Made by a program: the position numbers and the translations under genes
Notes under the pieces: model-generated
Database searches by the model: none
Told to the model about the DNA's origin: nothing
The model's input: the letters and a program-made list of their open reading frames with translations, nothing else
Source of the DNA: Caldicellulosiruptor hydrothermalis 108
GTDB taxonomy: Bacteria; Bacillota; Thermoanaerobacteria; Caldicellulosiruptorales; Caldicellulosiruptoraceae
DNA length: 64,000 nt
Assembly: GCF_000166355.1 (NCBI RefSeq)
Contig: NC_014652.1
Span: 402,001 to 466,000 of the forward strand
Direction: 5' to 3'
Part shown: one piece after another, positions 1 through 64,000 of the stretch
Numbering within the stretch: position 1 is the first letter of the stretch
Layout of the letters: each line of letters begins with the position of its first letter

Positions 1-300
1 GTGGGGTGTATATGCTGAACTCTAAACTCCAATTTCAAGAACCGGGTGTTTTCAAAAAGCCCAGATCAATACAAGGTCTCAAGCTCATGAAGATGCCGAT
101 CCGGGCTTTTGAGCCAGCCGACCGCAGCAGCTCGGAAAGGAAAAACATAATTTTCAAAGGGGAAATTGACAATAACGAACAAATGTTCGTTTAAAGTTAG
201 AAGGCAATCACAAAGCAGGTTTTGGACTTTTGCAACGGTGAGGCCAAGAAAAAGCCTGCTCGAAAGCCCAGAGCAACTTTCCTGCCCAGTAGCAAAAAGT
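1..300. other. Non-coding composite repeat copy
   Basis: I see no convincing gene here. The stretch resembles segments near 12.4, 14.5, 18.3, 22.7 and 63.7 kb. It carries the recurrent phrase 'gggcttttgagcc' (about 105-117), a perfect LexA-type box (176-189) and one CCCAGTAG octamer (285-292). A possible promoter, TTGACA at 166-171 and TTTAAA at 190-195 with an 18-nt spacer, encloses the LexA box, but no gene clearly follows it. Confidence 0.5.
176..189. promoter_or_regulatory. LexA-type box
   Basis: CGAACAAATGTTCG matches the Firmicute LexA operator pattern CGAAC-N4-GTTCG exactly. It lies inside the spacer of a possible promoter (166-195). One-mismatch copies occur at 12519, 18206 and 22679, and another perfect one at 63722. 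Confidence 0.6.
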
Positions 301-302
301 TG

Positions 303-419
303 TTGCAAACAAAAGTTTTTGTGGTATAATAAAAACAGAAAGCAAATATCAAAGTTTGCCAATGAAAGTTAGCCCTGAGTTAGGAAGTAGAAACTTCCTT
401 CTCAGGGCTTTTCGTTTTT
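303..419 (+). ncRNA. Promoter-leader-terminator unit (candidate small RNA or attenuator)
   Basis: TTGCAA (303-308) and an extended -10 TGGTATAAT (TATAAT at 325-330) start a short leader. It contains two AGTTNGC half-sites (353-374) and ends in a clear intrinsic terminator, GCCCTGAG pairing with CTCAGGGC, followed by a T-rich tail (372-419). The transcript would be about 85 nt. It either attenuates the operon starting at 476 or is a free small RNA. It lacks the TCTACA leader box found in other copies. Confidence 0.5.
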
Positions 420-420
420 A

Positions 421-465
421 TTGCCCCCACAGCTGGTAGTTTGCAAATCAAAGTTTGCAGGGAGG
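421..465 (+). promoter_or_regulatory. AGTTNGC element before the gene at 476
   Basis: Two AGTTTGC half-sites (from 438) run directly into the Shine-Dalgarno GGGAGG (460-465). GCAAA and TTTGC can form a small inner hairpin. The upstream CCCCC (424-428) could pair weakly with the ribosome site. Confidence 0.5.
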
Positions 466-475
466 TTAGTTTGTC

Positions 476-1009
476 ATGGATGTAAATACACTTTATAAGA
501 TGTACTGCAGAAAGGGCAGAGCGAAACTAGATGATGGCAAGAAAATTTACAGGGCAGTATCCCCAGTAGCCCCTTATTACCGTAAGACAACATTTATTGT
601 CTTCTCTAACGGTCATGTAAAGGAACTTGAAGACTACGCGTATACTTACGCAAAAAGGCTGATGGATCTTGGTCTGAGTGTACCAAGAGTGGATTATGAT
701 GATATAGTCACAGTAATTGCGCTTCTGCCAGATGAAACAATCAAAAATATTATTGCAATCGTACAGAAATACGAACAAAAAAGGTGGCTTGATGAAGATG
801 AAGACTATTACCTTGACAAAGCACCTACCTATGTCATTACTCCCATAGACAGCATAGAAAGAATAATTAAAACGGAAAAAAAGAAGCTAAACAAACACTT
901 TTTTGATGAATTCAAGGAAAAGCTACAAGGAACCAGACTCGCTCTGCCCGCGCCTGCACGCAGGGCAAACATTTTTAGACGTTTGCTACTGCGGCTGGCA
1001 AGGGTTTAA
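476..1009 (+). CDS. Unknown 177-residue soluble protein
   Basis: I do not recognise this protein. ATG 476 follows GGAGG with about 10 nt spacing. There is no signal peptide or membrane segment. It is rich in Tyr, Lys and Asp, and its last 20 residues are strongly basic (three Arg-rich patches). The 3' end is GC-richer than the rest, and a perfect hairpin, GGCAAGGG facing CCCTTGCC (997-1018), spans the stop codon. It is the first gene of a run of small plus-strand genes separated by AGTTNGC elements, so it is probably co-regulated with them. Confidence 0.65.
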   Translation: MDVNTLYKMYCRKGRAKLDDGKKIYRAVSPVAPYYRKTTFIVFSNGHVKELEDYAYTYAKRLMDLGLSVPRVDYDDIVTVIALLPDETIKNIIAIVQKYEQKRWLDEDEDYYLDKAPTYVITPIDSIERIIKTEKKKLNKHFFDEFKEKLQGTRLALPAPARRANIFRRLLLRLARV

Positions 1010-1052
1010 ACCCTTGCCATGGAAGTTGGCAAAATAAAGTTTGCAGAAGGGG
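997..1052 (+). promoter_or_regulatory. AGTTNGC element with competing hairpins
   Basis: GGCAAGGGT pairs with ACCCTTGCC (997-1018). The same ACCCTTGC arm could instead pair with GCAGAAGGGG (1043-1052), which contains the next Shine-Dalgarno. Between them lie AGTTGGC and AGTTTGC (1024-1044). Confidence 0.5.
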
Positions 1053-1282
1053 AGAGAGAAAAATGCACAGGGGTTATCCATACGAGTTCGAGAAGAACTG
1101 AGGAGGACTCCCGCAGGATTGAGTGGATTAGAAGACACTGGAGAATTCCTGAGAATTGGAACGTCGAGCCAGTAGAGCTAGTTGAGAGATGTTCTTATGT
1201 TCCTGGCAGTTACATCGGTTACCGCATTGTCAACGAGCAGGGACAGACAGTATACTACGGTGTGCTTCGTCCTGTGAGATAG
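1019..1282 (+). CDS. Small unknown protein, start in doubt
   Basis: An open frame of 87 codons encodes a Trp/Arg-rich small protein with no known family. Its only in-frame ATG (1019) lies inside the regulatory element and has no ribosome site. A good ribosome site (GGGGAGAG, 1050-1057) instead serves ATG 1063, whose frame stops after 12 codons. A +1 shift between 1063 and 1098 would join that start to the long frame. The gene may be frameshifted, or may use a non-standard start. Confidence 0.35.
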   Translation: MEVGKIKFAEGEREKCTGVIHTSSRRTEEDSRRIEWIRRHWRIPENWNVEPVELVERCSYVPGSYIGYRIVNEQGQTVYYGVLRPVR

Positions 1283-1284
1283 TC

Positions 1285-1326
1285 TTCCTCCCTCTTGGCA
1301 GTTTGCCGAAAAAAGTTTGCAGGAGG
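1285..1326 (+). promoter_or_regulatory. AGTTNGC element before the gene at 1336
   Basis: CCTCC (1287-1291) can pair with GGAGG (1322-1326), the ribosome site of the next gene. The loop holds AGTTTGC twice. Confidence 0.5.
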
Positions 1327-1335
1327 ATGATGAAG

Positions 1336-1512
1336 ATGTACGAAACAATTGTCGTGGGGTACACTTCCGATGGGTACTACGGTCCAATTCAGGCGGGAAC
1401 CTACGACGACCTGGAAACAGCTATAAGATTTCCTGAACTTAAGGAACATGTTGACGTTATAGCAGTTTATGTGTACGATTGCCAGGGAAAGCTGGTATAC
1501 CCCCGGAAGTAG
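1336..1512 (+). CDS. Unknown 58-residue protein
   Basis: ATG 1336 is preferred over ATG 1327 and 1330 because GGAGG (1322-1326) then lies 9 nt away. The product is acidic and Tyr/Val-rich, without a recognisable motif. It is the third gene of the run, and its flanks on both sides are AGTTNGC elements. Confidence 0.5.
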   Translation: MYETIVVGYTSDGYYGPIQAGTYDDLETAIRFPELKEHVDVIAVYVYDCQGKLVYPRK

Positions 1513-1514
1513 TA

Positions 1515-1561
1515 TTATCTCCCATTTGGCAGTTTGCCAAATACAGTTTGCAGGGGTGATA
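1515..1561 (+). promoter_or_regulatory. AGTTNGC element before the gene at 1567
   Basis: TATCTCCC (1516-1523) can pair with GGGGTGATA (1553-1561), hiding the ribosome site in a stem. The loop contains two AGTTTGC half-sites. Confidence 0.55.
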
Positions 1562-1566
1562 TAAAA

Positions 1567-2046
1567 ATGAATACTCTTATTCACAAACGTCCTGTTACAA
1601 AAGAAGAAATTAGCGAAGAAATTAGGAAATTTATTGACTACTTTGAAAAAGAGGAACTGCCGGTTATAGCGATATATGAAGCAGAAGACCTGATATATGA
1701 TCTTGCCTACTGGGCACAACCGGTACAGGACAACTGGCCACTCGGTGGGACAATATGGACGTACGATTTTGAACGTCAACAAAAAACGTACCTTGTACAC
1801 CAGAATAGTAAAATCGAAGAAGTGGATGGATTTGAGTTCTTTGAACTGCAAATATGGAAAGTTTTTGAAAAGTACCCGCAGAAACTTCTAACAACAAAGT
1901 ACATCATAGTTGCAGAAATGCACGAAAATGTAGCGTCAATCTGCTACACAGAAAATACCACAGCAGTCCAGAACAAGGTACTCGGGATAATCAGGGAAAA
2001 ACAAGAAATCAAGCAAAAAATTCAAAAGCTACTGGCAGGGTTATAA
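1567..2046 (+). CDS. Unknown 159-residue protein
   Basis: ATG 1567 follows AGGGGTGATA. The protein is acidic in its first half and Lys/Gln-rich at the C-terminus, with no membrane segment and no motif I can name. The end of the gene encodes half of a hairpin (CTGGCAG facing CTGCCAG, 2032-2056), so the coding end takes part in the downstream element. Confidence 0.6.
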   Translation: MNTLIHKRPVTKEEISEEIRKFIDYFEKEELPVIAIYEAEDLIYDLAYWAQPVQDNWPLGGTIWTYDFERQQKTYLVHQNSKIEEVDGFEFFELQIWKVFEKYPQKLLTTKYIIVAEMHENVASICYTENTTAVQNKVLGIIREKQEIKQKIQKLLAGL

Positions 2047-2088
2047 GCTCTGCCAGTGGTTCGGAAGTTTGCAAAGAAGGTGGTTGGC
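2032..2088 (+). promoter_or_regulatory. Partial AGTTNGC element
   Basis: A hairpin over the preceding stop (2032-2056) is followed by a single AGTTTGC half-site and the ribosome site AAGGTGG. TCTGCCAG can alternatively pair with GGTTGGC next to the GTG start. Confidence 0.4.
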
Positions 2089-2388
2089 GTGATAAAAGAA
2101 GTAACCTGGAAAGAACACCTGCAGAAAAAGATGAAAAGAGCTGAACAGAGGCACCAGAAAATAATACACAAGCCTCACCGAACGAGAAAATTTCTGCCGT
2201 GGTGGAAAATCGGGTTAAGCAAGCCGAAAATATATTTCTACTCCAGTAGAAAGAAAGTAGTAAAACAAATCACACACAGGAAAGAAAGAACTTTGGAAAG
2301 ACAACTTTTGAGCCAGTACCAACCGGAAGAAGAATTGGTATTTCCAAACACTAAGAAAATGATAGATTTTTGGTGGTTGGTGTTATAA
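2089..2388 (+). CDS. Unknown very basic 99-residue protein
   Basis: GTG 2089 follows AAGGTGG (2078-2084). The product is strongly basic, with Lys/Arg/His clusters through the first 80 residues, which suggests nucleic-acid binding; no fold is recognisable. It sits between a partial AGTTNGC element and one that ends in a terminator. Confidence 0.5.
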   Translation: MIKEVTWKEHLQKKMKRAEQRHQKIIHKPHRTRKFLPWWKIGLSKPKIYFYSSRKKVVKQITHRKERTLERQLLSQYQPEEELVFPNTKKMIDFWWLVL

Positions 2389-2390
2389 GA

Positions 2391-2457
2391 AGTTTGCATA
2401 ATACAGTTTGCCCTGTGCCGTTTGTTCAGACACTTTTAAAAACAGCACAGGGTTTTT
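2391..2457 (+). terminator. AGTTNGC motif joined to an intrinsic terminator
   Basis: AGTTTGC twice (2391-2411) leads directly into CCCTGTGC, which pairs with GCACAGGG followed by TTTTT (2411-2457). The second half-site abuts the 5' arm of the terminator, as it also does at 372, 13479 and 24082. Confidence 0.6.
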
Positions 2458-2470
2458 ATGTTTTTTTAGA

Positions 2471-2496
2471 AGTTTGCCAGAAAAGTTTGCAGGGAG
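2471..2496 (+). promoter_or_regulatory. AGTTNGC element before the gene at 2505
   Basis: AGTTTGC twice, running into AGGGAGG. No upstream anti-Shine-Dalgarno arm is visible in this copy. Confidence 0.45.
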
Positions 2497-2504
2497 GTAT
2501 CAAC

Positions 2505-2873
2505 ATGAGAGTTTTAATAAGCGTAGAAAAACTTGCAGAAAAGATTAGACCTTTCTTACCCGAAGGCATAGACGTGGACATAACAATCAGAACAGACGAG
2601 AACACATGGGAAGACTATGCAGCTTTTACTTTTGTGGCAGACCCACGGGACGAAAAAGTACTTGCAAACTTCATTAAAACCACGCTATCAGGACTCGATG
2701 AAAATGATGCCATGTTACTGAACACCTACTTTTGGGACAAAACAAAGAAACAAACTCATGAACTATCTATTCCCAAACTATCACCCCTAATATGTAAAGC
2801 ATTTGGAAGAAACAAACTGTCTGATTGCTTGCCATTCTACGAGGATAAGTTATTGCTTGTTTTTGACGAGTAG
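2505..2873 (+). CDS. Unknown 122-residue protein
   Basis: ATG 2505 follows AGGGAGG by 8 nt. The protein is acidic, with no membrane segment and no recognised motif. It lies just after a terminator, so the AGTTNGC element at 2471 must either be read through from upstream or be served by a promoter I cannot see. Confidence 0.55.
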   Translation: MRVLISVEKLAEKIRPFLPEGIDVDITIRTDENTWEDYAAFTFVADPRDEKVLANFIKTTLSGLDENDAMLLNTYFWDKTKKQTHELSIPKLSPLICKAFGRNKLSDCLPFYEDKLLLVFDE

Positions 2874-2928
2874 GCAGGACAATGTCCTGCCCTGGAAGTT
2901 CGCAAAATAAAAAGTTGGCAGGGGAGGG
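2873..2928 (+). promoter_or_regulatory. AGTTNGC element with three competing arms
   Basis: GGCAGGAC (2873-2880) pairs with GTCCTGCC (2884-2891). The same CCTGCC can pair with GGCAGG (2917-2922), which overlaps the next Shine-Dalgarno. The loop of the second option holds AGTTCGC and AGTTGGC. Confidence 0.55.
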
Positions 2929-2938
2929 TAATTTGCAT

Positions 2939-3115
2939 ATGAATTGTTGGGCATGCAACAAGAGGGAGTTTACGGTTTCTTTTGAAAGTGGCGTGAGAAT
3001 ATTTTGTTCCAACTGTGGAGAAGAGTTAACGAAAGATGAAATTGAGGATTTTTTGGATGATGTAAGGGAGAGGTTATATTACAAAAAAGTGTCGGAAACT
3101 GAAGATGAAGAGTAA
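2939..3115 (+). CDS. Small zinc-ribbon protein
   Basis: 58 residues starting at ATG 2939. Two CxxC knuckles (Cys4/Cys7 and Cys23/Cys26) form a classic zinc ribbon, followed by an acidic helical tail. Such proteins often bind nucleic acid or act as adaptors; the partner is unknown. It shares the AGTTNGC-type leader with its neighbours. Confidence 0.6.
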   Translation: MNCWACNKREFTVSFESGVRIFCSNCGEELTKDEIEDFLDDVRERLYYKKVSETEDEE

Positions 3116-3126
3116 ATTTTAGTTGT

Positions 3127-3183
3127 CTCTCCTCTCCCCTTCTCTGGCAGTTTGCAAAGAAAAGTTTGCAGGAAGGGAGAGGG
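3127..3183 (+). promoter_or_regulatory. AGTTNGC element before the gene at 3190
   Basis: A long pyrimidine arm (3127-3142) pairs with GAAGGGAGAGGG (3172-3183), which is the ribosome site. The loop holds AGTTTGC twice, and GCAAA/TTTGC can form an inner stem. Confidence 0.6.
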
Positions 3184-3189
3184 TTTGCC

Positions 3190-3624
3190 ATGTCTGATAT
3201 GCTGGAGAAAGAAGTCAAAGACATGAAAGAAGTCAAAGATGCTTTTCTGGCAACACTAGAAGAACTCTTCAACCCCAAGTACCCTGTTCAAAAACTCAAC
3301 TGGGGACAGGTATGGAAAACAATCAATGGCAAGCTCAGCAAAGGCAATTCCTACAAAAATGGGTATGGCAAAGGCAAACCATACCCCGAAAAAGACATAA
3401 TCAAACTTATAGAAGCAAGATTTGATGGTACTATGCTGGAACTTAAAGGGAACAGGGTATTATTTAGCATTATCAGAACACCCGACGGTTTTGTTGAATG
3501 TTACAAACTGACCCAGCAGTTTGAACGCACGCCGAATAAACAAGCAATAGAAGCAATAGAAAGAGCACTCGATACCGACCTTGGCAGTATCAATGATATG
3601 TTTGTAGAGATGTACGCCTACTGA
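3190..3624 (+). CDS. Unknown 144-residue protein
   Basis: ATG 3190 follows GGGAGAGGG. The protein starts with a charged helical stretch and has a Lys/Gly/Tyr-rich middle. No family is recognised. Its stop overlaps the first arm of the next regulatory element (GGCAGGG at 3625). Confidence 0.55.
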   Translation: MSDMLEKEVKDMKEVKDAFLATLEELFNPKYPVQKLNWGQVWKTINGKLSKGNSYKNGYGKGKPYPEKDIIKLIEARFDGTMLELKGNRVLFSIIRTPDGFVECYKLTQQFERTPNKQAIEAIERALDTDLGSINDMFVEMYAY

Positions 3625-3684
3625 GGCAGGGTCTACTCCCCTGCCTGTGGTAGTTTGCTAAATACGGTTAGCGAAGGGGTGTTC
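3625..3684 (+). promoter_or_regulatory. AGTTNGC element with three competing arms
   Basis: GGCAGGG pairs with CCCCTGCC (3625-3646). CCCC can alternatively pair with AAGGGG at the ribosome site. Inner half-sites TTTGCTAA and TTAGCGAA remain complementary through a wobble pair, which looks like a compensatory change. Confidence 0.55.
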
Positions 3685-3817
3685 AGAGTGATAATCAAGT
3701 GGAACAGAGACGGTTATCCAACGGCGAGGTCCTTGAGGAAACTAAAGAAAAAAGTTAACAGCGAAAATCTGCAAGAGGCAATAGAAGCTTTTTACGAAGC
3801 GTTGCAGGAAAACTACT

Positions 3818-4056
3818 ATGGCAGTCAACCACCCCCGAATAAATTCGGGGGCTTGCGATGGCGGTAGCAAGGCAACGGTTGACTAGGTCAAGCGGTAACC
3901 AAACCGCTACGTCCAGCGGGCTACCAAGTACCCTGGAGTGCCACCCTGGCTCCAGGCTCTACGGGAGAACCGCTCAATCCCACGCACGGTTTGCCGTGCT
4001 AAGCCTGCTGGACATGACCGAAGGGTTGAACACACTCCGCCAGGGAGGTTTACCAC
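3818..4056 (+). ncRNA. Omega RNA (HEARO-type) of IsrB
   Basis: A GC-rich, highly structured 240-nt segment sits directly upstream of isrB. Visible stems include GTCAACC with GGTTGAC, and CCCCCGAAT with ATTCGGGGG. Known IscB/IsrB systems encode the guide at the 5' end of this RNA from flanking sequence, so the guide here would be the interrupted gene's bases ending near 3817-3822. The segment also carries the isrB ribosome site (AGGGAGG). Confidence 0.75.
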
Positions 4057-5073
4057 ATGAGGTTTGTTCCTGTAGTTGATAAAGATGGCAATCCATTGAT
4101 GCCTACAAAACCGTCACGGGCAAGACGTTGGATTAAGTCCGGTAAGGCTACTCCATTCTGGAGCAAGGGAATCTTCTGTGTGAGGCTCAATATAGAACCT
4201 TCTGCAAGATATAAACAACCAGTAGCTTTGGGAATTGACCCTGGTTCTAAAATGGAAGGGTATTCAGTTAAATCAAAAGCACATACGTATCTTAATATTC
4301 AGGCCTATGCCGTAACGCATGTAAAAAGTGCTGTAGAAACGAGACGTAACATGCGTAGAGCCAGAAGGTATCGTAAGACACGTAGACGTCCAGTTAGATT
4401 TAACAATCGTAAGAATAAAGACTTACCTCCGTCAACGAAAGCACGATGGCAATGGAAACTGAGAATAGTTAAGTGGTTAACAAGAATTTTCCCTATAACT
4501 GACTTTGTAGTCGAAGACATTAAGGCTGTTACAAAACTAGGACAGAAACGGTGGAATGAATCGTTTTCACCTCTTGAAACGGGGAAAAACTGGTTTTATG
4601 CAGAGTTGTCCAGGTTGGGGAAGGTGCATATAAAGGAAGGCAGAGAAACAAAACAATTAAGGGAATCCTATGGATTGAAGAAAACAAGCAAAAAATTAGA
4701 AGAAACTTTTGAGTCACACTGCGTTGATGCATGGTGTTTAGCCAACTGGTGTACTGGCGGGCATGTTCAACCAGACAACACAGAGTTGCTAGTCATTATA
4801 CCATTGCGTTTCCACCGAAGACAGTTGCATATGTTACAGTTCGATAAGGGTGGCATTCGCAGGAGGTATGGCGGGACAAGGTCACTTGGTTTTAAAAGGG
4901 GCAGTTATGTTAAACATCCAAAATATGGACTTTGCTATGTTGGTGGACATATGAACGGTAAACTAAGTCTGCATGATATTAACACTGGTAAAAGGTTCAC
5001 ACAACAAGCTAACCCGGACGATTGTAAGTTTATTTGCTTTGCTTCATGGAGATACAAATACAAAGAGCTGTAA
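4057..5073 (+). CDS. isrB: IsrB RNA-guided nickase-like protein
   Basis: 338 residues from ATG 4057. An N-terminal PLMP domain (literal PLMP at residues 14-17) is followed by RuvC-I with Asp in 'GIDPGS', an Arg-rich bridge helix (about residues 95-120), RuvC-II with Glu in 'VVED', and RuvC-III with His and Asp in 'SHCVDA'. No HNH domain is inserted between RuvC-II and RuvC-III, which separates IsrB from IscB. IsrB proteins use an omega RNA to nick DNA. All RuvC acidic residues are present, so the protein looks active. The gene is cotranscribed with its omega RNA. Confidence 0.85.
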   Translation: MRFVPVVDKDGNPLMPTKPSRARRWIKSGKATPFWSKGIFCVRLNIEPSARYKQPVALGIDPGSKMEGYSVKSKAHTYLNIQAYAVTHVKSAVETRRNMRRARRYRKTRRRPVRFNNRKNKDLPPSTKARWQWKLRIVKWLTRIFPITDFVVEDIKAVTKLGQKRWNESFSPLETGKNWFYAELSRLGKVHIKEGRETKQLRESYGLKKTSKKLEETFESHCVDAWCLANWCTGGHVQPDNTELLVIIPLRFHRRQLHMLQFDKGGIRRRYGGTRSLGFKRGSYVKHPKYGLCYVGGHMNGKLSLHDINTGKRFTQQANPDDCKFICFASWRYKYKEL

Positions 5074-5086
5074 AGAAGGGAGGTAA

Positions 5087-5128
5087 GCGGTTTTCCTCCC
5101 CTCAATAAATTGAGGGGTGTCCAACCGC
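5087..5128 (+). repeat. Right-end hairpin of the IsrB element
   Basis: Outer stem GCGGTT/AACCGC (5087-5092 and 5123-5128) encloses an inner stem CCCCTCAAT/ATTGAGGGG. The IscB element right end (63477-63522) has the same two-storey design with different sequence. Confidence 0.65.
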
Positions 5129-5354
5129 AACACACTATGATGCTGTAGGAGTGGAAGAAGTAGAAGTAAGAGGAGAAAAGAAAAAAGTCTGGGGATACCA
5201 CACTCTGGGCTGGAGCGGTAACGAAGACATAATACAAGTTTTAAAAACAAGCGTGCTCTTTGACATGCTTCTGGAAAGATATGATGCAGGCGGACATTAC
5301 TATTTCCGCTGCAAAGAGGAAATATGAAAGACTGTAGGGCATAAAACACTTACT

Positions 5355-5420
5355 CAGGCAAGGCTGCAGCCTTGCCTGCAGTTGTTTGCAAAATAAGGTT
5401 GGCAAAAAAACGAAAGGGGA
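5355..5420 (+). promoter_or_regulatory. AGTTNGC element before the gene at 5429
   Basis: A perfect hairpin CAGGCAAGGC/GCCTTGCCTG (5355-5378) is followed by GTTTGC and GTTGGC half-sites and then by GAAAGGGGA. Confidence 0.5.
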
Positions 5421-5428
5421 TAAAAAAA

Positions 5429-5692
5429 ATGAGTATCACACAGAAAGAAATAGAAGTTTTTCTGGAAAAGTACAAAGAATATCTGCTATCTCAAGTTGAA
5501 GAGATTAAGAATATCCTGCAAACCCTGCCAGCAGATGCAGTAGAAAGAGCATTCTCATACAAAGACACTGCTGAAATTGCCGAGAAGCTCAAATATTACC
5601 ACAGCATGTATCAGATTGGACCACATGCCTTAGAAGAAGTTTTCGGCAAAAACAAAATTAATTTTTCCAAAAGGGGAGTGACTGTGGTATAA
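5429..5692 (+). CDS. Unknown 87-residue helical protein
   Basis: ATG 5429 follows AAAGGGGAT. The sequence is helix-rich (Lys/Glu/Leu), soluble and of unknown family. Its last codons contain AAAAGGGGAGT (5669-5679), the first arm of the next switch, and a TGGTATAAT extended -10 at the stop codon (5684-5692) that could start transcription of the downstream gene. Confidence 0.5.
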   Translation: MSITQKEIEVFLEKYKEYLLSQVEEIKNILQTLPADAVERAFSYKDTAEIAEKLKYYHSMYQIGPHALEEVFGKNKINFSKRGVTVV

Positions 5693-5750
5693 TCAAAATA
5701 GAAACTCCCCTTTGCCCTGGTAGTTTGCCAAATAAAAGTTGGCAAAGGGG
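5669..5750 (+). promoter_or_regulatory. Cleanest three-arm AGTTNGC switch
   Basis: ACTCCCCTTT (5704-5713) can pair either with AAAAGGGGAGT upstream (5669-5679) or, extended to CCCCTTTGCC, with GGCAAAGGGG downstream (5741-5750), which holds the ribosome site. The two pairings exclude each other. Inner half-sites TTTGCCAA and TTGGCAAA are fully complementary. Confidence 0.6.
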
Positions 5751-5783
5751 GGATAAGGGTGGTGGGCAACAGTTGGGGATAAC

Positions 5784-6011
5784 GATGAACTCAGAGCAGA
5801 ACTGCGAAATGAGATAGCTGATCTCAAGAGCGAAAATGCCAGAGAATTTAGCAGTGTCAGAAACGAAATTGCTATGATTAGGAACGAAATTGCCGACATC
5901 AAAAATACTTTTCGCTGGAACACTGTCGGCATAATAGCAGCACTTCTGATGGGTTTTGCCGACATAATTGCGGCTATAATCATTCCACAGATGATACTAA
6001 ATCACCACTAA
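5784..6011 (+). pseudogene. Coiled-coil/membrane protein without a usable start
   Basis: The frame encodes a heptad-like helix (repeated Arg-Asn-Glu-Ile-Ala) followed by a roughly 25-residue hydrophobic segment and a short His-rich end. No ATG, GTG or TTG lies in frame between the upstream stop and the first conserved residues. ATG 5785 is in another frame and stops after 9 codons. The 5' end therefore looks frameshifted. Small coiled-coil membrane proteins of this form are common in mobile elements; the function is unknown. Confidence 0.4.
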
Positions 6012-6016
6012 AAAAG

Positions 6017-6040
6017 GCAGGGTACAAAAACCCTGCCTTT
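6017..6040 (+). terminator. Intrinsic terminator between convergent runs
   Basis: GGCAGGG/CCCTGCC with a short loop, followed by TTTCC. It lies between the plus-strand run and the minus-strand operon and may act on both. Confidence 0.6.
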
Positions 6041-6044
6041 CCTT

Positions 6045-6806
6045 TCACCCGGAAATCACAACTTCCTTCTTAATCACAATTTCTATTCCTTTCTTCTTTC
6101 CAAACTCAATCACTTTTGAAGCCATTTCATGATAAAATTTCCCTTGTTCTGGATAGTTGAGCCTGCCATAGTTCCAGCGCCCGAACACTATCCTGTCTAC
6201 AAAACCAATACTTTCAAGGAACTCATCTATGTCCTGCTCAATGATGTCCGGAGTGGGGTATGGCTCGATACTGACCCACGTTTTGAAACCGCATTTGTGC
6301 ATTGCAAAAAGACTTCTAAGCCTTTCATTGACAGGTGCTGCGTTCGGTTCATATTTTCTTCTGAAATCCTCTGACAGTGATACAAGTGTTATACCAAAAC
6401 AGTTCTCCGGATGGTTTGTAACTTTTGCTACATCCGGTGTATATACGCCTTTGGTTAATGTACGCACAGGAATTCCGAAAGAATTGATAAGTGCTATTAC
6501 ATTACATGACAATTTTGTGATTTCCGGATGATTGTACATAAAAGGGTCTGTAGCAAAACACATGTTGATGTATCCGACTTTCCCTTTGAGTTTTGGCAAC
6601 TCCTTTTCCAAAAGCTCAATCGTGTTGTCTACCGGTTTTGGTTTCACCCAATCATCATAGTTAATGCTTCTAAAGCGCTTGTTCATCAAAAAAGCATAGC
6701 AGGGATATTTGCAACCGTGAGCACAGCCAAGAACATGGTTCAGGGCATAGTCGCCGTATTCAACACCGGTTCTGTACAGTAGTTGTTTCCTGATAACTCT
6801 TTCCAT
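6045..6806 (-). CDS. Radical SAM protein, SPL-like
   Basis: 253 residues. The start MERVIR at 6806 is chosen because GGAG lies 9 nt upstream; ATG 6815 abuts it. The cluster motif near residue 30 reads GCAHGCKYPCYAF, which is C-x3-C-x3-C with an extra Pro compared with the usual C-x3-C-x2-C of spore-photoproduct-lyase-like proteins. The TIM-barrel-like remainder has a 'TLTKG' strand typical of this family. It would bind a 4Fe-4S cluster and S-adenosylmethionine; the substrate is unknown. It is the last gene of the minus-strand operon. Confidence 0.75.
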   Translation of the reverse strand: MERVIRKQLLYRTGVEYGDYALNHVLGCAHGCKYPCYAFLMNKRFRSINYDDWVKPKPVDNTIELLEKELPKLKGKVGYINMCFATDPFMYNHPEITKLSCNVIALINSFGIPVRTLTKGVYTPDVAKVTNHPENCFGITLVSLSEDFRRKYEPNAAPVNERLRSLFAMHKCGFKTWVSIEPYPTPDIIEQDIDEFLESIGFVDRIVFGRWNYGRLNYPEQGKFYHEMASKVIEFGKKKGIEIVIKKEVVISG

Positions 6807-6811
6807 CTTTA

Positions 6812-6955
6812 TCATCTCCAAGAACTATACTTTTCAGTTCTTCGCATTCTTCTTTTTAGAAGACATGCTTCTAAAAACTTTTTCTTCATCATCCTTTTTG
6901 AGTATTCCTGTTTTCTTTCCTTTGCTGCAGTATACGGCAAACAAAAATCTTTCAT
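6812..6955 (-). CDS. Very basic 47-residue protein
   Basis: ATG at 6955 has GGGAGG immediately upstream and overlaps the stop of the preceding gene as ATGA. The stop overlaps the ribosome site of the radical SAM gene. The product is Lys/Arg-rich with no motif. The tight overlaps on both sides support a real, translationally coupled gene. Confidence 0.55.
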   Translation of the reverse strand: MKDFCLPYTAAKERKQEYSKRMMKKKFLEACLLKRRMRRTEKYSSWR

Positions 6956-7185
6956 TCCTCCCTCACCTCCCCCTGCTTTGTTTCCTGACAACTCTCTCCA
7001 CTTATTTCGCCTTCTACTTTCTTGATATCAATTCTTACCAGATTTGCATCACCTTCCGCTTTATAGACAAGAATTTTAATCCCTTTAACTTCCTTGTATG
7101 CCTTATCTGCATAATCGTCTGCAACAATTGAGTACAACTGTCCAATAACTCTCAGAACATCATCATTCAACTTTTTTATAAACAT
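6952..7185 (-). CDS. Unknown 77-residue protein
   Basis: The start at 7185 (MFIKKL) has a perfect AGGAGG 9 nt upstream and overlaps the end of the preceding gene. It is a mixed alpha/beta-looking small protein without a recognised motif, part of the minus-strand operon. Confidence 0.55.
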   Translation of the reverse strand: MFIKKLNDDVLRVIGQLYSIVADDYADKAYKEVKGIKILVYKAEGDANLVRIDIKKVEGEISGESCQETKQGEVREE

Positions 7186-7453
7186 CTTTATTATCCTCCT
7201 TTTCCATCTCAAATTCAATCTCAACATTTTTAATTTTGAGTCCCAGCTCATCACTGGTCTGACGCAGTTCTCTGGCTAACTTTACAATCAGGTCCAATAA
7301 AGCAGCATCAAAATGCCGTACTTTGCAGTTGCTGCAAACATCAACCTTCACATTTTTTATCCAGATAGGTACGTTGTAAAAACCAAGTCCAACTGTTGTA
7401 CTTTCTTTTCTCAACTCACCGGCACAGTGACAGCAAAACCTTGTTTCGCTCAT
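7163..7453 (-). CDS. Zinc-finger small protein
   Basis: 96 residues from ATG 7453, behind GGGGGG. Cys pairs CxxC at residues 8-11 and again near residue 40 ('CSNC') suggest one zinc site of the type seen in MqsA/YgiT-like N-terminal domains, but the HTH half of MqsA is absent. The C-terminal half is an acidic helix. It overlaps the next gene by 23 nt. Confidence 0.55.
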   Translation of the reverse strand: MSETRFCCHCAGELRKESTTVGLGFYNVPIWIKNVKVDVCSNCKVRHFDAALLDLIVKLARELRQTSDELGLKIKNVEIEFEMEKEDNKDVYKKVE

Positions 7454-7475
7454 ATCAACATCCCCCCAGTAGTTA

Positions 7476-7838
7476 TTACCTAAAGTTCTTGCGTTCGTGA
7501 ACTTGTTTAAAATGTTTTGACTTGACTTTATAACAAATTATAGTGGAATCTATAATGTTCATTATTCCCCACATGAATGCTGCCAGAAGAACTATTCCTA
7601 TGATAAAATTTATTATGCCAATTAATATTAAAACTGCAAAAATAATGAAGGCAATAAAGCAAAGAATCATATCACTTAACATTCTATGTCTAATTTTGCC
7701 TGTAAGTTCTAAAATTTCTTGGTCGTCCGGAAACATTTGGTCTACTCTAGCAAGAAAAGAAATAGTATAGTAGCTACAGAATAAACAAATTACTATGCCT
7801 AGTAGCATTACTGCAGAGCATACCAAGTACTTACTCAT
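7476..7838 (-). CDS. Small integral membrane protein
   Basis: 120 residues from ATG 7838 (GAGG upstream). Three hydrophobic segments at about residues 5-27, 58-75 and 77-105 mark a polytopic membrane protein of unknown function. It is the only membrane protein of the minus-strand operon. Confidence 0.55.
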   Translation of the reverse strand: MSKYLVCSAVMLLGIVICLFCSYYTISFLARVDQMFPDDQEILELTGKIRHRMLSDMILCFIAFIIFAVLILIGIINFIIGIVLLAAFMWGIMNIIDSTIICYKVKSKHFKQVHERKNFR

Positions 7839-7863
7839 CTTAAACACCTCATCGAATCGATTC

Positions 7864-8364
7864 TTATTTCAGTTCGCAGTAGTTTTTCGCCCCAACTTTT
7901 GCTATTATAACCGGCACAACAACCGGCATCAGCAAACCTGTAATTTCCCGTGTACTCTTTTGAACAATATAACCACAATTTTTCTCAACATCATGATACA
8001 GAACACAGCCAAGAAGTAGAATAAACTCATAATACAACTGCGAATATGCTACAAAAGTTGACTCATTCAAAGTCATATAAACAATACCATCTTTGCTACT
8101 GGTGGGGTCAAATCTCACAATACATTCCCTTCTGAGAGACACTGACCTTGCTTTTAAAATATTATTCCTGATGTTTTTAATAAAAGGTGCCGGGACGTGA
8201 TGACCCGGTCTGCAAAGTTTTTTTCTAATACTATCCGGTATAGCTTCCGAAAGAATAGCAAAGTGCCCATTGGTTATAACACCATAATGTTCACAAACAC
8301 GAGCCAGCGGGTTTTGTGAGATACTTTTTAAAATTTTCTCCAGATTATTTTTCACTGCTATCAC
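7864..8364 (-). CDS. Unknown 166-residue protein
   Basis: ATG 8364 overlaps the preceding stop as ATGA, so translation is coupled. The N-terminal half is basic, and a hydrophobic patch lies near residues 110-125. No family is recognised. Confidence 0.55.
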   Translation of the reverse strand: MIAVKNNLEKILKSISQNPLARVCEHYGVITNGHFAILSEAIPDSIRKKLCRPGHHVPAPFIKNIRNNILKARSVSLRRECIVRFDPTSSKDGIVYMTLNESTFVAYSQLYYEFILLLGCVLYHDVEKNCGYIVQKSTREITGLLMPVVVPVIIAKVGAKNYCELK

Positions 8365-8666
8365 CCCAGAAACATCAAAATCAACTTCGCACCATCATGA
8401 AAACCATTCCGGTAAGCATTTAGTTCAGCAAGATTGATAAGGTATATGTGTCTGTCCAGCAGTTGATTGATAAGCTTGCGCATTTTCTCACCAGCGTCAA
8501 CAGTTGAAGTCAAAGGATCAATGTTTTCCTTTATCTCCCTGACAAGACTCTCAAACTCTTCTTTTGCCCTGCACCATTCCTGATTGTTTTCAAGCTCTTC
8601 ACGATACTCAACAACTGCATCATAAATCAGGTTCTCCACAAGCTCTTCTATTATCTGTTTCGGCAT
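8361..8666 (-). CDS. Unknown 101-residue protein, paralogue of the gene at 15948
   Basis: Acidic helical protein ending in a conserved block, roughly 'LAELNAY-x-x-G-x-x-DGAKL', that recurs in the product of 15948-16271. The N-terminus 'EELVENLIYDA' also matches. Both genes lie downstream of a DnaC-type loader, which suggests an accessory role in the replication module. Confidence 0.6.
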   Translation of the reverse strand: MPKQIIEELVENLIYDAVVEYREELENNQEWCRAKEEFESLVREIKENIDPLTSTVDAGEKMRKLINQLLDRHIYLINLAELNAYRNGFHDGAKLILMFLG

Positions 8667-8920
8667 TACTCATCACACTCCTCATCTCCCAAATCTTCAT
8701 CGTCATCAACGTTCTGCATGTATTCTTCTCTGTCAATCACAGTGATGTATTCTTTTTTAATGTGCATGACATTTGCCAGCAGCTCACGCAGAGCTTCTAC
8801 CTTTTCAGCTGTGTCAACAGACTGGTTAATTTTAATTTTTGAATACACCGGCGCATAATTACCATTCTCATCAACACCCCATTTTGCCTGCTCGCTTACC
8901 CTGAAATAGACGTACGGCAT
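8666..8920 (-). CDS. Unknown acidic 84-residue protein
   Basis: ATG 8920 overlaps the upstream stop, and its own stop overlaps the next start. The C-terminal 15 residues are almost all Asp/Glu, as in DNA-mimic or SSB-tail-like proteins; that is only a resemblance. Confidence 0.5.
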   Translation of the reverse strand: MPYVYFRVSEQAKWGVDENGNYAPVYSKIKINQSVDTAEKVEALRELLANVMHIKKEYITVIDREEYMQNVDDDEDLGDEECDE

Positions 8921-9297
8921 TATTCACCACGCTCCTTTGAAAGAATTTCTTCATTTTTAGCGATTAATTTTTCAATCTCACAAAGTTTTAAATCCACAAT
9001 AAAAGCCATTGTATCTGCATAGTTTGCTGCTTCTTTCAGACCTTTTCTTAGCAATTTAGATGCTTCTTTCTTGAGTGTATCTTTCAAATTGCGCTGTTCC
9101 ACAGAAATAGTACATAAAATATCTCTAATCAGTTTTAATTCCCGTGTTTCCAGCACTCTGCTGTAAAGATACTCTGCTGTTTCACACAAATTTTTGATTA
9201 TGTCTTTGTCATATGTATGACAGACAGTCTCTTTTGCAGTTGTAACGTCAAACTCCATTTCCTTACAACGCTTTACATCTTCAAGTTTTAAAATCAT
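8920..9297 (-). CDS. Unknown 125-residue helical protein
   Basis: The start at 9297 is preferred because GGAGTG lies upstream. The sequence is nearly all helix-forming, with Leu/Lys/Glu periodicity. No family is recognised. It lies between the helicase loader and the small acidic genes. Confidence 0.5.
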   Translation of the reverse strand: MILKLEDVKRCKEMEFDVTTAKETVCHTYDKDIIKNLCETAEYLYSRVLETRELKLIRDILCTISVEQRNLKDTLKKEASKLLRKGLKEAANYADTMAFIVDLKLCEIEKLIAKNEEILSKERGE

Positions 9298-9367
9298 TAA
9301 AACCACACTCCAAATCACAAAACAAATTTTCAAAAAGTTCTTCTCCTGTTTGCCTTGATATTGTCTA

Positions 9368-10177
9368 TCACTCTCCCAGAAGTTTATTCACAACTTGAGC
9401 TTTCTGATAAGCAGATTTGAGCCTTCTGGATGTGCCTCCAATCTCTACAGGACAGCACATCTCTATAAGTCTGTCAAAAATGCGAATTCCAAGCTTTTCT
9501 TTCAGTTCTTCAAGACCATAGTTTGTGGTTACAATCAGTGGTTTTTCATCACGGTACCGCATATCCACAAGCATGTACAGCTTCTCCACAGCCCAGCCAG
9601 TAGAACTCTCAGCACCAAGATCATCTAAAACTATCAAATCAGCATTTTTAAAATTGTTTAAAACTTCAATCTCCATCTCACCGGAAGAGAGTGAATATAA
9701 CTGTTTGAGCTTTGCAAGAAAACCTATCATGGATACCGCAATAACAGGGTAGAACCTTTCAATGAGATAGTTTGCAATGCAAAACGCAAGAAACGTCTTC
9801 CCTGTTCCCGGCGGACCATAGAACAAAAGTCCCACATTTTGCTTTTTCATCTCTTCAAACTGCTCGCAGTAGTTTTTTGCAAGACGGTAAAACTGCTCAT
9901 TTTCAGAGTCTATTTTGAAATTTTCGAAAGTGCACGATTCAAATTTCTTGTCCATAAGCGAAAAGCTTCTCAATCTCTCAAGTCTTAAAGTCTTTTCTCT
10001 TGCTTCCTGCAACTGTTGCTGTTTTTCATATTCCTGCTTCTGACATTCACACGCACACGGAAGTTTTCTTATCACACCAAAAATCTCAACTTCAGTCCAG
10101 AGCTTGCTGCCACATACAGGGCATACTTCTTCACGCTGTGCTGCTTGGTCCAAGTCGAATAACGGGGAGTGATGCAT
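9368..10177 (-). CDS. DnaC/IstB-type AAA+ helicase loader
   Basis: About 269 residues from ATG 10177; starts at 10189 and 10300 are also open and no start has a good ribosome site. An N-terminal CxxC zinc knuckle ('CPVCGS') with further Cys near residue 35 precedes the AAA+ domain: Walker A 'GPPGTGKT', Walker B 'IVLDDLG', sensor 'TTN'. Such proteins load DnaB helicase at an origin. The gene overlaps the initiator just upstream. A paralogue lies at 16289-17140. Confidence 0.8.
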   Translation of the reverse strand: MHHSPLFDLDQAAQREEVCPVCGSKLWTEVEIFGVIRKLPCACECQKQEYEKQQQLQEAREKTLRLERLRSFSLMDKKFESCTFENFKIDSENEQFYRLAKNYCEQFEEMKKQNVGLLFYGPPGTGKTFLAFCIANYLIERFYPVIAVSMIGFLAKLKQLYSLSSGEMEIEVLNNFKNADLIVLDDLGAESSTGWAVEKLYMLVDMRYRDEKPLIVTTNYGLEELKEKLGIRIFDRLIEMCCPVEIGGTSRRLKSAYQKAQVVNKLLGE

Positions 10178-11259
10178 ACGGGTCGACATCAGGATCTGGC
10201 TGTTTTCCAAGCCTGATTGGTTTGATGATTGAGTACGGGTCATCTGGTGGGAGCTCACCATATCTTCTGTTATCTTTCTTACGCTTTCCATCCGCCTCAC
10301 TCTCCTTTTTCTTATCGTTGCTGTTTTTCAAAACATTGATGAGATATCCTTCAGGCTTTTCAATCTTTTTGTTCTTAAGTCCCCACTCAAGTCTGCTAAG
10401 TGCCCACAAAACTTCCGCATAACCATACCGGTTATAAAGCTGCCCCAGCAGGGGATAAAACCTGTCATCATGCCTGCCCGTAATCTCTTCAAATCGTCTA
10501 ACAAGGTCGGCTATTAACTGCCTGTTGTTTACTGCCGGTAGTAGGTTGTTTACATCTTTCCCAGTAGCTCCCTGTTCCTTCAAACCCACTTCTGTGTTAA
10601 CGTTAGTTAACTTATTATCTTCTAAAACCTCTAAATTATCTTGATTATTAACGTTAGTTAGTTTATTATCTTGACTGTTATTATTGTCTTCAAAGATATT
10701 TATATCTTTGTCGTTTTGCGGGCTTTGGTTTTGCAAAGTGGTTTGAGAGCGGGAGTCTACTGGGCTAACAGACTCTTGCTCGCTTTCTTTTACTGCAAAA
10801 TTTTCACTGCATTTTTTACACTGCATTTTTTGCAGTGTATTTTGTGCAGTATTTATTTCTGTGTTGTCATCAGTATCAGAATTTGAGTCATCGTAATTTA
10901 CTGCAAAATTTGCAGTGTATTTTTTACAGTGTATTTTTTTGCACTGTATTTTCTGCAGGGTTTTCTTGTAATAAATTTGAGACAGAGTTAAGCTTGTAAA
11001 GAGTCGGTTGCCCTTTCTTTCCAGAAACGAAATCAATTAGTCCAGCTTTTTTCAATTCATTCCTCGCCTCAATTAAGGTATGCTCAGATAAAATGCAAGT
11101 CTTTGTCATGAGTTCTCGATTGCTTACTGGAAACCATTCTGTTTCTGCTAAATGATTTTTAATTGATGTTAATTTATACCATAACAACTGTGCTAAAGGA
11201 GAAAGCGAATTGGCTTCCAACCAGATTTCAAATGCTTCAATTTCTTTCAGTATACTCAT
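10131..11259 (-). CDS. DnaD-like replication initiator, split at an A7 run
   Basis: From ATG 11259 (AAGGAG upstream) about 105 residues form a winged-helix-like DNA-binding domain. Then an A7 run (T7 at 10934-10940 on the plus strand) leads into a stop. Skipping one A continues into a Gln/Asn/Lys-rich linker and a conserved roughly 75-residue C-terminal domain ('RFEEITG...LLGQLYNRYG'), shared with the products of 17106-17858 and 55822-57498. This could be a mutation, an assembly error, or slippage. The linker DNA is full of direct repeats, so the origin may lie inside the gene. Confidence 0.65.
10731..10793. repeat. 63-bp block nearly identical to 17640-17702
   Basis: 60 of 63 bases match a block in the second initiator gene although the surrounding genes have diverged. 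It contains the hairpin GAGTCT/AGACTC with CTACTGGG in the loop. Conservation at the DNA level suggests a cis-acting site, for example one for origin function. Confidence 0.65.
10791..10966. repeat. Iteron-like direct and inverted repeats
   Basis: At least eight copies of a 12-14 bp unit close to TGCAGTGTATTTT occur in either orientation, in two clusters (about 10791-10856 and 10907-10966). They lie inside the initiator gene linker and include the A7 shift site. Confidence 0.6.
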
Positions 11260-11287
11260 TTTTGTTACACTCCTTACTGTGCAGTAA

Positions 11288-11446
11288 TTAAGCTGACTTG
11301 TCAAATATTTGTAAAGCATTAATTAACAACATCTTGATATAAGCATTCTTTGATATTCCCATCTTTCTTGTTACTTCTGTTAATTTTTCATTCATTTCTG
11401 GAGTCAGCCTAATGGTTAAAGCTATCCTCTTGTTTTTGGATGACAT
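11288..11446 (-). CDS. Ribbon-helix-helix protein, 52 residues
   Basis: The start is ATG 11446. The sequence has an RHH beta-strand ('IALTIRLT') followed by two helices and resembles the N-terminal domain fused to the second initiator (17106-17858): both share the pattern 'G-[IV]-SKN'. It is probably a DNA-binding regulator of the divergent region 11447-11639 or a detached DNA-binding partner of the initiator. Confidence 0.6.
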   Translation of the reverse strand: MSSKNKRIALTIRLTPEMNEKLTEVTRKMGISKNAYIKMLLINALQIFDKSA

Positions 11447-11639
11447 ATACACTTTTAACTCACCCCGTTGTGTTTATTTGTCTGATGGTTGCATAATGAC
11501 ATCATTTTATAGCCTTTGCTTATGATTATAGCATGATATTATTTTGTAGTCAACTATATTTTGATGTCATATTGCAACTATTTTATGTTGTTGGCATTTT
11601 GATATAATTTTGATATCAGAATAGATATGAGGTGATAAA
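11447..11639. promoter_or_regulatory. Divergent operator region
   Basis: Several imperfect GATATC/GATGTCAT-type palindromes lie between two divergent RHH genes, including AATGACATCATT (about 11495-11506) and TGATATCA (11611-11618). RHH repressors of this class usually bind such short repeats. Confidence 0.4.
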
Positions 11640-11825
11640 ATGGCTGACTATAAAAAGGCATATACATTGCGAATAGATGAAACTTTACTTGATAAAATTA
11701 GAGTGGTTGCTGAAAAAAATAAACGTTCAATTAATGCTCAGATTGAATATTTGATTCAGCAATGTGTCGAAGAATTTGAAGCTAAGCATGGTGAAATAAA
11801 AATTGATGAAGAAAAAACTGAATAA
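11640..11825 (+). CDS. Arc-type ribbon-helix-helix protein
   Basis: 61 residues from ATG 11640, with GAGGTG just upstream. The N-terminal strand 'AYTLRIDETLL', two helices and an acidic tail are typical of Arc-like regulators. It is closely similar to the product of 18001-18192. It is probably autoregulated through the operators upstream. Confidence 0.7.
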   Translation: MADYKKAYTLRIDETLLDKIRVVAEKNKRSINAQIEYLIQQCVEEFEAKHGEIKIDEEKTE

Positions 11826-11866
11826 ATTTTTCCTTTTAACTTCTGGAACGTATAATAAACTATAAT

Positions 11867-12007
11867 TTGCAAGTTGTGAAAGAAGTTGGCCGGATGGTAA
11901 ACACAATTGCAAAAAGTGAAGAGTATTTGATTGAGCAGTATATAAAAACATGGGAAGAGGAAAATGGCAAGATAGAACCTTCAGCTTTCGAAAATTTACC
12001 AAAGTAA
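11867..12007 (+). pseudogene. Remnant of an Arc-type gene
   Basis: A 46-codon open stretch ends with 'LIEQYI-x-x-WE', matching the C-terminal half of the Arc-like protein at 18001-18192. The beta-strand and first helix are missing, and no ribosome site is seen. It lies directly after a related intact gene, which suggests an old tandem duplication. Confidence 0.5.
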
Positions 12008-12017
12008 GGTGTCCAGG

Positions 12018-12377
12018 GTGAAGAACAGAATAAGAGAACTAAGACTTGAGAGAGGACTGAGTCAAGAGGAACTTGGTAAAGTCCTTAATGTGAGCGGAAG
12101 AACCATTGGACACTACGAAAATGGGTCCCGTGAACCAACACCAGAAGCTCTAAACAAGCTTGCTGACTTCTTTGGAGTAACCATAGATTATCTACTGTGC
12201 AGGACTGATGTGCGCTCTACAGAAAAGCAAGACACAAAAGACAAACTGCAGACCCCGGCAGATGTAAACAAAGAACCTGCATCTGATGATATAAAAGAAT
12301 TGCTGCTGCTGGCTCAAAATCTGCAGGAAGAAGATTTGAAACTGTTGAAGCAAATAGCAAAAAGGTTGAATAGATAG
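12018..12377 (+). CDS. XRE-family regulator
   Basis: About 119 residues from GTG 12018 (AAGGTG 8 nt upstream; GTG 12009 is possible). A classic HTH_3 fold occupies residues 1-60 ('GLSQEELGKVL', 'TIGHYENGSREPT'). The C-terminal half is helical and Leu/Gln-rich, probably for dimerisation. It may control neighbouring modules. Confidence 0.75.
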   Translation: MKNRIRELRLERGLSQEELGKVLNVSGRTIGHYENGSREPTPEALNKLADFFGVTIDYLLCRTDVRSTEKQDTKDKLQTPADVNKEPASDDIKELLLLAQNLQEEDLKLLKQIAKRLNR

Positions 12378-12399
12378 AGTTAGATGTATCTCAAAACCA

Positions 12400-12600
12400 T
12401 TGACAGACCTGGGATTGCAGACTGTGTGCAAACCCGAAAAGGGCTTTCGAGATACCTCTGCAGCTGCACAGTGGAGAAAAACAGGAAAGAAAGATTGTAA
12501 ACGGTTACATTGAAATAGCGAACAAATGTCCGTCAGTAACAATAAAAACCCTTTACAAATTTCTCTTCAGGTGGTATACTATCAAGTAGACAAAACTATC
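12400..12600 (+). promoter_or_regulatory. Regulatory cassette upstream of MazEF
   Basis: It contains 'gggctttcgag', a cre/LacI-type palindrome TGTAAACGGTTACA (12496-12509), a LexA-like box with one mismatch (12519-12532), and a promoter TTTACA-17-TATACT (12552-12580). A truncated leader box TCTACA follows at 12599 and merges with the antitoxin ribosome site. No terminator is present in this copy. Confidence 0.55.
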
Positions 12601-12616
12601 TACAGGAGATGAGCGT

Positions 12617-12868
12617 ATGCTTAACAAAACCACAACAGTAAGAGTGGATATCGAAACATATGAAGGTTTAAAAAAACTTTCTCAAGAGCTCAATCGACCA
12701 ATGCAGAAAATAATTCAGGAAGCTCTTTCTGAGTACAAAAAGAAGATTATCCTTTCTAAAACCGCAGAAGCTTTTGCCGCCCTGAAAGAAAATAACAAAC
12801 TATGGCAGGAAGAAATTGAAGAAAGGAAACTGTGGGAAAATACCTTGCAGGATGGGATTGAAAAATGA
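12617..12868 (+). CDS. MazE-like RHH antitoxin
   Basis: 83 residues from ATG 12617 (GGAG upstream). An N-terminal RHH DNA-binding strand and helices occupy residues 1-45, and a Glu/Trp-rich C-terminal tail would bind the toxin. It overlaps the toxin start as ATGA, the usual antitoxin-first order. Confidence 0.75.
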   Translation: MLNKTTTVRVDIETYEGLKKLSQELNRPMQKIIQEALSEYKKKIILSKTAEAFAALKENNKLWQEEIEERKLWENTLQDGIEK

Positions 12869-13203
12869 ACCCACAGAGAGGAGAAATATGGCTCGTAGAT
12901 TTAAACCCAACACGGGGACATGAACAGAGCGGTATTCGCCCGGCAGTAATAATCTCAGTCGATGAATTCAATTCATGTCCCGCTGATCTAGTGGTCGTTG
13001 TACCAATCACAAGCAAGAACAAAAATATACCGCTGCACGTAGAAATACAGCCCGAAAACAGCGGACTTGCAAAAATATCTTTCGCAAAACCAGAAGATAT
13101 AAGGTCAATTTCAAAAGAAAGACTTGTAAAAAAGATAGGAAAACTACCAGAAGCGAAAATGAAGGAACTGGAAGAGAAAATAAAGATTCTACTGGGGTTG
13201 TAG
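12865..13203 (+). CDS. MazF/PemK-type endoribonuclease toxin
   Basis: 112 residues. Family marks are 'RGEIWLVDLNPTRGHEQSG-x-RPAVI' near the N-terminus (quoted with gaps), 'VVPITS' and 'KPEDIRSIS'. MazF toxins cut mRNA at short motifs. Length and catalytic Arg and Thr/Ser are intact, so it is probably active and held by the upstream antitoxin. Confidence 0.88.
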   Translation: MNPQRGEIWLVDLNPTRGHEQSGIRPAVIISVDEFNSCPADLVVVVPITSKNKNIPLHVEIQPENSGLAKISFAKPEDIRSISKERLVKKIGKLPEAKMKELEEKIKILLGL

Positions 13204-13374
13204 AGATAGCTGACTGGTGTTCGCTATCCGGAATGACGGCTTAGTTGCAAAGGATTCCGGGAACTGTAACTGCAAAAGGTCAAAACAAAAGCCCAAATAG
13301 AACTCAGCGATATTTCGAAAAAACCAGATACATTCCGGACTCACAAGGAGCAGGCAAAACTTCCAGAATCGTTG

Positions 13375-13507
13375 TTGCAAAATTTAAAAACGTGGTGTAT
13401 AATAAAATCAGTCAGGCAAAATTATGTTCAAAAGCTGTCTACAAAAATGTAAAAATAAAAGTTGGCAAGCAAAAGTTAGCCCTGGTGACAAAACAGCCAG
13501 GGCTTTT
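13375..13507 (+). ncRNA. Promoter-box-terminator cassette
   Basis: TTGCAA (13375-13380), 17-nt spacer, TATAAT (13398-13403), leader box TCTACAAAAATGTAAAAA from 13438, two AGTTNGC half-sites, then terminator GCCCTGG/CCAGGGC with TTTT (13479-13507). A second extended -10 (GGTATAAA, about 13553) follows. It links the two motif families in one transcript. Confidence 0.6.
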
Positions 13508-13603
13508 GTGTTTTGAAAAGAAAAATTTCTGTGCAGTATTTTCAAAAAGCGTGGTATAAATAATAATAGCAAACAACATCTCCACTCCCCCTGTTGCATC
13601 ACA

Positions 13604-13660
13604 AACTCCCCCTACCGCATTGGCAGTTCGCCAAAAACAAGTTTGCGGTCAGGGGGAGTT
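13604..13660 (+). promoter_or_regulatory. Strong AGTTNGC hairpin over a ribosome site
   Basis: AACTCCCCCTACCGCA (13604-13619) pairs almost completely with TGCGGTCAGGGGGAGTT (13644-13660). The loop holds the two half-sites. The ribosome site of the gene at 13666 is fully inside the stem. Confidence 0.6.
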
Positions 13661-13665
13661 TGGAG

Positions 13666-13983
13666 ATGTTGTACCATCCAGACGAAATCACAATAGATGG
13701 TCTGGAGTGCTATCTCGACTGGTCAAAACACTCCACAAAAAGAGAAGTGGAAAGGCTGTTCACAGTAGAAGATGTGATAGCAACATTACAACTTGCCTGC
13801 GGACTTCTTGATTTCAAAAGTGGCACAAAGTGCTGGGTTAGAAACCACACCCGTGGCAAGTCAGTGCTTGTCAGGGTTGTAGCAGGCGGACAGTGGATAT
13901 GCTTAGAGATTATCACGCTGCTTAACAAAATAGCGAAACCCAAGAAAGGTACCGAGGTAATAGACGTCTGGGAAGAAAAGTAA
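13666..13983 (+). CDS. Unknown 105-residue protein
   Basis: ATG 13666 follows GGGGGAG. The product is Trp- and Cys-containing, mixed alpha/beta and soluble, with no family recognised. Its ribosome site is buried in the element at 13604-13660, so translation is probably controlled. Confidence 0.55.
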   Translation: MLYHPDEITIDGLECYLDWSKHSTKREVERLFTVEDVIATLQLACGLLDFKSGTKCWVRNHTRGKSVLVRVVAGGQWICLEIITLLNKIAKPKKGTEVIDVWEEK

Positions 13984-13990
13984 ATAGGCG

Positions 13991-14047
13991 AAAGGGCAGG
14001 TTGGTGGTAGAGAAAGCAAGCATATCCTGCCCTTTTGCTTTCTCTAC
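13991..14047 (+). promoter_or_regulatory. Interleaved hairpins (pseudoknot-like)
   Basis: Arm AAAGGGCAGG (13991-14000) pairs with CCTGCCCTTT (14026-14035). Arm GTAGAGAAAGC (14007-14017) pairs with GCTTTCTCTAC (14037-14047). The two stems are interleaved, so they either exclude each other or form a pseudoknot. This lies between two unknown genes, before GGAGAGATG. Confidence 0.55.
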
Positions 14048-14073
14048 GAAAAAATGAAAAGGAGAGATGATAG

Positions 14074-14400
14074 ATGAATAAAGAACCCAGAATCACATTT
14101 TCAAAAGATTTTGACCCTGAAAAATACAAAGATATTGAAGACATGCCCACTCAAGAAGAAATTCGGCAATTTGTACTTGAGTGCCTTAAAGAATGTGAAA
14201 TAGCTATAAACGACCATGAAGGCTTTGTTGGCGACGGCAAAACCGCAATAGTTGAGAGAATTTCAGAAGATGAATACGTTGTAACATTTTATTTCCCATA
14301 CGACGCTGTAAATGTAAGTGAACAGAAGAAAAAAGACCCGAACTACAAATCAGTACGAGAGATAGTTATGGAAAACCGCCGCAAACAGCAACAAAGATAA
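14074..14400 (+). CDS. Unknown 108-residue acidic protein
   Basis: ATG 14074 follows GGAGAG. Charged, with a central beta-rich stretch ('EDEYVVTFYFPY'); no family recognised. A terminator follows immediately. Confidence 0.55.
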   Translation: MNKEPRITFSKDFDPEKYKDIEDMPTQEEIRQFVLECLKECEIAINDHEGFVGDGKTAIVERISEDEYVVTFYFPYDAVNVSEQKKKDPNYKSVREIVMENRRKQQQR

Positions 14401-14429
14401 GCCCTGAGAAATTCAGGGCTTTGTTTTTT
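14400..14429 (+). terminator. Intrinsic terminator
   Basis: GCCCTGA/TCAGGGC with a short loop, then TTTGTTTTTT, directly after the stop codon of the preceding gene. Confidence 0.75.
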
Positions 14430-14439
14430 GACAGAAACA

Positions 14440-14702
14440 GACCAGATCATCTCAAAAGCCCGCAGCGGGCTCTGGTATGTGGCAAAAAACCAGATATACT
14501 CTTAGATTGCAGGCAGTAGCCAAACCCGAAAATGGCTTTTGGGACAGGCCTTGAGTACCAGAACAAGAAGCAGGATGGGAAAGGAGATTGTAAACGATTA
14601 CACAAGGATGCGACAGAAAAAAGTCATATTAGCTACAAAACAGCTGCCTCAAAAGCCCATACAAGGTTTGTGCCAGAAGTCAAAACCCTTGAAAAACCTG
14701 CT
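14440..14702 (+). repeat. Composite repeat copy upstream of the Rpn gene
   Basis: Non-coding. It shares 'aatggcttttggg', 'agattgtaaacgattacac' and 'ctcaaaagccca' with the copies near 12.4, 18.3, 22.8 and 63.9 kb. TGTAAACGATTACA (14589-14602) fits the cre/LacI operator pattern. No LexA box is seen in this copy. Confidence 0.5.
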
Positions 14703-14713
14703 TTCAAACTATG

Positions 14714-14832
14714 TTGCAAAATCTGAAAATTGAGTGTATAATAAAAGCAAGTAGGAAAACTGTATTCAGAATGTGTCTACAAAAATGTAAAAATAGAAAC
14801 TACTACAGCAAAAAGCTGTGGTTTTTGCTTTT
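14714..14832 (+). ncRNA. Promoter-box-terminator cassette
   Basis: TTGCAA (14714-14719), 17-nt spacer, TATAAT (14737-14742), box TCTACAAAAATGTAAAAA from 14776, terminator CTACAGC-AAAAA-GCTGTGG with a T run (14803-14832). A second extended -10 TGGTATAAT follows at about 14837-14845, before the Rpn gene. Confidence 0.6.
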
Positions 14833-14867
14833 TGTGTGGTATAATAAAAGTGTAAAGGGTAAAATTT

Positions 14868-14910
14868 CTCCTCCCCCTGCTGGAAGTTTGCTAAAAGAGG
14901 GGGAGTTAGC
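14868..14910 (+). promoter_or_regulatory. AGTTNGC element before the Rpn gene
   Basis: CTCCCCCT pairs with AGGGGGAG, which is the ribosome site. Half-sites TTTGCTAA and TTAGCGA flank the right arm and are themselves complementary. Confidence 0.55.
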
Positions 14911-14912
14911 GA

Positions 14913-15866
14913 ATGCGTGATAGTTTGCCACCACAGGAACATGATTCAACCTTTAAGTTTCTGTTTGAACACCCAAAAGATATCCTTTTTCTTGTAAAAG
15001 ATGTTATTGGCTACAGCTGGGCAGACCAAATACAACCGGATTCGATTGAAATTGTTCCGAACGAATTTGTAGATGAGCAGTTTTTACAAAAAAGAGCAGA
15101 TGTCATAGCAAAGGCAAAACTGAAAGACAGAGAAGTATATTTCTACATCCTCATTGAGAACCAGTCAACTGTAGTAAAAGACATGCCAGAAAGACTTCTA
15201 AAGTACATGATTTTGCTCTGGGCAAAGAAAATCAGAGAAGGTGTAAAGAAACTTCCAGCAATAATCCCAATTGTGACATACAATGGTCTTGAAAAAGACT
15301 GGGATATTTCGCAGGAGATAATCAGCGAATTCGATGTTTTCAAAGATGACATTTTCAGGTATGCACTTGTAAACATTTCAAAATTAGATGCAAAGACGCT
15401 ACTGCAAGAAGAAAATGATGTCCTGAGCCCGGTAGTATTCTATTTGGAACAAGTAAGGGACGATACAGAAAAGTTAATCGAGAGGCTAAAAGAAGTTGTG
15501 CCAAAACTACAAAGCCTCAGTCAGACCAACGTGGAAAGGTTTTTGATATGGGCGGGAAATGTAATTCGCCCGAGGTTCCCAAAAGAAGAAAGGGAAAAGT
15601 ATGATAAACTTGCTCAGGAGCTAAAGCAGGGGGGAGTGAGCAAGATGGGCGAGTTTGTATCAAACGTTGCAAGACTTCTGGATGAAGCACAAATGAGAAA
15701 GTTCAATGAAGGAATTCAGCAAGGAATGCAGAAGGGGAAACTTGAAGGAAGACTTGAAGTTGCCAGAAAACTGATTCAGAGAGGATTCAGCGACGAAGAT
15801 ATTGCAGATATTACAGAATTGGATGTAGAGAGAATAAAGGAACTGAGGCAGGAACTGATTAATTAG
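14913..15866 (+). CDS. Rpn/YhgA-family PD-(D/E)XK nuclease
   Basis: 317 residues from ATG 14913. The nuclease core has Asp in 'RADVIAKAK' followed by 'YILIENQS', the ExQ variant of PD-(D/E)XK. The C-terminal part has the family's 'Gly-Met-Gln-x-Gly-x-x-Glu-Gly' helix and ends in a predicted small helical domain. Rpn proteins promote RecA-independent recombination and are often on mobile elements; some act in phage defence. The gene has a dedicated cassette and terminator. Confidence 0.8.
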   Translation: MRDSLPPQEHDSTFKFLFEHPKDILFLVKDVIGYSWADQIQPDSIEIVPNEFVDEQFLQKRADVIAKAKLKDREVYFYILIENQSTVVKDMPERLLKYMILLWAKKIREGVKKLPAIIPIVTYNGLEKDWDISQEIISEFDVFKDDIFRYALVNISKLDAKTLLQEENDVLSPVVFYLEQVRDDTEKLIERLKEVVPKLQSLSQTNVERFLIWAGNVIRPRFPKEEREKYDKLAQELKQGGVSKMGEFVSNVARLLDEAQMRKFNEGIQQGMQKGKLEGRLEVARKLIQRGFSDEDIADITELDVERIKELRQELIN

Positions 15867-15888
15867 AAAGTTCAGATTCAAAAACTTT

Positions 15889-15933
15889 AGCCACAGGTAG
15901 TTTTTCATGCAAAATACCTGTGGCTTTTATTTT
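15889..15933 (+). terminator. Intrinsic terminator
   Basis: AGCCACAGGTA pairs with TACCTGTGGCT, followed by TTTATTTT. It ends the Rpn transcript and faces the minus-strand operon. Confidence 0.75.
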
Positions 15934-15947
15934 CCAGGGGTCCCTTC

Positions 15948-16271
15948 CTATGAAGATACAAACTGCAAAATTTCACCGGTTGTTAAAGAATTTAGGAGCT
16001 TTGCACCATCAAAAAGGCCGAATTTGTAAGCATTTAGCTCGGCCAGACTGTTCATGTAAAAAATTTTATCCATGAGTTCATCCAAAAGGCTGTGCTGCTG
16101 TGGCGGTATAAGCTGTTTTAAAGTTTTCATGATTTGCTGTATTTCTTCCTGAAGTTTTTGCCACTGCTCATCTTCTTCAAGGTCGGCATGGTGCTCATAT
16201 ATCGCATCATAAACAAGATTCTCAATTAACTCCACAATAACATCCTTTGTTTTGGGGTACTGAACAGTCAT
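15948..16271 (-). CDS. Unknown 107-residue protein, paralogue of the gene at 8361
   Basis: The start at 16271 has GAGGGGAG upstream. It shares 'ELIENLVYDA' and the end block 'LAELNAYKFGLFDGAKL' with the product of 8361-8666. Same position downstream of a helicase loader, so it is a likely component of the replication module. Confidence 0.6.
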   Translation of the reverse strand: MTVQYPKTKDVIVELIENLVYDAIYEHHADLEEDEQWQKLQEEIQQIMKTLKQLIPPQQHSLLDELMDKIFYMNSLAELNAYKFGLFDGAKLLNSLTTGEILQFVSS

Positions 16272-16288
16272 CAAAAAACACTCCCCTC

Positions 16289-17140
16289 TCAGCACGCATT
16301 TTTTCTCAAACTCAACCTGAAATCCTGACCGTGCATGGGAACAATCCTGCACATCTCAACAAGCCTGCTAACAATCGCGCTTCCCGCCAAACTGCCAGCT
16401 ACATTCAGCCTTTGCTCAATCTCGTCCAGTGTCAGATTGGTTGTTATCACCACAGGCCGGTAATCCTCATACCTGTTGTTTATGATGAAATACAGCTTTT
16501 CAACAAGCCACTCGGTGGGTTTCTCCTTGCCCAGGTCATCTATAACTAGAAGGTCAACTGTGCAGAGTTGTTTTTCAATTCTGTCCGCTGAAATAGCTTC
16601 CAACTCATACGCCCTTTTCAGTTCGCCCAGAAGAAAAGATACACTGCCAAAAACTACTGGGACGGATTTGTGTATGATTAGATAGTTTGCAATCGCAGCA
16701 GCCAGATGTGTCTTGCCAACACCAAAACTGCCCGTAAAAATCAGACCCTGACCTTTGTGGGCATAAACTTCAAAATTCTGTGCATAATCAAGAGCAACCC
16801 GGTAGGCTTCAGGGTTCAGTTCAAACCTGAAATTTTCAAATGTGCGTTCCCTGAATCTTCTGCCAAGGTTCGATTGGGACAACAACTTCTCCACCCGGGC
16901 AAGCTTTGCCTTTTGCTGAAGTTCTTCAATGTACTTCCTCTCTTCCTCAACTTCCCTTTGTTTTACACCTTCGCAATCACATGTTTCGTAGAATCCCGCA
17001 GAAGATTGCCTGCCACCTACAACAGGATACACATAGTACAAAAGCCTTCCACAGTACTCACACCTGACAGGTGGTTTGTTTTCATCCCTCACAAACCTGA
17101 AAAAATCATCCCCATTCATAAAATTGCGCATATTTGTCAT
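16289..17140 (-). CDS. DnaC/IstB-type AAA+ helicase loader, second copy
   Basis: 283 residues from ATG 17140, with AGGAGGG 6 nt upstream. Cys pairs near residues 27-30 ('CEYCG') form a zinc knuckle. Walker A is 'GSFGVGKTH' and Walker B 'LLVIDDLGKE'. It overlaps the preceding initiator gene by 35 nt. It is clearly related to the loader at 9368-10177 but well diverged, so the two modules are not a recent duplication. Confidence 0.8.
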   Translation of the reverse strand: MTNMRNFMNGDDFFRFVRDENKPPVRCEYCGRLLYYVYPVVGGRQSSAGFYETCDCEGVKQREVEEERKYIEELQQKAKLARVEKLLSQSNLGRRFRERTFENFRFELNPEAYRVALDYAQNFEVYAHKGQGLIFTGSFGVGKTHLAAAIANYLIIHKSVPVVFGSVSFLLGELKRAYELEAISADRIEKQLCTVDLLVIDDLGKEKPTEWLVEKLYFIINNRYEDYRPVVITTNLTLDEIEQRLNVAGSLAGSAIVSRLVEMCRIVPMHGQDFRLSLRKNAC

Positions 17141-17858
17141 TTTTTACCCTCCTCAGAAAATCTTCGTTCCACTCATTGATTTTAGACTCCAGCCATTTCT
17201 CAAAACATTTTTCAGTGTCCATAGCAAAATCACGGTTGCTATGGCTACCGGTGTTATGGCTACTGGGGGTGGTACTGTCGGACAGACACATCTTTTTCAG
17301 TATCCCGCGCAAATACCCGCGTGGGTTGTCAACTTTCCGTTCCAGTAACACATACTCAAGCTCTTCTATAGCCTTTGCAATTAGATGTGCGTCATATTCC
17401 TTGCAGAGCCTGCCTATGTACCTGTAATCATCTTCCTTGCTTTCCCCAGTAGCTTCCCTGTACTTCCTCGTTAGTTCCACTATCACTGCCTTCCTATTCT
17501 CTGTTTGTTCCTCTCTATTTGTAGTTGTATAACTACAAACATTATTAACAACAACATTATTAACAACATCTTTAACAACAATATTGTCTAAACAATTGTG
17601 AGTTTCAGTTGGTTGCAAAATGATATCATATTGACGGTCTTGCAAAGTGGTTTGAGAGCAGGAGTCTACTGGGTCAACAGACTCTTGCTCGCTTTCTTTT
17701 ACCTGCATTTTTTGCGAAGAAAACTTGGATAGGGACTCAGTCAAAAGAAACACAATCAGAGAATTTTTTGATACTCCCATTTCCATAGAAATTTTTGAAA
17801 GTTGCTCATCAAGATTCTTGGGTAATCTTAAAGTTGTTTGTAGTCTATTAGATTTCAT
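17106..17858 (-). CDS. RHH-fused replication initiator
   Basis: 250 residues. Residues 1-50 form a ribbon-helix-helix domain, followed by a low-complexity linker and the C-terminal domain shared with the initiators at 10131 and 55822 ('RKYREATGES', 'GRLCKEYDA', 'NPRGYLRGILKK'). The DNA-binding domain therefore differs between otherwise related initiators. The linker contains a direct-repeat array (17521-17586) and the 63-bp block. The divergent RHH gene at 18001 suggests shared GATATC operators. Confidence 0.7.
   Translation of the reverse strand: MKSNRLQTTLRLPKNLDEQLSKISMEMGVSKNSLIVFLLTESLSKFSSQKMQVKESEQESVDPVDSCSQTTLQDRQYDIILQPTETHNCLDNIVVKDVVNNVVVNNVCSYTTTNREEQTENRKAVIVELTRKYREATGESKEDDYRYIGRLCKEYDAHLIAKAIEELEYVLLERKVDNPRGYLRGILKKMCLSDSTTPSSHNTGSHSNRDFAMDTEKCFEKWLESKINEWNEDFLRRVKNDKYAQFYEWG
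17521..17586. repeat. Palindrome and direct repeats inside the initiator gene
   Basis: GTAGTT-GTAT-AACTAC (17521-17536) is followed by repeats of ATTAACAAC or TTTAACAAC (17540-17586). The array is AT-rich, as expected for an origin melting region. Confidence 0.5.
17640..17702. repeat. 63-bp block nearly identical to 10731-10793
   Basis: Second copy of the conserved block, with three mismatches. It keeps the GAGTCT/AGACTC hairpin and the CTACTGGG octamer. Confidence 0.65.
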
Positions 17859-17891
17859 TTAGAATCACCCCTTTTGATTTTTATTATAATG

Positions 17892-17999
17892 CGATATCAC
17901 ATAGGTGTCAAGAAGAATCTTTTTTAAATTTAAAAGAAATGTTAAAATATCAACGTGATATCAAATTGTTTTCTTGGAGATAGAAAGGAGTGATATCAT
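17892..17999. promoter_or_regulatory. GATATC operators between divergent RHH genes
   Basis: CGATATCAC (17892-17900), CGTGATATCA (17954-17963) and TGATATCAT (17991-17999); the last overlaps the spacing after the ribosome site of the gene at 18001. A further TGATATCAT occurs at about 17621 inside the initiator gene. Confidence 0.55.
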
Positions 18000-18000
18000 A

Positions 18001-18192
18001 ATGCCATCAAGAAAACGTCAGTTTACTTTGCGTTTGGATGAGGATAATTTTTTGAAAATAAAATACATTGCCCAGCAGAATCGACGCTCAACGGCTAATC
18101 AAATAGAATTTCTCATTGAACAATATATAAGAGAATGGGAAAAAACACATGGAGAAATAGATGTATCATTAGTCGAGGAAGATGATAATTAA
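18001..18192 (+). CDS. Arc-type ribbon-helix-helix protein
   Basis: 63 residues from ATG 18001 (AAAGGAG upstream). Strand 'QFTLRLDED', two helices and an acidic tail. It is a close relative of the product of 11640-11825. The GATATC palindromes on its promoter suggest autorepression and joint control of the divergent initiator. Confidence 0.7.
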   Translation: MPSRKRQFTLRLDEDNFLKIKYIAQQNRRSTANQIEFLIEQYIREWEKTHGEIDVSLVEEDDN

Positions 18193-18456
18193 TTTTACAG
18201 TAAACCTAACAAATGTTCGCTATTTTGAAATGAATTCAAAGTAAACCAAGCTTTTCAAAACCATGGCAGACACAGGGTAGCTTGAAAGCCCAGAACAGAC
18301 TCCGGTATATGGCACAAAGCAAGAATACAGCCGGGTTTGCGGGAAACAGGCGAACCTGCAAAGGGCTTTTGAGCCGGGTTTTGGGTGGTAGAACAAGCAA
18401 AAATGGGAAAGAGAGATTGTAAACGATTGCTAAGAATGAAAGAAGGAGATGAAAAC
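18193..18456 (+). promoter_or_regulatory. Composite repeat copy upstream of the R-M system
   Basis: Holds a LexA-like box with one mismatch (18206-18219), 'aaagggcttttgagccggg' (about 18361-18381) and a degenerate cre-like site (18418-18431) close to the ribosome site. No gene is seen. The TTGCAA promoter and TCTACA box are missing in this copy. Confidence 0.5.
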
Positions 18457-21192
18457 ATGACAAAACACTGGAAAGCTATAATACTGAGAAGATTTGAAGA
18501 ACTGGACACTAAAAACGAGATCCTTACAATTTTTGATGAGAAGGACAAAATTATAGATTTTTCAAATTGTATTGAGCAACATCAAAAACAGAAATTTGAA
18601 GATGAGGCTTACATAAGAACCTATTTGGTTTTGAAACTCATAAAAGAACTTGGTTACCGATGTGAAGTTATAGAATTAGAAAAAAAGTATTCTATAGGTC
18701 GTCCTTCCAGAAAAGAGGCTCGTTTAGATATTCTTGTTAAAACTAAAAAAGGTCATCCGTTTATGTTATTGGAGTGCAAAACCCCAGATAGCTTTATCAA
18801 AGAAAAAGACGATGCCATAGAAAATCAACTTTTCGCAATTGCTAAGCAAGAAATAAAAGGAAATATAAAACCCAAATACTTAGTCTTATATACAATTGAG
18901 ATTGAAAATGGAGAAATTTTAGATAGAGCAATTGTAATAGATTTTGAACAATTCCCAACTTATGAAGATTGGAAAGAAGCAGGAGAACCTTCATTAGATG
19001 AGATACCAGCAGATTATGGTATAGCAAAAAAATACACCTATGCTAACATAGAAAAACCAGATCCAATTAGCGGTTTAAAACCCTTAAGGAAGGATTATAC
19101 TCTTACAGATTTTGAAAAACTAAGAGTAGATCTGCACAACAAATTATGGGCTGGGGGTGAAGCTGATTATAACGACATCTTTTATCATTTAATCAAAATC
19201 ATGCTTGTTAAGATATACGATGAGTTATTTACGCCTAGAGGGGAAATTTACAGCTTTCAAATATTTTATAAGGATGACAAACCGGAAACTCCGGCAGAAC
19301 TGGCAAAAAGATTAGAAGATAAATACAAAATCGCATTAAAAGATCTTTTAAACTATGATGAAGAAAAAATAAAAGAAATACCTTTGATTGAGAGAGATAA
19401 ATTCACTTATGAGAAACTATTTTATGCTGTAGAAAAACTCCAAGAAATTTCCTTAACGGAGAATGTCCATAGTAAAGAAGAAGATGTCTTAGGTTTATTT
19501 TTTGAGAGCATATTACAGAACGAATTTAAACAGAGTAAAGGACAGTATTTTACTCATAAGAATATTGTTAGATTCCTAATTTATGCATTAGAGTTAGATA
19601 AATTAGCAATATACAAGCTGAATCAAACATATCCACACTTTCCATATATTATAGACCCTGCCGCCGGTAGTGGTACATTTCTCATTGAAGCAATGAAAAT
19701 TATTACAAAAGAGGTGCTGAAAAATAAAGATAAATTGAAACTTACTCGAGCTTTAGAAGAAAAAATAAAAGACTTAGAAGATCCAAACAGAAAACATCAT
19801 TGGGCAGAAGATTACATTTATGGGATTGAACCGAACACCCGTTTAGGTTTAGCGGCCAAACTAAATATGATTCTTCATGGCGATGGAAATATGAATATTT
19901 TCATTGAAGATGGTCTAATGCCCTTCAAAATAAACGGTAAAGCATTTTATACGAGAAAGTGGAAAGGAAAAGATGTTGGTTTATTGGCTGAAAGTGAAGA
20001 AACAAATATTTATCCAAAGCCGATAAACGGACGTTTTGATGTAGTGATGTCAAATCCGCCTTTCTCTATAAAGATTGAGGCGATGAGGTCCTACAGACAT
20101 ATAAGAGATACCTTTGTCTTTTATGATAAAAAAAATTCGGAGAACCTATTTGTAGAAAGATGGTTCCAACTATTAGCACCTAAAGGGAGATTGGGAGTTG
20201 TCTTGCCGGAAAGCGTTTTTGATACCAAGGAAAATTTATATATCAGGAATTTCCTTTATAAGTATTTCAAAATAAAGGCTATTATCAGCCTGCCTAAGGA
20301 AGCTTTTGAACCTTACACATCAACGAAGGTTAGTTTGCTAATTGCGGAAAGAAAAACTGATGAAGAAGTTAAAGCATGGGAGGATAAATGGAGAGAGTAT
20401 GCAAACGAATACAATAAATTAAGGAATTCAAAATTAATTAAGTTTTTCATAGAGAACGATAAAATTCTTGACTCTTTCAGAAAACTTTTAGACAACCATA
20501 ATATTGAGATAGATTATTCAAAAGTTCTGGTTCATGATTTACTGGATGATAATTTGAAAAATGAAATTGAAGCAAAAATACCACAGAAGAATAAAAATAA
20601 ATTTAAGGATTTGGTAGAGGAAATAGAATCCTTTAAAAATAAGTATAAACTGGACGAGTTAGACACTGAAGAAAATAAGGAAATTCTGAAGAGATTTCTG
20701 AAACAATTTTACCCACAAGAGCAAGAGTTTAAGAGTTTTAAAGAACTCTTAGAATATGTTTATGATGATGTTCTAGAAATAGCTACTTTGGACTATCCAC
20801 AAATTGAAGGGCAAAACGACTACTGCAATAGCTGGTGGGTCTTCGGAGAAGTATCTAAACACTTCAATTATCCAATATTCTACGCTGAAGTTGAAAATAT
20901 TGGATATAAAAGAACAAAGAGAGGCGAACAAGACAAAGATATTCCAGTAAAAGATGAAAATGAGAATATTATTGCTTTTAAAAACGATTTATTTAAAGTT
21001 AAAGCTGAAAAAGTAAAGAGGACATATTGGGTTAACAAAGGAAGTAAAGTGGTTCAGGAAGAGAAAGAGGAAATTATTAAAACTGACATAATAATAGATA
21101 CAGAAAATCCGGAAACAGTGCTTGATTATCTAAGGAAAGCGGATATTTGGTCAGAAAATCCAAATTTTAACTTGAGGTGCAAGAAAAAATGA
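18457..21192 (+). CDS. Fused nuclease-N6-adenine methylase (Type IIG/IIB-like RM)
   Basis: 911 residues from ATG 18457 (AAGGAG 9 nt upstream). Residues about 30-180 form a HsdR-N-like PD-(D/E)XK domain: 'RLDILVKTKKG' then 'LLECKTP'. The middle is a Type I-style gamma methylase: 'GQYFTH', motif I 'DPAAGSGTFL', motif IV 'SNPPFS'. A helical C-terminal region follows. There is no helicase domain, so this is not classical HsdR. Together with the downstream specificity gene it resembles BcgI-type systems in which one polypeptide cuts and methylates. Confidence 0.75.
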   Translation: MTKHWKAIILRRFEELDTKNEILTIFDEKDKIIDFSNCIEQHQKQKFEDEAYIRTYLVLKLIKELGYRCEVIELEKKYSIGRPSRKEARLDILVKTKKGHPFMLLECKTPDSFIKEKDDAIENQLFAIAKQEIKGNIKPKYLVLYTIEIENGEILDRAIVIDFEQFPTYEDWKEAGEPSLDEIPADYGIAKKYTYANIEKPDPISGLKPLRKDYTLTDFEKLRVDLHNKLWAGGEADYNDIFYHLIKIMLVKIYDELFTPRGEIYSFQIFYKDDKPETPAELAKRLEDKYKIALKDLLNYDEEKIKEIPLIERDKFTYEKLFYAVEKLQEISLTENVHSKEEDVLGLFFESILQNEFKQSKGQYFTHKNIVRFLIYALELDKLAIYKLNQTYPHFPYIIDPAAGSGTFLIEAMKIITKEVLKNKDKLKLTRALEEKIKDLEDPNRKHHWAEDYIYGIEPNTRLGLAAKLNMILHGDGNMNIFIEDGLMPFKINGKAFYTRKWKGKDVGLLAESEETNIYPKPINGRFDVVMSNPPFSIKIEAMRSYRHIRDTFVFYDKKNSENLFVERWFQLLAPKGRLGVVLPESVFDTKENLYIRNFLYKYFKIKAIISLPKEAFEPYTSTKVSLLIAERKTDEEVKAWEDKWREYANEYNKLRNSKLIKFFIENDKILDSFRKLLDNHNIEIDYSKVLVHDLLDDNLKNEIEAKIPQKNKNKFKDLVEEIESFKNKYKLDELDTEENKEILKRFLKQFYPQEQEFKSFKELLEYVYDDVLEIATLDYPQIEGQNDYCNSWWVFGEVSKHFNYPIFYAEVENIGYKRTKRGEQDKDIPVKDENENIIAFKNDLFKVKAEKVKRTYWVNKGSKVVQEEKEEIIKTDIIIDTENPETVLDYLRKADIWSENPNFNLRCKKK

Positions 21193-22634
21193 AGATACAT
21201 ATTAAAAATCTGTCTGAACTAACTAATAATTCATACCTAAGAGCAGATTTTAAATTTGCATATTATTACGACACATCTTTTGTTAGATTAAAAGCTAAAT
21301 GGAAGGAAAGTTTTAAACTAAGACAAATAGTATCCAGAATTAGGAATGGAAAAGATTTTAGTAAGAAAGTATATGCAGATTATGAAACAGATACTTGCTA
21401 CATAAGAGTGAACAATTTAAAGCCAATGGGAGAATTTACTGGAGAAGATATTATTTTTCTGAGAGATGAAGAAATTGAAAAATTCTTTAACTTGTTTATT
21501 GATGAAGGTGATTTCCTGATTACACGTTCAGGGACTGTTGGGATAGCCTTTAAATTTATAAGGCATGACTTACCAGAATATATAAGGGATAAAAATTTCA
21601 TGCCTGCCGGCTATATCATCGTTATAAAAGTTCACAACCTGTTTGATGATGAATATCTAAAATACTTCCTATATTCATCAATTAGCAGGAGATATTTTGA
21701 AGCACTTGCTTGTGGAAAGAGCCAGCAAAATATATCTCAAGCTGATCTGGGAAAATGGTTAGTTCCTTTACAGATTTTAAAAAATATTCCCGTTAATGAA
21801 ATAAAAGAAAAAGAGCAAGAAATCTCTAAACTTAAAACTCAAATCAAAGAACCTAAGATTATTGTAAGTGAAGTTTTCGGCAAATACTTTAAACTTGATC
21901 TTAAACAATATTCGGATTTAGAGAAGAAACATATATTTGAAGAAAATCTATTTAACTTATCTAGAGCTACACAGTTAAGGAGTTCTCTAAAGTTTCATCA
22001 TCCGAGATCTGATTTTGTTTTAGGGAAACTAAAAGAGTTCAAGACTGTAAAACTGAAACAATTATTGCGGGAACCTGTGAGAAGAGGTGTTCAACCTGAA
22101 TATAAAGAAGAGGGGGAAGTTATGGTTGTTAAAACCGCTAACCTCAAAAACAGTTACATAGATTTATCTGAAGTCGAATATGTTAGTAGTGAATTTTTCC
22201 AGAAAAACAAAAAGAAAGCAGGAATAAAATATTTGGATGTCTTAATAGCATCTACAGGAACAGGCTCAATAGGTAAAGTTGATATTTGGGAGAGTGACGA
22301 AGAAGCTTTAGTTGATGGACATATATCTATTTTAAGAGTTGATCAAGATAAAGTAAATCCTCGTTATTTGACTTATTACTTAAGGAGCTTATTTGGATAT
22401 TCTCAAATAGAAGCCAATTTTAGTGGTATGTCTAACCAGATAGAAATATATCCCAATGATATAGAAAAGTTTGACATTTTGCTTCCTGATAAAACTATAC
22501 AAGAACAAATAGTTAAAGAAATAGAAACAAAACTTAATGCCCAGAAAAAAATTGCTGAGCAAATAGAAAGACTAAAACAAGAAATAGATAATTTGATAGA
22601 AAAAGCGATTTTAGAGGAAAATAAAAATCTTTGA
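21189..22634 (+). CDS. HsdS-like specificity subunit
   Basis: 481 residues from ATG 21189, overlapping the previous stop as ATGA, with GAGGTG upstream. Two target-recognition halves are visible: each has an 'L-x-x-[IL]' entry and an 'SG/TGSIG' turn ('LITRSGTVGIAF' and 'LIASTGTGSIGKVD') and ends in a long helix. It would set the DNA site recognised by the upstream enzyme. It looks intact. Confidence 0.78.
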   Translation: MKIHIKNLSELTNNSYLRADFKFAYYYDTSFVRLKAKWKESFKLRQIVSRIRNGKDFSKKVYADYETDTCYIRVNNLKPMGEFTGEDIIFLRDEEIEKFFNLFIDEGDFLITRSGTVGIAFKFIRHDLPEYIRDKNFMPAGYIIVIKVHNLFDDEYLKYFLYSSISRRYFEALACGKSQQNISQADLGKWLVPLQILKNIPVNEIKEKEQEISKLKTQIKEPKIIVSEVFGKYFKLDLKQYSDLEKKHIFEENLFNLSRATQLRSSLKFHHPRSDFVLGKLKEFKTVKLKQLLREPVRRGVQPEYKEEGEVMVVKTANLKNSYIDLSEVEYVSSEFFQKNKKKAGIKYLDVLIASTGTGSIGKVDIWESDEEALVDGHISILRVDQDKVNPRYLTYYLRSLFGYSQIEANFSGMSNQIEIYPNDIEKFDILLPDKTIQEQIVKEIETKLNAQKKIAEQIERLKQEIDNLIEKAILEENKNL

Positions 22635-23016
22635 AAGAGGTCAAATTTTTTAAAAGCAAAAGAAGACCAAGTTTAACACCAACATATGTTCGTTATCTAT
22701 AACAAACTCAAGCCAATTCAAACTTTCTGAAATCATGGCAGGTTGCGGGTAGCTTGAAAGCTCAAAACAGACTCTGGCACATGACTCAAAGCAAGAATGA
22801 AGCTTAGTTTGCAGGAAGCAGCCAAACCTGGGAAGGGCTTTTGAGCCGGGGTTGAAGTGCCAGAACAGACAACAGGGCGGAGAAGGTGTTTGTAAACGAT
22901 TACATAAGGATGCGGCAAGAGAAAGTCATGTCAGCTGCAAAACAACTGACTCAAAAGCTCAAACAATACCTTGCCCAGTAGTCTAAAAGCTTTGAAAAAT
23001 CTCTATTTGAACCATA
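22635..23016 (+). repeat. Composite repeat copy
   Basis: Non-coding. LexA-like box with one mismatch (22679-22692), 'gaagggcttttgagccggg' (about 22830), cre/LacI-type palindrome TGTAAACGATTACA (22891-22904), and CCCAGTAG (22974-22981). It leads into the promoter at 23017. This is the fullest copy of the composite unit in the window. Confidence 0.55.
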
Positions 23017-23099
23017 TTGCAAAAACTGAAAACAGGGTGTATAATAAAGGCAGACCGGAAAACCATGTTCAAAATGCGTCTACAAAAATGTAAAAAATA
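23017..23099 (+). promoter_or_regulatory. Promoter and leader box without terminator
   Basis: TTGCAA (23017-23022), 17-nt spacer, TATAAT (23040-23045), box TCTACAAAAATGTAAAAA from 23079. Unlike other copies, no terminator follows. Instead CTCCCCTT (23104-23111) can pair with AAGGGG (23147-23152) at the ribosome site of the small gene at 23159. Confidence 0.55.
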
Positions 23100-23158
23100 A
23101 AAACTCCCCTTGTATTGGAGATTCGCAATTTATAGCTTCAAAAAGAAAGGGGAAAACA

Positions 23159-23329
23159 ATGGAAAGTGCTGTAATGCAAGAAATTCATCGATTTCAGGAG
23201 AAATTCTATGAAGAAACAAAAGACATGACTTTACAAGAATTTTTAGAGTATGTACACAAAAGAGCAGAAAAAGTCAGGAAGGAGTTAGAAGAGTTTAAAG
23301 AAGGAAACGGGGGAGAAATACTGCAATAA
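23159..23329 (+). CDS. Small helical protein, 56 residues
   Basis: ATG 23159 follows AAAGGGG. Highly charged, nearly all helical, with a Lys/Glu-rich C-terminus; it could be an antitoxin lacking its toxin, but no family match is clear. A dedicated promoter cassette upstream and another directly downstream support a real transcription unit. Confidence 0.5.
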   Translation: MESAVMQEIHRFQEKFYEETKDMTLQEFLEYVHKRAEKVRKELEEFKEGNGGEILQ

Positions 23330-23353
23330 TAAAAATCCTGTTTTCAAACCATG

Positions 23354-23467
23354 TTGCAAAACCTAAAAATTCGAGGTATAATTAAAACAGTTAGAGAAAC
23401 CATACTCAAAACCTGTCTACAGAAATGTAAAAATAAAAAACTACCACAGCAAAAAGCTGTGGTTTTT
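23354..23467 (+). ncRNA. Promoter-box-terminator cassette
   Basis: TTGCAA (23354-23359), 17-nt spacer, TATAAT (23377-23382), box TCTACAGAAATGTAAAAA from 23416, terminator ACCACAGC-AAAAA-GCTGTGG with a T run (23443-23467). A second extended -10 TGGTATAAT ends at 23486 and would drive HicBA. Confidence 0.6.
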
Positions 23468-23531
23468 GTTTTCTGTGTGGTATAATAAAAGTTGTAAGCG
23501 AAAACTTTCAAGCGTAAAAGGTGATTTTGTA

Positions 23532-23732
23532 ATGTTGTTTACAGTAGTAGTAAGCAAAGAAGACAACTGGTATATAGCTAAGTGCATAGAAAACAGTGTA
23601 GCTTCACAGGGAAAAACTATCGAAGAAGCAATAGCTAACTTAAAGGAAGCTCTTGAACTTTACTATGAAGGGGAAGAAATACAAAAACCACAGATGCCAC
23701 CGCTAATAACTACAATAGAGGTGGCAGTATAA
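23532..23732 (+). CDS. hicB: HicB-type antitoxin
   Basis: 66 residues from ATG 23532. The N-terminal HicB fold is recognisable by 'WYIAKCIEN', 'SQGKTIEEAIANLKEALELY' (spaced) and the Pro-rich end. There is no obvious C-terminal DNA-binding domain; short HicB forms of this type exist. It is directly followed by the toxin gene without a gap. Confidence 0.8.
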   Translation: MLFTVVVSKEDNWYIAKCIENSVASQGKTIEEAIANLKEALELYYEGEEIQKPQMPPLITTIEVAV

Positions 23733-23957
23733 GTGTCGCCAAAATATCCTGTACTGAAGCCCCAGGAGATAATAAGAGCACTCAAAAAAGCCGGGTTCAA
23801 GGAAGTATCACAAAGAGGCAGTCATCTCAAGCTAAAGAAAGAGAATCCGACAAGGATTGTAATTATCCCAATGCATGAAGAAGTTGCAAGAGGAACATTA
23901 AAAAGTATTTTAGAACAAGCGGGAATAAGTCTGGAAGAGTTTTTGGAACTTCTTTAA
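23733..23957 (+). CDS. hicA: HicA-type mRNA interferase toxin
   Basis: 74 residues from GTG 23733, immediately after the hicB stop. The double-stranded-RNA-binding-like fold has the catalytic His in 'SQRGSHLKLKK' and the later 'IPMHEEVARGTL'. HicA cleaves mRNA. The order hicB then hicA is the reverse of the Escherichia coli locus but common in Firmicutes. Confidence 0.85.
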   Translation: MSPKYPVLKPQEIIRALKKAGFKEVSQRGSHLKLKKENPTRIVIIPMHEEVARGTLKSILEQAGISLEEFLELL

Positions 23958-23986
23958 GTTTTTGTTAATCTCCAGTAGCTTCATTA

Positions 23987-24125
23987 TTGCAAAACCTGAA
24001 ATTTGAATGTATAATAAGGACAAGGCCGAAAAACCATATTCAAAATGCGTCTACAAAAATGTAAAAATAAAAAGGAAGTTAGCCACGGTACAGGTTTGCA
24101 GAAAAAACCTTGCCGTGGTTTTTTG
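23987..24125 (+). ncRNA. Promoter-box-terminator cassette
   Basis: TTGCAA (23987-23992), 17-nt spacer, TATAAT (24010-24015), box TCTACAAAAATGTAAAAATA (24050-24069), an AGTTAGCC half-site, terminator CCACGG/CCGTGG with a T run (24082-24125). A second promoter with TATAAT at 24169-24174 follows, before the XRE gene. Confidence 0.6.
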
Positions 24126-24225
24126 TTTTTCTTGGAAGAAAAACTGTTTACTGTGATAACAAATGTGGTATAATTAAATAGAGGAAATGAACATTTATAA
24201 CGAATAGTTATATGGAGTGATGTTT

Positions 24226-24582
24226 ATGAAAGAAGAGGTATACAAGAAAATAGGTGAAAAACTTCGAGAGTTGAGAAAACAAAGAGGTTTTACTCAAGAG
24301 CAGGTTGCAAAATACCTGGGTATTACTCAGGAACAACTTTCATATTATGAAACTGGAGCAAGAGAAATAAGCGTTGCTACATTGCAGGCTCTTGCAAGGT
24401 TATATGGTTGTGATTACAACTACCTTTTAAGCGACGATGAACAATTAAACACACAGGTTGCAATTAATTTCAGAGCTGATGAAATTGCAGACGAAGATCT
24501 TGAGGTTATAGCTTTTGCCAATGAGTTTGTAATGAACCTTGATATGATGTACAGGATGTGTGAGGAGATAGAAAATGAGTAA
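24226..24582 (+). CDS. XRE regulator of an ImmA-type module
   Basis: 118 residues from ATG 24226 (GGAGTG upstream). HTH_3 domain at residues 5-62 ('GFTQEQVAKYLGITQ', 'YETGAREIS'). The C-terminal helix overlaps the next gene start. Paired with a metallopeptidase, it is probably the repressor that the peptidase inactivates. Confidence 0.8.
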   Translation: MKEEVYKKIGEKLRELRKQRGFTQEQVAKYLGITQEQLSYYETGAREISVATLQALARLYGCDYNYLLSDDEQLNTQVAINFRADEIADEDLEVIAFANEFVMNLDMMYRMCEEIENE

Positions 24583-25342
24583 TATTGCAGAGCTTAGAGC
24601 ACTGGAAACAAGAAAAGAACTTGGGCTTGCATTTTATGAACCGGTTGACATTTTTAAAGTCCTTCATGAGATTGAAGGTATATCAGTTGTGATTATGGAA
24701 ATGAGCAACAAGATGTCAGGTTTATTTACTCGAAAAGGCAAAGCAAACCTGATAGTAATCAATTCAAGAAAGAGTCTGGGACATCAGAGGTTTACAGCCG
24801 CACATGAATACTACCACTTCAAGTATGGCAAAGGCGTTGTAAGCAGGATCTGCCCAATAAGAAAGTTCGCAGATGACAACCCGGAAGAAAGAGAAGCAAA
24901 CATTTTTGCTCTCAATCTTTTGGTCCCTGCCGATGGGCTAAAATATGTGCTGCAAAAAAAGACAAAAGGTAAACAGATAGGGATTAGTGATATAATCTTT
25001 CTGGAGCAATATTTTGGGGTAAGTCACCAGTGCATGTTAATAAGGTTAAGAGAACTGGGGATAATCAATGAACAGCAGAAAAAAGAGTTTAGCCAGAACG
25101 TAATTACCAAAGCAAAAGAATATGGGTATTCTACTCAGCTTTATAAAGACACATCAGATAAAGAAATTCAGGTATATTCAGAGTATGCAGAGCTTGCAAG
25201 AAAGCTACTTGAAGCTGGGAGAATTTCATACGGCAAATATGAGGAACTTTTAATAGAGGGCGGATATGCACCTTTGTTGTTTGAACCCCAGCAGGATACA
25301 GAAGGTGAAATAAATGAATTTGAAGATGCCAATAGTTTTTGA
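24575..25342 (+). CDS. ImmA/IrrE-family metallopeptidase
   Basis: 255 residues. The zinc site is HEYYH (HExxH) in 'AAHEYYHFKYG', followed by a Glu-rich helix ('EEREANIFALNLL') that supplies the third ligand. Such enzymes cleave the partner XRE repressor under stress. It overlaps the upstream gene by 8 nt and the downstream gene by 29 nt. Confidence 0.85.
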   Translation: MSNIAELRALETRKELGLAFYEPVDIFKVLHEIEGISVVIMEMSNKMSGLFTRKGKANLIVINSRKSLGHQRFTAAHEYYHFKYGKGVVSRICPIRKFADDNPEEREANIFALNLLVPADGLKYVLQKKTKGKQIGISDIIFLEQYFGVSHQCMLIRLRELGIINEQQKKEFSQNVITKAKEYGYSTQLYKDTSDKEIQVYSEYAELARKLLEAGRISYGKYEELLIEGGYAPLLFEPQQDTEGEINEFEDANSF

Positions 25343-25871
25343 CAATGATTGTATTTGTTCCTTTTCATGGATAAACAGACTTGATATAGTAGATAAACTT
25401 TTCGCAGGTCACATTATCATTCCAGATGATGTATTGAATGAAATAAAAAAATTGCTCAAATACAAATCATATCAGTATGTGTTTCATAACATAGAGTCAA
25501 AAATAAGAAATCAGGAGTATCGCCTTGAAAGAATTCCAATTTTAACCCCTTATGAGGAAGAGTTTAAGAGCTTGACAGATGAGGAGAGAAGAAAGAATCC
25601 CATTGGCAGGGGTGAGGCTTCTGCTATTGTAATAGCAAAATATCTGAATGGTACCCTTGCCAGCAACAATCTTAAAGATGTGCTGCCGCATATTCAGCCC
25701 GACCACCCACCATTGATAACTACAGAAACCATTCTATACCTTGCATATCAAAGAAAACTCATAAGCTTTTATGAAGGACAACAAATATTAGATGAGATGA
25801 AACTAAGAAAAAGAAAACTTTCAACTTACAGCTTTTTTGAGCTTCTTGACAAGTACAAAGAAACGGACTAA
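25314..25871 (+). CDS. PIN-like nuclease domain protein
   Basis: 185 residues from ATG 25314 (GAAGGTGA upstream). The N-terminal strand with Asp ('IVFDNDCI'), a mid Glu in 'GRGEASAIVIA', and 'LASNNLKDV' with Asp match the acidic residues of PIN or DUF3368-like ribonucleases. In XRE-ImmA-PIN operons it would be the toxic effector. Confidence 0.65.
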   Translation: MNLKMPIVFDNDCICSFSWINRLDIVDKLFAGHIIIPDDVLNEIKKLLKYKSYQYVFHNIESKIRNQEYRLERIPILTPYEEEFKSLTDEERRKNPIGRGEASAIVIAKYLNGTLASNNLKDVLPHIQPDHPPLITTETILYLAYQRKLISFYEGQQILDEMKLRKRKLSTYSFFELLDKYKETD

Positions 25872-26001
25872 ATAACTGTTGCAATTTCAAACCACAGTGG
25901 TTTTTTGTTTTTTAGCAGACAAATTTTCTGTGTAGCAAATTTCAAAATCATGGTATAACAATAATGAGAAAAAACTTTAGCAAAAGGGAGTTGATGTAGC
26001 C
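25872..26001 (+). promoter_or_regulatory. Intergenic region before the SLH protein gene
   Basis: A weak CCAC/GTGG inverted repeat followed by a long T run (about 25891-25914) looks like a decayed terminator of the cassette type. ATGGTATAAC (about 25951) could be an extended -10 for the gene at 26002. Confidence 0.35.
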
Positions 26002-27852
26002 ATGAGAAAACTTTTGAGCTTTGTGGTCATCCTGAGCCTGCTATTGAGCTTTACCTTCCCAGTAGCACAGGCAGGAACAATCACACAGAAAGTACAGGCA
26101 GCAATAAACAAGATAGATTACATCACAGCAGGCAAGTTTGTAACATCGCTTTTAGTAGGTGCAAAAGTAAAGCCGGATAAGCCTCTGGACTACTGGGGAA
26201 AGGCAGTCAAAATGGGCTTGATACCCGGTGAGGTCAAAAAAGACAGACCCATAACACGAGCTCAGGCAAGCTACATTGTGTGGAAGTTAATAAATGCAGT
26301 GCCGGAACTCAAGGATAAGAATATACCTGTAGAAGTGAGAAGAGTGCCACCGACAGAGGCGTTCATGAGAGGTATTTGCTTTTTCGGTGGACCACTTGCA
26401 AGCAATTATGACATCTTCAACAGGCAGATAGTTGGCTACGACCTTACCGACTTTATTCAGGGTTATCAACTGCTGGTAATGGAATACAAATACGCTGACG
26501 GAAGGACTGAATACAAATATGTGTGGGACAGATACAAAGGAACAAGTTTAGCACCTGGAACATACAAGTATATAGATGACCCATTCAGGAAAATACTTGC
26601 AGAATTCAAGAAAAAATACCCTGACAAGACAGTATACGCACCACGTCCATACCAGAAGGGCTGGATGTTTACATTAGACCCTTTGGTTGAGGTAAAAAAG
26701 TTGAGTTATCCTTTTATATTAAGCCAGAAGAGAATTAGTTCATTTGGTCTACCGTATACTGACAGTAGACAGTTTAGCAAACCTGAAGATGTAGTGGACG
26801 CTTTGATATATAAAGATACACTTATCGAACAACTTAAAATTCCTCTTACCAGATTTGATTTGGCAGCGATAACCTATCTTTATCACACACAGGGAAGAGA
26901 AGTATTTCAGGGCGGTATAGCAAACTACAACATCAAAGAACATCCATACTTCAACATGTACCTTGAGGACTATCTCATAAACTACCCAAGAAAATACCCG
27001 ACCGACCATACAAGGTTTGCTTACTACTGCAAGGATTACAGCAAGATACCGCAGCTTTACAGAGAACCGATGTTAAGACTTGCAGATTTGGGCATCATCA
27101 CACCCGACCAGTCGGCGTTATACATTGGTGTTTACTACTTCAACGCAGGCAAAACACTCACAAGAGCTGAAGCTGTCCAGATGATTGCAAGAGTGTTTGA
27201 TAAAAGCAAAAGGGATGTGCTGGATGAGGTGACAATAAAGCTTGATAATTATTGGGTACCCAAGGCACAAATAGGAGCAGGATACTATGTATATTATGAT
27301 AGCCAGAAACTTAAATTTAAATCTTCAGAAAACTCCTATACTTTTGATACGTTTGGTCATTTCAAAATTACATCGGCAACAGCTACTTTTAGAGTAGAGG
27401 AACTAAAGTCAGCATTCATTATCAAAACTTTAGTAAGAAGAGTTCCAAATGAATACGGGAACTGGGGATTAGCTACTTTTGTATATGGTGGTAAGTCAAC
27501 CAATTTCAATCAATGTACTGTCCAGCCCTATGATGATTTTGATGATCCTAAGACTGATTACCTGTGGGAGAATTACAAGACTATACTTGTAAATTTTGTT
27601 CCCATAGCATATCGCGATGAACTTCAAAAAGACCTAAAGACTTATTCATTCGCAAAAATAAAAAGTATGACTACAAGTCGGACAATTGCAAAAAACTATG
27701 GTGATATATATGTGGTATACACTGCAGGCAATTTCTTTGGTGTGGATACAATTCGATATGAACTTTACACTACTCTACCCAACTATATCCGAGAAGGCAA
27801 AGGATATTACTTAGTTCTCTCGGCTAAGCCTAACACAAAATATGTTCAGTAA
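26002..27852 (+). CDS. Secreted S-layer-homology-type protein
   Basis: 616 residues from ATG 26002 (AGGGAG upstream). A Sec signal peptide ends near residue 24 ('AQAG'). Two SLH-like units are visible: about residues 60-97 ('YWGKAVKMGLIPGEV', 'ITRAQASYIVWKL') and about 345-410 ('LADLGIITP', 'LTRAEAVQMIARVF'). They would anchor the protein to the cell wall. The C-terminal 200 residues are unrecognised. It is cotranscribed with the giant protein downstream (15-nt gap), so the two may form one surface structure. Confidence 0.7.
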   Translation: MRKLLSFVVILSLLLSFTFPVAQAGTITQKVQAAINKIDYITAGKFVTSLLVGAKVKPDKPLDYWGKAVKMGLIPGEVKKDRPITRAQASYIVWKLINAVPELKDKNIPVEVRRVPPTEAFMRGICFFGGPLASNYDIFNRQIVGYDLTDFIQGYQLLVMEYKYADGRTEYKYVWDRYKGTSLAPGTYKYIDDPFRKILAEFKKKYPDKTVYAPRPYQKGWMFTLDPLVEVKKLSYPFILSQKRISSFGLPYTDSRQFSKPEDVVDALIYKDTLIEQLKIPLTRFDLAAITYLYHTQGREVFQGGIANYNIKEHPYFNMYLEDYLINYPRKYPTDHTRFAYYCKDYSKIPQLYREPMLRLADLGIITPDQSALYIGVYYFNAGKTLTRAEAVQMIARVFDKSKRDVLDEVTIKLDNYWVPKAQIGAGYYVYYDSQKLKFKSSENSYTFDTFGHFKITSATATFRVEELKSAFIIKTLVRRVPNEYGNWGLATFVYGGKSTNFNQCTVQPYDDFDDPKTDYLWENYKTILVNFVPIAYRDELQKDLKTYSFAKIKSMTTSRTIAKNYGDIYVVYTAGNFFGVDTIRYELYTTLPNYIREGKGYYLVLSAKPNTKYVQ

Positions 27853-27867
27853 GGAGGGATACAAGGA

Positions 27868-30800
27868 ATGTTAAATAACAACAAGAGCTTGTTTAAAGCT
27901 CTTTCTTTTTTATGTATTCTTTCATTGGTTTTAAGTTTTGTTCCACCAGTAAGGATATGGCAGACCGTTAAAGCAGACGATACCAAACTTTACAATGGAG
28001 GAATTGACAGTTACAATGGGCAGGGAAGAGATTACTGGTTACAACGGGCAGATAAAGGATCAGGAACTATAAAAGACAAAATCTTTGTACCTTCCATTAA
28101 CAAATGGGTTTATTTCAACTGTGAAATCTATGCAGAGCGTGGTCAGGTAGTATACGGCGAACCATGGGATGTGCCTGCAAACAGTCTGGCAAGCCCGGCA
28201 GGATTCAAAGCAGATTCAAGCGGCTACTTTTTGCAGAACAAGACAAGCGGTACACGTGGTTGGTTCAGATACCTTGGATACTCACAATCAGGAGCTCCGT
28301 TTTCCGACTCTAATTTCCCTCCTGACTTAAAGCCGGAAGTTGTACAACCAAATGAAGTGGTTGAACTCTCAAGTGTTCCTGCTTCCGCAAAAGACGTACT
28401 GGGACTTACTGGGTATGACCCGAGCAAGGTATCTGCTTCTGATTGGGATACACTGTTCAAAAATCTGTTTCTTATCAAAGAGTATGATTCGGGAACTTAT
28501 CAGACACTAAAGCAACTGCTTGTGGACAGTGGAAAAGTAACAACAGCAAGTGGGCTTTCCACATATGTTGCATACCTTGGCACCGACGCAAACCACAACG
28601 CTTCGGCAAGAATAATCTGGAAAGATTCTACCGGCAGACTGAGATACAGGACATATACAGGCATTATTACACAAGGCGGAAACCCAAAGGTTACAACAAA
28701 AGGTATTGATGGGACAATAGTTTCAGGTTTGAGCTTTGCAAGTGGCAGCGGTTCGTCAAGCCTGAACGGAACAGTTTTGCTCTACAATCCGCAGAGTTCT
28801 GCCCAACCGTCAATAGACATTTATGTTAACGGCGAGCTTAATGACGGACTTGGAACATTTGGTGCAAATCCGTACTATGACAACAACACTCTTACAAGAA
28901 ACGACGTTTTGCAGTATCAAACAAGGATAACATCAATCACAATCAACGGCAATCCTGTCAGCAGCAGTATTATCAACAGATGGACAGATGCAATAGTTAC
29001 AGGCAAAGATACAGATACCGTATCCTTCAGAACAGCAGTAGAAGGCAGGCGTTTTGATGTACCGAAGGACATGCTAAAAGGCGGAGATAATACAGTAGTA
29101 GTCACAGGGGAAACACAAGTGGAATTTGATATTGGTAATGGGCGGACGGACAAGTATCCACGTCAACCGAGTTTAGCAACCTTAACATTTACAATCAGAG
29201 TTCTCAACCCACAACCGCCACAGCTCCAGCTGTCGGTTACACCTTCACAGAGCACAGTAACAATCACCAACGGTCAGTACAGTCCAAGCAAGTATGTTAA
29301 CCACCAGATAAACGCAACAGTAACAGTACCATCACCACCTGCAGGGTATCAGGTAACAGCAATGGAGTTTTACATTGACACCAATAATCCACCGGCAGGA
29401 AATGTAATCACAAAGACCATTTCAAACGGCACAGGCACAAAATACAGCTTTGACAATATAAAATCGTTCCAGTATGACGCAAGCAAAATACCGCTTGATT
29501 CAAGCGGTAAAGGCACAGGCACACCGGCATACTACGGCAAGGTCAGGTACGTTTTGAAAGACCCAAACGGGAATTTGCATGAATCGCCATGGTCAAACCC
29601 TCCTGCACCTGTACAGGCAAGAGTCAGTGTGAAAGAAAATTCTGATACGCCAGTGCTTTCCGCAAATTCAAATGATGTGATTAACCTTGATAAGAATGGC
29701 AACCCAACTTCATACACAGTAAAAATCTCAGCCACTGCAAATGTGGGCGACACAGGGACTAAGACAATCCAAAAATGGGTATTCACAGCAGTTCATAATG
29801 AAAATACATCTGAAACAGGAACAAGCACCGTTACAACCACCGGCAGAAACGCAAGCACAACCATTTCAGTACCTATTGCAACAAATAAAGACAGGACAAC
29901 AGAAACATTTAACGTAACAGCTACATTGTATTTCACTGACGGCGCAACAAAGAAGACAAATACAGTTAAGGTTGAAGTTCCAGTAAATGTCCAGATGGAT
30001 ATTAACCTTGACTTTACTGGACCAACGCAGATTGTTGGAAACGAAGGCGACAGTATTAAAATACCACTCAAAGCAGTGGCAACAATACCTAATAAGAATC
30101 AGACAATCAAACTGTGGCGTGTATGGATAAGACAGGATATAGAGTCGCTGTTATCTCCCACATATCAGACAACCAGTGATGTGGCAAGTGTAACAGCAAC
30201 AAAAACATATCCAACAAGTGGAACCTTGAAACTCACAAAAGATATGAACGGTCAGACCCTGACATTCATAGCACGTGCAAAGGCTCAACCGGTTACCGGC
30301 GATGAACTTGATTCAGGGCAAAAGACACTTACAGTTAAACTCATAGTCAATACAACAGACAAACCAGTGCCGCCAGTCACACCGCCGGCAGGAGATGTAA
30401 CATGCGAAGGTTTACTTGACCCAATGACGGTACCAGCAACACTCAATCCCTTCACAGGCGAAGTTACCCCCGACACAACCACTGTCAAAACAGGTATCAG
30501 AGCTTCAATTTCAGACACCGGTGGTAGAACAGTTGACCACTGGACACTTTATTGTGGTATAGGTTCTCCCACTGATGTAATGGCAACTTACTGGACAAGG
30601 AAAACGTCTATCGAAATACCAATCGGTAGCTATGACAGTAAACAGTATACTGTAAACAATAAAGATGGATATGTTGTCTTTGCATATAAGGCTGTTGTGT
30701 ATTTTACAGATGGAACATACAAGGAAGGAACAGATGAAAAGGTATTTGCAGTCAGCTGGAGCTATCAGAATCACAAACCAACTTGCTACGTAAATGCTCC

Positions 30801-33800
30801 TGGTATTGTTGCACAGGGTGATGACATTTATGTATATGTAACAGGCACTGATGAGGATATAATATACGGAGATTATGTCATGACTGACATAACGTCTATA
30901 TCCCCTTCAAACGGTATTCAGGATTACGAGAAAAACAGTTACAATAATGGCAGTACAACCATTGCATCTTTTTGGAGTGATACACTCACAACATACACAA
31001 TACAAGGCTTCGCAAGAGATAAATTAGGAGCTGGCAGCTTTGCAACAGCCAATATAACAATTATTCCGGCAATACCACTACCCAAAATACAGACCATTGG
31101 CGATTTGAAAGTTAACCGTAAAATAATATTTGATGGTTCAAGTTCTTATTCAGGTTCAAAACGTGCAACTATTCTCTGGAACAAAGCACAGTGGAAGATT
31201 GAACCATACAGCGGCCTTACCGCAAACGACATAAAGTTGATAACACCAACTACTGGTGTGCAGTCGACAAGTGTCATTGCAAAGAAAGAAGGACAGGTAA
31301 AGGTCACACTCACAATAACGAACAGCTATGGCAATACACAGTCTACAAGCATAATAGTAACTATCAAACCTGACGAGCCACCGGTTGCAAACTTTACAAT
31401 GCCCACAAAAATTATTCGTGACCCTGCTGACTCATCCCAGGCAACGATACAGATTACATCAAACAGCTACTCACCCGATGGAGATACAATTGCTAAACAT
31501 GCATGGTTCTATGCTTATGACTCCAACAATGATGGCAACTTCGACAATGAAACATGGTATATCCGCAAATCAGATGGTACATGGCAGGCAGTAGGCGATT
31601 GGAATAAGGTTCAAAACTTTGATATAGAAACAGTTGATACAGGCAACGATACAACAATCACACTCAAAACATCAAATGTTGGCAGATACAAGGTAGCACT
31701 GGTTGTTAGAGAAGGGCTTGACCTGACAGGAATTAGCAACTGGGTAAGCGTATATGATTTACAAAAGGGTAACACATTTGACTGGGATGAGGGTAAATGT
31801 GTTGCTGAGGTTATAAATATAGCTCCTTTTGCGTCATTGAATGCGAGTAAGGTTGATAGAAAAACTGTAAACATAATAATTTTAACCGATAAGTCATCAC
31901 AGAGTGATTTGAATGCTATAAATTCTAAGATCGGTCAGTTAAAAGCACAGCTGTATAGCTATGGTGTGGATGTTAATGTAATAGTGAGCAATCAGCGGAT
32001 AGTTAGTGGTTCAACTACTGATTTCAAGGCAATGAGTTGCCCTTACTTTTTTAAATATAAAGGACATCTTCAATTTTTACCTTCTTTATTTTATGTATCA
32101 TATCCAAACTATTATTATGTTGCCACGGACATTGATACAAAGGGTCTTGATAATGACTATAGTAAATATAATAATTATTCTTCAAATTTCTTCAGTTATT
32201 TTCCAAATTTAGCTAATTATGGCTGCATACCAGGCAAATCTGGTTTATGGGGAAGCCATGTAAAAGATGTTCTGAGTATGGGAATTGAAGTTCATCAGGA
32301 TGCACAATCCGTAGTAAGTATTTATTTCTCAAATGTTACATTTATAGGTGATGATAATAAAACATGGACTGCACAAGTTTACCTCAGTGGTTATGATTAT
32401 TCCTTTCCCCATATAATTCTTTCAAATGGTGATGGAAAATATTATGAGAATGGCTTTGTATATTATTATCCTCTACCATATAATGCTTTTATAAATTATA
32501 ATGGTAATTCATTTAGATATAATGACTTAAAATGGTCCAACGTTTATTTTCGTAATTATTTTGATAAAAGTTTACTAAATGGTAAAGTAGTTGATCCAAA
32601 TTTATATACTAATTTAGATTACACTGAGAATAACTATTTTCCAACATTTTATAGGGATAATAATTACATTTATGCAATAGGTTTTTATGTATCACCAATG
32701 GATTATTACGTAACATATCCGCATGGTTTGTATCCTTTGATATCTCTAAGTTCTATCGAATCTTTATCTTACCTCTGCTTATCTCAAATAACAGATGGAG
32801 ATAATTATGTGGTTTATCTGTCAGATACACAGGGAAACTCAAGTACTCAATGGGGACAGTATTTTGCTTTGAGTTCGGCTGACAAAAACTTTTTAAAGAT
32901 TTTAACTGATAACAATTTCAAATTTATTGCAGTATCACCATCATCAACTTTTGATTACTTGATGCCAAATACACCGCAGAACGTAACACTCAGACAGCTT
33001 GCCAATGCAACTGATGGCAAACTCTACGACACCGCAGGCAATGCAATAGCACAATTAGACCAGGCACTGAACGACATCAAAGCTAAATACACCAATGTAC
33101 AGCTCACACCAGACCCTGTATATGTCCTTGCCGATGAGGAAAAGGTCATCTACTACCCATACTGGGAAGACTATGAGAATGATACAATCATCAATCAGAG
33201 ATGGAAATACGAACACGACGAAACAGTCTTCGATAACAACCTTGGTAAAGCAGAGTTTGACAATACATGGTTAAGCACACCGATTGAGGTATTCACAAAA
33301 CCGGGCAAGTACATGGTAACATTCCAGGTACAGGACAATCCACCACCCGGCACTGATGACTTTGACAATTACAAGCTCTGGTCAAAGCTTGAACGACAGA
33401 TGGTGCTCTACGTTCACAGAAGACCAATAGCAGATTTCACGGCAGTATACAACAAATCTACTGGCAAGGTAACAATTACAGATAATAGCTATGACCCTGA
33501 CCACCAGTACAACCGGTCAGACAAAGGTATCATCGCATGGAAGTGGCAGTACAAGACAACAGACGATACCAACTGGACAGACACAACACTTGCTAATTTG
33601 CAGAACATGACGCTGCAGAGTGGCAAGATATATCTCATCAAGCTTGAGGTGCAGGATTGTGACGGACCAAACGGTGTCGGTGTGTGGTCAAAACCAAAGA
33701 TAGCTATGATAGACCTGAGCGTTGCTAACAACCCACCGGTAGCAGATTTCACGGTTGACAGTGAGATACTCAAAGGTAATCAACCGTCTAATTTGACTGA

Positions 33801-35040
33801 TAAATCCTATGACCCGGACAATGACCCGATCACAGCATGGCACTGGTGGATATATAATTCAGATGGCAGCACAAACAAGGACTTTGGTGAGGTAACAAAT
33901 AACAACATTGCAACGGTTAAGAGCTATATTGCGACAATGCAAGAAGACAGTTATAGGCTCTCACTGCAGGTTAAGGATTCCAACAATAACTATTCGGCTG
34001 TTGCTTCTAAATGGTTCAGGGTATACTCACAGAGCAAGGACACAGAACAAGATGTAGTCAACAACCCACCAACATGCTCATTCACAATGACAATCACCGA
34101 CCACAGAACACGCTTAAGACCACAAACAACATACAGCGACCCTGACGGAGATCCCAAGAACGCAGAGCAGTGGTATATCAAATTCAACGGACAGATCCAG
34201 TATTTTGACAAGCTACCAGACACTCTTGAAAGTGCAGGATACACATATGATGGCACATATGAGATAGGCTACAGGGTACAGGACAATCCAACATCAAGAA
34301 GCACCAAACTGAAACCACTATGGAGCAACTGGTATGTGCAAACATACTACATCAGCACACCTGTTACAATCAATGCATGGGTGGAGAAATTTGAGAAACG
34401 AGCAAAGAACAGGGCAGAGGTGGAAATACTTAAACAGCACACAGTAAAAGCAAGTGAAATCAGAATTGGTGAAGCACTCATTGTGAAAGCCAAAACAATA
34501 GGTTACGTCGAAAAGATTGAAGCATGGTTCGACAGGGTAGAAACAACAGTTAAAGGTCAGCGAGTTACAAAAACAATAACAGGCTACTGGGAAGCAAGAG
34601 ATTCTCAGGGCAATCTCACAGGAACAATGCAAATAGTTAATCTGCACACATGGCTGATCCCACAAAACACAAACACAACTTATCAAAACAACTGGAGTTC
34701 TGATTTGGATGACAAAAAACTGATGGTGCGATTTAGAATCCATCATTACAATTCATGGGCAATTGAAAAGTTTCCAGCAGCTGCCCAGCACAATCTCTGG
34801 GATGGTGTTTACCGCTGGTCCGACTGGACCAAAGGCAATACATTTGACTACAATGAAATGCTCCGACTTTACGGCAGACCTTCATACTTTCTGTCAAACA
34901 ACAACCCACCCGATAAACTGTGGATAAAGGTTAGAGCATACAGAAAAAACACTGATGGTTCATATAAAACAACAGACGTGGATCTGTCAGTGCTAATTAA
35001 AGGTGAACTGCAATACGGAACAGAGATTATAACACCATAG
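27868..35040 (+). CDS. Giant secreted PKD/Ig-like repeat protein
   Basis: 2390 residues from ATG 27868 (AGGAGG upstream). An N-terminal signal peptide (about 35 residues) is followed by many beta-sandwich repeats with the PKD-like signature ('PPVADFT', 'SYDPDND', 'YDPDHQY'). Residues about 1310-1720 (31.8-33.0 kb) differ: 'VNIIILTDKS' and 'LRQLANATDGKLYDT' look like the two ends of a von Willebrand A-like domain, and the DNA between them is much more AT- and Tyr/Asn-rich. No LPxTG or SLH anchor is seen. It is probably an adhesin or a pilus-associated surface fibre. Confidence 0.65.
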   Translation: MLNNNKSLFKALSFLCILSLVLSFVPPVRIWQTVKADDTKLYNGGIDSYNGQGRDYWLQRADKGSGTIKDKIFVPSINKWVYFNCEIYAERGQVVYGEPWDVPANSLASPAGFKADSSGYFLQNKTSGTRGWFRYLGYSQSGAPFSDSNFPPDLKPEVVQPNEVVELSSVPASAKDVLGLTGYDPSKVSASDWDTLFKNLFLIKEYDSGTYQTLKQLLVDSGKVTTASGLSTYVAYLGTDANHNASARIIWKDSTGRLRYRTYTGIITQGGNPKVTTKGIDGTIVSGLSFASGSGSSSLNGTVLLYNPQSSAQPSIDIYVNGELNDGLGTFGANPYYDNNTLTRNDVLQYQTRITSITINGNPVSSSIINRWTDAIVTGKDTDTVSFRTAVEGRRFDVPKDMLKGGDNTVVVTGETQVEFDIGNGRTDKYPRQPSLATLTFTIRVLNPQPPQLQLSVTPSQSTVTITNGQYSPSKYVNHQINATVTVPSPPAGYQVTAMEFYIDTNNPPAGNVITKTISNGTGTKYSFDNIKSFQYDASKIPLDSSGKGTGTPAYYGKVRYVLKDPNGNLHESPWSNPPAPVQARVSVKENSDTPVLSANSNDVINLDKNGNPTSYTVKISATANVGDTGTKTIQKWVFTAVHNENTSETGTSTVTTTGRNASTTISVPIATNKDRTTETFNVTATLYFTDGATKKTNTVKVEVPVNVQMDINLDFTGPTQIVGNEGDSIKIPLKAVATIPNKNQTIKLWRVWIRQDIESLLSPTYQTTSDVASVTATKTYPTSGTLKLTKDMNGQTLTFIARAKAQPVTGDELDSGQKTLTVKLIVNTTDKPVPPVTPPAGDVTCEGLLDPMTVPATLNPFTGEVTPDTTTVKTGIRASISDTGGRTVDHWTLYCGIGSPTDVMATYWTRKTSIEIPIGSYDSKQYTVNNKDGYVVFAYKAVVYFTDGTYKEGTDEKVFAVSWSYQNHKPTCYVNAPGIVAQGDDIYVYVTGTDEDIIYGDYVMTDITSISPSNGIQDYEKNSYNNGSTTIASFWSDTLTTYTIQGFARDKLGAGSFATANITIIPAIPLPKIQTIGDLKVNRKIIFDGSSSYSGSKRATILWNKAQWKIEPYSGLTANDIKLITPTTGVQSTSVIAKKEGQVKVTLTITNSYGNTQSTSIIVTIKPDEPPVANFTMPTKIIRDPADSSQATIQITSNSYSPDGDTIAKHAWFYAYDSNNDGNFDNETWYIRKSDGTWQAVGDWNKVQNFDIETVDTGNDTTITLKTSNVGRYKVALVVREGLDLTGISNWVSVYDLQKGNTFDWDEGKCVAEVINIAPFASLNASKVDRKTVNIIILTDKSSQSDLNAINSKIGQLKAQLYSYGVDVNVIVSNQRIVSGSTTDFKAMSCPYFFKYKGHLQFLPSLFYVSYPNYYYVATDIDTKGLDNDYSKYNNYSSNFFSYFPNLANYGCIPGKSGLWGSHVKDVLSMGIEVHQDAQSVVSIYFSNVTFIGDDNKTWTAQVYLSGYDYSFPHIILSNGDGKYYENGFVYYYPLPYNAFINYNGNSFRYNDLKWSNVYFRNYFDKSLLNGKVVDPNLYTNLDYTENNYFPTFYRDNNYIYAIGFYVSPMDYYVTYPHGLYPLISLSSIESLSYLCLSQITDGDNYVVYLSDTQGNSSTQWGQYFALSSADKNFLKILTDNNFKFIAVSPSSTFDYLMPNTPQNVTLRQLANATDGKLYDTAGNAIAQLDQALNDIKAKYTNVQLTPDPVYVLADEEKVIYYPYWEDYENDTIINQRWKYEHDETVFDNNLGKAEFDNTWLSTPIEVFTKPGKYMVTFQVQDNPPPGTDDFDNYKLWSKLERQMVLYVHRRPIADFTAVYNKSTGKVTITDNSYDPDHQYNRSDKGIIAWKWQYKTTDDTNWTDTTLANLQNMTLQSGKIYLIKLEVQDCDGPNGVGVWSKPKIAMIDLSVANNPPVADFTVDSEILKGNQPSNLTDKSYDPDNDPITAWHWWIYNSDGSTNKDFGEVTNNNIATVKSYIATMQEDSYRLSLQVKDSNNNYSAVASKWFRVYSQSKDTEQDVVNNPPTCSFTMTITDHRTRLRPQTTYSDPDGDPKNAEQWYIKFNGQIQYFDKLPDTLESAGYTYDGTYEIGYRVQDNPTSRSTKLKPLWSNWYVQTYYISTPVTINAWVEKFEKRAKNRAEVEILKQHTVKASEIRIGEALIVKAKTIGYVEKIEAWFDRVETTVKGQRVTKTITGYWEARDSQGNLTGTMQIVNLHTWLIPQNTNTTYQNNWSSDLDDKKLMVRFRIHHYNSWAIEKFPAAAQHNLWDGVYRWSDWTKGNTFDYNEMLRLYGRPSYFLSNNNPPDKLWIKVRAYRKNTDGSYKTTDVDLSVLIKGELQYGTEIITP

Positions 35041-35050
35041 CAAAAAACAC

Positions 35051-35177
35051 TTGCATTTTTCTCTCCAACACTGTATAATGAACTTGTAATTGTTAGCAGA
35101 AGTGTATATAAAATGTATCTACAGAAATGTAAAAAAAGCCACAGGGAACATTAAAACTCTCTGTGGCTTTTTGTTTT
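35051..35177 (+). ncRNA. Promoter-box-terminator cassette before the Tad operon
   Basis: TTGCAT (35051-35056), 17-nt spacer, TATAAT (35074-35079), box TCTACAGAAATGTAAAAA from 35118, terminator AGCCACAG/CTGTGGCT with a T run (35137-35177). The first pilus gene starts 14 nt later with no second promoter, so read-through must supply its mRNA; this copy is best explained as an attenuator. Confidence 0.6.
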
Positions 35178-35190
35178 TACAGGAGGTGCA

Positions 35191-36417
35191 TTGGAATTGG
35201 TAGCAATAGCAACGGGTATACCTGAAATAGATAATCAGCTTGCACAAAAGATAAAGGATTCCCAAATTGTTCACTACCGGGAATATCTGCTGATAAATAA
35301 ATTTGAAACAGTGATTGTTTCACCGCACCTGGAAGGTTCAATACCGGTAGAAGATACAATATTTCAGTTAAGAAGCAGGAACACAAGGATAGTCTTTATA
35401 CTGTTTGCGGACATAGAAGACAGAGCAGAACTGATCAAGTTTCTGATCACCTGCGGGGTGTATGATATAATAGCAGGTTCTGCAACGATTGAGGAGATAG
35501 TTAATATTTACAATAATCCGCGTACATTTGCAGATATAACGCCAGTATATCTAAAAGTGAGTGGTGCAAAAGACATTGCGGTAACAACGAAACAGGTTCA
35601 GCAGGAAACAGAACAGACAGATTATAAAACCGCTTCACAGGAAGTTGAGAAGATAGTCGAGAAAGTGATTGAAAAAGAAAAGGTAGTTGAGAAGGAAAAG
35701 GTGGTGGAAGTAGAAAGACCAGTGTTTGTTCAGCCAATTCCAATAGGTGTCTGGAGTCTTGACAATCCATTTTTGAGTGCAAAATTCAGTATCGAACTTG
35801 CAAAAGGAATTGATGCCTTCTTTACCCGGAAACGCATAAAAAGCCAAATCGCTCTTGTTGACTTTGAAGAAATAACACCGAGAATACCAAGTATTCTGAA
35901 AATCCAGCCCTGCAACGTTGATTACATTGTCAGGATGATAAACTCAGGAGATCTCACACAGGAGTTACTTGAAAAACATCTTGTAAAACAGGGCAACCTC
36001 AAAATCTTTTCCGGCATAGACGATGATGTATTCTTTACAGTCAATGAAAAACATCTGTTAACGATCCTGAGGTTGATCAGCCGCACAGCTTACACAGTAG
36101 TAAACGCAGGATATGGTATATGGACAAGCGGTGTTGTAACAACTTTCGCTGAAAGCAACAAAATACTTGTGCTGGTTGAAGCTACAAAATTCAGTGTTGT
36201 AAAAACGTTAAAGATACTTAACAAACTTGAACACATGTGGGGGCTTGACAAGTCAAAAATCCATATATGCCTGTTTGGAGAAGGATTAACAAGTGAAATA
36301 GATAGAGGAACTGTAGTTGATATAGCAGAACAGAACAATTTTAAATATGTACATTCAATCCCGACAAAAATGAACAAAGCACTGCCGCAACTTATTGAAA
36401 CATTGATAGGCGGGTGA
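35191..36417 (+). CDS. TadZ/CpaE-like pilus localisation protein
   Basis: 408 residues from TTG 35191 (AGGAGG 4 nt upstream; TTG 35197 also possible). The N-terminal receiver-like fold (residues 1-115) and a coiled linker of 'EKVVEKEKVVE' repeats precede a MinD-like domain that has lost the P-loop, as in many TadZ proteins. It would place the secretion machine at the membrane. It is the first gene of the Tad operon. Confidence 0.6.
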   Translation: MELVAIATGIPEIDNQLAQKIKDSQIVHYREYLLINKFETVIVSPHLEGSIPVEDTIFQLRSRNTRIVFILFADIEDRAELIKFLITCGVYDIIAGSATIEEIVNIYNNPRTFADITPVYLKVSGAKDIAVTTKQVQQETEQTDYKTASQEVEKIVEKVIEKEKVVEKEKVVEVERPVFVQPIPIGVWSLDNPFLSAKFSIELAKGIDAFFTRKRIKSQIALVDFEEITPRIPSILKIQPCNVDYIVRMINSGDLTQELLEKHLVKQGNLKIFSGIDDDVFFTVNEKHLLTILRLISRTAYTVVNAGYGIWTSGVVTTFAESNKILVLVEATKFSVVKTLKILNKLEHMWGLDKSKIHICLFGEGLTSEIDRGTVVDIAEQNNFKYVHSIPTKMNKALPQLIETLIGG

Positions 36418-36423
36418 TAACCG

Positions 36424-37560
36424 GTGATAATCAATCCAATGCATGTGAACCTTCGTATTGATACAGAGGAGCTTGAAGAAGAAAAGATAACAGAGATAAT
36501 TCAGGAGCTCATAAGACGAAGACCGGAAGTGATTGCTGCAAACGAACTGCAACTTGCAAACCTTGGCAGTGAAATTCAAAAAATTATAACCGAAAAGGGA
36601 TTCAAAAAGATAAGCGTCAAGGATGTTATAAACAACATGGTTGGATACGGCATACTGCAGGATTTGCTTGAAGACCCGGAAGTTACAGATGTCTTTGTAA
36701 ATGGGCCTGACTACATCGCATGCAAGAAAAACGGCATTGTTTACAGGACAAATAAAAAGTTCAAATCCAAGAAGCAGTTGAGAGAATTCATAAAACGTGT
36801 GGTGGTTTTGAACGGAAAATGGATAAACGAAAACGAAGCAAAAGTAGTGGTATCCGACCCGAGACAGACGCTTAGAATTGTAGCAACCCTGGAAGTGTTG
36901 ACTCTTGATACACCTGTGTTGAGAATCCGAAAACCACCCACCAGCAGAACACTTGATGAACTTGTTGAATTAAAAGTGTTAACACCACAGCAGGCTAACC
37001 AGCTAAAAGATTTTGTAAAGACAAGAAAAACAATTGTTATAGCCGGTGCACCTGCATCGGGCAAGACTGCTCTGCTTTCTGCACTTATCAGAGAGATACC
37101 GGAAGCAGAACAGTACAAAGTAATTCAGGAAAGCGCTGAAATTCCACGCCTGCATGACAACTCATGGGTTGAACTCATAAGGCAAACGGACAATCCAAAT
37201 ATCAAAGAATACTCGTTGTTTGAACTTACCAGACTGGGACTTTTAGAGTCTCTTGATCGAATCATCATAGGGGAAATCAAAGGCAAAGAAGCCTATGAGT
37301 GGATTATGGCAGTATACTCCGGTATGTGGGGGTCTATGACTACAATACATTCAAACTCGGCAGAAGAAGCAATTGAAAAGCTTATTATCCTCATGAAAAT
37401 GGCTGATAATGACCTGAGCGAAAACTTCCTGAGAAATGTCATAATTCACTCGGTGGACTATATTCTGTACATGGAAAGATTCAGCCTAAAACAAATCTAT
37501 CGTGTGAGAAAAGAGGCGAATAGCTGTGCTGAAGAAGTTCTGGATGTATTACAAACGTAG
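36424..37560 (+). CDS. tadA: TadA/CpaF secretion ATPase
   Basis: 378 residues from GTG 36424. Type II/IV secretion ATPase core: Walker A 'GAPASGKTALL', Asp box 'VIQESAEIPRL', Walker B 'IIIGEIKGKEAYEW', and His box 'TTIHSNS'. It would power pilin assembly or secretion. It overlaps the next gene by 35 nt. Confidence 0.88.
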   Translation: MIINPMHVNLRIDTEELEEEKITEIIQELIRRRPEVIAANELQLANLGSEIQKIITEKGFKKISVKDVINNMVGYGILQDLLEDPEVTDVFVNGPDYIACKKNGIVYRTNKKFKSKKQLREFIKRVVVLNGKWINENEAKVVVSDPRQTLRIVATLEVLTLDTPVLRIRKPPTSRTLDELVELKVLTPQQANQLKDFVKTRKTIVIAGAPASGKTALLSALIREIPEAEQYKVIQESAEIPRLHDNSWVELIRQTDNPNIKEYSLFELTRLGLLESLDRIIIGEIKGKEAYEWIMAVYSGMWGSMTTIHSNSAEEAIEKLIILMKMADNDLSENFLRNVIIHSVDYILYMERFSLKQIYRVRKEANSCAEEVLDVLQT

Positions 37561-38278
37561 AGATAAGTTTTTGCGATACACAATTAATAACTTCCTGTTC
37601 TTTGAAGTCTACTTTGCAGTCCAAATTGCAGTAACAATAGTTTTTTTTGCGTTTGGGATTCGCTACAGTGTCCTGCAGGGTATTGGTCTTGCAGTAATAA
37701 GTTTTGTGTTTCTTTCATTCCTGTATGACTATCTGGTCGCAAGAGCAAAGGATAAACTAAATCAGGGATTTATAAGTTTTCTGTCCACGTTTGCGGGGTT
37801 TTATGCCATAAACAAAAACGTTATGAAAAGCCTCAAAGAAACCTGCGACTTCATTGACGAACCTGTAAAAGGGATAGTCCTTAAAAACCTGCTCCTGTAT
37901 GAAAAAGGACAGCTGGCATATGAAGAACTGTTTACCCGCATAGCAGATGAAATAGACATCAAAAGCTACAGAAATTTTTTCATGCTGCTTTTAACAGCAG
38001 ATACAACAGGCGCTGATATCACAGGTATAACACGAAGGCTTATTGATACAGAACAGGAGAAGAACAGGGCAATGGTGCAGCTCAGATCTTCCATTAGCTA
38101 CGGGCTGATCATGATTTTCATCATGAGTATTATCACGCTCTACATGTTCAACAATGCGCTTTCAACCCAGCAGATAACTGAAGGTATAACTCCGGCTACG
38201 TTTGTATTTGTAATGAGTGCAGTGATATTTGCACTGCTGCTGGGTAAAGTAATGTCAAAATGGCTGGAAGGGGAGTGA
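37526..38278 (+). CDS. TadB-like inner-membrane platform protein
   Basis: 250 residues from GTG 37526. Two N-terminal membrane segments (about residues 25-70), a cytoplasmic four-helix T2SSF domain and two C-terminal segments give the layout of TadB. It works with TadC as the platform for TadA. Confidence 0.7.
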   Translation: MLKKFWMYYKRRDKFLRYTINNFLFFEVYFAVQIAVTIVFFAFGIRYSVLQGIGLAVISFVFLSFLYDYLVARAKDKLNQGFISFLSTFAGFYAINKNVMKSLKETCDFIDEPVKGIVLKNLLLYEKGQLAYEELFTRIADEIDIKSYRNFFMLLLTADTTGADITGITRRLIDTEQEKNRAMVQLRSSISYGLIMIFIMSIITLYMFNNALSTQQITEGITPATFVFVMSAVIFALLLGKVMSKWLEGE

Positions 38279-38284
38279 TATCTG

Positions 38285-39043
38285 TTGATACAGAAGTATT
38301 TACCACTGGTTATTCAGACAGTAGTCCTTGCCGTGATGGGTGTGGTCTTATACAGTATCATTACAGAAAAGAAAATATCAAGACTCATTGTCGCCAGCAG
38401 CAAAACAGACAAATTTGCCTTTCAGAACCTGACAATTCCGCTTACTGTGTTATTTGCAGTGGGCGGATTTTTGTTTGCCAGGCTTGTTCGAGCTGAAGGG
38501 CTGGTTGCCCAGATTTTACTTGCAACAGGTTTTGGCATGATTGGTCACGAACTACCAAAAGAGATTGAAAGAACCCGGAAAAACAAACTTCGTTCAAGTA
38601 TCGCAGATATTGCACTTATGTGCGAACTGGGATTAAAAGCAGGTTTAAGCCTTGACAGGATTTTTGCCGTCATTGCCGAAACAATAGTGGAACCACGATA
38701 TAAAGATGCTTTTTTGCAGGCTGCTGCGACATACAAAACAACACACAATATAGAAGACTGTTTTACAATCTTACGTAGCCAATTGGATTTACCTGAGCTT
38801 GAAATACTCAAAAGAGCACTTCTTGAGGTTGAAAAGGTAGGTCTTAGTGGAATACAGTCACTGGAGGTATTTTCCCAGGTTGAGACCATGAACAAAATAG
38901 AGCAAATCTACAAAAAGAGCGATAAAGCAAGAAGTTATACCACTTACGCAATAGTAGCAATGGTCTTTGCATTGATCAGTATCTATTTCTTTCCACTGTT
39001 TAAACTGGCAACCGATACGCTTAATCAAATACTGGGGAAGTGA
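38285..39043 (+). CDS. TadC-like inner-membrane platform protein
   Basis: 252 residues from TTG 38285. Membrane segments near residues 8-24, 46-66 and 220-240 flank a T2SSF helical domain ('CELGLKAGLSLDRIFAVIAE'). It partners with the TadB-like protein encoded just upstream. Confidence 0.7.
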   Translation: MIQKYLPLVIQTVVLAVMGVVLYSIITEKKISRLIVASSKTDKFAFQNLTIPLTVLFAVGGFLFARLVRAEGLVAQILLATGFGMIGHELPKEIERTRKNKLRSSIADIALMCELGLKAGLSLDRIFAVIAETIVEPRYKDAFLQAAATYKTTHNIEDCFTILRSQLDLPELEILKRALLEVEKVGLSGIQSLEVFSQVETMNKIEQIYKKSDKARSYTTYAIVAMVFALISIYFFPLFKLATDTLNQILGK

Positions 39044-40437
39044 TAAAAGTGTCAAGCAGCAAGAGAATATATCAATTAGCCATAGTTGTCTTTACATTTT
39101 TGCTTGCTTACATTTTGCTCATGATACAGACAGAGTATCACATACAGAACGACACATTCTGGCATCTGAAAGCAGGAGAATATATGATCAAACATAAAAC
39201 TATACTTACCCATGATGTATTTTCATGGACTGTTAAGGGAGCGCACTGGTATTCACATGAATGGTTGTGGGAAGTCATTGTGTATACTGTTTACTCCAAA
39301 TTTGGTTTTACAGGATTGTTCATATTTGATCTTCTGCAGGTGTTCTTAATTTTATTACTGGGGGTTATATTATTCAGTAATGCGTTGTCCTATACAGTGT
39401 TTTCAGCAGGAATGCTGATGTATACATCAGCAGGCTATATAGTCGCAAGACCACATCTTACAGGACTTCTGCTGTTTATACTCATGCTCGCAGTTTATTA
39501 CAACGTCAGAAATGAAAAAGCAAGACTTATACTTGTGTTTCTGGTATTCCTGCTGTGGTCGAACATACACTCATCTGTGGTACTTGGGACAGGAGTCGTG
39601 ATTTTGCTGACACTTTTAAAAGATAAACTTGAAAGGGAAAAATTTATTCTGCCACCAGTAGTCTTTGCCGGGTCTCTTATCAACCCCCACTTTGCAGGAA
39701 TATACATCTACTTTTTCAAAACAGTTCTTGCTCAGGACATGATAAAGTACATCAACGAGTGGCAGTCTCCCAACTTTCACATGAAGGCGATACTCTTCTT
39801 TACTCTTGCCATAATCACTGTTTTTGTGTTTGCAATCAAGATTTCAAAAGATACAAAAGGCGTTATATGGTTCATTACCGGGCTGGCTGCTTTTTTGACG
39901 GGTATAAGAAATGCTGCACTTTTCTCTTTGTTTGCAGCTTTAAGTATTAAAGACGTGGTCCTGCAGGATAAGAGAATAGAGAAATTGCTGAAACAGTTTT
40001 TAATTTTTGCGCTGCCGGTTCTGTTGCTGACACAGGTAAGTATTGCATTACCGGATGAAAAGTTTTTTAAGAACGCCATTGCAAACATTATGCCGCAAAA
40101 AGCAGTGGATTATATGATTGCACATGGCTATACTGACAGGGTATTCAATGAATATCACTACGGCGGTTACCTTATGTGGAGGGGAATAAAACCTTCAATT
40201 GACAGTCGTGCTGACCTTTATTACTTTGCAAACAAGAAATTCTGGGATGATTTTATCAATTCCACACTGCTTTTAAACGAAAAGCCGGAAGATGTGCTTT
40301 TCAAAACAAAAGCCAGGTACGTACTGTTCCCCTCAAATTCAGGTTACATCAAATACCTGAAAGCCAAAGGAACAGGAAAAGTCCTGTATCAGGACAGAGA
40401 AGCAACTTTGTTAGAACTCAAAGGTTCTCTCAACTGA
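39040..40437 (+). CDS. Multi-pass membrane protein, GT-C-like
   Basis: 465 residues, with starts at GTG 39040 or 39049. About 10-11 membrane segments, an early extracytoplasmic loop with 'NDTFWHLKAGEY' and 'HEWLW', and a C-terminal extracytoplasmic domain ('YHYGGYLMW', 'SRADLYYF') match the general plan of GT-C glycosyltransferases. Between pilus genes and next to a methyltransferase and a DPM1-like enzyme, it may transfer sugar to a pilin or surface protein. Confidence 0.5.
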   Translation: MIKVSSSKRIYQLAIVVFTFLLAYILLMIQTEYHIQNDTFWHLKAGEYMIKHKTILTHDVFSWTVKGAHWYSHEWLWEVIVYTVYSKFGFTGLFIFDLLQVFLILLLGVILFSNALSYTVFSAGMLMYTSAGYIVARPHLTGLLLFILMLAVYYNVRNEKARLILVFLVFLLWSNIHSSVVLGTGVVILLTLLKDKLEREKFILPPVVFAGSLINPHFAGIYIYFFKTVLAQDMIKYINEWQSPNFHMKAILFFTLAIITVFVFAIKISKDTKGVIWFITGLAAFLTGIRNAALFSLFAALSIKDVVLQDKRIEKLLKQFLIFALPVLLLTQVSIALPDEKFFKNAIANIMPQKAVDYMIAHGYTDRVFNEYHYGGYLMWRGIKPSIDSRADLYYFANKKFWDDFINSTLLLNEKPEDVLFKTKARYVLFPSNSGYIKYLKAKGTGKVLYQDREATLLELKGSLN

Positions 40438-40463
40438 GCCTTTTTATTTTTTGGGGGATTAAG

Positions 40464-41132
40464 ATGGATTCTCAGGAGCTTGTAAAGACAAATGAACTTT
40501 ACAACAGGCACTGGTGGTTTCTGGGTAAATACAAAATCGTTCACAAACTCATAGAACGGTATGTTAGAACTCCTTATGTACCAAGGGTTCTGGATATTGG
40601 CTGTGGTCCTGCTTATTTTTCGAGATTCTATCAGTATACTGGCATAGACCCCAATACAAATATCGATTCACACAACATTATAAGGGCACGTATAGAAGAT
40701 GTAAAGCTAACCGGCAAATACGACGTTATACTTGCTCTTGATGTGCTGGAACACCTGGAAGATGACAGAATAATACTACGATACCTGAACGAAAACTTAA
40801 AAGACAATGGTATTGCAATAATTACAGCACCAGCACATCCATGGCTATTCTCTGAACATGACAGAGTATGCGGACACTACAGAAGATACACCAGAAAACA
40901 ACTCAAGGAACTGTTCCGGGATTTTGACTGCAAACTCTACTATTTCAATTCGCTTCTGTTCCCGGTGGAGCTGGTTTTCCGCCTGCTGACAGGAGGAAAA
41001 AACAATCTAAAACTTCTACCCGGCTGGCTAAATGCTCTATTACTTTTTGTATTTTCTGTTGAATACTACCTGCTACCGGTTCTGCCTGCCGGGATGTCCC
41101 TGTTAGCAATTGTTAGAAGGAAAAGGAGGTGA
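40464..41132 (+). CDS. Class I SAM-dependent methyltransferase
   Basis: 222 residues from ATG 40464 (GGGGG upstream). Motif I 'VLDIGCGPAYF', then 'DVILALDVLEHLEDD' and 'AIITAPAH'. A hydrophobic C-terminal stretch (about residues 185-215) may tether it to the membrane. The substrate is unknown; the context suggests sugar or lipid-linked glycan modification. Confidence 0.75.
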   Translation: MDSQELVKTNELYNRHWWFLGKYKIVHKLIERYVRTPYVPRVLDIGCGPAYFSRFYQYTGIDPNTNIDSHNIIRARIEDVKLTGKYDVILALDVLEHLEDDRIILRYLNENLKDNGIAIITAPAHPWLFSEHDRVCGHYRRYTRKQLKELFRDFDCKLYYFNSLLFPVELVFRLLTGGKNNLKLLPGWLNALLLFVFSVEYYLLPVLPAGMSLLAIVRRKRR

Positions 41133-41137
41133 AAGCT

Positions 41138-41326
41138 ATGCTTGCCAGAATAACGGCTGTACTCAGAGACAGAACCGGTGTTTCAGAAATGATGGGCAGT
41201 GCATTTTTGCTCATCTTTGTTGTACTCGTTATGGCTACTCTACTTAAAAATCTCGGTAACACCATCGCAAACGGCTATCTCAGGTTGAACATTAAAATAC
41301 AGCAGCAACTCAATCAGATTCCGTGA
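41138..41326 (+). CDS. Pilin-like peptide 1
   Basis: 62 residues from ATG 41138 (AGGAGGTG upstream). A short basic leader ending in Gly ('DRTG') is followed by 'VSEMMGSAFLLIFVVLVMA', one hydrophobic helix with Glu at +3, then a Gln/Asn-rich tail. It resembles Flp pilins and, in the 'VSE-x-x-G' motif, archaeal type IV pilins. Near-identical copies lie at 42072 and 42278. Confidence 0.65.
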   Translation: MLARITAVLRDRTGVSEMMGSAFLLIFVVLVMATLLKNLGNTIANGYLRLNIKIQQQLNQIP

Positions 41327-41345
41327 AAGAAAGAAGGTGTGTAAC

Positions 41346-42071
41346 TTGAAAGGAGCAATAGTCGTTCCCTGCTACAATGAGTTTTTCAGACTGCACTGTA
41401 ACTTTGTCACATGGTACAAACTCAAAAAACAGTATGAACTCATCTTTGTAGATGATGGGTCAAATGATGGTACATTCAGAGTGGCAGAAAGACTTGGCAA
41501 ATGCATAAGGCTGGATAAAAACATGGGCAAGGGATATGCGGTGCGGGTGGGGATTCTGGAAGCCTTAAAAACAGACCCTGACTTTGTTGGATTTACGGAT
41601 GCTGATTTGAGTGTATCACCTGACCAGTGGGAAAAACTCATTGCAAAACTCAAGGACTTTGACATTGTTACAGGTTCACGTTCAATGCCGGACTCAGTTG
41701 TTAATAGAAGTCCAATGCGAAAACTCACAGGTAAAGTTTTTTCGACAATAGTGCATGAGGTTTTGCAACTGCAGGTCCATGACACACAGTGCGGACTCAA
41801 GTTCTTCCGTCCGGAAGCAGCAAAACTGCTGTTCGCAGAACCATTAGTAGCAAACAGATTTGCGTTCGATATTGAGATTTTACTGAGAGCAAAGTTGCTG
41901 GAACTTTCAATTGCAGAGATAGGTATAATATGGCAGGAACAAAAAGGCAGTCATGTGAAATTGAGTTCTGTATTCGAAATGCTCAAATCCCTTATCAAAC
42001 TTGCCAGTGTCTACAACGGGCTCAGCCCGCTGGAATACAGAAAAATTATTCAGGCAAGGAGAGTGATGTAG
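41346..42071 (+). CDS. DPM1/ALG5-like family 2 glycosyltransferase
   Basis: About 241 residues from TTG 41346 (GTG 41337 also possible). GT-A fold marks: 'VVPCYNE', 'FVDDGSNDGT', 'DKNMGKGYAVR', and the DxD-like 'FTDADLS'. Such enzymes attach a sugar to a polyprenyl phosphate, which a GT-C enzyme can then use. This fits the membrane protein at 39040. Confidence 0.8.
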   Translation: MKGAIVVPCYNEFFRLHCNFVTWYKLKKQYELIFVDDGSNDGTFRVAERLGKCIRLDKNMGKGYAVRVGILEALKTDPDFVGFTDADLSVSPDQWEKLIAKLKDFDIVTGSRSMPDSVVNRSPMRKLTGKVFSTIVHEVLQLQVHDTQCGLKFFRPEAAKLLFAEPLVANRFAFDIEILLRAKLLELSIAEIGIIWQEQKGSHVKLSSVFEMLKSLIKLASVYNGLSPLEYRKIIQARRVM

Positions 42072-42257
42072 ATGAGAAAAATTACTGAAGTGTTTAAAGA
42101 CAACTCTGGTGTTTCTGAAATGATGGGCTCAGCTTTTCTGCTGATATTCGTTGTACTTGTCATGGCAACACCGCTTAAAAATCTTGGTTCCACCATCAGC
42201 GGCGGGTACAACACACTCAATACCAAGATTCAGCAGCAGTTAAATCAAATACCATGA
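42072..42257 (+). CDS. Pilin-like peptide 2
   Basis: 61 residues from ATG 42072, directly after the upstream stop, with AAGGAG upstream. Same leader, Gly processing site and hydrophobic helix as peptide 1; residues after the helix read 'GSTISGGYN'. Confidence 0.65.
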   Translation: MRKITEVFKDNSGVSEMMGSAFLLIFVVLVMATPLKNLGSTISGGYNTLNTKIQQQLNQIP

Positions 42258-42277
42258 TGAAAGGGGGGTAAACTGGC

Positions 42278-42466
42278 ATGTTAAGAAGAATTGCTGAAGT
42301 TTTCAGGGATACTTCAGGTGTGTCTGAAATGATGGGCAGTGCATTTTTGCTCATCTTTGTTGTACTCGTTATGGCTACTCCACTTAAAAATCTCGGCACA
42401 ACTATCAGCGGCGGGTACAATAACTTAAACGTCAAGATTCAGCAGCAGCTCAATCAAATTCCATGA
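42278..42466 (+). CDS. Pilin-like peptide 3
   Basis: 62 residues. A stretch of about 50 bases over the helix is identical to peptide 1, which indicates recent duplication or gene conversion. It is followed by a terminator. Confidence 0.65.
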   Translation: MLRRIAEVFRDTSGVSEMMGSAFLLIFVVLVMATPLKNLGTTISGGYNNLNVKIQQQLNQIP

Positions 42467-42500
42467 TGGCAGGGTTGTTTTTCTACCCTGCCTTTCTTTT
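42467..42500 (+). terminator. Intrinsic terminator within the Tad locus
   Basis: GGCAGGG/CCCTGCC with a T-rich loop and a long T tail. It may set the pilin peptides at higher abundance than the genes downstream. Confidence 0.7.
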
Positions 42501-42532
42501 TTTGAGAAAGTCCAAAAAAGAAGGTGGTAAAC

Positions 42533-42964
42533 ATGAAATTTCTTGTGCTTTTGAAAGATAGAAGAGGTAATTCAAGTGTGATTTCGTTCCTTATTGTCCT
42601 GCCGCTTATATTATCACTGAGCTTCAACCCGATTTTAATGTACCTGGATGCGCAGAAGTATCAAAGACTTGATCATATTGTACAAAAATATCTTACAATC
42701 ATGGAATCAGAAGGTGGACTTACAACTTCACGCTACATTGAACTTGTTGAGAACCTGACATCAATAGGCTGCGATATGAGCAAAACTACAATTGACTATA
42801 CCCCTTATCCAGTAGATTTCGGGAACGAAGTCAGGCTTGGTGTTACAACACAGATGAAGCTGGTCAGAATTTCAATCTTGAGGGCAGGTGGTGCAAATGT
42901 GCAAATTATTACAGCCAGAGCTGGACCGTATTACTCGGTGTCTAAAAAGAACGTTGGGGAATAA
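42533..42964 (+). CDS. TadE-like pseudopilin
   Basis: 143 residues from ATG 42533 (AAGGTGG upstream). A basic leader ('KDRRGNSSVISFLIVLPLIL') precedes one N-terminal hydrophobic helix, then an extracytoplasmic domain with one Cys. This is the TadE layout. Confidence 0.55.
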   Translation: MKFLVLLKDRRGNSSVISFLIVLPLILSLSFNPILMYLDAQKYQRLDHIVQKYLTIMESEGGLTTSRYIELVENLTSIGCDMSKTTIDYTPYPVDFGNEVRLGVTTQMKLVRISILRAGGANVQIITARAGPYYSVSKKNVGE

Positions 42965-43424
42965 AAACGGTGACTCTGCACTGATACTTGTATCAGTTCT
43001 GCTTTTCACAATCATAATTCCTATTTCCACATATGCAATGAACTCAACAATTCTACTTACCCAATATGACAAAATAAAGCAGGCGATAAAAGTATCAGCT
43101 ATGGGAGCACTTTACAATGTTTCCCAGGACACCATACTGTATGATACTGGCAAACAAACAGTAGCAGATGCTTTTACAACCCTGTTCAAGAAAAACCTGC
43201 AAATAGACGACAGTGGATACTCAAAAATTTTAACAACCACTCAGCCAATCACAATACAGGAACTGGTAGTTTACGATGCAGGTGATGTCCCTGCGACCTG
43301 TCCGCAGGGTACTGTAATATCATTTCCGGCAATACATGTGGTTGTCAGCACACAGTTTAAAGATTGTTTTGGCAAACCAAGAGATGTTCTTATACACAGC
43401 GACATTGATATATTTGAGAGGTGA
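42897..43424 (+). CDS. TadE/TadF-like pseudopilin
   Basis: 175 residues from ATG 42897 (AGGTGG upstream), overlapping the previous gene by 68 nt. A leader ending 'NKNGDSALILVSVLLFTII' precedes one hydrophobic helix and an extracytoplasmic domain with two Cys. A TTG start at 42951 would give a leader closer to typical length. Confidence 0.5.
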   Translation: MCKLLQPELDRITRCLKRTLGNKNGDSALILVSVLLFTIIIPISTYAMNSTILLTQYDKIKQAIKVSAMGALYNVSQDTILYDTGKQTVADAFTTLFKKNLQIDDSGYSKILTTTQPITIQELVVYDAGDVPATCPQGTVISFPAIHVVVSTQFKDCFGKPRDVLIHSDIDIFER

Positions 43425-43432
43425 GATAATTG

Positions 43433-43873
43433 ATGCAAAGTTTACTGGCTTTGCTTGGGGCAACTGTACTTGCAGCAATTGCTTCGTACTATGACATCAA
43501 AACACGCCAGATCCCCGACTGGATCTGGGCTTTAGCAGCTGTACTGGCAGTTGCAATCTGGCAAAAAAATATTCTTAAAAATGGTAATTTGATGATTGCA
43601 ATTTTGATTTTTATATGCCTGTTTTTGCTTGCGTACTACAGACTGCTTGGCGGCGGTGATTTGAAACTCATAAGTGCTCTGGCGCTTTTGGTGGGTGGTA
43701 GTATAACCACAGCCATTGCAGCAGGTACACTTCTACAGCTTGGATTTGCATACTGGAGAATGCTGAAGACAGGTGAAAACATGTGGGGACAGCGACTGCC
43801 GCTCATGCCGTTCGTGTTTTTTGGCCTGGTGGCAGTTGTGATAATTAATCTTTTCACAAAAATATCACTTTAA
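43433..43873 (+). CDS. Prepilin peptidase (A24, TadV/CpaA-like)
   Basis: 146 residues from ATG 43433. Membrane aspartyl protease with catalytic Asp in 'YYDIKTRQIPDW' and in 'GGGDLKL'. About four to five membrane segments. It would process the pilin-like peptides and pseudopilins of this locus. The short TadV-type form lacks the methylase domain. Confidence 0.85.
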   Translation: MQSLLALLGATVLAAIASYYDIKTRQIPDWIWALAAVLAVAIWQKNILKNGNLMIAILIFICLFLLAYYRLLGGGDLKLISALALLVGGSITTAIAAGTLLQLGFAYWRMLKTGENMWGQRLPLMPFVFFGLVAVVIINLFTKISL

Positions 43874-43889
43874 AGGAGGTAGTTTTCAA

Positions 43890-44102
43890 ATGAGAACAGT
43901 ATTGTTCAATCTCAGTCTCATTTTGGCAGGTTTTGGATTGGGGATTTATACATGTGCAGCAATGCTCTTTAACTCTTTGAGTCCGTTCGATGTTATGAAA
44001 AAGGAAGGACATCCAAAACTGGGCTGTGTTAAATCACTTTTCTGGCTTGCAGTGGTTCTTGTTGCTGCCCTGGTAGTTCTTTTGTCGGTTGTCAAAAAAT
44101 AA
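43890..44102 (+). CDS. Small membrane protein, 70 residues
   Basis: Two hydrophobic segments (about residues 5-30 and 46-68) joined by a basic loop. ATG 43890 follows AAAGGAGG. Function unknown; its position in the pilus locus suggests an assembly role. Confidence 0.55.
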   Translation: MRTVLFNLSLILAGFGLGIYTCAAMLFNSLSPFDVMKKEGHPKLGCVKSLFWLAVVLVAALVVLLSVVKK

Positions 44103-44112
44103 GCAACGGGTA

Positions 44113-44150
44113 CAGGGGGAAACTTCCCCCTGCAAGTTTTTAAAGGGGGT
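44113..44150 (+). promoter_or_regulatory. Three-arm hairpin before pilin-like peptide 4
   Basis: CAGGGGGAA pairs with TTCCCCCTG (44113-44132). TTCCCCC can instead pair with AAAGGGGG at the next ribosome site (44142-44149). This is the same logic as the AGTTNGC elements but without the half-sites. Confidence 0.45.
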
Positions 44151-44158
44151 GTTATGGT

Positions 44159-44365
44159 TTGAACAAGGTAAAGAGGATCTTTAAAAAGGTAGTTAAAATA
44201 CTCAGGGACAGAAATGGGGCAAATGAGATAATTGGATCGGCACTGTTGATGGTATACACCGTACTGGCGGTTATACCATCTATTATGGGCTGTGCCAGAA
44301 CAATTGATACTGCCATACAATCGCTGGACAATCAGCTTACCAAATTTCTCACAGAAGGGTTTTAG
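44159..44365 (+). CDS. Pilin-like peptide 4
   Basis: 68 residues from TTG 44159 (AAAGGGGG upstream). Leader 'RDRNG' then 'ANEIIGSALLMVYTVLAVI'. It is more diverged than the other three and has a Cys after the helix. Confidence 0.55.
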   Translation: MNKVKRIFKKVVKILRDRNGANEIIGSALLMVYTVLAVIPSIMGCARTIDTAIQSLDNQLTKFLTEGF

Positions 44366-44392
44366 TATCAAAAAGAAAGGCAGGTGAGATGT

Positions 44393-45019
44393 TTGAAACT
44401 AAAAAAAATAGGTCTTTTCTTTATTTTTCTTATCCTGGCAGCTGGTCTGGCTTTTGCAGAGTATTATCTGCTCACAAATACAGCAAACAAACCCCAGTAT
44501 CAGCTGATAATTGTGGCAAAACAGGACATACCGGCAGGTGCTCAAATCACACTTGATAAATTATCGGTGGCACGGGTGGATGTCCGGACACCGGTCCATG
44601 CTGCCACAACCCGGAAACAGATACTTGGCAGGTATGCTCTGTATGACATCAAGGCAGGTGAACCAATTATACCGGAGCACCTGACAGATTTGTCTATTGA
44701 TACCCTTGCAAATGGTATGAAATTGACAGCTGTTAGAATAGACCCAGTTCCATACGACTTTATAAACATCGGGGATGAAATTGAACTCGGGTGTGTGATT
44801 CAGGACAAAACGCTTTCGTGGCGTGTTAGAGTGATTCAGGTTTACGATGCTAATTTCAGGGATATTCGAAGTGTTAAAGAACAATTGCAGCAGACAAATG
44901 CACAACAGGCACCCGCATTGATGATTGGTTATTTAGCTGTTGCAGGTGATGATGCAACAATAAAGACTTTGAAGTCAGCTGAAAAGCAGGGAACTTTGTT
45001 TGTAATCAAAGAAAAATAG
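44393..45019 (+). CDS. CpaB/RcpC-like pilus assembly protein
   Basis: About 208 residues from TTG 44393. One N-terminal membrane segment, then a SAF domain ('VAKQDIPAGAQITLDKLSV' and 'RYALYDIKAGEPI'), as in Flp pilus CpaB/RcpC. It would act outside the membrane, possibly contacting peptidoglycan. Confidence 0.7.
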   Translation: MKLKKIGLFFIFLILAAGLAFAEYYLLTNTANKPQYQLIIVAKQDIPAGAQITLDKLSVARVDVRTPVHAATTRKQILGRYALYDIKAGEPIIPEHLTDLSIDTLANGMKLTAVRIDPVPYDFINIGDEIELGCVIQDKTLSWRVRVIQVYDANFRDIRSVKEQLQQTNAQQAPALMIGYLAVAGDDATIKTLKSAEKQGTLFVIKEK

Positions 45020-45035
45020 GAAAGGAGAGATTTAT

Positions 45036-45503
45036 ATGAACAAGTGTCTGTTTTTTGGCAGACTCACAAGAGATCCCGAAGTCTTTAACACACAAAACGG
45101 CAACAAACTTGTCAGAATCACAGTTGCAATGGACAGAACAGTCAAGGGAGAAAAGAAAGCAGAGTTTATCCCATGCATAGCATTCGGGAAAAATGCAGAG
45201 TTAATTGAACAGCACTATACCAAAGGACGTGAAATTTTAGTTGAAGCAAGAGCTGAAAACGCCAGAGGAAAAACAAAAGATGGTGTGGAATATCCCACCT
45301 TCAGATTTGTGATTGAACGATTTTATTTTGCAGGTTCTAAAAAAGAACAGCAAAAAGAGCAGACTGCAACTACTTCTGAAACAGAACCCGAATTTTCTGA
45401 AGATGAGCTTGAAAAGGAACTGGAAGAGTTCTTTGAAGAAGATGAAACTTTTGAACCACCAGAAAAGGGCATTATCACATCCGAAGAAGACATACCATTC
45501 TAA
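45036..45503 (+). CDS. ssb: Single-stranded DNA-binding protein
   Basis: 155 residues from ATG 45036 (AAAGGAG upstream). OB fold 'MNKCLFFGRLTRDPEV', 'IPCIAFGKNAELI', 'GREILVEA'. The C-terminus is acidic and ends 'EEDIPF', the conserved tail that binds replication partners. It marks the start of a DNA-metabolism block. Confidence 0.92.
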   Translation: MNKCLFFGRLTRDPEVFNTQNGNKLVRITVAMDRTVKGEKKAEFIPCIAFGKNAELIEQHYTKGREILVEARAENARGKTKDGVEYPTFRFVIERFYFAGSKKEQQKEQTATTSETEPEFSEDELEKELEEFFEEDETFEPPEKGIITSEEDIPF

Positions 45504-45531
45504 AGCAGGGTCAAAAGCCCTGCTTTTTTTT
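45504..45531 (+). terminator. Intrinsic terminator after ssb
   Basis: AGCAGGG/CCCTGCT with an eight-T tail directly after the stop codon. Confidence 0.85.
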
Positions 45532-45567
45532 GCTGTCAACATTTCAGGGAAGGAGTGCAAAGGATTT

Positions 45568-46092
45568 ATGCAAAGGGCACTGAATCTGCTTTTGCAAAAC
45601 ATGAGCGAGAAGAACGCTACACTTCTTACTCATTCATTGAACGTTGCAAAACTATGTACAATCATAGCCAGGAACCTGGGAATGGATGAAGAGTATTACT
45701 ACACAGCAGGACTATTGCACGATGCAGGGAAACTGCTTGTTCCCAATGCGCTTCTGGATAAATCAATCTCAATAGGTAATGAAGAACAGGAAATCCTCAA
45801 AAACCACAGCAAATGGGGTGCTGAACTTTTAAAACTGCTGGGTCTAAATGAATTTTCAGTGATAGCACTGCTCCACCATCAGGATACATCTGATTTGCCA
45901 CTACCAGTTCAGATTGTAGCAGTTGCAGACAAATTTGAAGCCATGACAAGTTTGTGGCGACAGTATAAAAAACCTGTAACAGCAAAGGAAGCAATCGATG
46001 AACTGTGGAACATGAGAATATTCCACCCCACAGTCATAGAAGCTCTTGCTATTGCACAGGCAGAGTTTTTGACAGAAAAGAAAACCTGTTGA
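45568..46092 (+). CDS. HD-domain phosphohydrolase
   Basis: 174 residues from ATG 45568. The HD motif 'LLHDAGK', an upstream 'THSLNVA' His, and later 'LLHHQD' and 'AVADKFEAM' supply the metal ligands. It resembles HD-GYP-type signalling hydrolases but lacks a full GYP motif. The substrate could be a nucleotide or cyclic dinucleotide. Confidence 0.75.
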   Translation: MQRALNLLLQNMSEKNATLLTHSLNVAKLCTIIARNLGMDEEYYYTAGLLHDAGKLLVPNALLDKSISIGNEEQEILKNHSKWGAELLKLLGLNEFSVIALLHHQDTSDLPLPVQIVAVADKFEAMTSLWRQYKKPVTAKEAIDELWNMRIFHPTVIEALAIAQAEFLTEKKTC

Positions 46093-46143
46093 GTTTTCTT
46101 ATACAAAACATGCCTGAATTACCATTTATACTGTCGTTTTTAA

Positions 46144-46173
46144 GCACGTCCTTTAAGCTGGGACGTGTTTTTT
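46144..46173 (+). terminator. Intrinsic terminator
   Basis: CACGTCC/GGGACGTG with a seven-T tail downstream of the HD gene. Confidence 0.75.
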
Positions 46174-46239
46174 TATATTGTCCAAAGTTTTTGGTGCGTT
46201 TTATAAGGCAAAATAACCGCTTTCAAGGGGGTTTTTGAA

Positions 46240-46614
46240 GTGGGGAGTTACAAAATAGAAATTGCAGCAAGACCGGTTCCGAAAGCTCGTCCCCGACTGG
46301 GTAGCAACGGAAAGATGTATACCCCGAGAGAAACAAGAGAATTCGAGGAACTCATTGGCTGGACTACCAGAAGTGTTGTGAGAAAGCCTATCGAAAAACC
46401 AGTTAAGGTCAATATTGACGTGTATTCAAAGACGAGAGCGGATATAGACAACATTGCGAAAGCAATTTTAGACGGTTTAAATGGTGTTGCTTTCCTGGAC
46501 GACAGGCAGGTGGTTGACCTTAGAATCAGAAAACTGCCGCCCGTGGACTGCGAAAAGATTGTCATCAGTATCAAAGAAACAAGGAGTGTTCAAAAGTGCA
46601 AAAACTCAGGTTAA
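46240..46614 (+). CDS. rusA: RusA-family Holliday junction resolvase
   Basis: 124 residues from GTG 46240 (AAGGGGG upstream). The core 'RADIDNIAKAILDGLNG' followed by 'LDDRQV' contains the catalytic Asp residues and the conserved Lys. RusA resolves recombination junctions and is typical of phages and mobile elements. Confidence 0.9.
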   Translation: MGSYKIEIAARPVPKARPRLGSNGKMYTPRETREFEELIGWTTRSVVRKPIEKPVKVNIDVYSKTRADIDNIAKAILDGLNGVAFLDDRQVVDLRIRKLPPVDCEKIVISIKETRSVQKCKNSG

Positions 46615-46967
46615 AGGTCTACATTTGTTCTCCATACAAAAACAATCCGGAAGAAAACCGAAGGAAAGCGCTGCAGTACTGCAGGAAGGCTTTCGAAGAA
46701 GGATACCTGCCCATAGCCCCGCATGCGTATTTTCCCCAGTTTTTGGATGAAACCACAGAAAGAGAACAGGGTCTCGAAATGGCTTTGCAGCTGCTTTTGG
46801 AGTGCCAGGAGCTCTGGGTGTTTGGTCCAGAGATAACGGAAGGTATGAGAAGAGAAATCGAATACGCCAAAAAGTTTGGGATACCCATCAAATGCTTCTA
46901 TTTCAAGAAAGTTGACCAGGTCAAAGAAATTCTAAAGGGGAGTGGTACAGATGAGCAGAAACACTAA
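46596..46967 (+). CDS. DUF4406-like nucleoside deoxyribosyltransferase-fold protein
   Basis: 123 residues from GTG 46596, overlapping rusA. 'YICSPYKNNPEEN', 'GYLPIAPHAYFPQFLD' and 'ELWVFGPEITEGM' match the DUF4406/DUF7768 family with a 2-deoxyribosyltransferase-like fold. It may act on nucleosides; the substrate is not known. Confidence 0.7.
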   Translation: MQKLRLKVYICSPYKNNPEENRRKALQYCRKAFEEGYLPIAPHAYFPQFLDETTEREQGLEMALQLLLECQELWVFGPEITEGMRREIEYAKKFGIPIKCFYFKKVDQVKEILKGSGTDEQKH

Positions 46968-47241
46968 TATCTGTTCTGACATATCTGGTATTGCTGAGCA
47001 AATTCGCAGGGATCTCAAAATAGGGCAAAAAGTCAAAACAAACAGAGTGCCCTGGACATCCGGTCAGGGTAAGTCTGATTATGAGCACAGAACAAGAGCA
47101 GGAAAAGTAATTGCAAAGTATCCCTACTTTTTTGTTGTACAGTTCCCACAGTACAGAGAGTGTTTCAAATACACCGATGTTGCGTCAGACATTATTCAAC
47201 TCTGCGATGAGACAGAAGAAAACCAGGATGTTTTCAGCTGA
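46951..47241 (+). CDS. Unknown 96-residue protein
   Basis: ATG 46951 follows AAGGGGAG. A middle motif, 'KVIAKYPYFFVVQFP', resembles small beta-barrel phage or plasmid proteins of unknown role. It overlaps the upstream gene and lies before the cell-wall hydrolase. Confidence 0.5.
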   Translation: MSRNTNICSDISGIAEQIRRDLKIGQKVKTNRVPWTSGQGKSDYEHRTRAGKVIAKYPYFFVVQFPQYRECFKYTDVASDIIQLCDETEENQDVFS

Positions 47242-47268
47242 CTCAAAAGCTTGAAGGGGTGATGGACT

Positions 47269-49476
47269 GTGTATGGTTTTGACAGGCAAAAAACAAAACA
47301 GGTAGCAAAGGCATATGTCAAACACAAAGCAAAAGCTGCTTTAATAGCTTTTCTGAAAAGTCCACCCGGCCTTATAACAATTGGCGTGCTGCTGATTATT
47401 CTGCTAATCATTGGTTCACTGCAGGCATTTATCGAAGCAGGCGAAATTTCAAACAGGCTTGATGATGAACACAATCAAAAACTGCAAAAGGAAGTTGTCG
47501 ATATTGCAAGAGAAAAGTCAGGCAGTTTGCTGGATTACTATGGTACAGATGAAGATCTCGCACTGAACGCAGCATGGATATTAAGTTATTACAAGTATCT
47601 GCAGTTTATGAACAAAGCAGACATAACAGAAGCCAAAGACTTTGACGAAGTTGCAAAAGAAATGGCAAAACAGGGTATTAAAAGCGCTGTCAATCAGATC
47701 CTGCCACAGTGGTACATCTATAACAAGCTCAAAGGTGAACTTACAAACGTAGCAGAAAGAATGAAACCAAGGTTTCTGTATATCAAAACAGAGCGCAGAA
47801 CTGTTACAACAAAACTTCTGCACTACTCAATGCCAAGAACATATTCCTATACAGTCTCTAAAGAAGTCTACAACCCTGAAACAGGAAAATATGAAACTCA
47901 AACAGAAAACAAGAACAAAACCGTTACCGTGAAATGGACTGAAAAAGTTGAAATTACCGAAACACAACCCATCTGGCTAATAGTTGCTGCTGATACGATC
48001 AAACAACGCTATACATTCAGCTATGATATCAACGAATACAAACGCACATACCAGAACAGTGTACCACAGAAAACCCAAAAGACGAAAAGCCAGGATTTAA
48101 AACTCGATTTTGACCCCAAAAAATTCATTGAGAACAAGGACTGCTTACATGCATCCAATTCAGGAATAAACTCCAAATTCGAGCTAAAGACCAACTTCGA
48201 CAGTGCTGAGAAGGAACAGAAACCTTCCACCAGCAGCAAAACGGTCGAAACATCACCACAAACAGAAGAACCAGCATTCAGTCCTGAAAACGGTGCAAGT
48301 AACGTGAGTCACACCGATGGAGAGAAAAAAGTTGAAAAAGAAGAAATACTGCAGGTAGTGGAAACAGTCCCTGAACTTAGTAACCAGAATGCCATTGGCA
48401 AAGAATATGAAAGACTCGAAGAGATGATTCTGGAAGACAATCCAAAAGAAGATATTGCACTTGCCAGATCAATGATTGTTAACAGTGCGTTGAGTTTCAT
48501 GAGCGGTACAAAAGATATGAGCTGGGTATTTTCACAGATAAACGACTACATGAACGTTGGTGGTTATGTCAGCAGTTCATATATCCCTGCTCAGTTTTTG
48601 CTGATGTTCCAGGAAGCTGAAAAACTCTTTGGTATACCATACTGGTTTTTGGGTGCAATAGCATACAGAGAAAGCTCATTCAATCCGCAGGCAAGAACAC
48701 CGAACTCAGATGGTGTCGCAGTTGGACTCATGCAGGTACAACAAAAATACTGGAACAGCAGAGTTGAAACTTTCAAAAACGCATTCCCTGATGTAACAAT
48801 CACAGGAGATATCAATAACCCGAGAGACCAGGTTCTGATTGGTAGCTGGACAATTTACAACTGCATCAAAGAAATGGTGGGAGATCCATCTTCAATAGAC
48901 TGGCAGGGTGATGGATGGAAAGAACAAGTAATCCCTGCACTTGCAGGCTACTGGATGGGAATAGGTGGTGCTAAGAAATGGGATGCTCCAAACAACTACG
49001 CAAAAACAAGAAGTGAATACGCTCCGCAACTTATAGCACAGGCACAGCTTTATAAATCTGTCGGTGAAATGCTTGCAAACCCTGAAATTGCTAAACCTGT
49101 CGCAGGCGATATGAATATTACAAGCCCGTTCGGTATGCGCTACCACCCAATCTATAAAACGTGGAAAATGCACACCGGTATCGACATTGCTACAACCTAT
49201 GGTCAGCCTGTTTTTGCAGTTAAAGACTCGGTTGTCAAGTTTGCAGGTTGGATGAGTGGATACGGCAAGGTTATCATCCTGCAATCAGGGGAGTATGAGT
49301 TTTACTACGCACATCTGGCAGACATAGACGTTCAGGTTGGACAAATGGTAACAAAAGGTCAGCAGATCGGGGGTGCCGACTCGACAGGCAATTCAACAGG
49401 TAATCACCTGCACTTTGAGGTGAGAATTAACGGTACGCCAGTAGACCCATTAACAGTCCTTGGCAATCTCCAGTAG
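47269..49476 (+). CDS. Membrane-anchored transglycosylase/M23 peptidase
   Basis: 735 residues from GTG 47269. One membrane helix near residues 33-55 is followed by a variable region. A lytic transglycosylase domain (about 440-590) has catalytic Glu in 'AYRESSFNP' and 'VGLMQV'. A C-terminal M23 domain (about 600-735) has 'HTGIDI', 'YYAHL' and 'HLHFEV' zinc ligands. Two-domain wall hydrolases of this kind serve conjugation or pilus passage in Gram-positive bacteria. Confidence 0.85.
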   Translation: MYGFDRQKTKQVAKAYVKHKAKAALIAFLKSPPGLITIGVLLIILLIIGSLQAFIEAGEISNRLDDEHNQKLQKEVVDIAREKSGSLLDYYGTDEDLALNAAWILSYYKYLQFMNKADITEAKDFDEVAKEMAKQGIKSAVNQILPQWYIYNKLKGELTNVAERMKPRFLYIKTERRTVTTKLLHYSMPRTYSYTVSKEVYNPETGKYETQTENKNKTVTVKWTEKVEITETQPIWLIVAADTIKQRYTFSYDINEYKRTYQNSVPQKTQKTKSQDLKLDFDPKKFIENKDCLHASNSGINSKFELKTNFDSAEKEQKPSTSSKTVETSPQTEEPAFSPENGASNVSHTDGEKKVEKEEILQVVETVPELSNQNAIGKEYERLEEMILEDNPKEDIALARSMIVNSALSFMSGTKDMSWVFSQINDYMNVGGYVSSSYIPAQFLLMFQEAEKLFGIPYWFLGAIAYRESSFNPQARTPNSDGVAVGLMQVQQKYWNSRVETFKNAFPDVTITGDINNPRDQVLIGSWTIYNCIKEMVGDPSSIDWQGDGWKEQVIPALAGYWMGIGGAKKWDAPNNYAKTRSEYAPQLIAQAQLYKSVGEMLANPEIAKPVAGDMNITSPFGMRYHPIYKTWKMHTGIDIATTYGQPVFAVKDSVVKFAGWMSGYGKVIILQSGEYEFYYAHLADIDVQVGQMVTKGQQIGGADSTGNSTGNHLHFEVRINGTPVDPLTVLGNLQ

Positions 49477-49505
49477 GGCTGCAGAAGTAACTTCTGCAGC
49501 CTTTT
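49477..49505 (+). terminator. Intrinsic terminator
   Basis: GGCTGCAGAAGT/ACTTCTGCAGCC followed by TTTT, directly after the hydrolase stop codon. Confidence 0.8.
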
Positions 49506-49517
49506 CAAAAAATAAAC

Positions 49518-49568
49518 TTGTGTTTGGTTTATTTTGGATGTATAATAGAAATAGCAAACAATTGTTTG
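49518..49568 (+). promoter_or_regulatory. Promoter with palindromic operator
   Basis: TTGTGT (49518-49523), 17-nt spacer, TATAAT (49541-49546). The perfect palindrome CAAACAATTGTTTG (49555-49568) lies at the likely transcription start and could be bound by the LexA-like protein encoded just downstream. Confidence 0.55.
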
Positions 49569-49587
49569 TAGAAAGGAGCGTCTGCTT

Positions 49588-49803
49588 ATGCAGGGATTAA
49601 CGGAAAGACAGCAACAGATACTGTATGCTATAACAAGCTACATTAACGAAAAGGGTTATCCACCCACCGTTAGAGAACTTGCAGATATGGTAGGAATCAA
49701 ATCTTCATCTACACTTCATGGGCATCTGAAAAGACTCGAAAAGAAAGGATACATCACAAAAGAAAAGGGAAAGCCTAGGACTATTGTGCCAACAGCAGTG
49801 TAG
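49588..49803 (+). CDS. LexA DNA-binding domain only
   Basis: 71 residues from ATG 49588 (AAAGGAG upstream). The winged HTH 'LTERQQQILYAITSYINEKG' and 'PTVRELADMVGIKSSSTLHG' match residues 1-65 of LexA, but the Ser-Lys protease and dimerisation domain is absent. A stop codon follows, with no continuation in any frame. It could compete at LexA-type boxes or repress without RecA-triggered cleavage. Confidence 0.8.
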   Translation: MQGLTERQQQILYAITSYINEKGYPPTVRELADMVGIKSSSTLHGHLKRLEKKGYITKEKGKPRTIVPTAV

Positions 49804-49816
49804 AAGAGAATACAAA

Positions 49817-49875
49817 AATGGAGAAGGCCGGGACGGTGCGCCACCAGGCAGCAGTACCTGTCCCAGCCTTCTCCA
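49817..49875 (+). other. Long GC-rich hairpin
   Basis: ATGGAGAAGGC and GGAC pair with GTCC and GCCTTCTCCAT around a roughly 24-nt loop. The stem is much stronger than its surroundings and has no T tail, so it is not a plain terminator. It may be a structured RNA or a palindromic repeat. Confidence 0.45.
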
Positions 49876-49979
49876 TGGATTTAGAAGAGGACAAAGGTTT
49901 GGTTTTATTGAGGTTAATTTTATTTTATCTTTACAGAACTCATATTCCAATAGTTTTTTTTGAGGAAAGAAATAAAATT

Positions 49980-50088
49980 TTTGCAACAAAAGAATCATTT
50001 CGTTGCAAATCATACACCAAAATGATATAATTAACTCATAAAATATGCCTTATTTGCAACAAAACTTACAAATATATTCGCAACAAAA
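49980..50088 (+). repeat. TTGCAACAAAA repeats with a promoter
   Basis: Copies of T[TC]GCAACAAAA at 49981, 50054 and 50078 and an inverted GTTGCAAA at about 50002. A promoter TTGCAA (50003-50008), 17-nt spacer, TATAAT (50026-50031) lies among them. They may be iterons or an operator array for the gene at 50134. Confidence 0.5.
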
Positions 50089-50133
50089 TTGGACAGAGAC
50101 GAGATATAACTCACGAAGGGAGTGTCTACTATT

Positions 50134-51810
50134 ATGGAAAAGAAACTGGACTTGTATCCATATGTTGCTGCAGCAATCTCCATAAATCCTAAAGCTTGGC
50201 ATATAATAGATAACAAAATTCTTAAACACCTTGACAAGTTGTACGAATACGGCATCAAATCAGATTACTGGAACAAACCACCCATTGTTTCACTGCCTGC
50301 CGATTCAGTTATCTATGCAAGAGAACTTTTGTGTGCTTTTGAGTACATAAAAAACAATAACGAAGACAATCTCAAAAATGATGAAATACTTGACGATATT
50401 TTTGAGATGTTGCGGGACATATTCAAAAAAGCCTTTCCGGAAGTATATCAACGTGTTGTCTCAGCAACTAACATTTCAATTGACAGGGTTTTGAGGAGTT
50501 TGGTATTGGCGCAGAAAGAAAGAAAAGACTACGCATGGGAAGAACTTATCTGGTATGAAAAGAACATGTTCCTCACAGTTTTTTGTGCAAAACTATTCGG
50601 CAAAGAAATTATAATCGACGATGGCTACAAATTTTTCAGCGAATACTTGCGAACAAGATTAGAATTTGATGACAAAAATGAATGCGTATCAAATCTGGAC
50701 ATGTTAGGGCATTTCAAGAAAATGGATATAGCAACATTTGAGGAATACAAAAAAGAGGGACGGAGACTACAAAAAACTATAGAAACCAACAACCCATACT
50801 TCTTCAGAATGTATTTCATTCGCGATGAATTTAATGCTGAGACACAGCAAGCAAAAAACGTTCCACCTATAGATTCCTACTTACAAAAACTGAATGCTGT
50901 ACCTGCACAGGATATAATCAATGCTGTATATCCGAAACTGAACTCAGTTTTAGCCTATATGTTTGACATATTCGATGTTGATGTGCCCGAACTTCAATAT
51001 GCTAACCTTGACCACAAAGACATAGAGCATATATACTCTTTTGCATATATGTGCCAGCCACTTTTTAATAACATGTCCGAAAAAGAAAAACTCTCAAAGT
51101 TGCAAGATATCATTGTTATATCTGTGTATTTGTGGCCACTTTTAAAAGACTATGTGAAACTTAAACAACAATACGCAACACTGCATAGTGAATATGTCAC
51201 GAAGTTTGTTATTCAAAAGAAAGAACAAGAGGATATCGAAAGTTTGCAAGAAGAGATAAAAAAACTTAAGCTACTCGAAGCACGTTATAACGGACTTAAA
51301 AAACAATACAGTAATTATGATGTAATAAAAAATCAACTTGAATTTTATAAATCAAACTACGAAAAGTTGTTAACTGAGAATGAACAACTCAAAAAAGAAA
51401 ACAGTCAACTTGTGCAAGAACTCGAAAAGTACAAAGCAGACATAGAAGAACTTGCAAAACTGAGAAGTATAGTTTTTGAAGAGGAGATAGAAACACCACA
51501 ACCAGCAGTAAATGACTATTCTGTTCTAAAAGACAAGAAAATAGCTATTATTGGAGGGCATAAAGGACAATTTGATGAACTTAAAAACTATGTACAAGAA
51601 CTCCTGCACATAGAAGTTGGACGACTAAACTATGATGAAAATATTCTTGCTACTGTTGACGTTGTTGTGTTCATTTCAAAAATCCTGAATCATACAGGCT
51701 ACTACAAAGCAATAAATGCAGTCAAGAAATTAAAACTAAAATATGTCATCACAAGTTACATTAATACTGAAAAAATACTCAAATTACTTACAGGCCTCTT
51801 AGAGGAGTGA
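50134..51810 (+). CDS. Coiled-coil protein with C-terminal DUF2325 domain
   Basis: About 558 residues from ATG 50134 (AAGGGAG upstream). The N-terminal 360 residues are helical and unrecognised. Residues about 365-465 form a long coiled coil. The C-terminal roughly 85 residues ('KIAIIGGHKGQ', 'DVVVFISKILNHTGYY', 'YVITSYIN') match DUF2325, a Rossmann-like domain of unknown function. The repeats at its promoter, and the recombinase 7 nt downstream, hint at a maintenance or partition role. Confidence 0.6.
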   Translation: MEKKLDLYPYVAAAISINPKAWHIIDNKILKHLDKLYEYGIKSDYWNKPPIVSLPADSVIYARELLCAFEYIKNNNEDNLKNDEILDDIFEMLRDIFKKAFPEVYQRVVSATNISIDRVLRSLVLAQKERKDYAWEELIWYEKNMFLTVFCAKLFGKEIIIDDGYKFFSEYLRTRLEFDDKNECVSNLDMLGHFKKMDIATFEEYKKEGRRLQKTIETNNPYFFRMYFIRDEFNAETQQAKNVPPIDSYLQKLNAVPAQDIINAVYPKLNSVLAYMFDIFDVDVPELQYANLDHKDIEHIYSFAYMCQPLFNNMSEKEKLSKLQDIIVISVYLWPLLKDYVKLKQQYATLHSEYVTKFVIQKKEQEDIESLQEEIKKLKLLEARYNGLKKQYSNYDVIKNQLEFYKSNYEKLLTENEQLKKENSQLVQELEKYKADIEELAKLRSIVFEEEIETPQPAVNDYSVLKDKKIAIIGGHKGQFDELKNYVQELLHIEVGRLNYDENILATVDVVVFISKILNHTGYYKAINAVKKLKLKYVITSYINTEKILKLLTGLLEE

Positions 51811-51816
51811 TACAAG

Positions 51817-52668
51817 ATGCAGGAATTTTTCAATTGGCTTCTGGGAAAAGGTAAAATGGAAAGTACAGCAAAAACATATATCAGAGCCGTAGAAAACTTT
51901 TTAAAATGGTACTCAGAAAGCTACGACAGAGAGTTTGACGGAAAAGTCCTGCCTCTGCATATCAGAAACTACAGAAGCTATCTTATGACTGTTAAAAAGT
52001 TGAATGCTAAAACAATCAATAACAATTTGTCGGCCATAAAATCATACTGCGACTTTCTCGTAGAAAAAGGAGTCATTGAAACCAACCCTGTTTTAGATGA
52101 CTACTTTATTGACGTTCAAGAACCCGGGGTATCTCCTGCCAAGTTAGAAAACAAGGACTTCAATAAGTTAGAAGAAGCTGTCGTTCACTATGGTTCTGCA
52201 AGAGATATTGCTATATTTTACACCCTCGCTTACACAGGGGTAAGAGTTTCTGAACTTTGCAACATCAGGCTTAATGATATCGTCAAGGATGAGCTGATCA
52301 TTTACTACGGCAAAGGCGGTAAACAAAGAAAGATTCCTTTAAACAGGACTGTCAGGGAAGCAATTGATAACTGGCTCAAAGAAAGAGGCAAATATAAGTA
52401 CTCTCACCTTGATTACCTCTTCATTTCCGAGAGGGGAAAATTGGACAGAAGCACAGTGTACAGAATAATAAAAGAATACTGCCGTATAGCAAAAATAGAA
52501 CCGATAGGTCCACATCAGCTAAGGCACTATTTCTGCAAGCGAGCTCTTGAGAAGGGATTCACTATCACAGAGGTTGCTGCACTTGCCGGTCATTCGAGGA
52601 TTACTACTACCCAAGTTTACATTAATCCTTCCTTGCAGGAATTGAAGGAGAAAATAGAAAGGTTGTAG
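51817..52668 (+). CDS. Tyrosine recombinase (XerC/D-like)
   Basis: 283 residues. N-terminal SAM-like core-binding domain (1-90). Catalytic domain with Arg in 'TGVRVSELCNIRL', Lys in 'GKGGKQRKIPL', 'HQLRHYF', 'AGHSRITTTQVY' with the nucleophile Tyr. All active residues are present. It could resolve multimers or integrate the element. Confidence 0.88.
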   Translation: MQEFFNWLLGKGKMESTAKTYIRAVENFLKWYSESYDREFDGKVLPLHIRNYRSYLMTVKKLNAKTINNNLSAIKSYCDFLVEKGVIETNPVLDDYFIDVQEPGVSPAKLENKDFNKLEEAVVHYGSARDIAIFYTLAYTGVRVSELCNIRLNDIVKDELIIYYGKGGKQRKIPLNRTVREAIDNWLKERGKYKYSHLDYLFISERGKLDRSTVYRIIKEYCRIAKIEPIGPHQLRHYFCKRALEKGFTITEVAALAGHSRITTTQVYINPSLQELKEKIERL

Positions 52669-52733
52669 TACCTTTCAATTTGCTTTCCAACATGATAAAA
52701 TAATCCTAAACCTTCTACAGAAGGAGTTTTAAA

Positions 52734-53714
52734 ATGGACCAAACCGCAAAAGGAAAAGCCTTCGAATATGCTTGTATCATAGAGTTTGAAAACTACTTAA
52801 AAAATGAAATCCAACAAAAAGTTGTTGTCCAAGAAACAAGAGCTCTTTAAACTGCTGAACGATTATTTTTAAAACAGAGCAATGAAGAACAAAAAAATAT
52901 GTTGAAGGCTGCTAATGCAGCAGCAAAAATTATTTCTAAGTGTGAACCACATTTAGTTTGTAAGAACCACACGAATGAAATAATTCTTAGATTGCAAGAA
53001 GATGCTGCAGGTCAACGTGGTGATGTAAGAGATATGTTAGCTATAAGAATTTTAGAACCTGCAACAAAATGGGAGATAGGTATAAGTTGTAAACACAATC
53101 ATTTGGCTGTTAAGCACCCACGTCTTTCCCCCAAATTAGACTTTGGTAAAAGATGGCTTGGTATTCCTTGTTCTCAAAATTATTTTGACGAGATAAAAAA
53201 AGTTTTTTTCGAAATTGAAATACAGATGAGAGAAAAAAAATACTGGAATGAAATTGAAGAAAAAGAAGAAACGGTCTATGTTCCCCTTCTAAATGCTTTT
53301 GTCAAGGAATTGATAAGGATAGAAAAAGAGAATAAAAGTCTTGAAGAAACCATACCTTCTAGGTTGCTTAAATATTTATTGGGAAAAAATGACTTTTATA
53401 AAGTAATTTCTCTTGAGAATACAAAAAGTACTATGGTTCAAGCTTTCAACCTTAACGGTCTTTTAAATCAACCTTGCTGTGATAGAAAACCTGAATTTAA
53501 AATTGGTCCAAAATTAAAACTGCCTACTAAATTTCAAAACATATACTTCAAAGAAGATTCAAAGAATACTGTTCATGTAGTGTGTGATAATGGTTGGACT
53601 ATTTCCTTTAGACTCCACAACGCCAGTTCAAAGTTGGAACTTTCTTTAAAATTCGATATTCAACTGGTGGGTCATCCCCAAAAACTTTTTTCGCACATCG
53701 AAAGTTGGGAGTAA
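52734..53714 (+). pseudogene. HaeIII-type restriction endonuclease with in-frame stop
   Basis: 327 codons from ATG 52734 (AAGGAG upstream), broken by TAA at 52848-52850 (codon 39) with the frame otherwise open on both sides. Blocks such as 'GDVRDMLAIR', 'WEIGISCKHNHLAVKHPRLS' and 'GKRWLGIPCSQNYF' match the HaeIII family as I know it. Translation from ATG 52899 would give 271 residues and lose the N-terminal portion. A cytosine methylase partner is not present. Confidence 0.75.
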
Positions 53715-53760
53715 AAATTGCAACTGGGGTATAATAAAAATTAGGTAGGTGGTTTAAACA

Positions 53761-54600
53761 ATGCTCAAAAACGTTCTTCGATACCCCGGCGGAAAATCAA
53801 AAGCATTAAAATACATATTACCAAACTTGCCTGTTGGTTTTAGAGAATACAGAGAGCCAATGGTTGGTGGTGGAGCAGTCGCTCTTGCAGTAAAACAACT
53901 GTATAGTAATGTCAAAGTAAAAATCAACGATTTAAACTACGATTTAATTTGTTTCTGGAAACAATTGAGAGATCGACCTACACAACTAATAGAAGAAATC
54001 TCTAAAATAAAGGAAAACTATAGGGACGGACGAAAACTATATGAACTTCTTACAAATCAAGATAAAGGAGATGAATTTGAGAGGGCTGTAAGATTTTATG
54101 TGCTCAATCGCATAACTTTTTCTGGCACGGTAGATTCTGGTGGATATTCACAACAGTCTTTTGAAAATCGCTTTACATGGAGTGCCATATCCAAGCTTAA
54201 ACAGGCCGCAGAAATTGTGAAAGACTTCGAAATATCTTGTGGCGACTATGAAAGATTGCTATTCGAGCCAGGAGAAGACGTATTCATTTTTTTGGACCCG
54301 CCCTATTACAGTACTGCTGAATCCCGATTGTATGGGAAAAATGGCGATTTGCATTTAAATTTCGACCATGAAAGGTTTGCCTTTAACATGAAAAAATGCC
54401 CTCACCTCTGGATGATAACGTACGATGATTCACCAGAAGTCAGAAAACTATTTAAATTCGCAAACATTTATGAGTGGGAGTTGCAGTACGGCATGAATAA
54501 CTACAAACAATTAAAAGCTGAAAAAGGAAAGGAACTTTTTATAACCAATTATAAATTGGAGGAACTACGTCAAAAAGAAAAATACGCACTTGGTCTGTAG
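53761..54600 (+). CDS. Dam-like N6-adenine DNA methyltransferase
   Basis: 279 residues. Motif 'RYPGGKSK' near the N-terminus, 'REPMVGGGAVAL' and the catalytic 'FLDPPYYS' are typical of D12/Dam-class enzymes. It would methylate adenine at an unknown site. An extended -10 TATAAT lies 25 nt before the ribosome site. It is next to the broken HaeIII-type gene but of a different chemistry, so it may be an orphan. Confidence 0.85.
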   Translation: MLKNVLRYPGGKSKALKYILPNLPVGFREYREPMVGGGAVALAVKQLYSNVKVKINDLNYDLICFWKQLRDRPTQLIEEISKIKENYRDGRKLYELLTNQDKGDEFERAVRFYVLNRITFSGTVDSGGYSQQSFENRFTWSAISKLKQAAEIVKDFEISCGDYERLLFEPGEDVFIFLDPPYYSTAESRLYGKNGDLHLNFDHERFAFNMKKCPHLWMITYDDSPEVRKLFKFANIYEWELQYGMNNYKQLKAEKGKELFITNYKLEELRQKEKYALGL

Positions 54601-54636
54601 GCAGGGCCATCTCAAGTCCTGCCTTAATTTTTTGTC
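54600..54636. terminator. Bidirectional terminator
   Basis: GGCAGG/CCTGCC with TTAATTTTTT between convergent genes. Confidence 0.65.
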
Positions 54637-54639
54637 TAA

Positions 54640-54921
54640 TCAAAACAATCTTTCTAATAATTTTATCAGCAAATTTAATTTGTCTTCTGGCATTCGTAAA
54701 GCAATAGCCAGAAGTTGCTTCAACTCAGGCGATAAATCCATCTCTGGTTTTGGAATATTCGTTAATCCTAGTAGATAATCAGTACTCACATCAAAAAACT
54801 TTGCAATTTTTATTAGCGTATTTAGGTCTGGACTCCTCTGTCCTTCTTCATACTTTGCTATGGCACTTTCTGATAACTCAAGCATCTTGGCAAGTTCCTG
54901 CCTGGACATCTTTTTTTGCAT
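54640..54921 (-). CDS. XRE-family regulator, N-terminus uncertain
   Basis: About 93 residues from ATG 54921; the frame stays open to 54993 but no ribosome site is visible for either start. The HTH core 'SRQELAKMLELSESAIAKYEEG' is clear, but helix 1 would be truncated with the shorter start. GGACAT-T-ATGTCC (about 54939-54951) is a likely operator and overlaps the 5' end. Confidence 0.6.
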   Translation of the reverse strand: MQKKMSRQELAKMLELSESAIAKYEEGQRSPDLNTLIKIAKFFDVSTDYLLGLTNIPKPEMDLSPELKQLLAIALRMPEDKLNLLIKLLERLF

Positions 54922-55157
54922 GCCAATAAATTTTATATGGACATTATGTCCTGACAATGGACAAATTGTGTGGTAAATATCCAGAGTCTGCACAATATAT
55001 CCATTTTGAAGAGTCTTCTTACGCTCAATTAGTTACAGAAACGACAGACAAGACTGTGTATACCAACAAATGTTATAAGCAAACGCAATCAATTGACATC
55101 AATAGCAATCAATTGATATCAAATGATAGCAGTTGTAATTCTATTAACAGTTTTGCT

Positions 55158-55475
55158 TTACCGCTCCTTTGACACTTCTTCTAAGAATCTGCAAAGATAT
55201 TCCAATTCTTTTTCAGAAAGTTTTTGGGCATACACCAACAGTTCCCGTACTTTTGGACTTTCCAGGTGTGTTTTTTCTTCACCACCAAAAAATTCAACCA
55301 GCGTAATGCCTAGAGCGTTACAAATCTTCATAATCACATCAATTGTCGGACTTCTCTCACCATTTTCGATATAACTTAGAGTTGATTGACCAACACCAGC
55401 TATTTTTGCAAGTTTTGACATACTTAATCCGCATTGTTCCCTTAATTCCTTTATCCGCTTTCCAACATCAAACAT
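55158..55475 (-). CDS. XRE-family repressor, CI-like
   Basis: 105 residues from ATG 55475 (AAGGAG upstream). HTH_3 at residues 5-62 ('GLSMSKLAKIAGVGQSTLS'), then a helical C-terminal segment. Divergent to the XRE gene at 55611 across a 135-nt operator region, which is the layout of a bistable switch. Confidence 0.8.
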   Translation of the reverse strand: MFDVGKRIKELREQCGLSMSKLAKIAGVGQSTLSYIENGERSPTIDVIMKICNALGITLVEFFGGEEKTHLESPKVRELLVYAQKLSEKELEYLCRFLEEVSKER

Positions 55476-55504
55476 AAATCAGCACTCCTTGCTTTAGCAT
55501 TAAC

Positions 55505-55578
55505 ATTGTGATTATAACACAATCACTCATAGATTAAATGACCACAATTAGGATTGACATATCAATCACATTTGTGAT
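55505..55578. promoter_or_regulatory. Divergent operators
   Basis: ATTGTG-ATTATAA-CACAAT (55505-55523) and ATCACATTTGTGAT (55565-55578) are palindromes sharing TTGTG/CACAA. A rightward TTGACA (about 55554-55559) lies between them. Confidence 0.65.
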
Positions 55579-55610
55579 AAAATTTAAATGAAGAAAAGGG
55601 GGTGTGAAAA

Positions 55611-55844
55611 ATGGTAGGAAAAAAACTAAGAGAGTTAAGAATACAAAAAAGATTATCTCAACAGCAACTGGCAAAAATTGCAGGAGTTCCACAGTCTACC
55701 ATCTGGTATATCGAAAGTGAGAATAGAAATCCAACAATAAAAACAATGAAAAGGTTAGCAACAGCTTTAGGAGTTTCCATAGAAGAATTTCTTGATTCTG
55801 AAACAAAGGAGATGATTACAAATGGCTCGCAAAAGAATGATTGA
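55611..55844 (+). CDS. Cro-like XRE regulator
   Basis: 77 residues from ATG 55611 (AGGGGGTG upstream). A single HTH ('RLSQQQLAKIAGVPQSTIW', 'IESENRNPT') with little else. It overlaps the initiator gene by 23 nt, so the initiator is translated in its wake. Confidence 0.78.
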   Translation: MVGKKLRELRIQKRLSQQQLAKIAGVPQSTIWYIESENRNPTIKTMKRLATALGVSIEEFLDSETKEMITNGSQKND

Positions 55845-57498
55845 TCCTTCAATATGGAGCGACGAAAAATTAGGACTGTTATCTCCATTACATCGATTAC
55901 TGTTTATAGGTCTGTTTTCAAATGCCGACGACGAGGGAAGATTACCCGGTCACCCAAACTACATTAAATCACTGATTTTTCCCTATGATAATGATATCAC
56001 ACCGCAGAACGTTGAAGCAATGCTCAATGATTTAAACAGCAAAGGTTTTATCCTGACGTATATGGTTAACGGACAGCGATACATTCAGGTTGTTAACTTT
56101 CTTAAATATCAGAAAATTAACCGACCTACGCCTTCTAAAATTCCCCCACCACCAGTAGAAACAACTGTAAAAAATGCTACATCATGTTTCAGTGAGTCCT
56201 CACTGAATACTCATGGAGTACTCAATGAATACTCATTGAATACTCACGAAGTATTCACTGAAAACTCATTGAATACTCATGAACAATTCACTGCCCAAAT
56301 AGAAAAAGAAAAAGAAAAAGAAAATAAAAATAATAAGGATGTAGTTACTAACGTAACTACATCACGCACTGGCTCTGACGAGCCTGCGTGCGTGGCTGAA
56401 GAGTACAAGATTTCCACTTCTACCCAGGAGAAAAAATTAGAAGGTGAACAGGGAATGGCAGTTACTTCCGAACCAGAACAGGTAACCGAAACTGCAGTAC
56501 AACTCGATACAAACAACAACGCTCTAAATACTACTGGGGAAGATGAGTTAGAACAACTGCTGGAAGAATTTTTCGAGGATGAGGGAGAACCAGCTGAAAA
56601 CCAGGACACTGCTAAAACCAAGGAACCCTTAGCTGCTACTGGGGAAGGTGAAAAGGAGAAATCTTCAGACCCAGTAGAAGTACCTGGAAACCAGGAAACT
56701 GCCAAATCCAAGGAACATCTAATTATTACTGGGGTGGAATTAGAAGACAGCGAAGAGTGTAGTACAATACCGCAAGCCCAGGATACTGCCATAACAGATG
56801 AAATAGAACTGCTGGAAGGGTTTTTCAAAGACAGTAGTGACCAGTGCACGACGATTGATACCGCTACCTGCGATAGTACACCTTTCGCTGAAAGGAAAGA
56901 CACAGCAACTGCGTGTATGACTGTCGCAGAATCCATGGACAGTAAAGTAGTAGAGATAGGTGATTTCGTCCGTGGGGTTGTTGAGAATTTCAAGCAGGAA
57001 TTAGAAACATCGCCTGCATCAGAACCAGTTACACAGGATAAACTCAAAGAGATAAGTCAGATACTGCAACAAAACAAAATAGAGTGCAGAAAAAGAGATG
57101 CACCTGCTACTAATGATGATGATTTTCAGGAAGAGGAAAAAGAGATTCAAGAACTTACTAACCAGAAACTCATAGCCCGGTTGGTTGGCAAATACAGACG
57201 TGTAACAGGAATGAAAAGCAAGGATGATTTCCCGCGCATAGGACATCTATACCTTGAGTTTAACTATGCCATAGTTGAACAGGCAATTGGAGTTATAGAA
57301 AAACGCATAAAACAAAATGTCAAAATAAAAGACCCTGTAGCTTATCTGTATAAGGTTTGCGAAGGTATTGAAAAGAAAATGGAAGAAAGACATGAAAAAT
57401 ACAAAAAGAAAGAAAACAAGGGCCGACACTATAGTCTGATTAATTTTTCACCTGAGGTTTTAAAAATTGTTGAAGGGGGTTATCAGAATGATTTATGA
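55822..57498 (+). CDS. DnaD-like replication initiator, third copy
   Basis: 558 residues from ATG 55822 (AAGGAG 9 nt upstream). Residues 1-110 form a replisome-organiser-type winged domain ('DPSIWSDEKLGLLSPLHRL', 'GLFSNADDEGRLPG'). A very long acidic, repetitive linker follows (about 120-440; repeated Asp-Thr-Ala and Thr-Gly-Glu units). The C-terminal domain ('LVGKYRRVTGMKSKDD', 'IGHLYLEFNYA') is shared with the two other initiators. The linker contains a repeat array (56196-56295). DnaB helicase follows directly. Confidence 0.75.
   Translation: MARKRMIDPSIWSDEKLGLLSPLHRLLFIGLFSNADDEGRLPGHPNYIKSLIFPYDNDITPQNVEAMLNDLNSKGFILTYMVNGQRYIQVVNFLKYQKINRPTPSKIPPPPVETTVKNATSCFSESSLNTHGVLNEYSLNTHEVFTENSLNTHEQFTAQIEKEKEKENKNNKDVVTNVTTSRTGSDEPACVAEEYKISTSTQEKKLEGEQGMAVTSEPEQVTETAVQLDTNNNALNTTGEDELEQLLEEFFEDEGEPAENQDTAKTKEPLAATGEGEKEKSSDPVEVPGNQETAKSKEHLIITGVELEDSEECSTIPQAQDTAITDEIELLEGFFKDSSDQCTTIDTATCDSTPFAERKDTATACMTVAESMDSKVVEIGDFVRGVVENFKQELETSPASEPVTQDKLKEISQILQQNKIECRKRDAPATNDDDFQEEEKEIQELTNQKLIARLVGKYRRVTGMKSKDDFPRIGHLYLEFNYAIVEQAIGVIEKRIKQNVKIKDPVAYLYKVCEGIEKKMEERHEKYKKKENKGRHYSLINFSPEVLKIVEGGYQNDL
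56196..56295. repeat. Iteron-like repeats in the third initiator gene
   Basis: At least five copies of a unit close to TGAATACTCA, some inverted (TGAGTATTC-like), in 100 bp. They encode repeated 'SLNTHE' peptides, but the spacing suits protein-binding iterons of an origin. Confidence 0.6.
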
Positions 57499-58783
57499 AG
57501 CACAGGACTATGTTATTGCATGCTGGTTACTCAATGATGAGTTCAGACATAAAATTCTGGAAACCAGCATGGATGATTTTGAAGAACTATCTCTTGCACA
57601 GCAAATGTTCAAGCTTATTCGCGAAGAATACCTGAAAAATCCCAAATTTGATATTTCTGATATTATGCTTTCACCGGCAGGTAAAAGATATCAGGATTAC
57701 ATCAGAGATGTCACAATTGAAATACCAACAACCCAACTTTTCCCCCACTATTATGAGCGATTTAAAAAAGATTCTCAGCAGCGGAAAGTTAGAAAGTATC
57801 TTGCTGAATTGTGTCTTAGCAATAGCGATATAGATATACCGGAAGTTGTCCAAAAACTTCTTGAAATTGCAACAGGTGAAGAGAAAACAAAATCTGCAGG
57901 TCCAAGAGAACTGGCAATAGAATTATACGATTTTCTCGAAGAAGCCTACAACTTGAAAGGTAAACTGCCGGGTATTTCTACAGGGTACAAAGCTTTAGAC
58001 TGCGCTATAGGTGGAATTCTTGATAACATGTACATCATTCTTGGCGGTCGACCATCGATGGGCAAGAGCGCATTTGCCATAAATCTTGCATTTAACGTGT
58101 TGAAAAACAAAGGTAAAGTTCTCTATGTATCTGTCGAAATGTCAAAAAAGCAAATACTTGCTAGAATTGTTGCACGTGTTATAAAACTTCCACTCAACGA
58201 TGTTAAGTTTGGTGTCTTTGGTGATGAACAGTGGATAAAAATTACAAAACAGTTGATACCATTTCTTGCGCAGAGTGGGTTTCATATTCTGGAAGGTGAA
58301 ACAAAAATAAGTGAGATTCTCAACGAAGCAAAAAGACTCAAAGCAAAGTACGGGAAACTTGATCTGCTTGTGATAGACTATTTGCAAACTTTGAGACTGG
58401 GCGAAACAAAACGCTCTGAATACGAAAAAGTTAGTGAAATTTCGAGAGCATTAAGAGAATTTGCAAAACAGGAACATATACCAGTGCTGGGTGTTGCTCA
58501 ATTGAACCGGGATTGCGAAGAAAGAGAAAATAAACGACCGGTGCTTTCAGACTTAAAAGAGAGCAGCCAGCTGGAACAGGATGCAGATGTCATCATGTTC
58601 CTGTACAGACCAGCGTACTACGATGAGGAATTTGAAGATAAGACTCTCACAGAGCTTATCATAGCCAAAAACAGAGATGGTCAAACAGGAACAATTCTGT
58701 ATTCATGGCTTGAACAATATCAGGTCTTTGTCGAAAGGGAAAACGTTCACAAAACTATCAGTCAGGCAGAACAGGGGAAATAA
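57488..58783 (+). CDS. DnaB-type replicative helicase
   Basis: 431 residues from ATG 57488 (AAGGGGG upstream), overlapping the initiator stop. The N-terminal DnaB domain (1-110) and a RecA-like core: Walker A 'GGRPSMGKSAFAIN', Walker B 'LLVIDYLQT', 'LGVAQLNR' and the C-terminal 'AKNRDGQTG' with its Arg finger. It would unwind DNA at the origin set by the upstream initiator. Confidence 0.92.
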   Translation: MIYEAQDYVIACWLLNDEFRHKILETSMDDFEELSLAQQMFKLIREEYLKNPKFDISDIMLSPAGKRYQDYIRDVTIEIPTTQLFPHYYERFKKDSQQRKVRKYLAELCLSNSDIDIPEVVQKLLEIATGEEKTKSAGPRELAIELYDFLEEAYNLKGKLPGISTGYKALDCAIGGILDNMYIILGGRPSMGKSAFAINLAFNVLKNKGKVLYVSVEMSKKQILARIVARVIKLPLNDVKFGVFGDEQWIKITKQLIPFLAQSGFHILEGETKISEILNEAKRLKAKYGKLDLLVIDYLQTLRLGETKRSEYEKVSEISRALREFAKQEHIPVLGVAQLNRDCEERENKRPVLSDLKESSQLEQDADVIMFLYRPAYYDEEFEDKTLTELIIAKNRDGQTGTILYSWLEQYQVFVERENVHKTISQAEQGK

Positions 58784-58796
58784 GGAGGTGTGGAAA

Positions 58797-59285
58797 ATGC
58801 TTGAATTTCAAAAAGTTTTACAGAGGGTTATACAACTTGCAGAAGAAAGAGAAAAAGCATATATGCGATATTGCACACTATTGTATGGTCAATATAACAA
58901 TACTTCTTCAATCGCACTTGATAAAGTTATGGAAAAAGAGTTCTCCTGCCCGACTGAAATTGAATCTTGTCGGGAAGTATGGTTAACAAAAGAAATAAAA
59001 CTGCGCAGATTTTTGTATGGTCTTCCTGAGAGAACAGTTCAAATGATAGTCACAGTAGCATATTTCGGACGTGATAGAGATCCTTCGATTCTGAACTGGC
59101 TGCGGGGAAGCAGACACTGGGAAAGAAAAGAAATAGAAATAGACCAGATAGTATCGAAGCTCAGACTCGGCAAGTATCTAAGAGATGGTTTAGAACTTTT
59201 GCAAAATCCGAAATTCAAAGGGATGTTTCTCAAAAACGCTGGTATATATAATAATGAGCAACAAATCGGTCAGAAAGGAGAGTAG
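58797..59285 (+). CDS. Unknown 162-residue protein
   Basis: ATG 58797 follows AGGAGGTG. Helical, with a 'YFGRDRDPSILNWL' segment in the middle; some small plasmid and phage proteins of the DUF3775 kind look similar, but I am not confident. It lies between helicase and RNase HI genes, so a replication role is likely. Confidence 0.55.
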   Translation: MLEFQKVLQRVIQLAEEREKAYMRYCTLLYGQYNNTSSIALDKVMEKEFSCPTEIESCREVWLTKEIKLRRFLYGLPERTVQMIVTVAYFGRDRDPSILNWLRGSRHWERKEIEIDQIVSKLRLGKYLRDGLELLQNPKFKGMFLKNAGIYNNEQQIGQKGE

Positions 59286-59287
59286 GG

Positions 59288-59887
59288 ATGTACAAAGGTT
59301 ATTTCGACGGCGCATCAAAAGGTAATCCCGGTCCAGCAGGGGCAGGAATTGTTATTGTCAACCCTGCTGGCAATGTGATTCTGGAATACTCCAAAGAACT
59401 TGGTATTAAAACCAATAACGAAGCGGAATATCTTGCACTAATAGAACTTCTGCAAAAGGCTCTGGAGTTAGGCATAAAAGAACTGGAAATTTTGGGAGAT
59501 AGCCAGCTTGTTATCAACCAGGTATTTGGCAGCTGGAACATAAACATGCCACACCTGTATGCACTATATGAACAAGCAACAGAACTGTTAGAAAAATTCG
59601 ACAAAGTCAAAGCTAAATGGATTCCAAGAGAAAAGAACCAGCTTGCAGATTCGCTTTCTAACAAAGCAATAACCAGACCGACACCCAATATCTTCCCAGT
59701 AGAGAAGTTAGAACAAATAACAGACCACATTTTCATTGCTCATGGCACAGAAGACTATGCTGTAGATCTCCTGCACAGAGCCTGCACATGCCCTGATTTT
59801 GTAATGAGACACAGAGAGTGCAAGCACCTTCTGGCAGCATACAGGGTTGTAGATAGACCAAAAAAACAAATAGAAACCACCGGATAA
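59288..59887 (+). CDS. RNase HI fused to a SWIM zinc finger
   Basis: 199 residues from ATG 59288 (AAAGGAG upstream). RNase HI domain (1-130): Asp in 'YFDGASKGNPG', Glu in 'TNNEAEY', Asp in 'LGDSQLVI' and 'LADSLSN'. The C-terminal 60 residues carry 'CTCPDF' then 'CKHLLAAY', the CxC...CxH pattern of SWIM fingers. RNase HI removes RNA primers; the SWIM finger probably adds nucleic-acid or protein binding. Confidence 0.85.
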   Translation: MYKGYFDGASKGNPGPAGAGIVIVNPAGNVILEYSKELGIKTNNEAEYLALIELLQKALELGIKELEILGDSQLVINQVFGSWNINMPHLYALYEQATELLEKFDKVKAKWIPREKNQLADSLSNKAITRPTPNIFPVEKLEQITDHIFIAHGTEDYAVDLLHRACTCPDFVMRHRECKHLLAAYRVVDRPKKQIETTG

Positions 59888-59943
59888 TTTTTGTGGTATA
59901 ACTTTGTTGAAGACAAAAACAAGAGAGAAAGGAGATGTTAATA

Positions 59944-61003
59944 GTGGTTAGAATCAAAAACCGTGTTGTGCTTGCTTTGTTAATAATAGTTCTCGTGCTT
60001 TCCTTGTTTTCCTTCTCATTTGCAGCAACACAGAAAACTTTAAGTGTTAGTTTCATTGATGTCGGGCAGGGTGATAGTATTCTAATCCAAACTCCACAGG
60101 GCAAGAATATACTAGTCGACAGCGGACCAAACACAGCAGAAAGTTCAGTCCTTGATTTTCTTAAGAACAGGGGTATCAAAAAAACTTGACGGCATTATAG
60201 CTACCCATCCACATGAGGACCACATAGGGAATATGGATGCAGTAATACAAAACTTTGCAGTTGGCAAAATATACGCACCAAATGCAACATCCAACACAAA
60301 AGCTTTTGAGAGTTTCCTGCTGGCAGTCAAAAGTAAAGGTTTAAAACTCTCAATTCCAGAAGTTGGACAGGACATTTCACCTGATAGTAAAGTTAAGATG
60401 ATAGTTCTCAGTCCAAGCAAAAAGGACAGGTACGAAGACTTAAACGACTATTCGATTGTGCTAAAAGTTGAATACAGCAAAACGAGTTTCTTGTTGATGG
60501 GGGACGCAACAACAAGTACAGAAGAGAAACTTTTGCATGATGGCAAGTTGAAGCAATATCTAAAATCAAACGTTCTTAAGGTTGGCCATCATGGGTCCAA
60601 GTATTCATCAAGTTCAACATTTTTAAGCACCGTCAAACCAAAGTATGCTGTTATTAGTGTTGGCAAGGATAATCCATATGGGCATCCAGCAGCTATAACC
60701 CTCTCAAAGCTGAGAAGCGTAGGTGCTGAGATTCTGAGAACAGATGAGCAGGGAACAATAACAATAACGTCTGATGGACAAACAATCAAGATAGACAAAA
60801 AAGCATCTGCAATAAAACCACAAGCACCACCCAGTAGTTCAACAAGCAAATATGCGTACATTGGCAATTCAAATACGAAGAAGTTTCATTATCCTTGGTG
60901 TACATGGGCAAAGAAAATTGCTCCATACCATAGGGTATACTTCAAAACCAGACAGGAAGCTATTTCTGCTGGCTATGTGCCCTGCAAGGTTTGTAAACCA
61001 TAA
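59944..61003 (+). CDS. ComEC-like metallo-beta-lactamase protein, frameshifted
   Basis: From GTG 59944 (AAAGGAG 9 nt upstream): a signal or membrane segment, then 'FIDVGQGDSILI'. An A7 run at 60178-60184 leads to a stop; skipping one A continues into 'ATHPHEDHIGN' (the HxHxDH metal site) and the rest of the hydrolase, ending in a small Cys-rich domain ('YPWCTWAKKI', 'VPCKVC') like the metal domain of competence-type nucleases. Extracellular or wall-side DNA or RNA hydrolysis is possible. Confidence 0.7.
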
Positions 61004-61020
61004 GTTAGGAGATGATTTAG

Positions 61021-61338
61021 ATGGCAAACTTTCAGCTAACATACAGGACAAAGAAATCAGCTAAAATTCACAAGATCACAATTCAAGCAAATAGTGTTCA
61101 AGAAGCACAGGAGAAATTAGAAAAAGCTATTGATTTTGTTGATGAGTCCTACGACAGAGCAGTAACAACCGTGGAACCATGGATGTTGTGGGACGGCTGG
61201 GGTATGAGTGTAGGGTGTGAAAAGTGTATTTTGTACGGTAGGAAAGCGCCATGCTGGGGAAAAGCTCAGTGTCATGGGTTCACAAATGGCTGTACGTGCA
61301 AGAAGTGTGAGAAAAAATATAAGAAAAAACTCGCATAA
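61021..61338 (+). CDS. Cys-rich small protein, 105 residues
   Basis: ATG 61021 follows AGGAGATG. The first half is an alpha/beta domain, the second has six to seven Cys ('CEKC', 'CTCKKCEKKY') that would bind one or two zinc ions. Family unknown. Confidence 0.55.
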   Translation: MANFQLTYRTKKSAKIHKITIQANSVQEAQEKLEKAIDFVDESYDRAVTTVEPWMLWDGWGMSVGCEKCILYGRKAPCWGKAQCHGFTNGCTCKKCEKKYKKKLA

Positions 61339-61350
61339 GGAGTGGTAATT

Positions 61351-61524
61351 ATGGACCTGTGGATGTATTGCGAAACCTGTGGATATTTCGAAGGCTGGAC
61401 AACCTGCTATGGCTTTTGCCACTACTACAACAGAGATGTAAGCAGATGGGACTACTGCGATTGGCACACTAAAAACAATCCAGATGGTCCATGGGTTGCA
61501 GAAATTGTCAATGATGAGTGGTAA
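61351..61524 (+). CDS. Cys/Trp-rich small protein, 57 residues
   Basis: ATG 61351 follows AAGGAGTGG. Five Cys and one His ('YCETCGYFEG', 'CDWH') in an aromatic-rich sequence suggest a zinc-binding minidomain. Its end overlaps the run-in of the next gene. Confidence 0.5.
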   Translation: MDLWMYCETCGYFEGWTTCYGFCHYYNRDVSRWDYCDWHTKNNPDGPWVAEIVNDEW

Positions 61525-61786
61525 ATCACTAAAAGAAGGAGTGGTTTTTGTGGCTATTTTTATCGGAACTGTACATGAAGTTAATGAAAGGTATGTGAAA
61601 ATACGAGTAGAAAAACATCCAGAAAGGGAGTTTAGTGGTTTTGTTGTTTTTAATAAGGAATTCATCCCCTTGGATTTTCAACCGATCAAGGTAGGAGATG
61701 AGTTTTTTATAGACATAGCAGTTAACGAACAATTTACAAAAAATTTGAGAATTCTCAAGGAAGCTTTAAATAGACACGAAGAAAAG

Positions 61787-62042
61787 AGTCAACTACCCAC
61801 CGCTCACAGGAGCGGGGCTTGTCAGCAGGGGTGGACTGCTGACAGGTCTGCCTGACGGCAGGTAGTTGAACGTGGGTGATGCTGTAGCAGTACCTGACGT
61901 TCCGGGACAACACTCCCCGTTCCGGGAGACAGCGGTGAAATCCCGCAGCCCTACACAGGGTGCTACAGCACGCCTCAGGGAGACCTACCACCTCTACAAA
62001 AGGTGCCCGGATCATAGGGCTCCTTTTACAGGAGGAAGGAAA
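61787..62042 (+). ncRNA. Omega RNA (HEARO-type) of IscB
   Basis: A GC-rich, heavily paired 256-nt segment upstream of iscB. Stems include CAACTACC with GGTAGTTG (from 61790) and GTCAGCAG with CTGCTGAC. Its 5' flank, the end of the interrupted gene, would be the guide. The iscB ribosome site AGGAGG is at its 3' end. Confidence 0.75.
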
Positions 62043-63458
62043 ATGCTATTGTTCACCATTGACAGGAATGGAAAACCGGGACATCCAACAAGAAGATTTG
62101 ATATGGTCAGGAAATTGGTAAAAAGAAGAAGAGCAAAAATCATTGGCGGTGGCGCTTCTGGCAAACCACCAGTAGTAATGTTTCTGGACAGAGAATTTGA
62201 CTATTCAAAAACAGTGAGCAGGAAACTCATCATAGTGCTTGACCCTGGATATCACTGTATAGGTTTTGTAGTATGCGAACTTAAGGGTGGAAAACTAATT
62301 GTGTACTGTACAGGGATTCTGGTTTCCAGAATCCCTGAAATCAAGGAACTGATAACAGAAAGAAAAGCACACCGGAGAAACAGAAGGTATTATTCTCGGT
62401 GCAAAAAGAAACGTTTATCCGCCAGACAGAACAGGGTTTTACTAAAATTCAAGGTGCCAAGAACAGTAAGGGATAGAGACAGGTTGAATGCTACTCTCAG
62501 ACATGGCATAGAAACCCACCTCAACCTTTACAAAAAACTCTTAAAGTTCTTTCCATTCCCAGCAGAGCAGGTTGTGTTCGTTATGGAAGACAACATCTTT
62601 GATGTCAGAACAATGACGTGGGGTAAAACAGATGGTACAGGGTATCAAAAATCACCCAGAGTTCCAGCAGAGAAGAAGTGTATTATCTGCGGTTCAAAAG
62701 AAAAATTGCAGAAACACCATTTGATACAGCGCAAATATGGTGGTACTGACATTCGGGAAAACGTGGTATACCTTTGCAGGGACTGTCATGAAGACGTTCA
62801 TGCTGGAAGAGTGTATATACCGGTGGAAGGTGTCAGGCAGTGGCGTGCACTGGGTACAGTCAATGCAATAATAGGACGTTTGCGAGAAATACCATGGTTG
62901 AAGTTTGTACCTGCATCTGATGTAGCACAGATGAGAAAAAGGCTGGGCCTTGAGAAAGGGCACGCCAATGATGCTCTGGCAACAGCAGCGGTCTTTTGCA
63001 ACTGTACAGAAACTGACAGAACACACATGATTGAGCTAACCCTGGTAAAGTTCAGAAGACACAACAGGGCAAGAATACACGCTGTAAGGGATAGGTTGTA
63101 CAAGGTTAATGGTAAGATTGTGGCGAAGAACAGACGTAAGAGGACAGACCAGAAAGAACCGTCCTTTGCAGATATATCACCACTGTCACCGGAAATTCAA
63201 AGAAAACTCAAGGTGTATCCCGGTACAAAGATTCTTAACCCACTGCGAAAAGAAACACCGACCATAGCGGGTGATGTATGGATTTACGAACCAACAGGCA
63301 AAAGGTTTGTAGCAACAGGTGTGGTATCCCAGAAGTATTTGTATTCGCCACAGCTGGAGAAAATAGTGGGGAAGACATACGTCAAACCAGAAGAGTGCAA
63401 ACGTGTACTCCGTAACGAAGGAATAGTTGTTATGTACAACAGTCTATACCACAATTAA
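62043..63458 (+). CDS. iscB: IscB RNA-guided endonuclease
   Basis: 471 residues from ATG 62043 (AGGAGG upstream). A PLMP-type N-terminal domain (here 'GKPGHPT'), RuvC-I Asp in 'IIVLDPGYH', an Arg-rich bridge helix (about 120-140), RuvC-II Glu in 'VVFVMEDN', a full HNH domain with two CxxC pairs ('CIICGS', 'CRDCHE') and catalytic 'KHHL', then RuvC-III 'GHANDALA'. All catalytic residues are present. IscB is the ancestor-type relative of Cas9 and cuts DNA with its omega RNA. Confidence 0.9.
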   Translation: MLLFTIDRNGKPGHPTRRFDMVRKLVKRRRAKIIGGGASGKPPVVMFLDREFDYSKTVSRKLIIVLDPGYHCIGFVVCELKGGKLIVYCTGILVSRIPEIKELITERKAHRRNRRYYSRCKKKRLSARQNRVLLKFKVPRTVRDRDRLNATLRHGIETHLNLYKKLLKFFPFPAEQVVFVMEDNIFDVRTMTWGKTDGTGYQKSPRVPAEKKCIICGSKEKLQKHHLIQRKYGGTDIRENVVYLCRDCHEDVHAGRVYIPVEGVRQWRALGTVNAIIGRLREIPWLKFVPASDVAQMRKRLGLEKGHANDALATAAVFCNCTETDRTHMIELTLVKFRRHNRARIHAVRDRLYKVNGKIVAKNRRKRTDQKEPSFADISPLSPEIQRKLKVYPGTKILNPLRKETPTIAGDVWIYEPTGKRFVATGVVSQKYLYSPQLEKIVGKTYVKPEECKRVLRNEGIVVMYNSLYHN

Positions 63459-63476
63459 GAACCCACTTGTTACCAA

Positions 63477-63522
63477 CAGCGCATTCATCTCCATCTTAAA
63501 GAAGATGGAGTCTTCTGCGCTG
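63477..63522 (+). repeat. Right-end hairpin of the IscB element
   Basis: Outer stem CAGCGC/GCGCTG (63477-63482 and 63517-63522) encloses CTCCATCTT/GAAGATGGAG. The architecture parallels the IsrB right end at 5087-5128. Confidence 0.65.
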
Positions 63523-63570
63523 GTTTATGATAAACACACTTTAGGGTTGTAGAGAAGAGGAGATATACAC

Positions 63571-63633
63571 ATGTTTTTTGTGAGCATTAGAAAGAGCCCT
63601 GGAGCCTATATTCCCAGGGCTTTTTGGTTATAG
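63571..63633 (+). CDS. Possible 20-residue leader peptide across a terminator
   Basis: ATG 63571 has a good ribosome site (GAGGAG). The 20-codon frame ends at 63633 and covers the terminator hairpin that follows (63596-63625). Translation through it could block the hairpin. The function is only a suggestion. Confidence 0.35.
   Translation: MFFVSIRKSPGAYIPRAFWL
63596..63625 (+). terminator. Intrinsic terminator
   Basis: GCCCTGG/CCAGGGC followed by TTTTT, downstream of the IscB element. Confidence 0.7.
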
Positions 63634-63639
63634 CAAAAT

Positions 63640-64000
63640 ACCTTTCCGAGCTTTTGATGGAGCTCAGACAAAGGCAAAAACACGAAAAGCCTGTGAGAAC
63701 CAGAGAAGTATTTTGCTTTTTCGAACTGATGTTCGCTATTAAAATTGCCTCCGCTGAAATAGCTGGGTTTTGTCGATGTGTCCTGCAAAGACCCAAACCA
63801 AAAGCCCTTTGCGGATACATGGCGGTTCTCAGAAACCTTGAGACACCTGTTTTTGCAGGCAGCAGGCAAACCTGCAAAGGGCTTTTGAGCCGGGGTGGCG
63901 TGACAAAATACGCAAAAAGGCAGGGATAAGGTCTGTAAACGATTACATAGAGTTGGGCAGGGATGGTTTCATCTGCTGAAAAAACTGGCTCTAAAGTTAT
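63640..64000 (+). repeat. Composite repeat copy running off the window
   Basis: No gene seen. A perfect LexA-type box CGAACTGATGTTCG (63722-63735), 'aaagggcttttgagccgggg' (about 63877-63896) and TGTAAACGATTACA (about 63935) match the order seen at 22.7-22.9 kb. The promoter and leader box, if present, lie beyond position 64000. Confidence 0.5.

What the first reader, a model, noticed from the sequence alone, without database searches (positions are those of the whole stretch)
3688..5327. IsrB element cut cleanly into a gene that can be reassembled
Joining 3817 to 5137 restores an unbroken frame. The right flank is ATGA. The element has PLMP, full RuvC residues, no HNH, an upstream omega RNA and a right-end hairpin. 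The predicted guide is the flank of the interrupted gene, so the RNA-guided complex would recognise the empty site and favour element retention.
Basis: partly seen in the sequence, partly recalled or inferred. Interest (0 to 1): 0.72.

Follow-up and report, generated by a model that had tools for sequence, protein, structure and literature searches.

The report
IsrB/HEARO element splitting a mobile-island gene

Summary
The element is real and ordinary of its kind: a non-autonomous OMEGA element (HEARO ωRNA plus IsrB nickase, no HNH, no transposase) at window 3824-5136. It splits a gene (3688-5327) whose uninterrupted relatives occur in IMG/VR contigs (best 63%, E 1e-37, match crossing the junction). 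The empty site is therefore ...ACTACTATGGCA|ATGATGCTG (3823/5137), not 3817/5137; the 6-nt shift keeps the frame, so the frame test could not reveal it. The right edge and ATGA are supported. The predicted guide GCAGGAAAACTACTATGGCA is followed by GTCA in the occupied locus (no self-targeting) but by ATGA once the element leaves. Flank-derived guide plus NTGA TAM is published for IsrB. Retention by a nickase is inferred, not tested. A second OMEGA element (IscB with HNH, 61788-63526, ATGA) lies in the same window. New member of a known kind; low interest.

The parts
3688..3823 (+). 5' part of the interrupted host gene (GTG start at 3688)
   Evidence: Joined protein matches uninterrupted relatives across the junction; left flank ends where homology between element copies begins
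3804..3823 (+). predicted 20-nt guide GCAGGAAAACTACTATGGCA, taken from the host gene flank
   Evidence: Directly 5' of the ωRNA scaffold; 20-nt 5' guide as in DtIsrB (PMC9581776). Expression not tested
3824..5136 (+). whole element, GTCAACC...CACACT (1313 bp)
   Evidence: Left end: start of homology with L102 and in two-copy pairs. Right end: position just before NTGA, as in L105/L111, L109/L113 and L102
3824..4033 (+). HEARO ωRNA scaffold (Rfam RF02033)
   Evidence: 115 bits, E 5e-23; fold of 3804-4056 has z = -5.5
3824..3883 (+). left-end imperfect hairpin, also the first stems of the ωRNA scaffold
   Evidence: DNA fold -18.1 kcal/mol, z = -5.0
4057..5073 (+). IsrB, 338 aa: PLMP, RuvC I-III, bridge helix, no HNH
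   Evidence: Pfam RRXRR E 1.6e-42; 8dmb DtIsrB E 1.3e-51
5087..5128 (+). right-end hairpin: outer stem GCGGTT/AACCGC, internal loop, inner stem with AATAAATT at its tip
   Evidence: DNA fold z = -3.5; same layout as the right end of the IscB element near 63477-63522
5137..5140 (+). ATGA, predicted target-adjacent motif in the right flank
   Evidence: Sequence; NTGA at the same place in L102 GTGA, L105/L111 ATGA, L107/L109/L113 TTGA; DtIsrB TAM NTGA
5137..5327 (+). 3' part of the interrupted host gene, stop TGA 5325-5327

Best explanation
A non-autonomous IS200/IS605-type OMEGA element (HEARO ωRNA + IsrB) inserted into a small gene of an integrated mobile island, immediately 5' of an ATGA. Transcription through the host gene or its operon (inferred) makes an ωRNA whose first 20 nt are the last 20 nt of the left flank. 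In the occupied locus this 20-mer is followed by GTCA, so the copy that encodes the guide is not a target (shown by sequence). When the element leaves, or on a copy that never had it, the 20-mer is followed by ATGA, which is the IsrB target plus TAM (shown by sequence plus published TAM). IsrB would then nick the non-target strand about 8-11 nt from the TAM and promote repair from an element-bearing copy, keeping the element in place (inferred from the TnpB model). Movement itself needs a Y1 transposase in trans, for instance one of the two IS605-type copies in this genome (inferred). The confidence given is for identity, boundaries, guide and TAM; I give the retention role about 0.6.
For: ωRNA, IsrB homology, exact left end from an 80%-identical copy at another locus and from two-copy pairs, NTGA just after the right end in the IsrB/IscB elements whose right end could be read (window IsrB and IscB, L102, L105, L107, L109, L111, L113), same-genus empty alleles reading [left flank]|ATGA, match without an indel at the junction between the joined flanks of a second same-genus element and G005, uninterrupted host-gene relatives, no other guide-seed+NTGA site in the genome with fewer than two mismatches, Y1 transposases elsewhere in the genome, one of them with an end hairpin (CATCTCCATCTT...AAGATGGAG) nearly identical to that of the IscB element of this window.
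Against: No empty allele of this exact locus was found. No tnpA in the element and a single copy in the genome, so it may be immobile. No promoter-like site just upstream of the guide, so guide expression would depend on host transcription. A nick is a weaker trigger of repair than a double-strand break. The IsrB ends resemble those of the resident IS605 only in layout, not in sequence. The right end is pinned by the NTGA rule and by pairs of other elements, not by an empty allele here. One IscB elsewhere (L011) shows no clear NTGA at the expected place.
Confidence: 0.88

Rival explanations
1. One reading: element 3818-5136, junction 3817/5137, so that the guide ends ...AAAACTACT and the element starts ATGGCAGTCAACC.
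For: Open frame after joining, and ACTATG on both sides.
Against: In the 80%-identical copy L102 homology begins at GTCAACC, and the six bases before it (ATGGCA here, AACAAT there) are not shared; the other elements read also begin at GTCA; same-genus empty alleles place ATGA directly after the base preceding GTCAAC.
Confidence: 0.04
2. A fossil: the element is a decaying, immobile remnant and IsrB is inactive or serves some host or island function (for example regulation), with no retention role.
For: Single copy, no transposase within it; [quoted passage not shown]
Against: ORF intact with all RuvC motifs, ωRNA fold and both end hairpins intact; an 80%-identical intact copy at another site shows that this lineage has moved.
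Confidence: 0.2
3. Host gene is not one gene: two unrelated small ORFs happen to read through when joined.
For: Small ORFs and a 1-in-3 chance of keeping frame.
Against: Relatives L028, L029, L030, L097 align along residues 2-106 across the junction at 52-63% identity.
Confidence: 0.01

Closest known systems
IsrB of Desulfovirgula thermocuniculi (DtIsrB, PDB 8dmb; PMC9581776)
   Same: PLMP domain, RuvC I-III, RRXRR bridge helix, no HNH, about 340-350 aa, ωRNA directly upstream with Shine-Dalgarno region at its 3' end, NTGA beside the target
   Different: A distant homologue (E 1.3e-51); the C-terminal TAM-interacting part is not alignable by sequence (alignment stops at residue 296); DtIsrB prefers TTGA at 60 C, here the flank is ATGA
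HEARO RNA, Rfam RF02033
   Same: Full-length match 1-211 at 115 bits
   Different: Nothing of note
IscB elements of the same genus (L006, L007, L015) and of this window (61788-63526)
   Same: Same left end GTCAAC, hairpin ends, ATGA/GTGA right flank
   Different: They carry an HNH and are expected to cut both strands; IsrB nicks one
TnpB of IS200/IS605 (retention / gene-drive model, PMC11870625)
   Same: Guide from flank, TAM equals insertion target, predicted cutting of the empty site
   Different: TnpB guide comes from the right flank and its TAM lies on the left (own knowledge); it makes double-strand breaks

Membership tests
IsrB (OMEGA nickase) | N-terminal PLMP motif | tested here: met
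   NPLMPTKP aligned to RPLMPTTP of DtIsrB
IsrB (OMEGA nickase) | three RuvC motifs with acidic/His residues | tested here: met
   GIDPG, VVED, SHCVDAW align with DtIsrB VDPG, VTED, THANDA
IsrB (OMEGA nickase) | no HNH domain | tested here: met
   Pfam gives RRXRR and no HNH, whereas the IscB at 61866 gives HNH
IsrB (OMEGA nickase) | ωRNA (HEARO) directly upstream | tested here: met
   3824-4033
IsrB (OMEGA nickase) | NTGA target-adjacent motif in the right flank | tested here: met
   ATGA at 5137; NTGA also in relatives
IsrB (OMEGA nickase) | RNA-guided nicking of the non-target strand | not testable with these tools
   needs purified complex
IS200/IS605-type element | imperfect palindromes near both ends | tested here: met
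   hairpins at both ends
IS200/IS605-type element | no target-site duplication | tested here: inconclusive
   no duplication at the junction inferred from copies; empty allele of this locus not found; a related same-genus element shows none on its left side
IS200/IS605-type element | own Y1 transposase (autonomous element) | tested here: not met
   only ORF is IsrB; Y1 transposases only at G000 516445 and 22653; hence at most a non-autonomous relative

The most novel reading that the evidence does not exclude
An RNA-guided nickase without HNH or its own transposase keeps or spreads an element within a mobile island, with a resident IS605 TnpA acting in trans on both the IsrB and the IscB element of the island; a nick, not a double-strand break, would be enough for retention.
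Probability: 0.15. Interest if true: 0.5.

Novelty: new member of a known kind. Interest (0 to 1): 0.25.

Why it matters
It gives a clean natural test case for what IsrB does in the cell: host gene, guide, TAM and predicted empty site are all defined to the base, and the left boundary rule (GTCAAC start, NTGA directly after the flank in the empty allele) is confirmed at DNA level for a related element in the same genus. It also shows that an open reading frame after joining is not enough to place an insertion boundary.

Tried and rejected
Similarity searches of plasmid and phage records with the locus DNA gave only RRXRR fragments in Calothrix, Stanieria and an uncultured phage. Exact degenerate patterns of both junctions in viral contigs: no hits. 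The interrupted gene of the second (IscB) element had no relatives in viral contigs or the genus, so its junction could not be checked. The host protein matches no PHROG, and only sub-threshold Pfam families. The idea that protein-family length would fix the junction was dropped, because the insertion falls in a variable loop. Promoter scan near the guide: no more hits than in shuffles. Two literature searches with broad terms returned mostly unrelated papers.

Full report
What is there. The window is bases 402001-466000 of a complete 2.77 Mb genome. A HEARO ωRNA lies at 3824-4033 (RF02033, 115 bits), the only one in the genome reported by that search. It is followed by a 338-aa ORF (4057-5073) with the RRXRR domain, whose best solved relative is the IsrB of D. 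thermocuniculi (8dmb, E 1.3e-51). PLMP and the three RuvC motifs are present, HNH is absent.

The host gene. Joining the two flanks gives a protein of 106-108 residues. Relatives of it occur in 69 IMG/VR loci and in five GTDB contigs. The four closest, L028, L029, L030 and L097 (the last two appear to be the same sequence), align along the whole length at 52-63% identity with no interruption. So 3688-5327 is indeed one gene split by an element. The gene has no relative in the 11 other genomes of the genus that were searched, so no empty allele of this very locus could be read.

Where the element ends. I compared the locus with L102, an 80%-identical copy of the element in a 96-kb IMG/VR contig at an unrelated site. 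Homology begins exactly at GTCAACC, window 3824, and stops at CCGCAA, 5130; both copies then have six bases and an NTGA (CACACT|ATGA here, TTACCT|GTGA there). Two-copy pairs within other genomes also begin at GTCAA (L108/L112, L105/L111) or GTCAG (L109/L113), and where the right end is present it runs up to ATGA or TTGA. The rule was then tested at DNA level in the same genus. For the IscB element L006 the left flank is GTTGAAGAAA; in nine congeners that have no element there the sequence is GTTGAAGAAA|ATGAA (L131-L139; a tenth, L140, has GTTGAGGAAA|ACGAA). For L007 the joined flanks match G005 at 69% identity with no indel at the junction. Hence the empty site here is ...CTACTATGGCA|ATGATGCTG (3823/5137). 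Both versions keep frame, and the hexamer ACTATG occurs on both sides, which explains the error. The insertion lies in a loop of variable length in the protein family, so the protein cannot decide. The right end rests on the NTGA rule and on other element pairs, not on an empty allele here.

How it most likely works. Shown by sequence: the 20 bases before the scaffold are GCAGGAAAACTACTATGGCA; they are followed by GTCA in the occupied locus and by ATGA in the reconstructed empty site. No site in the genome carries the 12-base seed plus NTGA with fewer than two mismatches, apart from the locus itself with GTCA. [quoted passage not shown] Inferred: the nick at the empty site favours repair from a copy with the element, as in the TnpB model (PMC11870625, PMC12477157); guide transcription comes from the host operon, since there is no promoter-like site near; movement requires TnpA in trans. 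The genome has two Y1 transposases. One, at 516445, belongs to an IS605-like element whose end hairpin is almost the same in sequence as the right end of the IscB element near 63477-63522. The IsrB right end shares the layout (outer stem, internal loop, inner stem) but not the sequence.

Surroundings. The island has a tyrosine recombinase, DnaB- and DnaC-like proteins, a single-strand-binding-like protein, genes that look like type I restriction, a DNA methyltransferase and a type II/IV secretion ATPase with pilus-like neighbours (the SSB-like and restriction assignments are by eye), so it looks like an integrated mobile element, though its exact type was not settled. A second OMEGA element, IscB with HNH, lies at 61788-63526, again with GTCAAC at the left and ATGA at the right.

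Verdict. New member of a known kind, low interest.

Noticed in passing
window 61788-63526: Second OMEGA element in the same window: IscB with HNH (frame 61866-63458, probable ATG at 62043), left end GTCAACTACCC, right flank ATGA; it interrupts a small ORF that reads on to LNRHEEKNDKHTLGL* when joined. Its ωRNA is below the Rfam HEARO threshold.
   Followed up: partly
L006 (G006:C1:2115127) versus L131-L139: The IscB insertion in a flavin-reductase-like gene lacks about 105 bp on its right compared with congeners: the element is joined to a second ATGA downstream instead of the original one. Suggests an adjacent deletion between two target motifs.
   Followed up: partly
L015 (G007) versus window 61021-61340 and about 63690 onwards: A related island in another species of the genus has a different IscB element near the same place, with flanks that look homologous to this window: repeated OMEGA insertion in this island family.
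   Followed up: no
window 354, 1028, 2067, 3153, 3653, 5384, 5723: Short repeated leader between small genes: a palindrome followed by roughly GGNAGTTTGC-AAAATA-AGTTGGCA, upstream of at least five genes; no Rfam match. Possibly a shared regulatory signal.
   Followed up: no
L108 (G210:C5) 1437-3264; window 6045-6821 (-): An IsrB truncated near residue 307 is fused in frame to a radical SAM protein; a 51%-identical radical SAM gene lies about 1 kb from the IsrB of this window. May be chance, as such genes are common in mobile elements, or an assembly effect.
   Followed up: partly
L114 (LR745208.1, 485-kb uncultured phage): A 63%-identical IsrB in a very large phage genome, and 39%-identical ones in Microcystis phages.
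   Followed up: no
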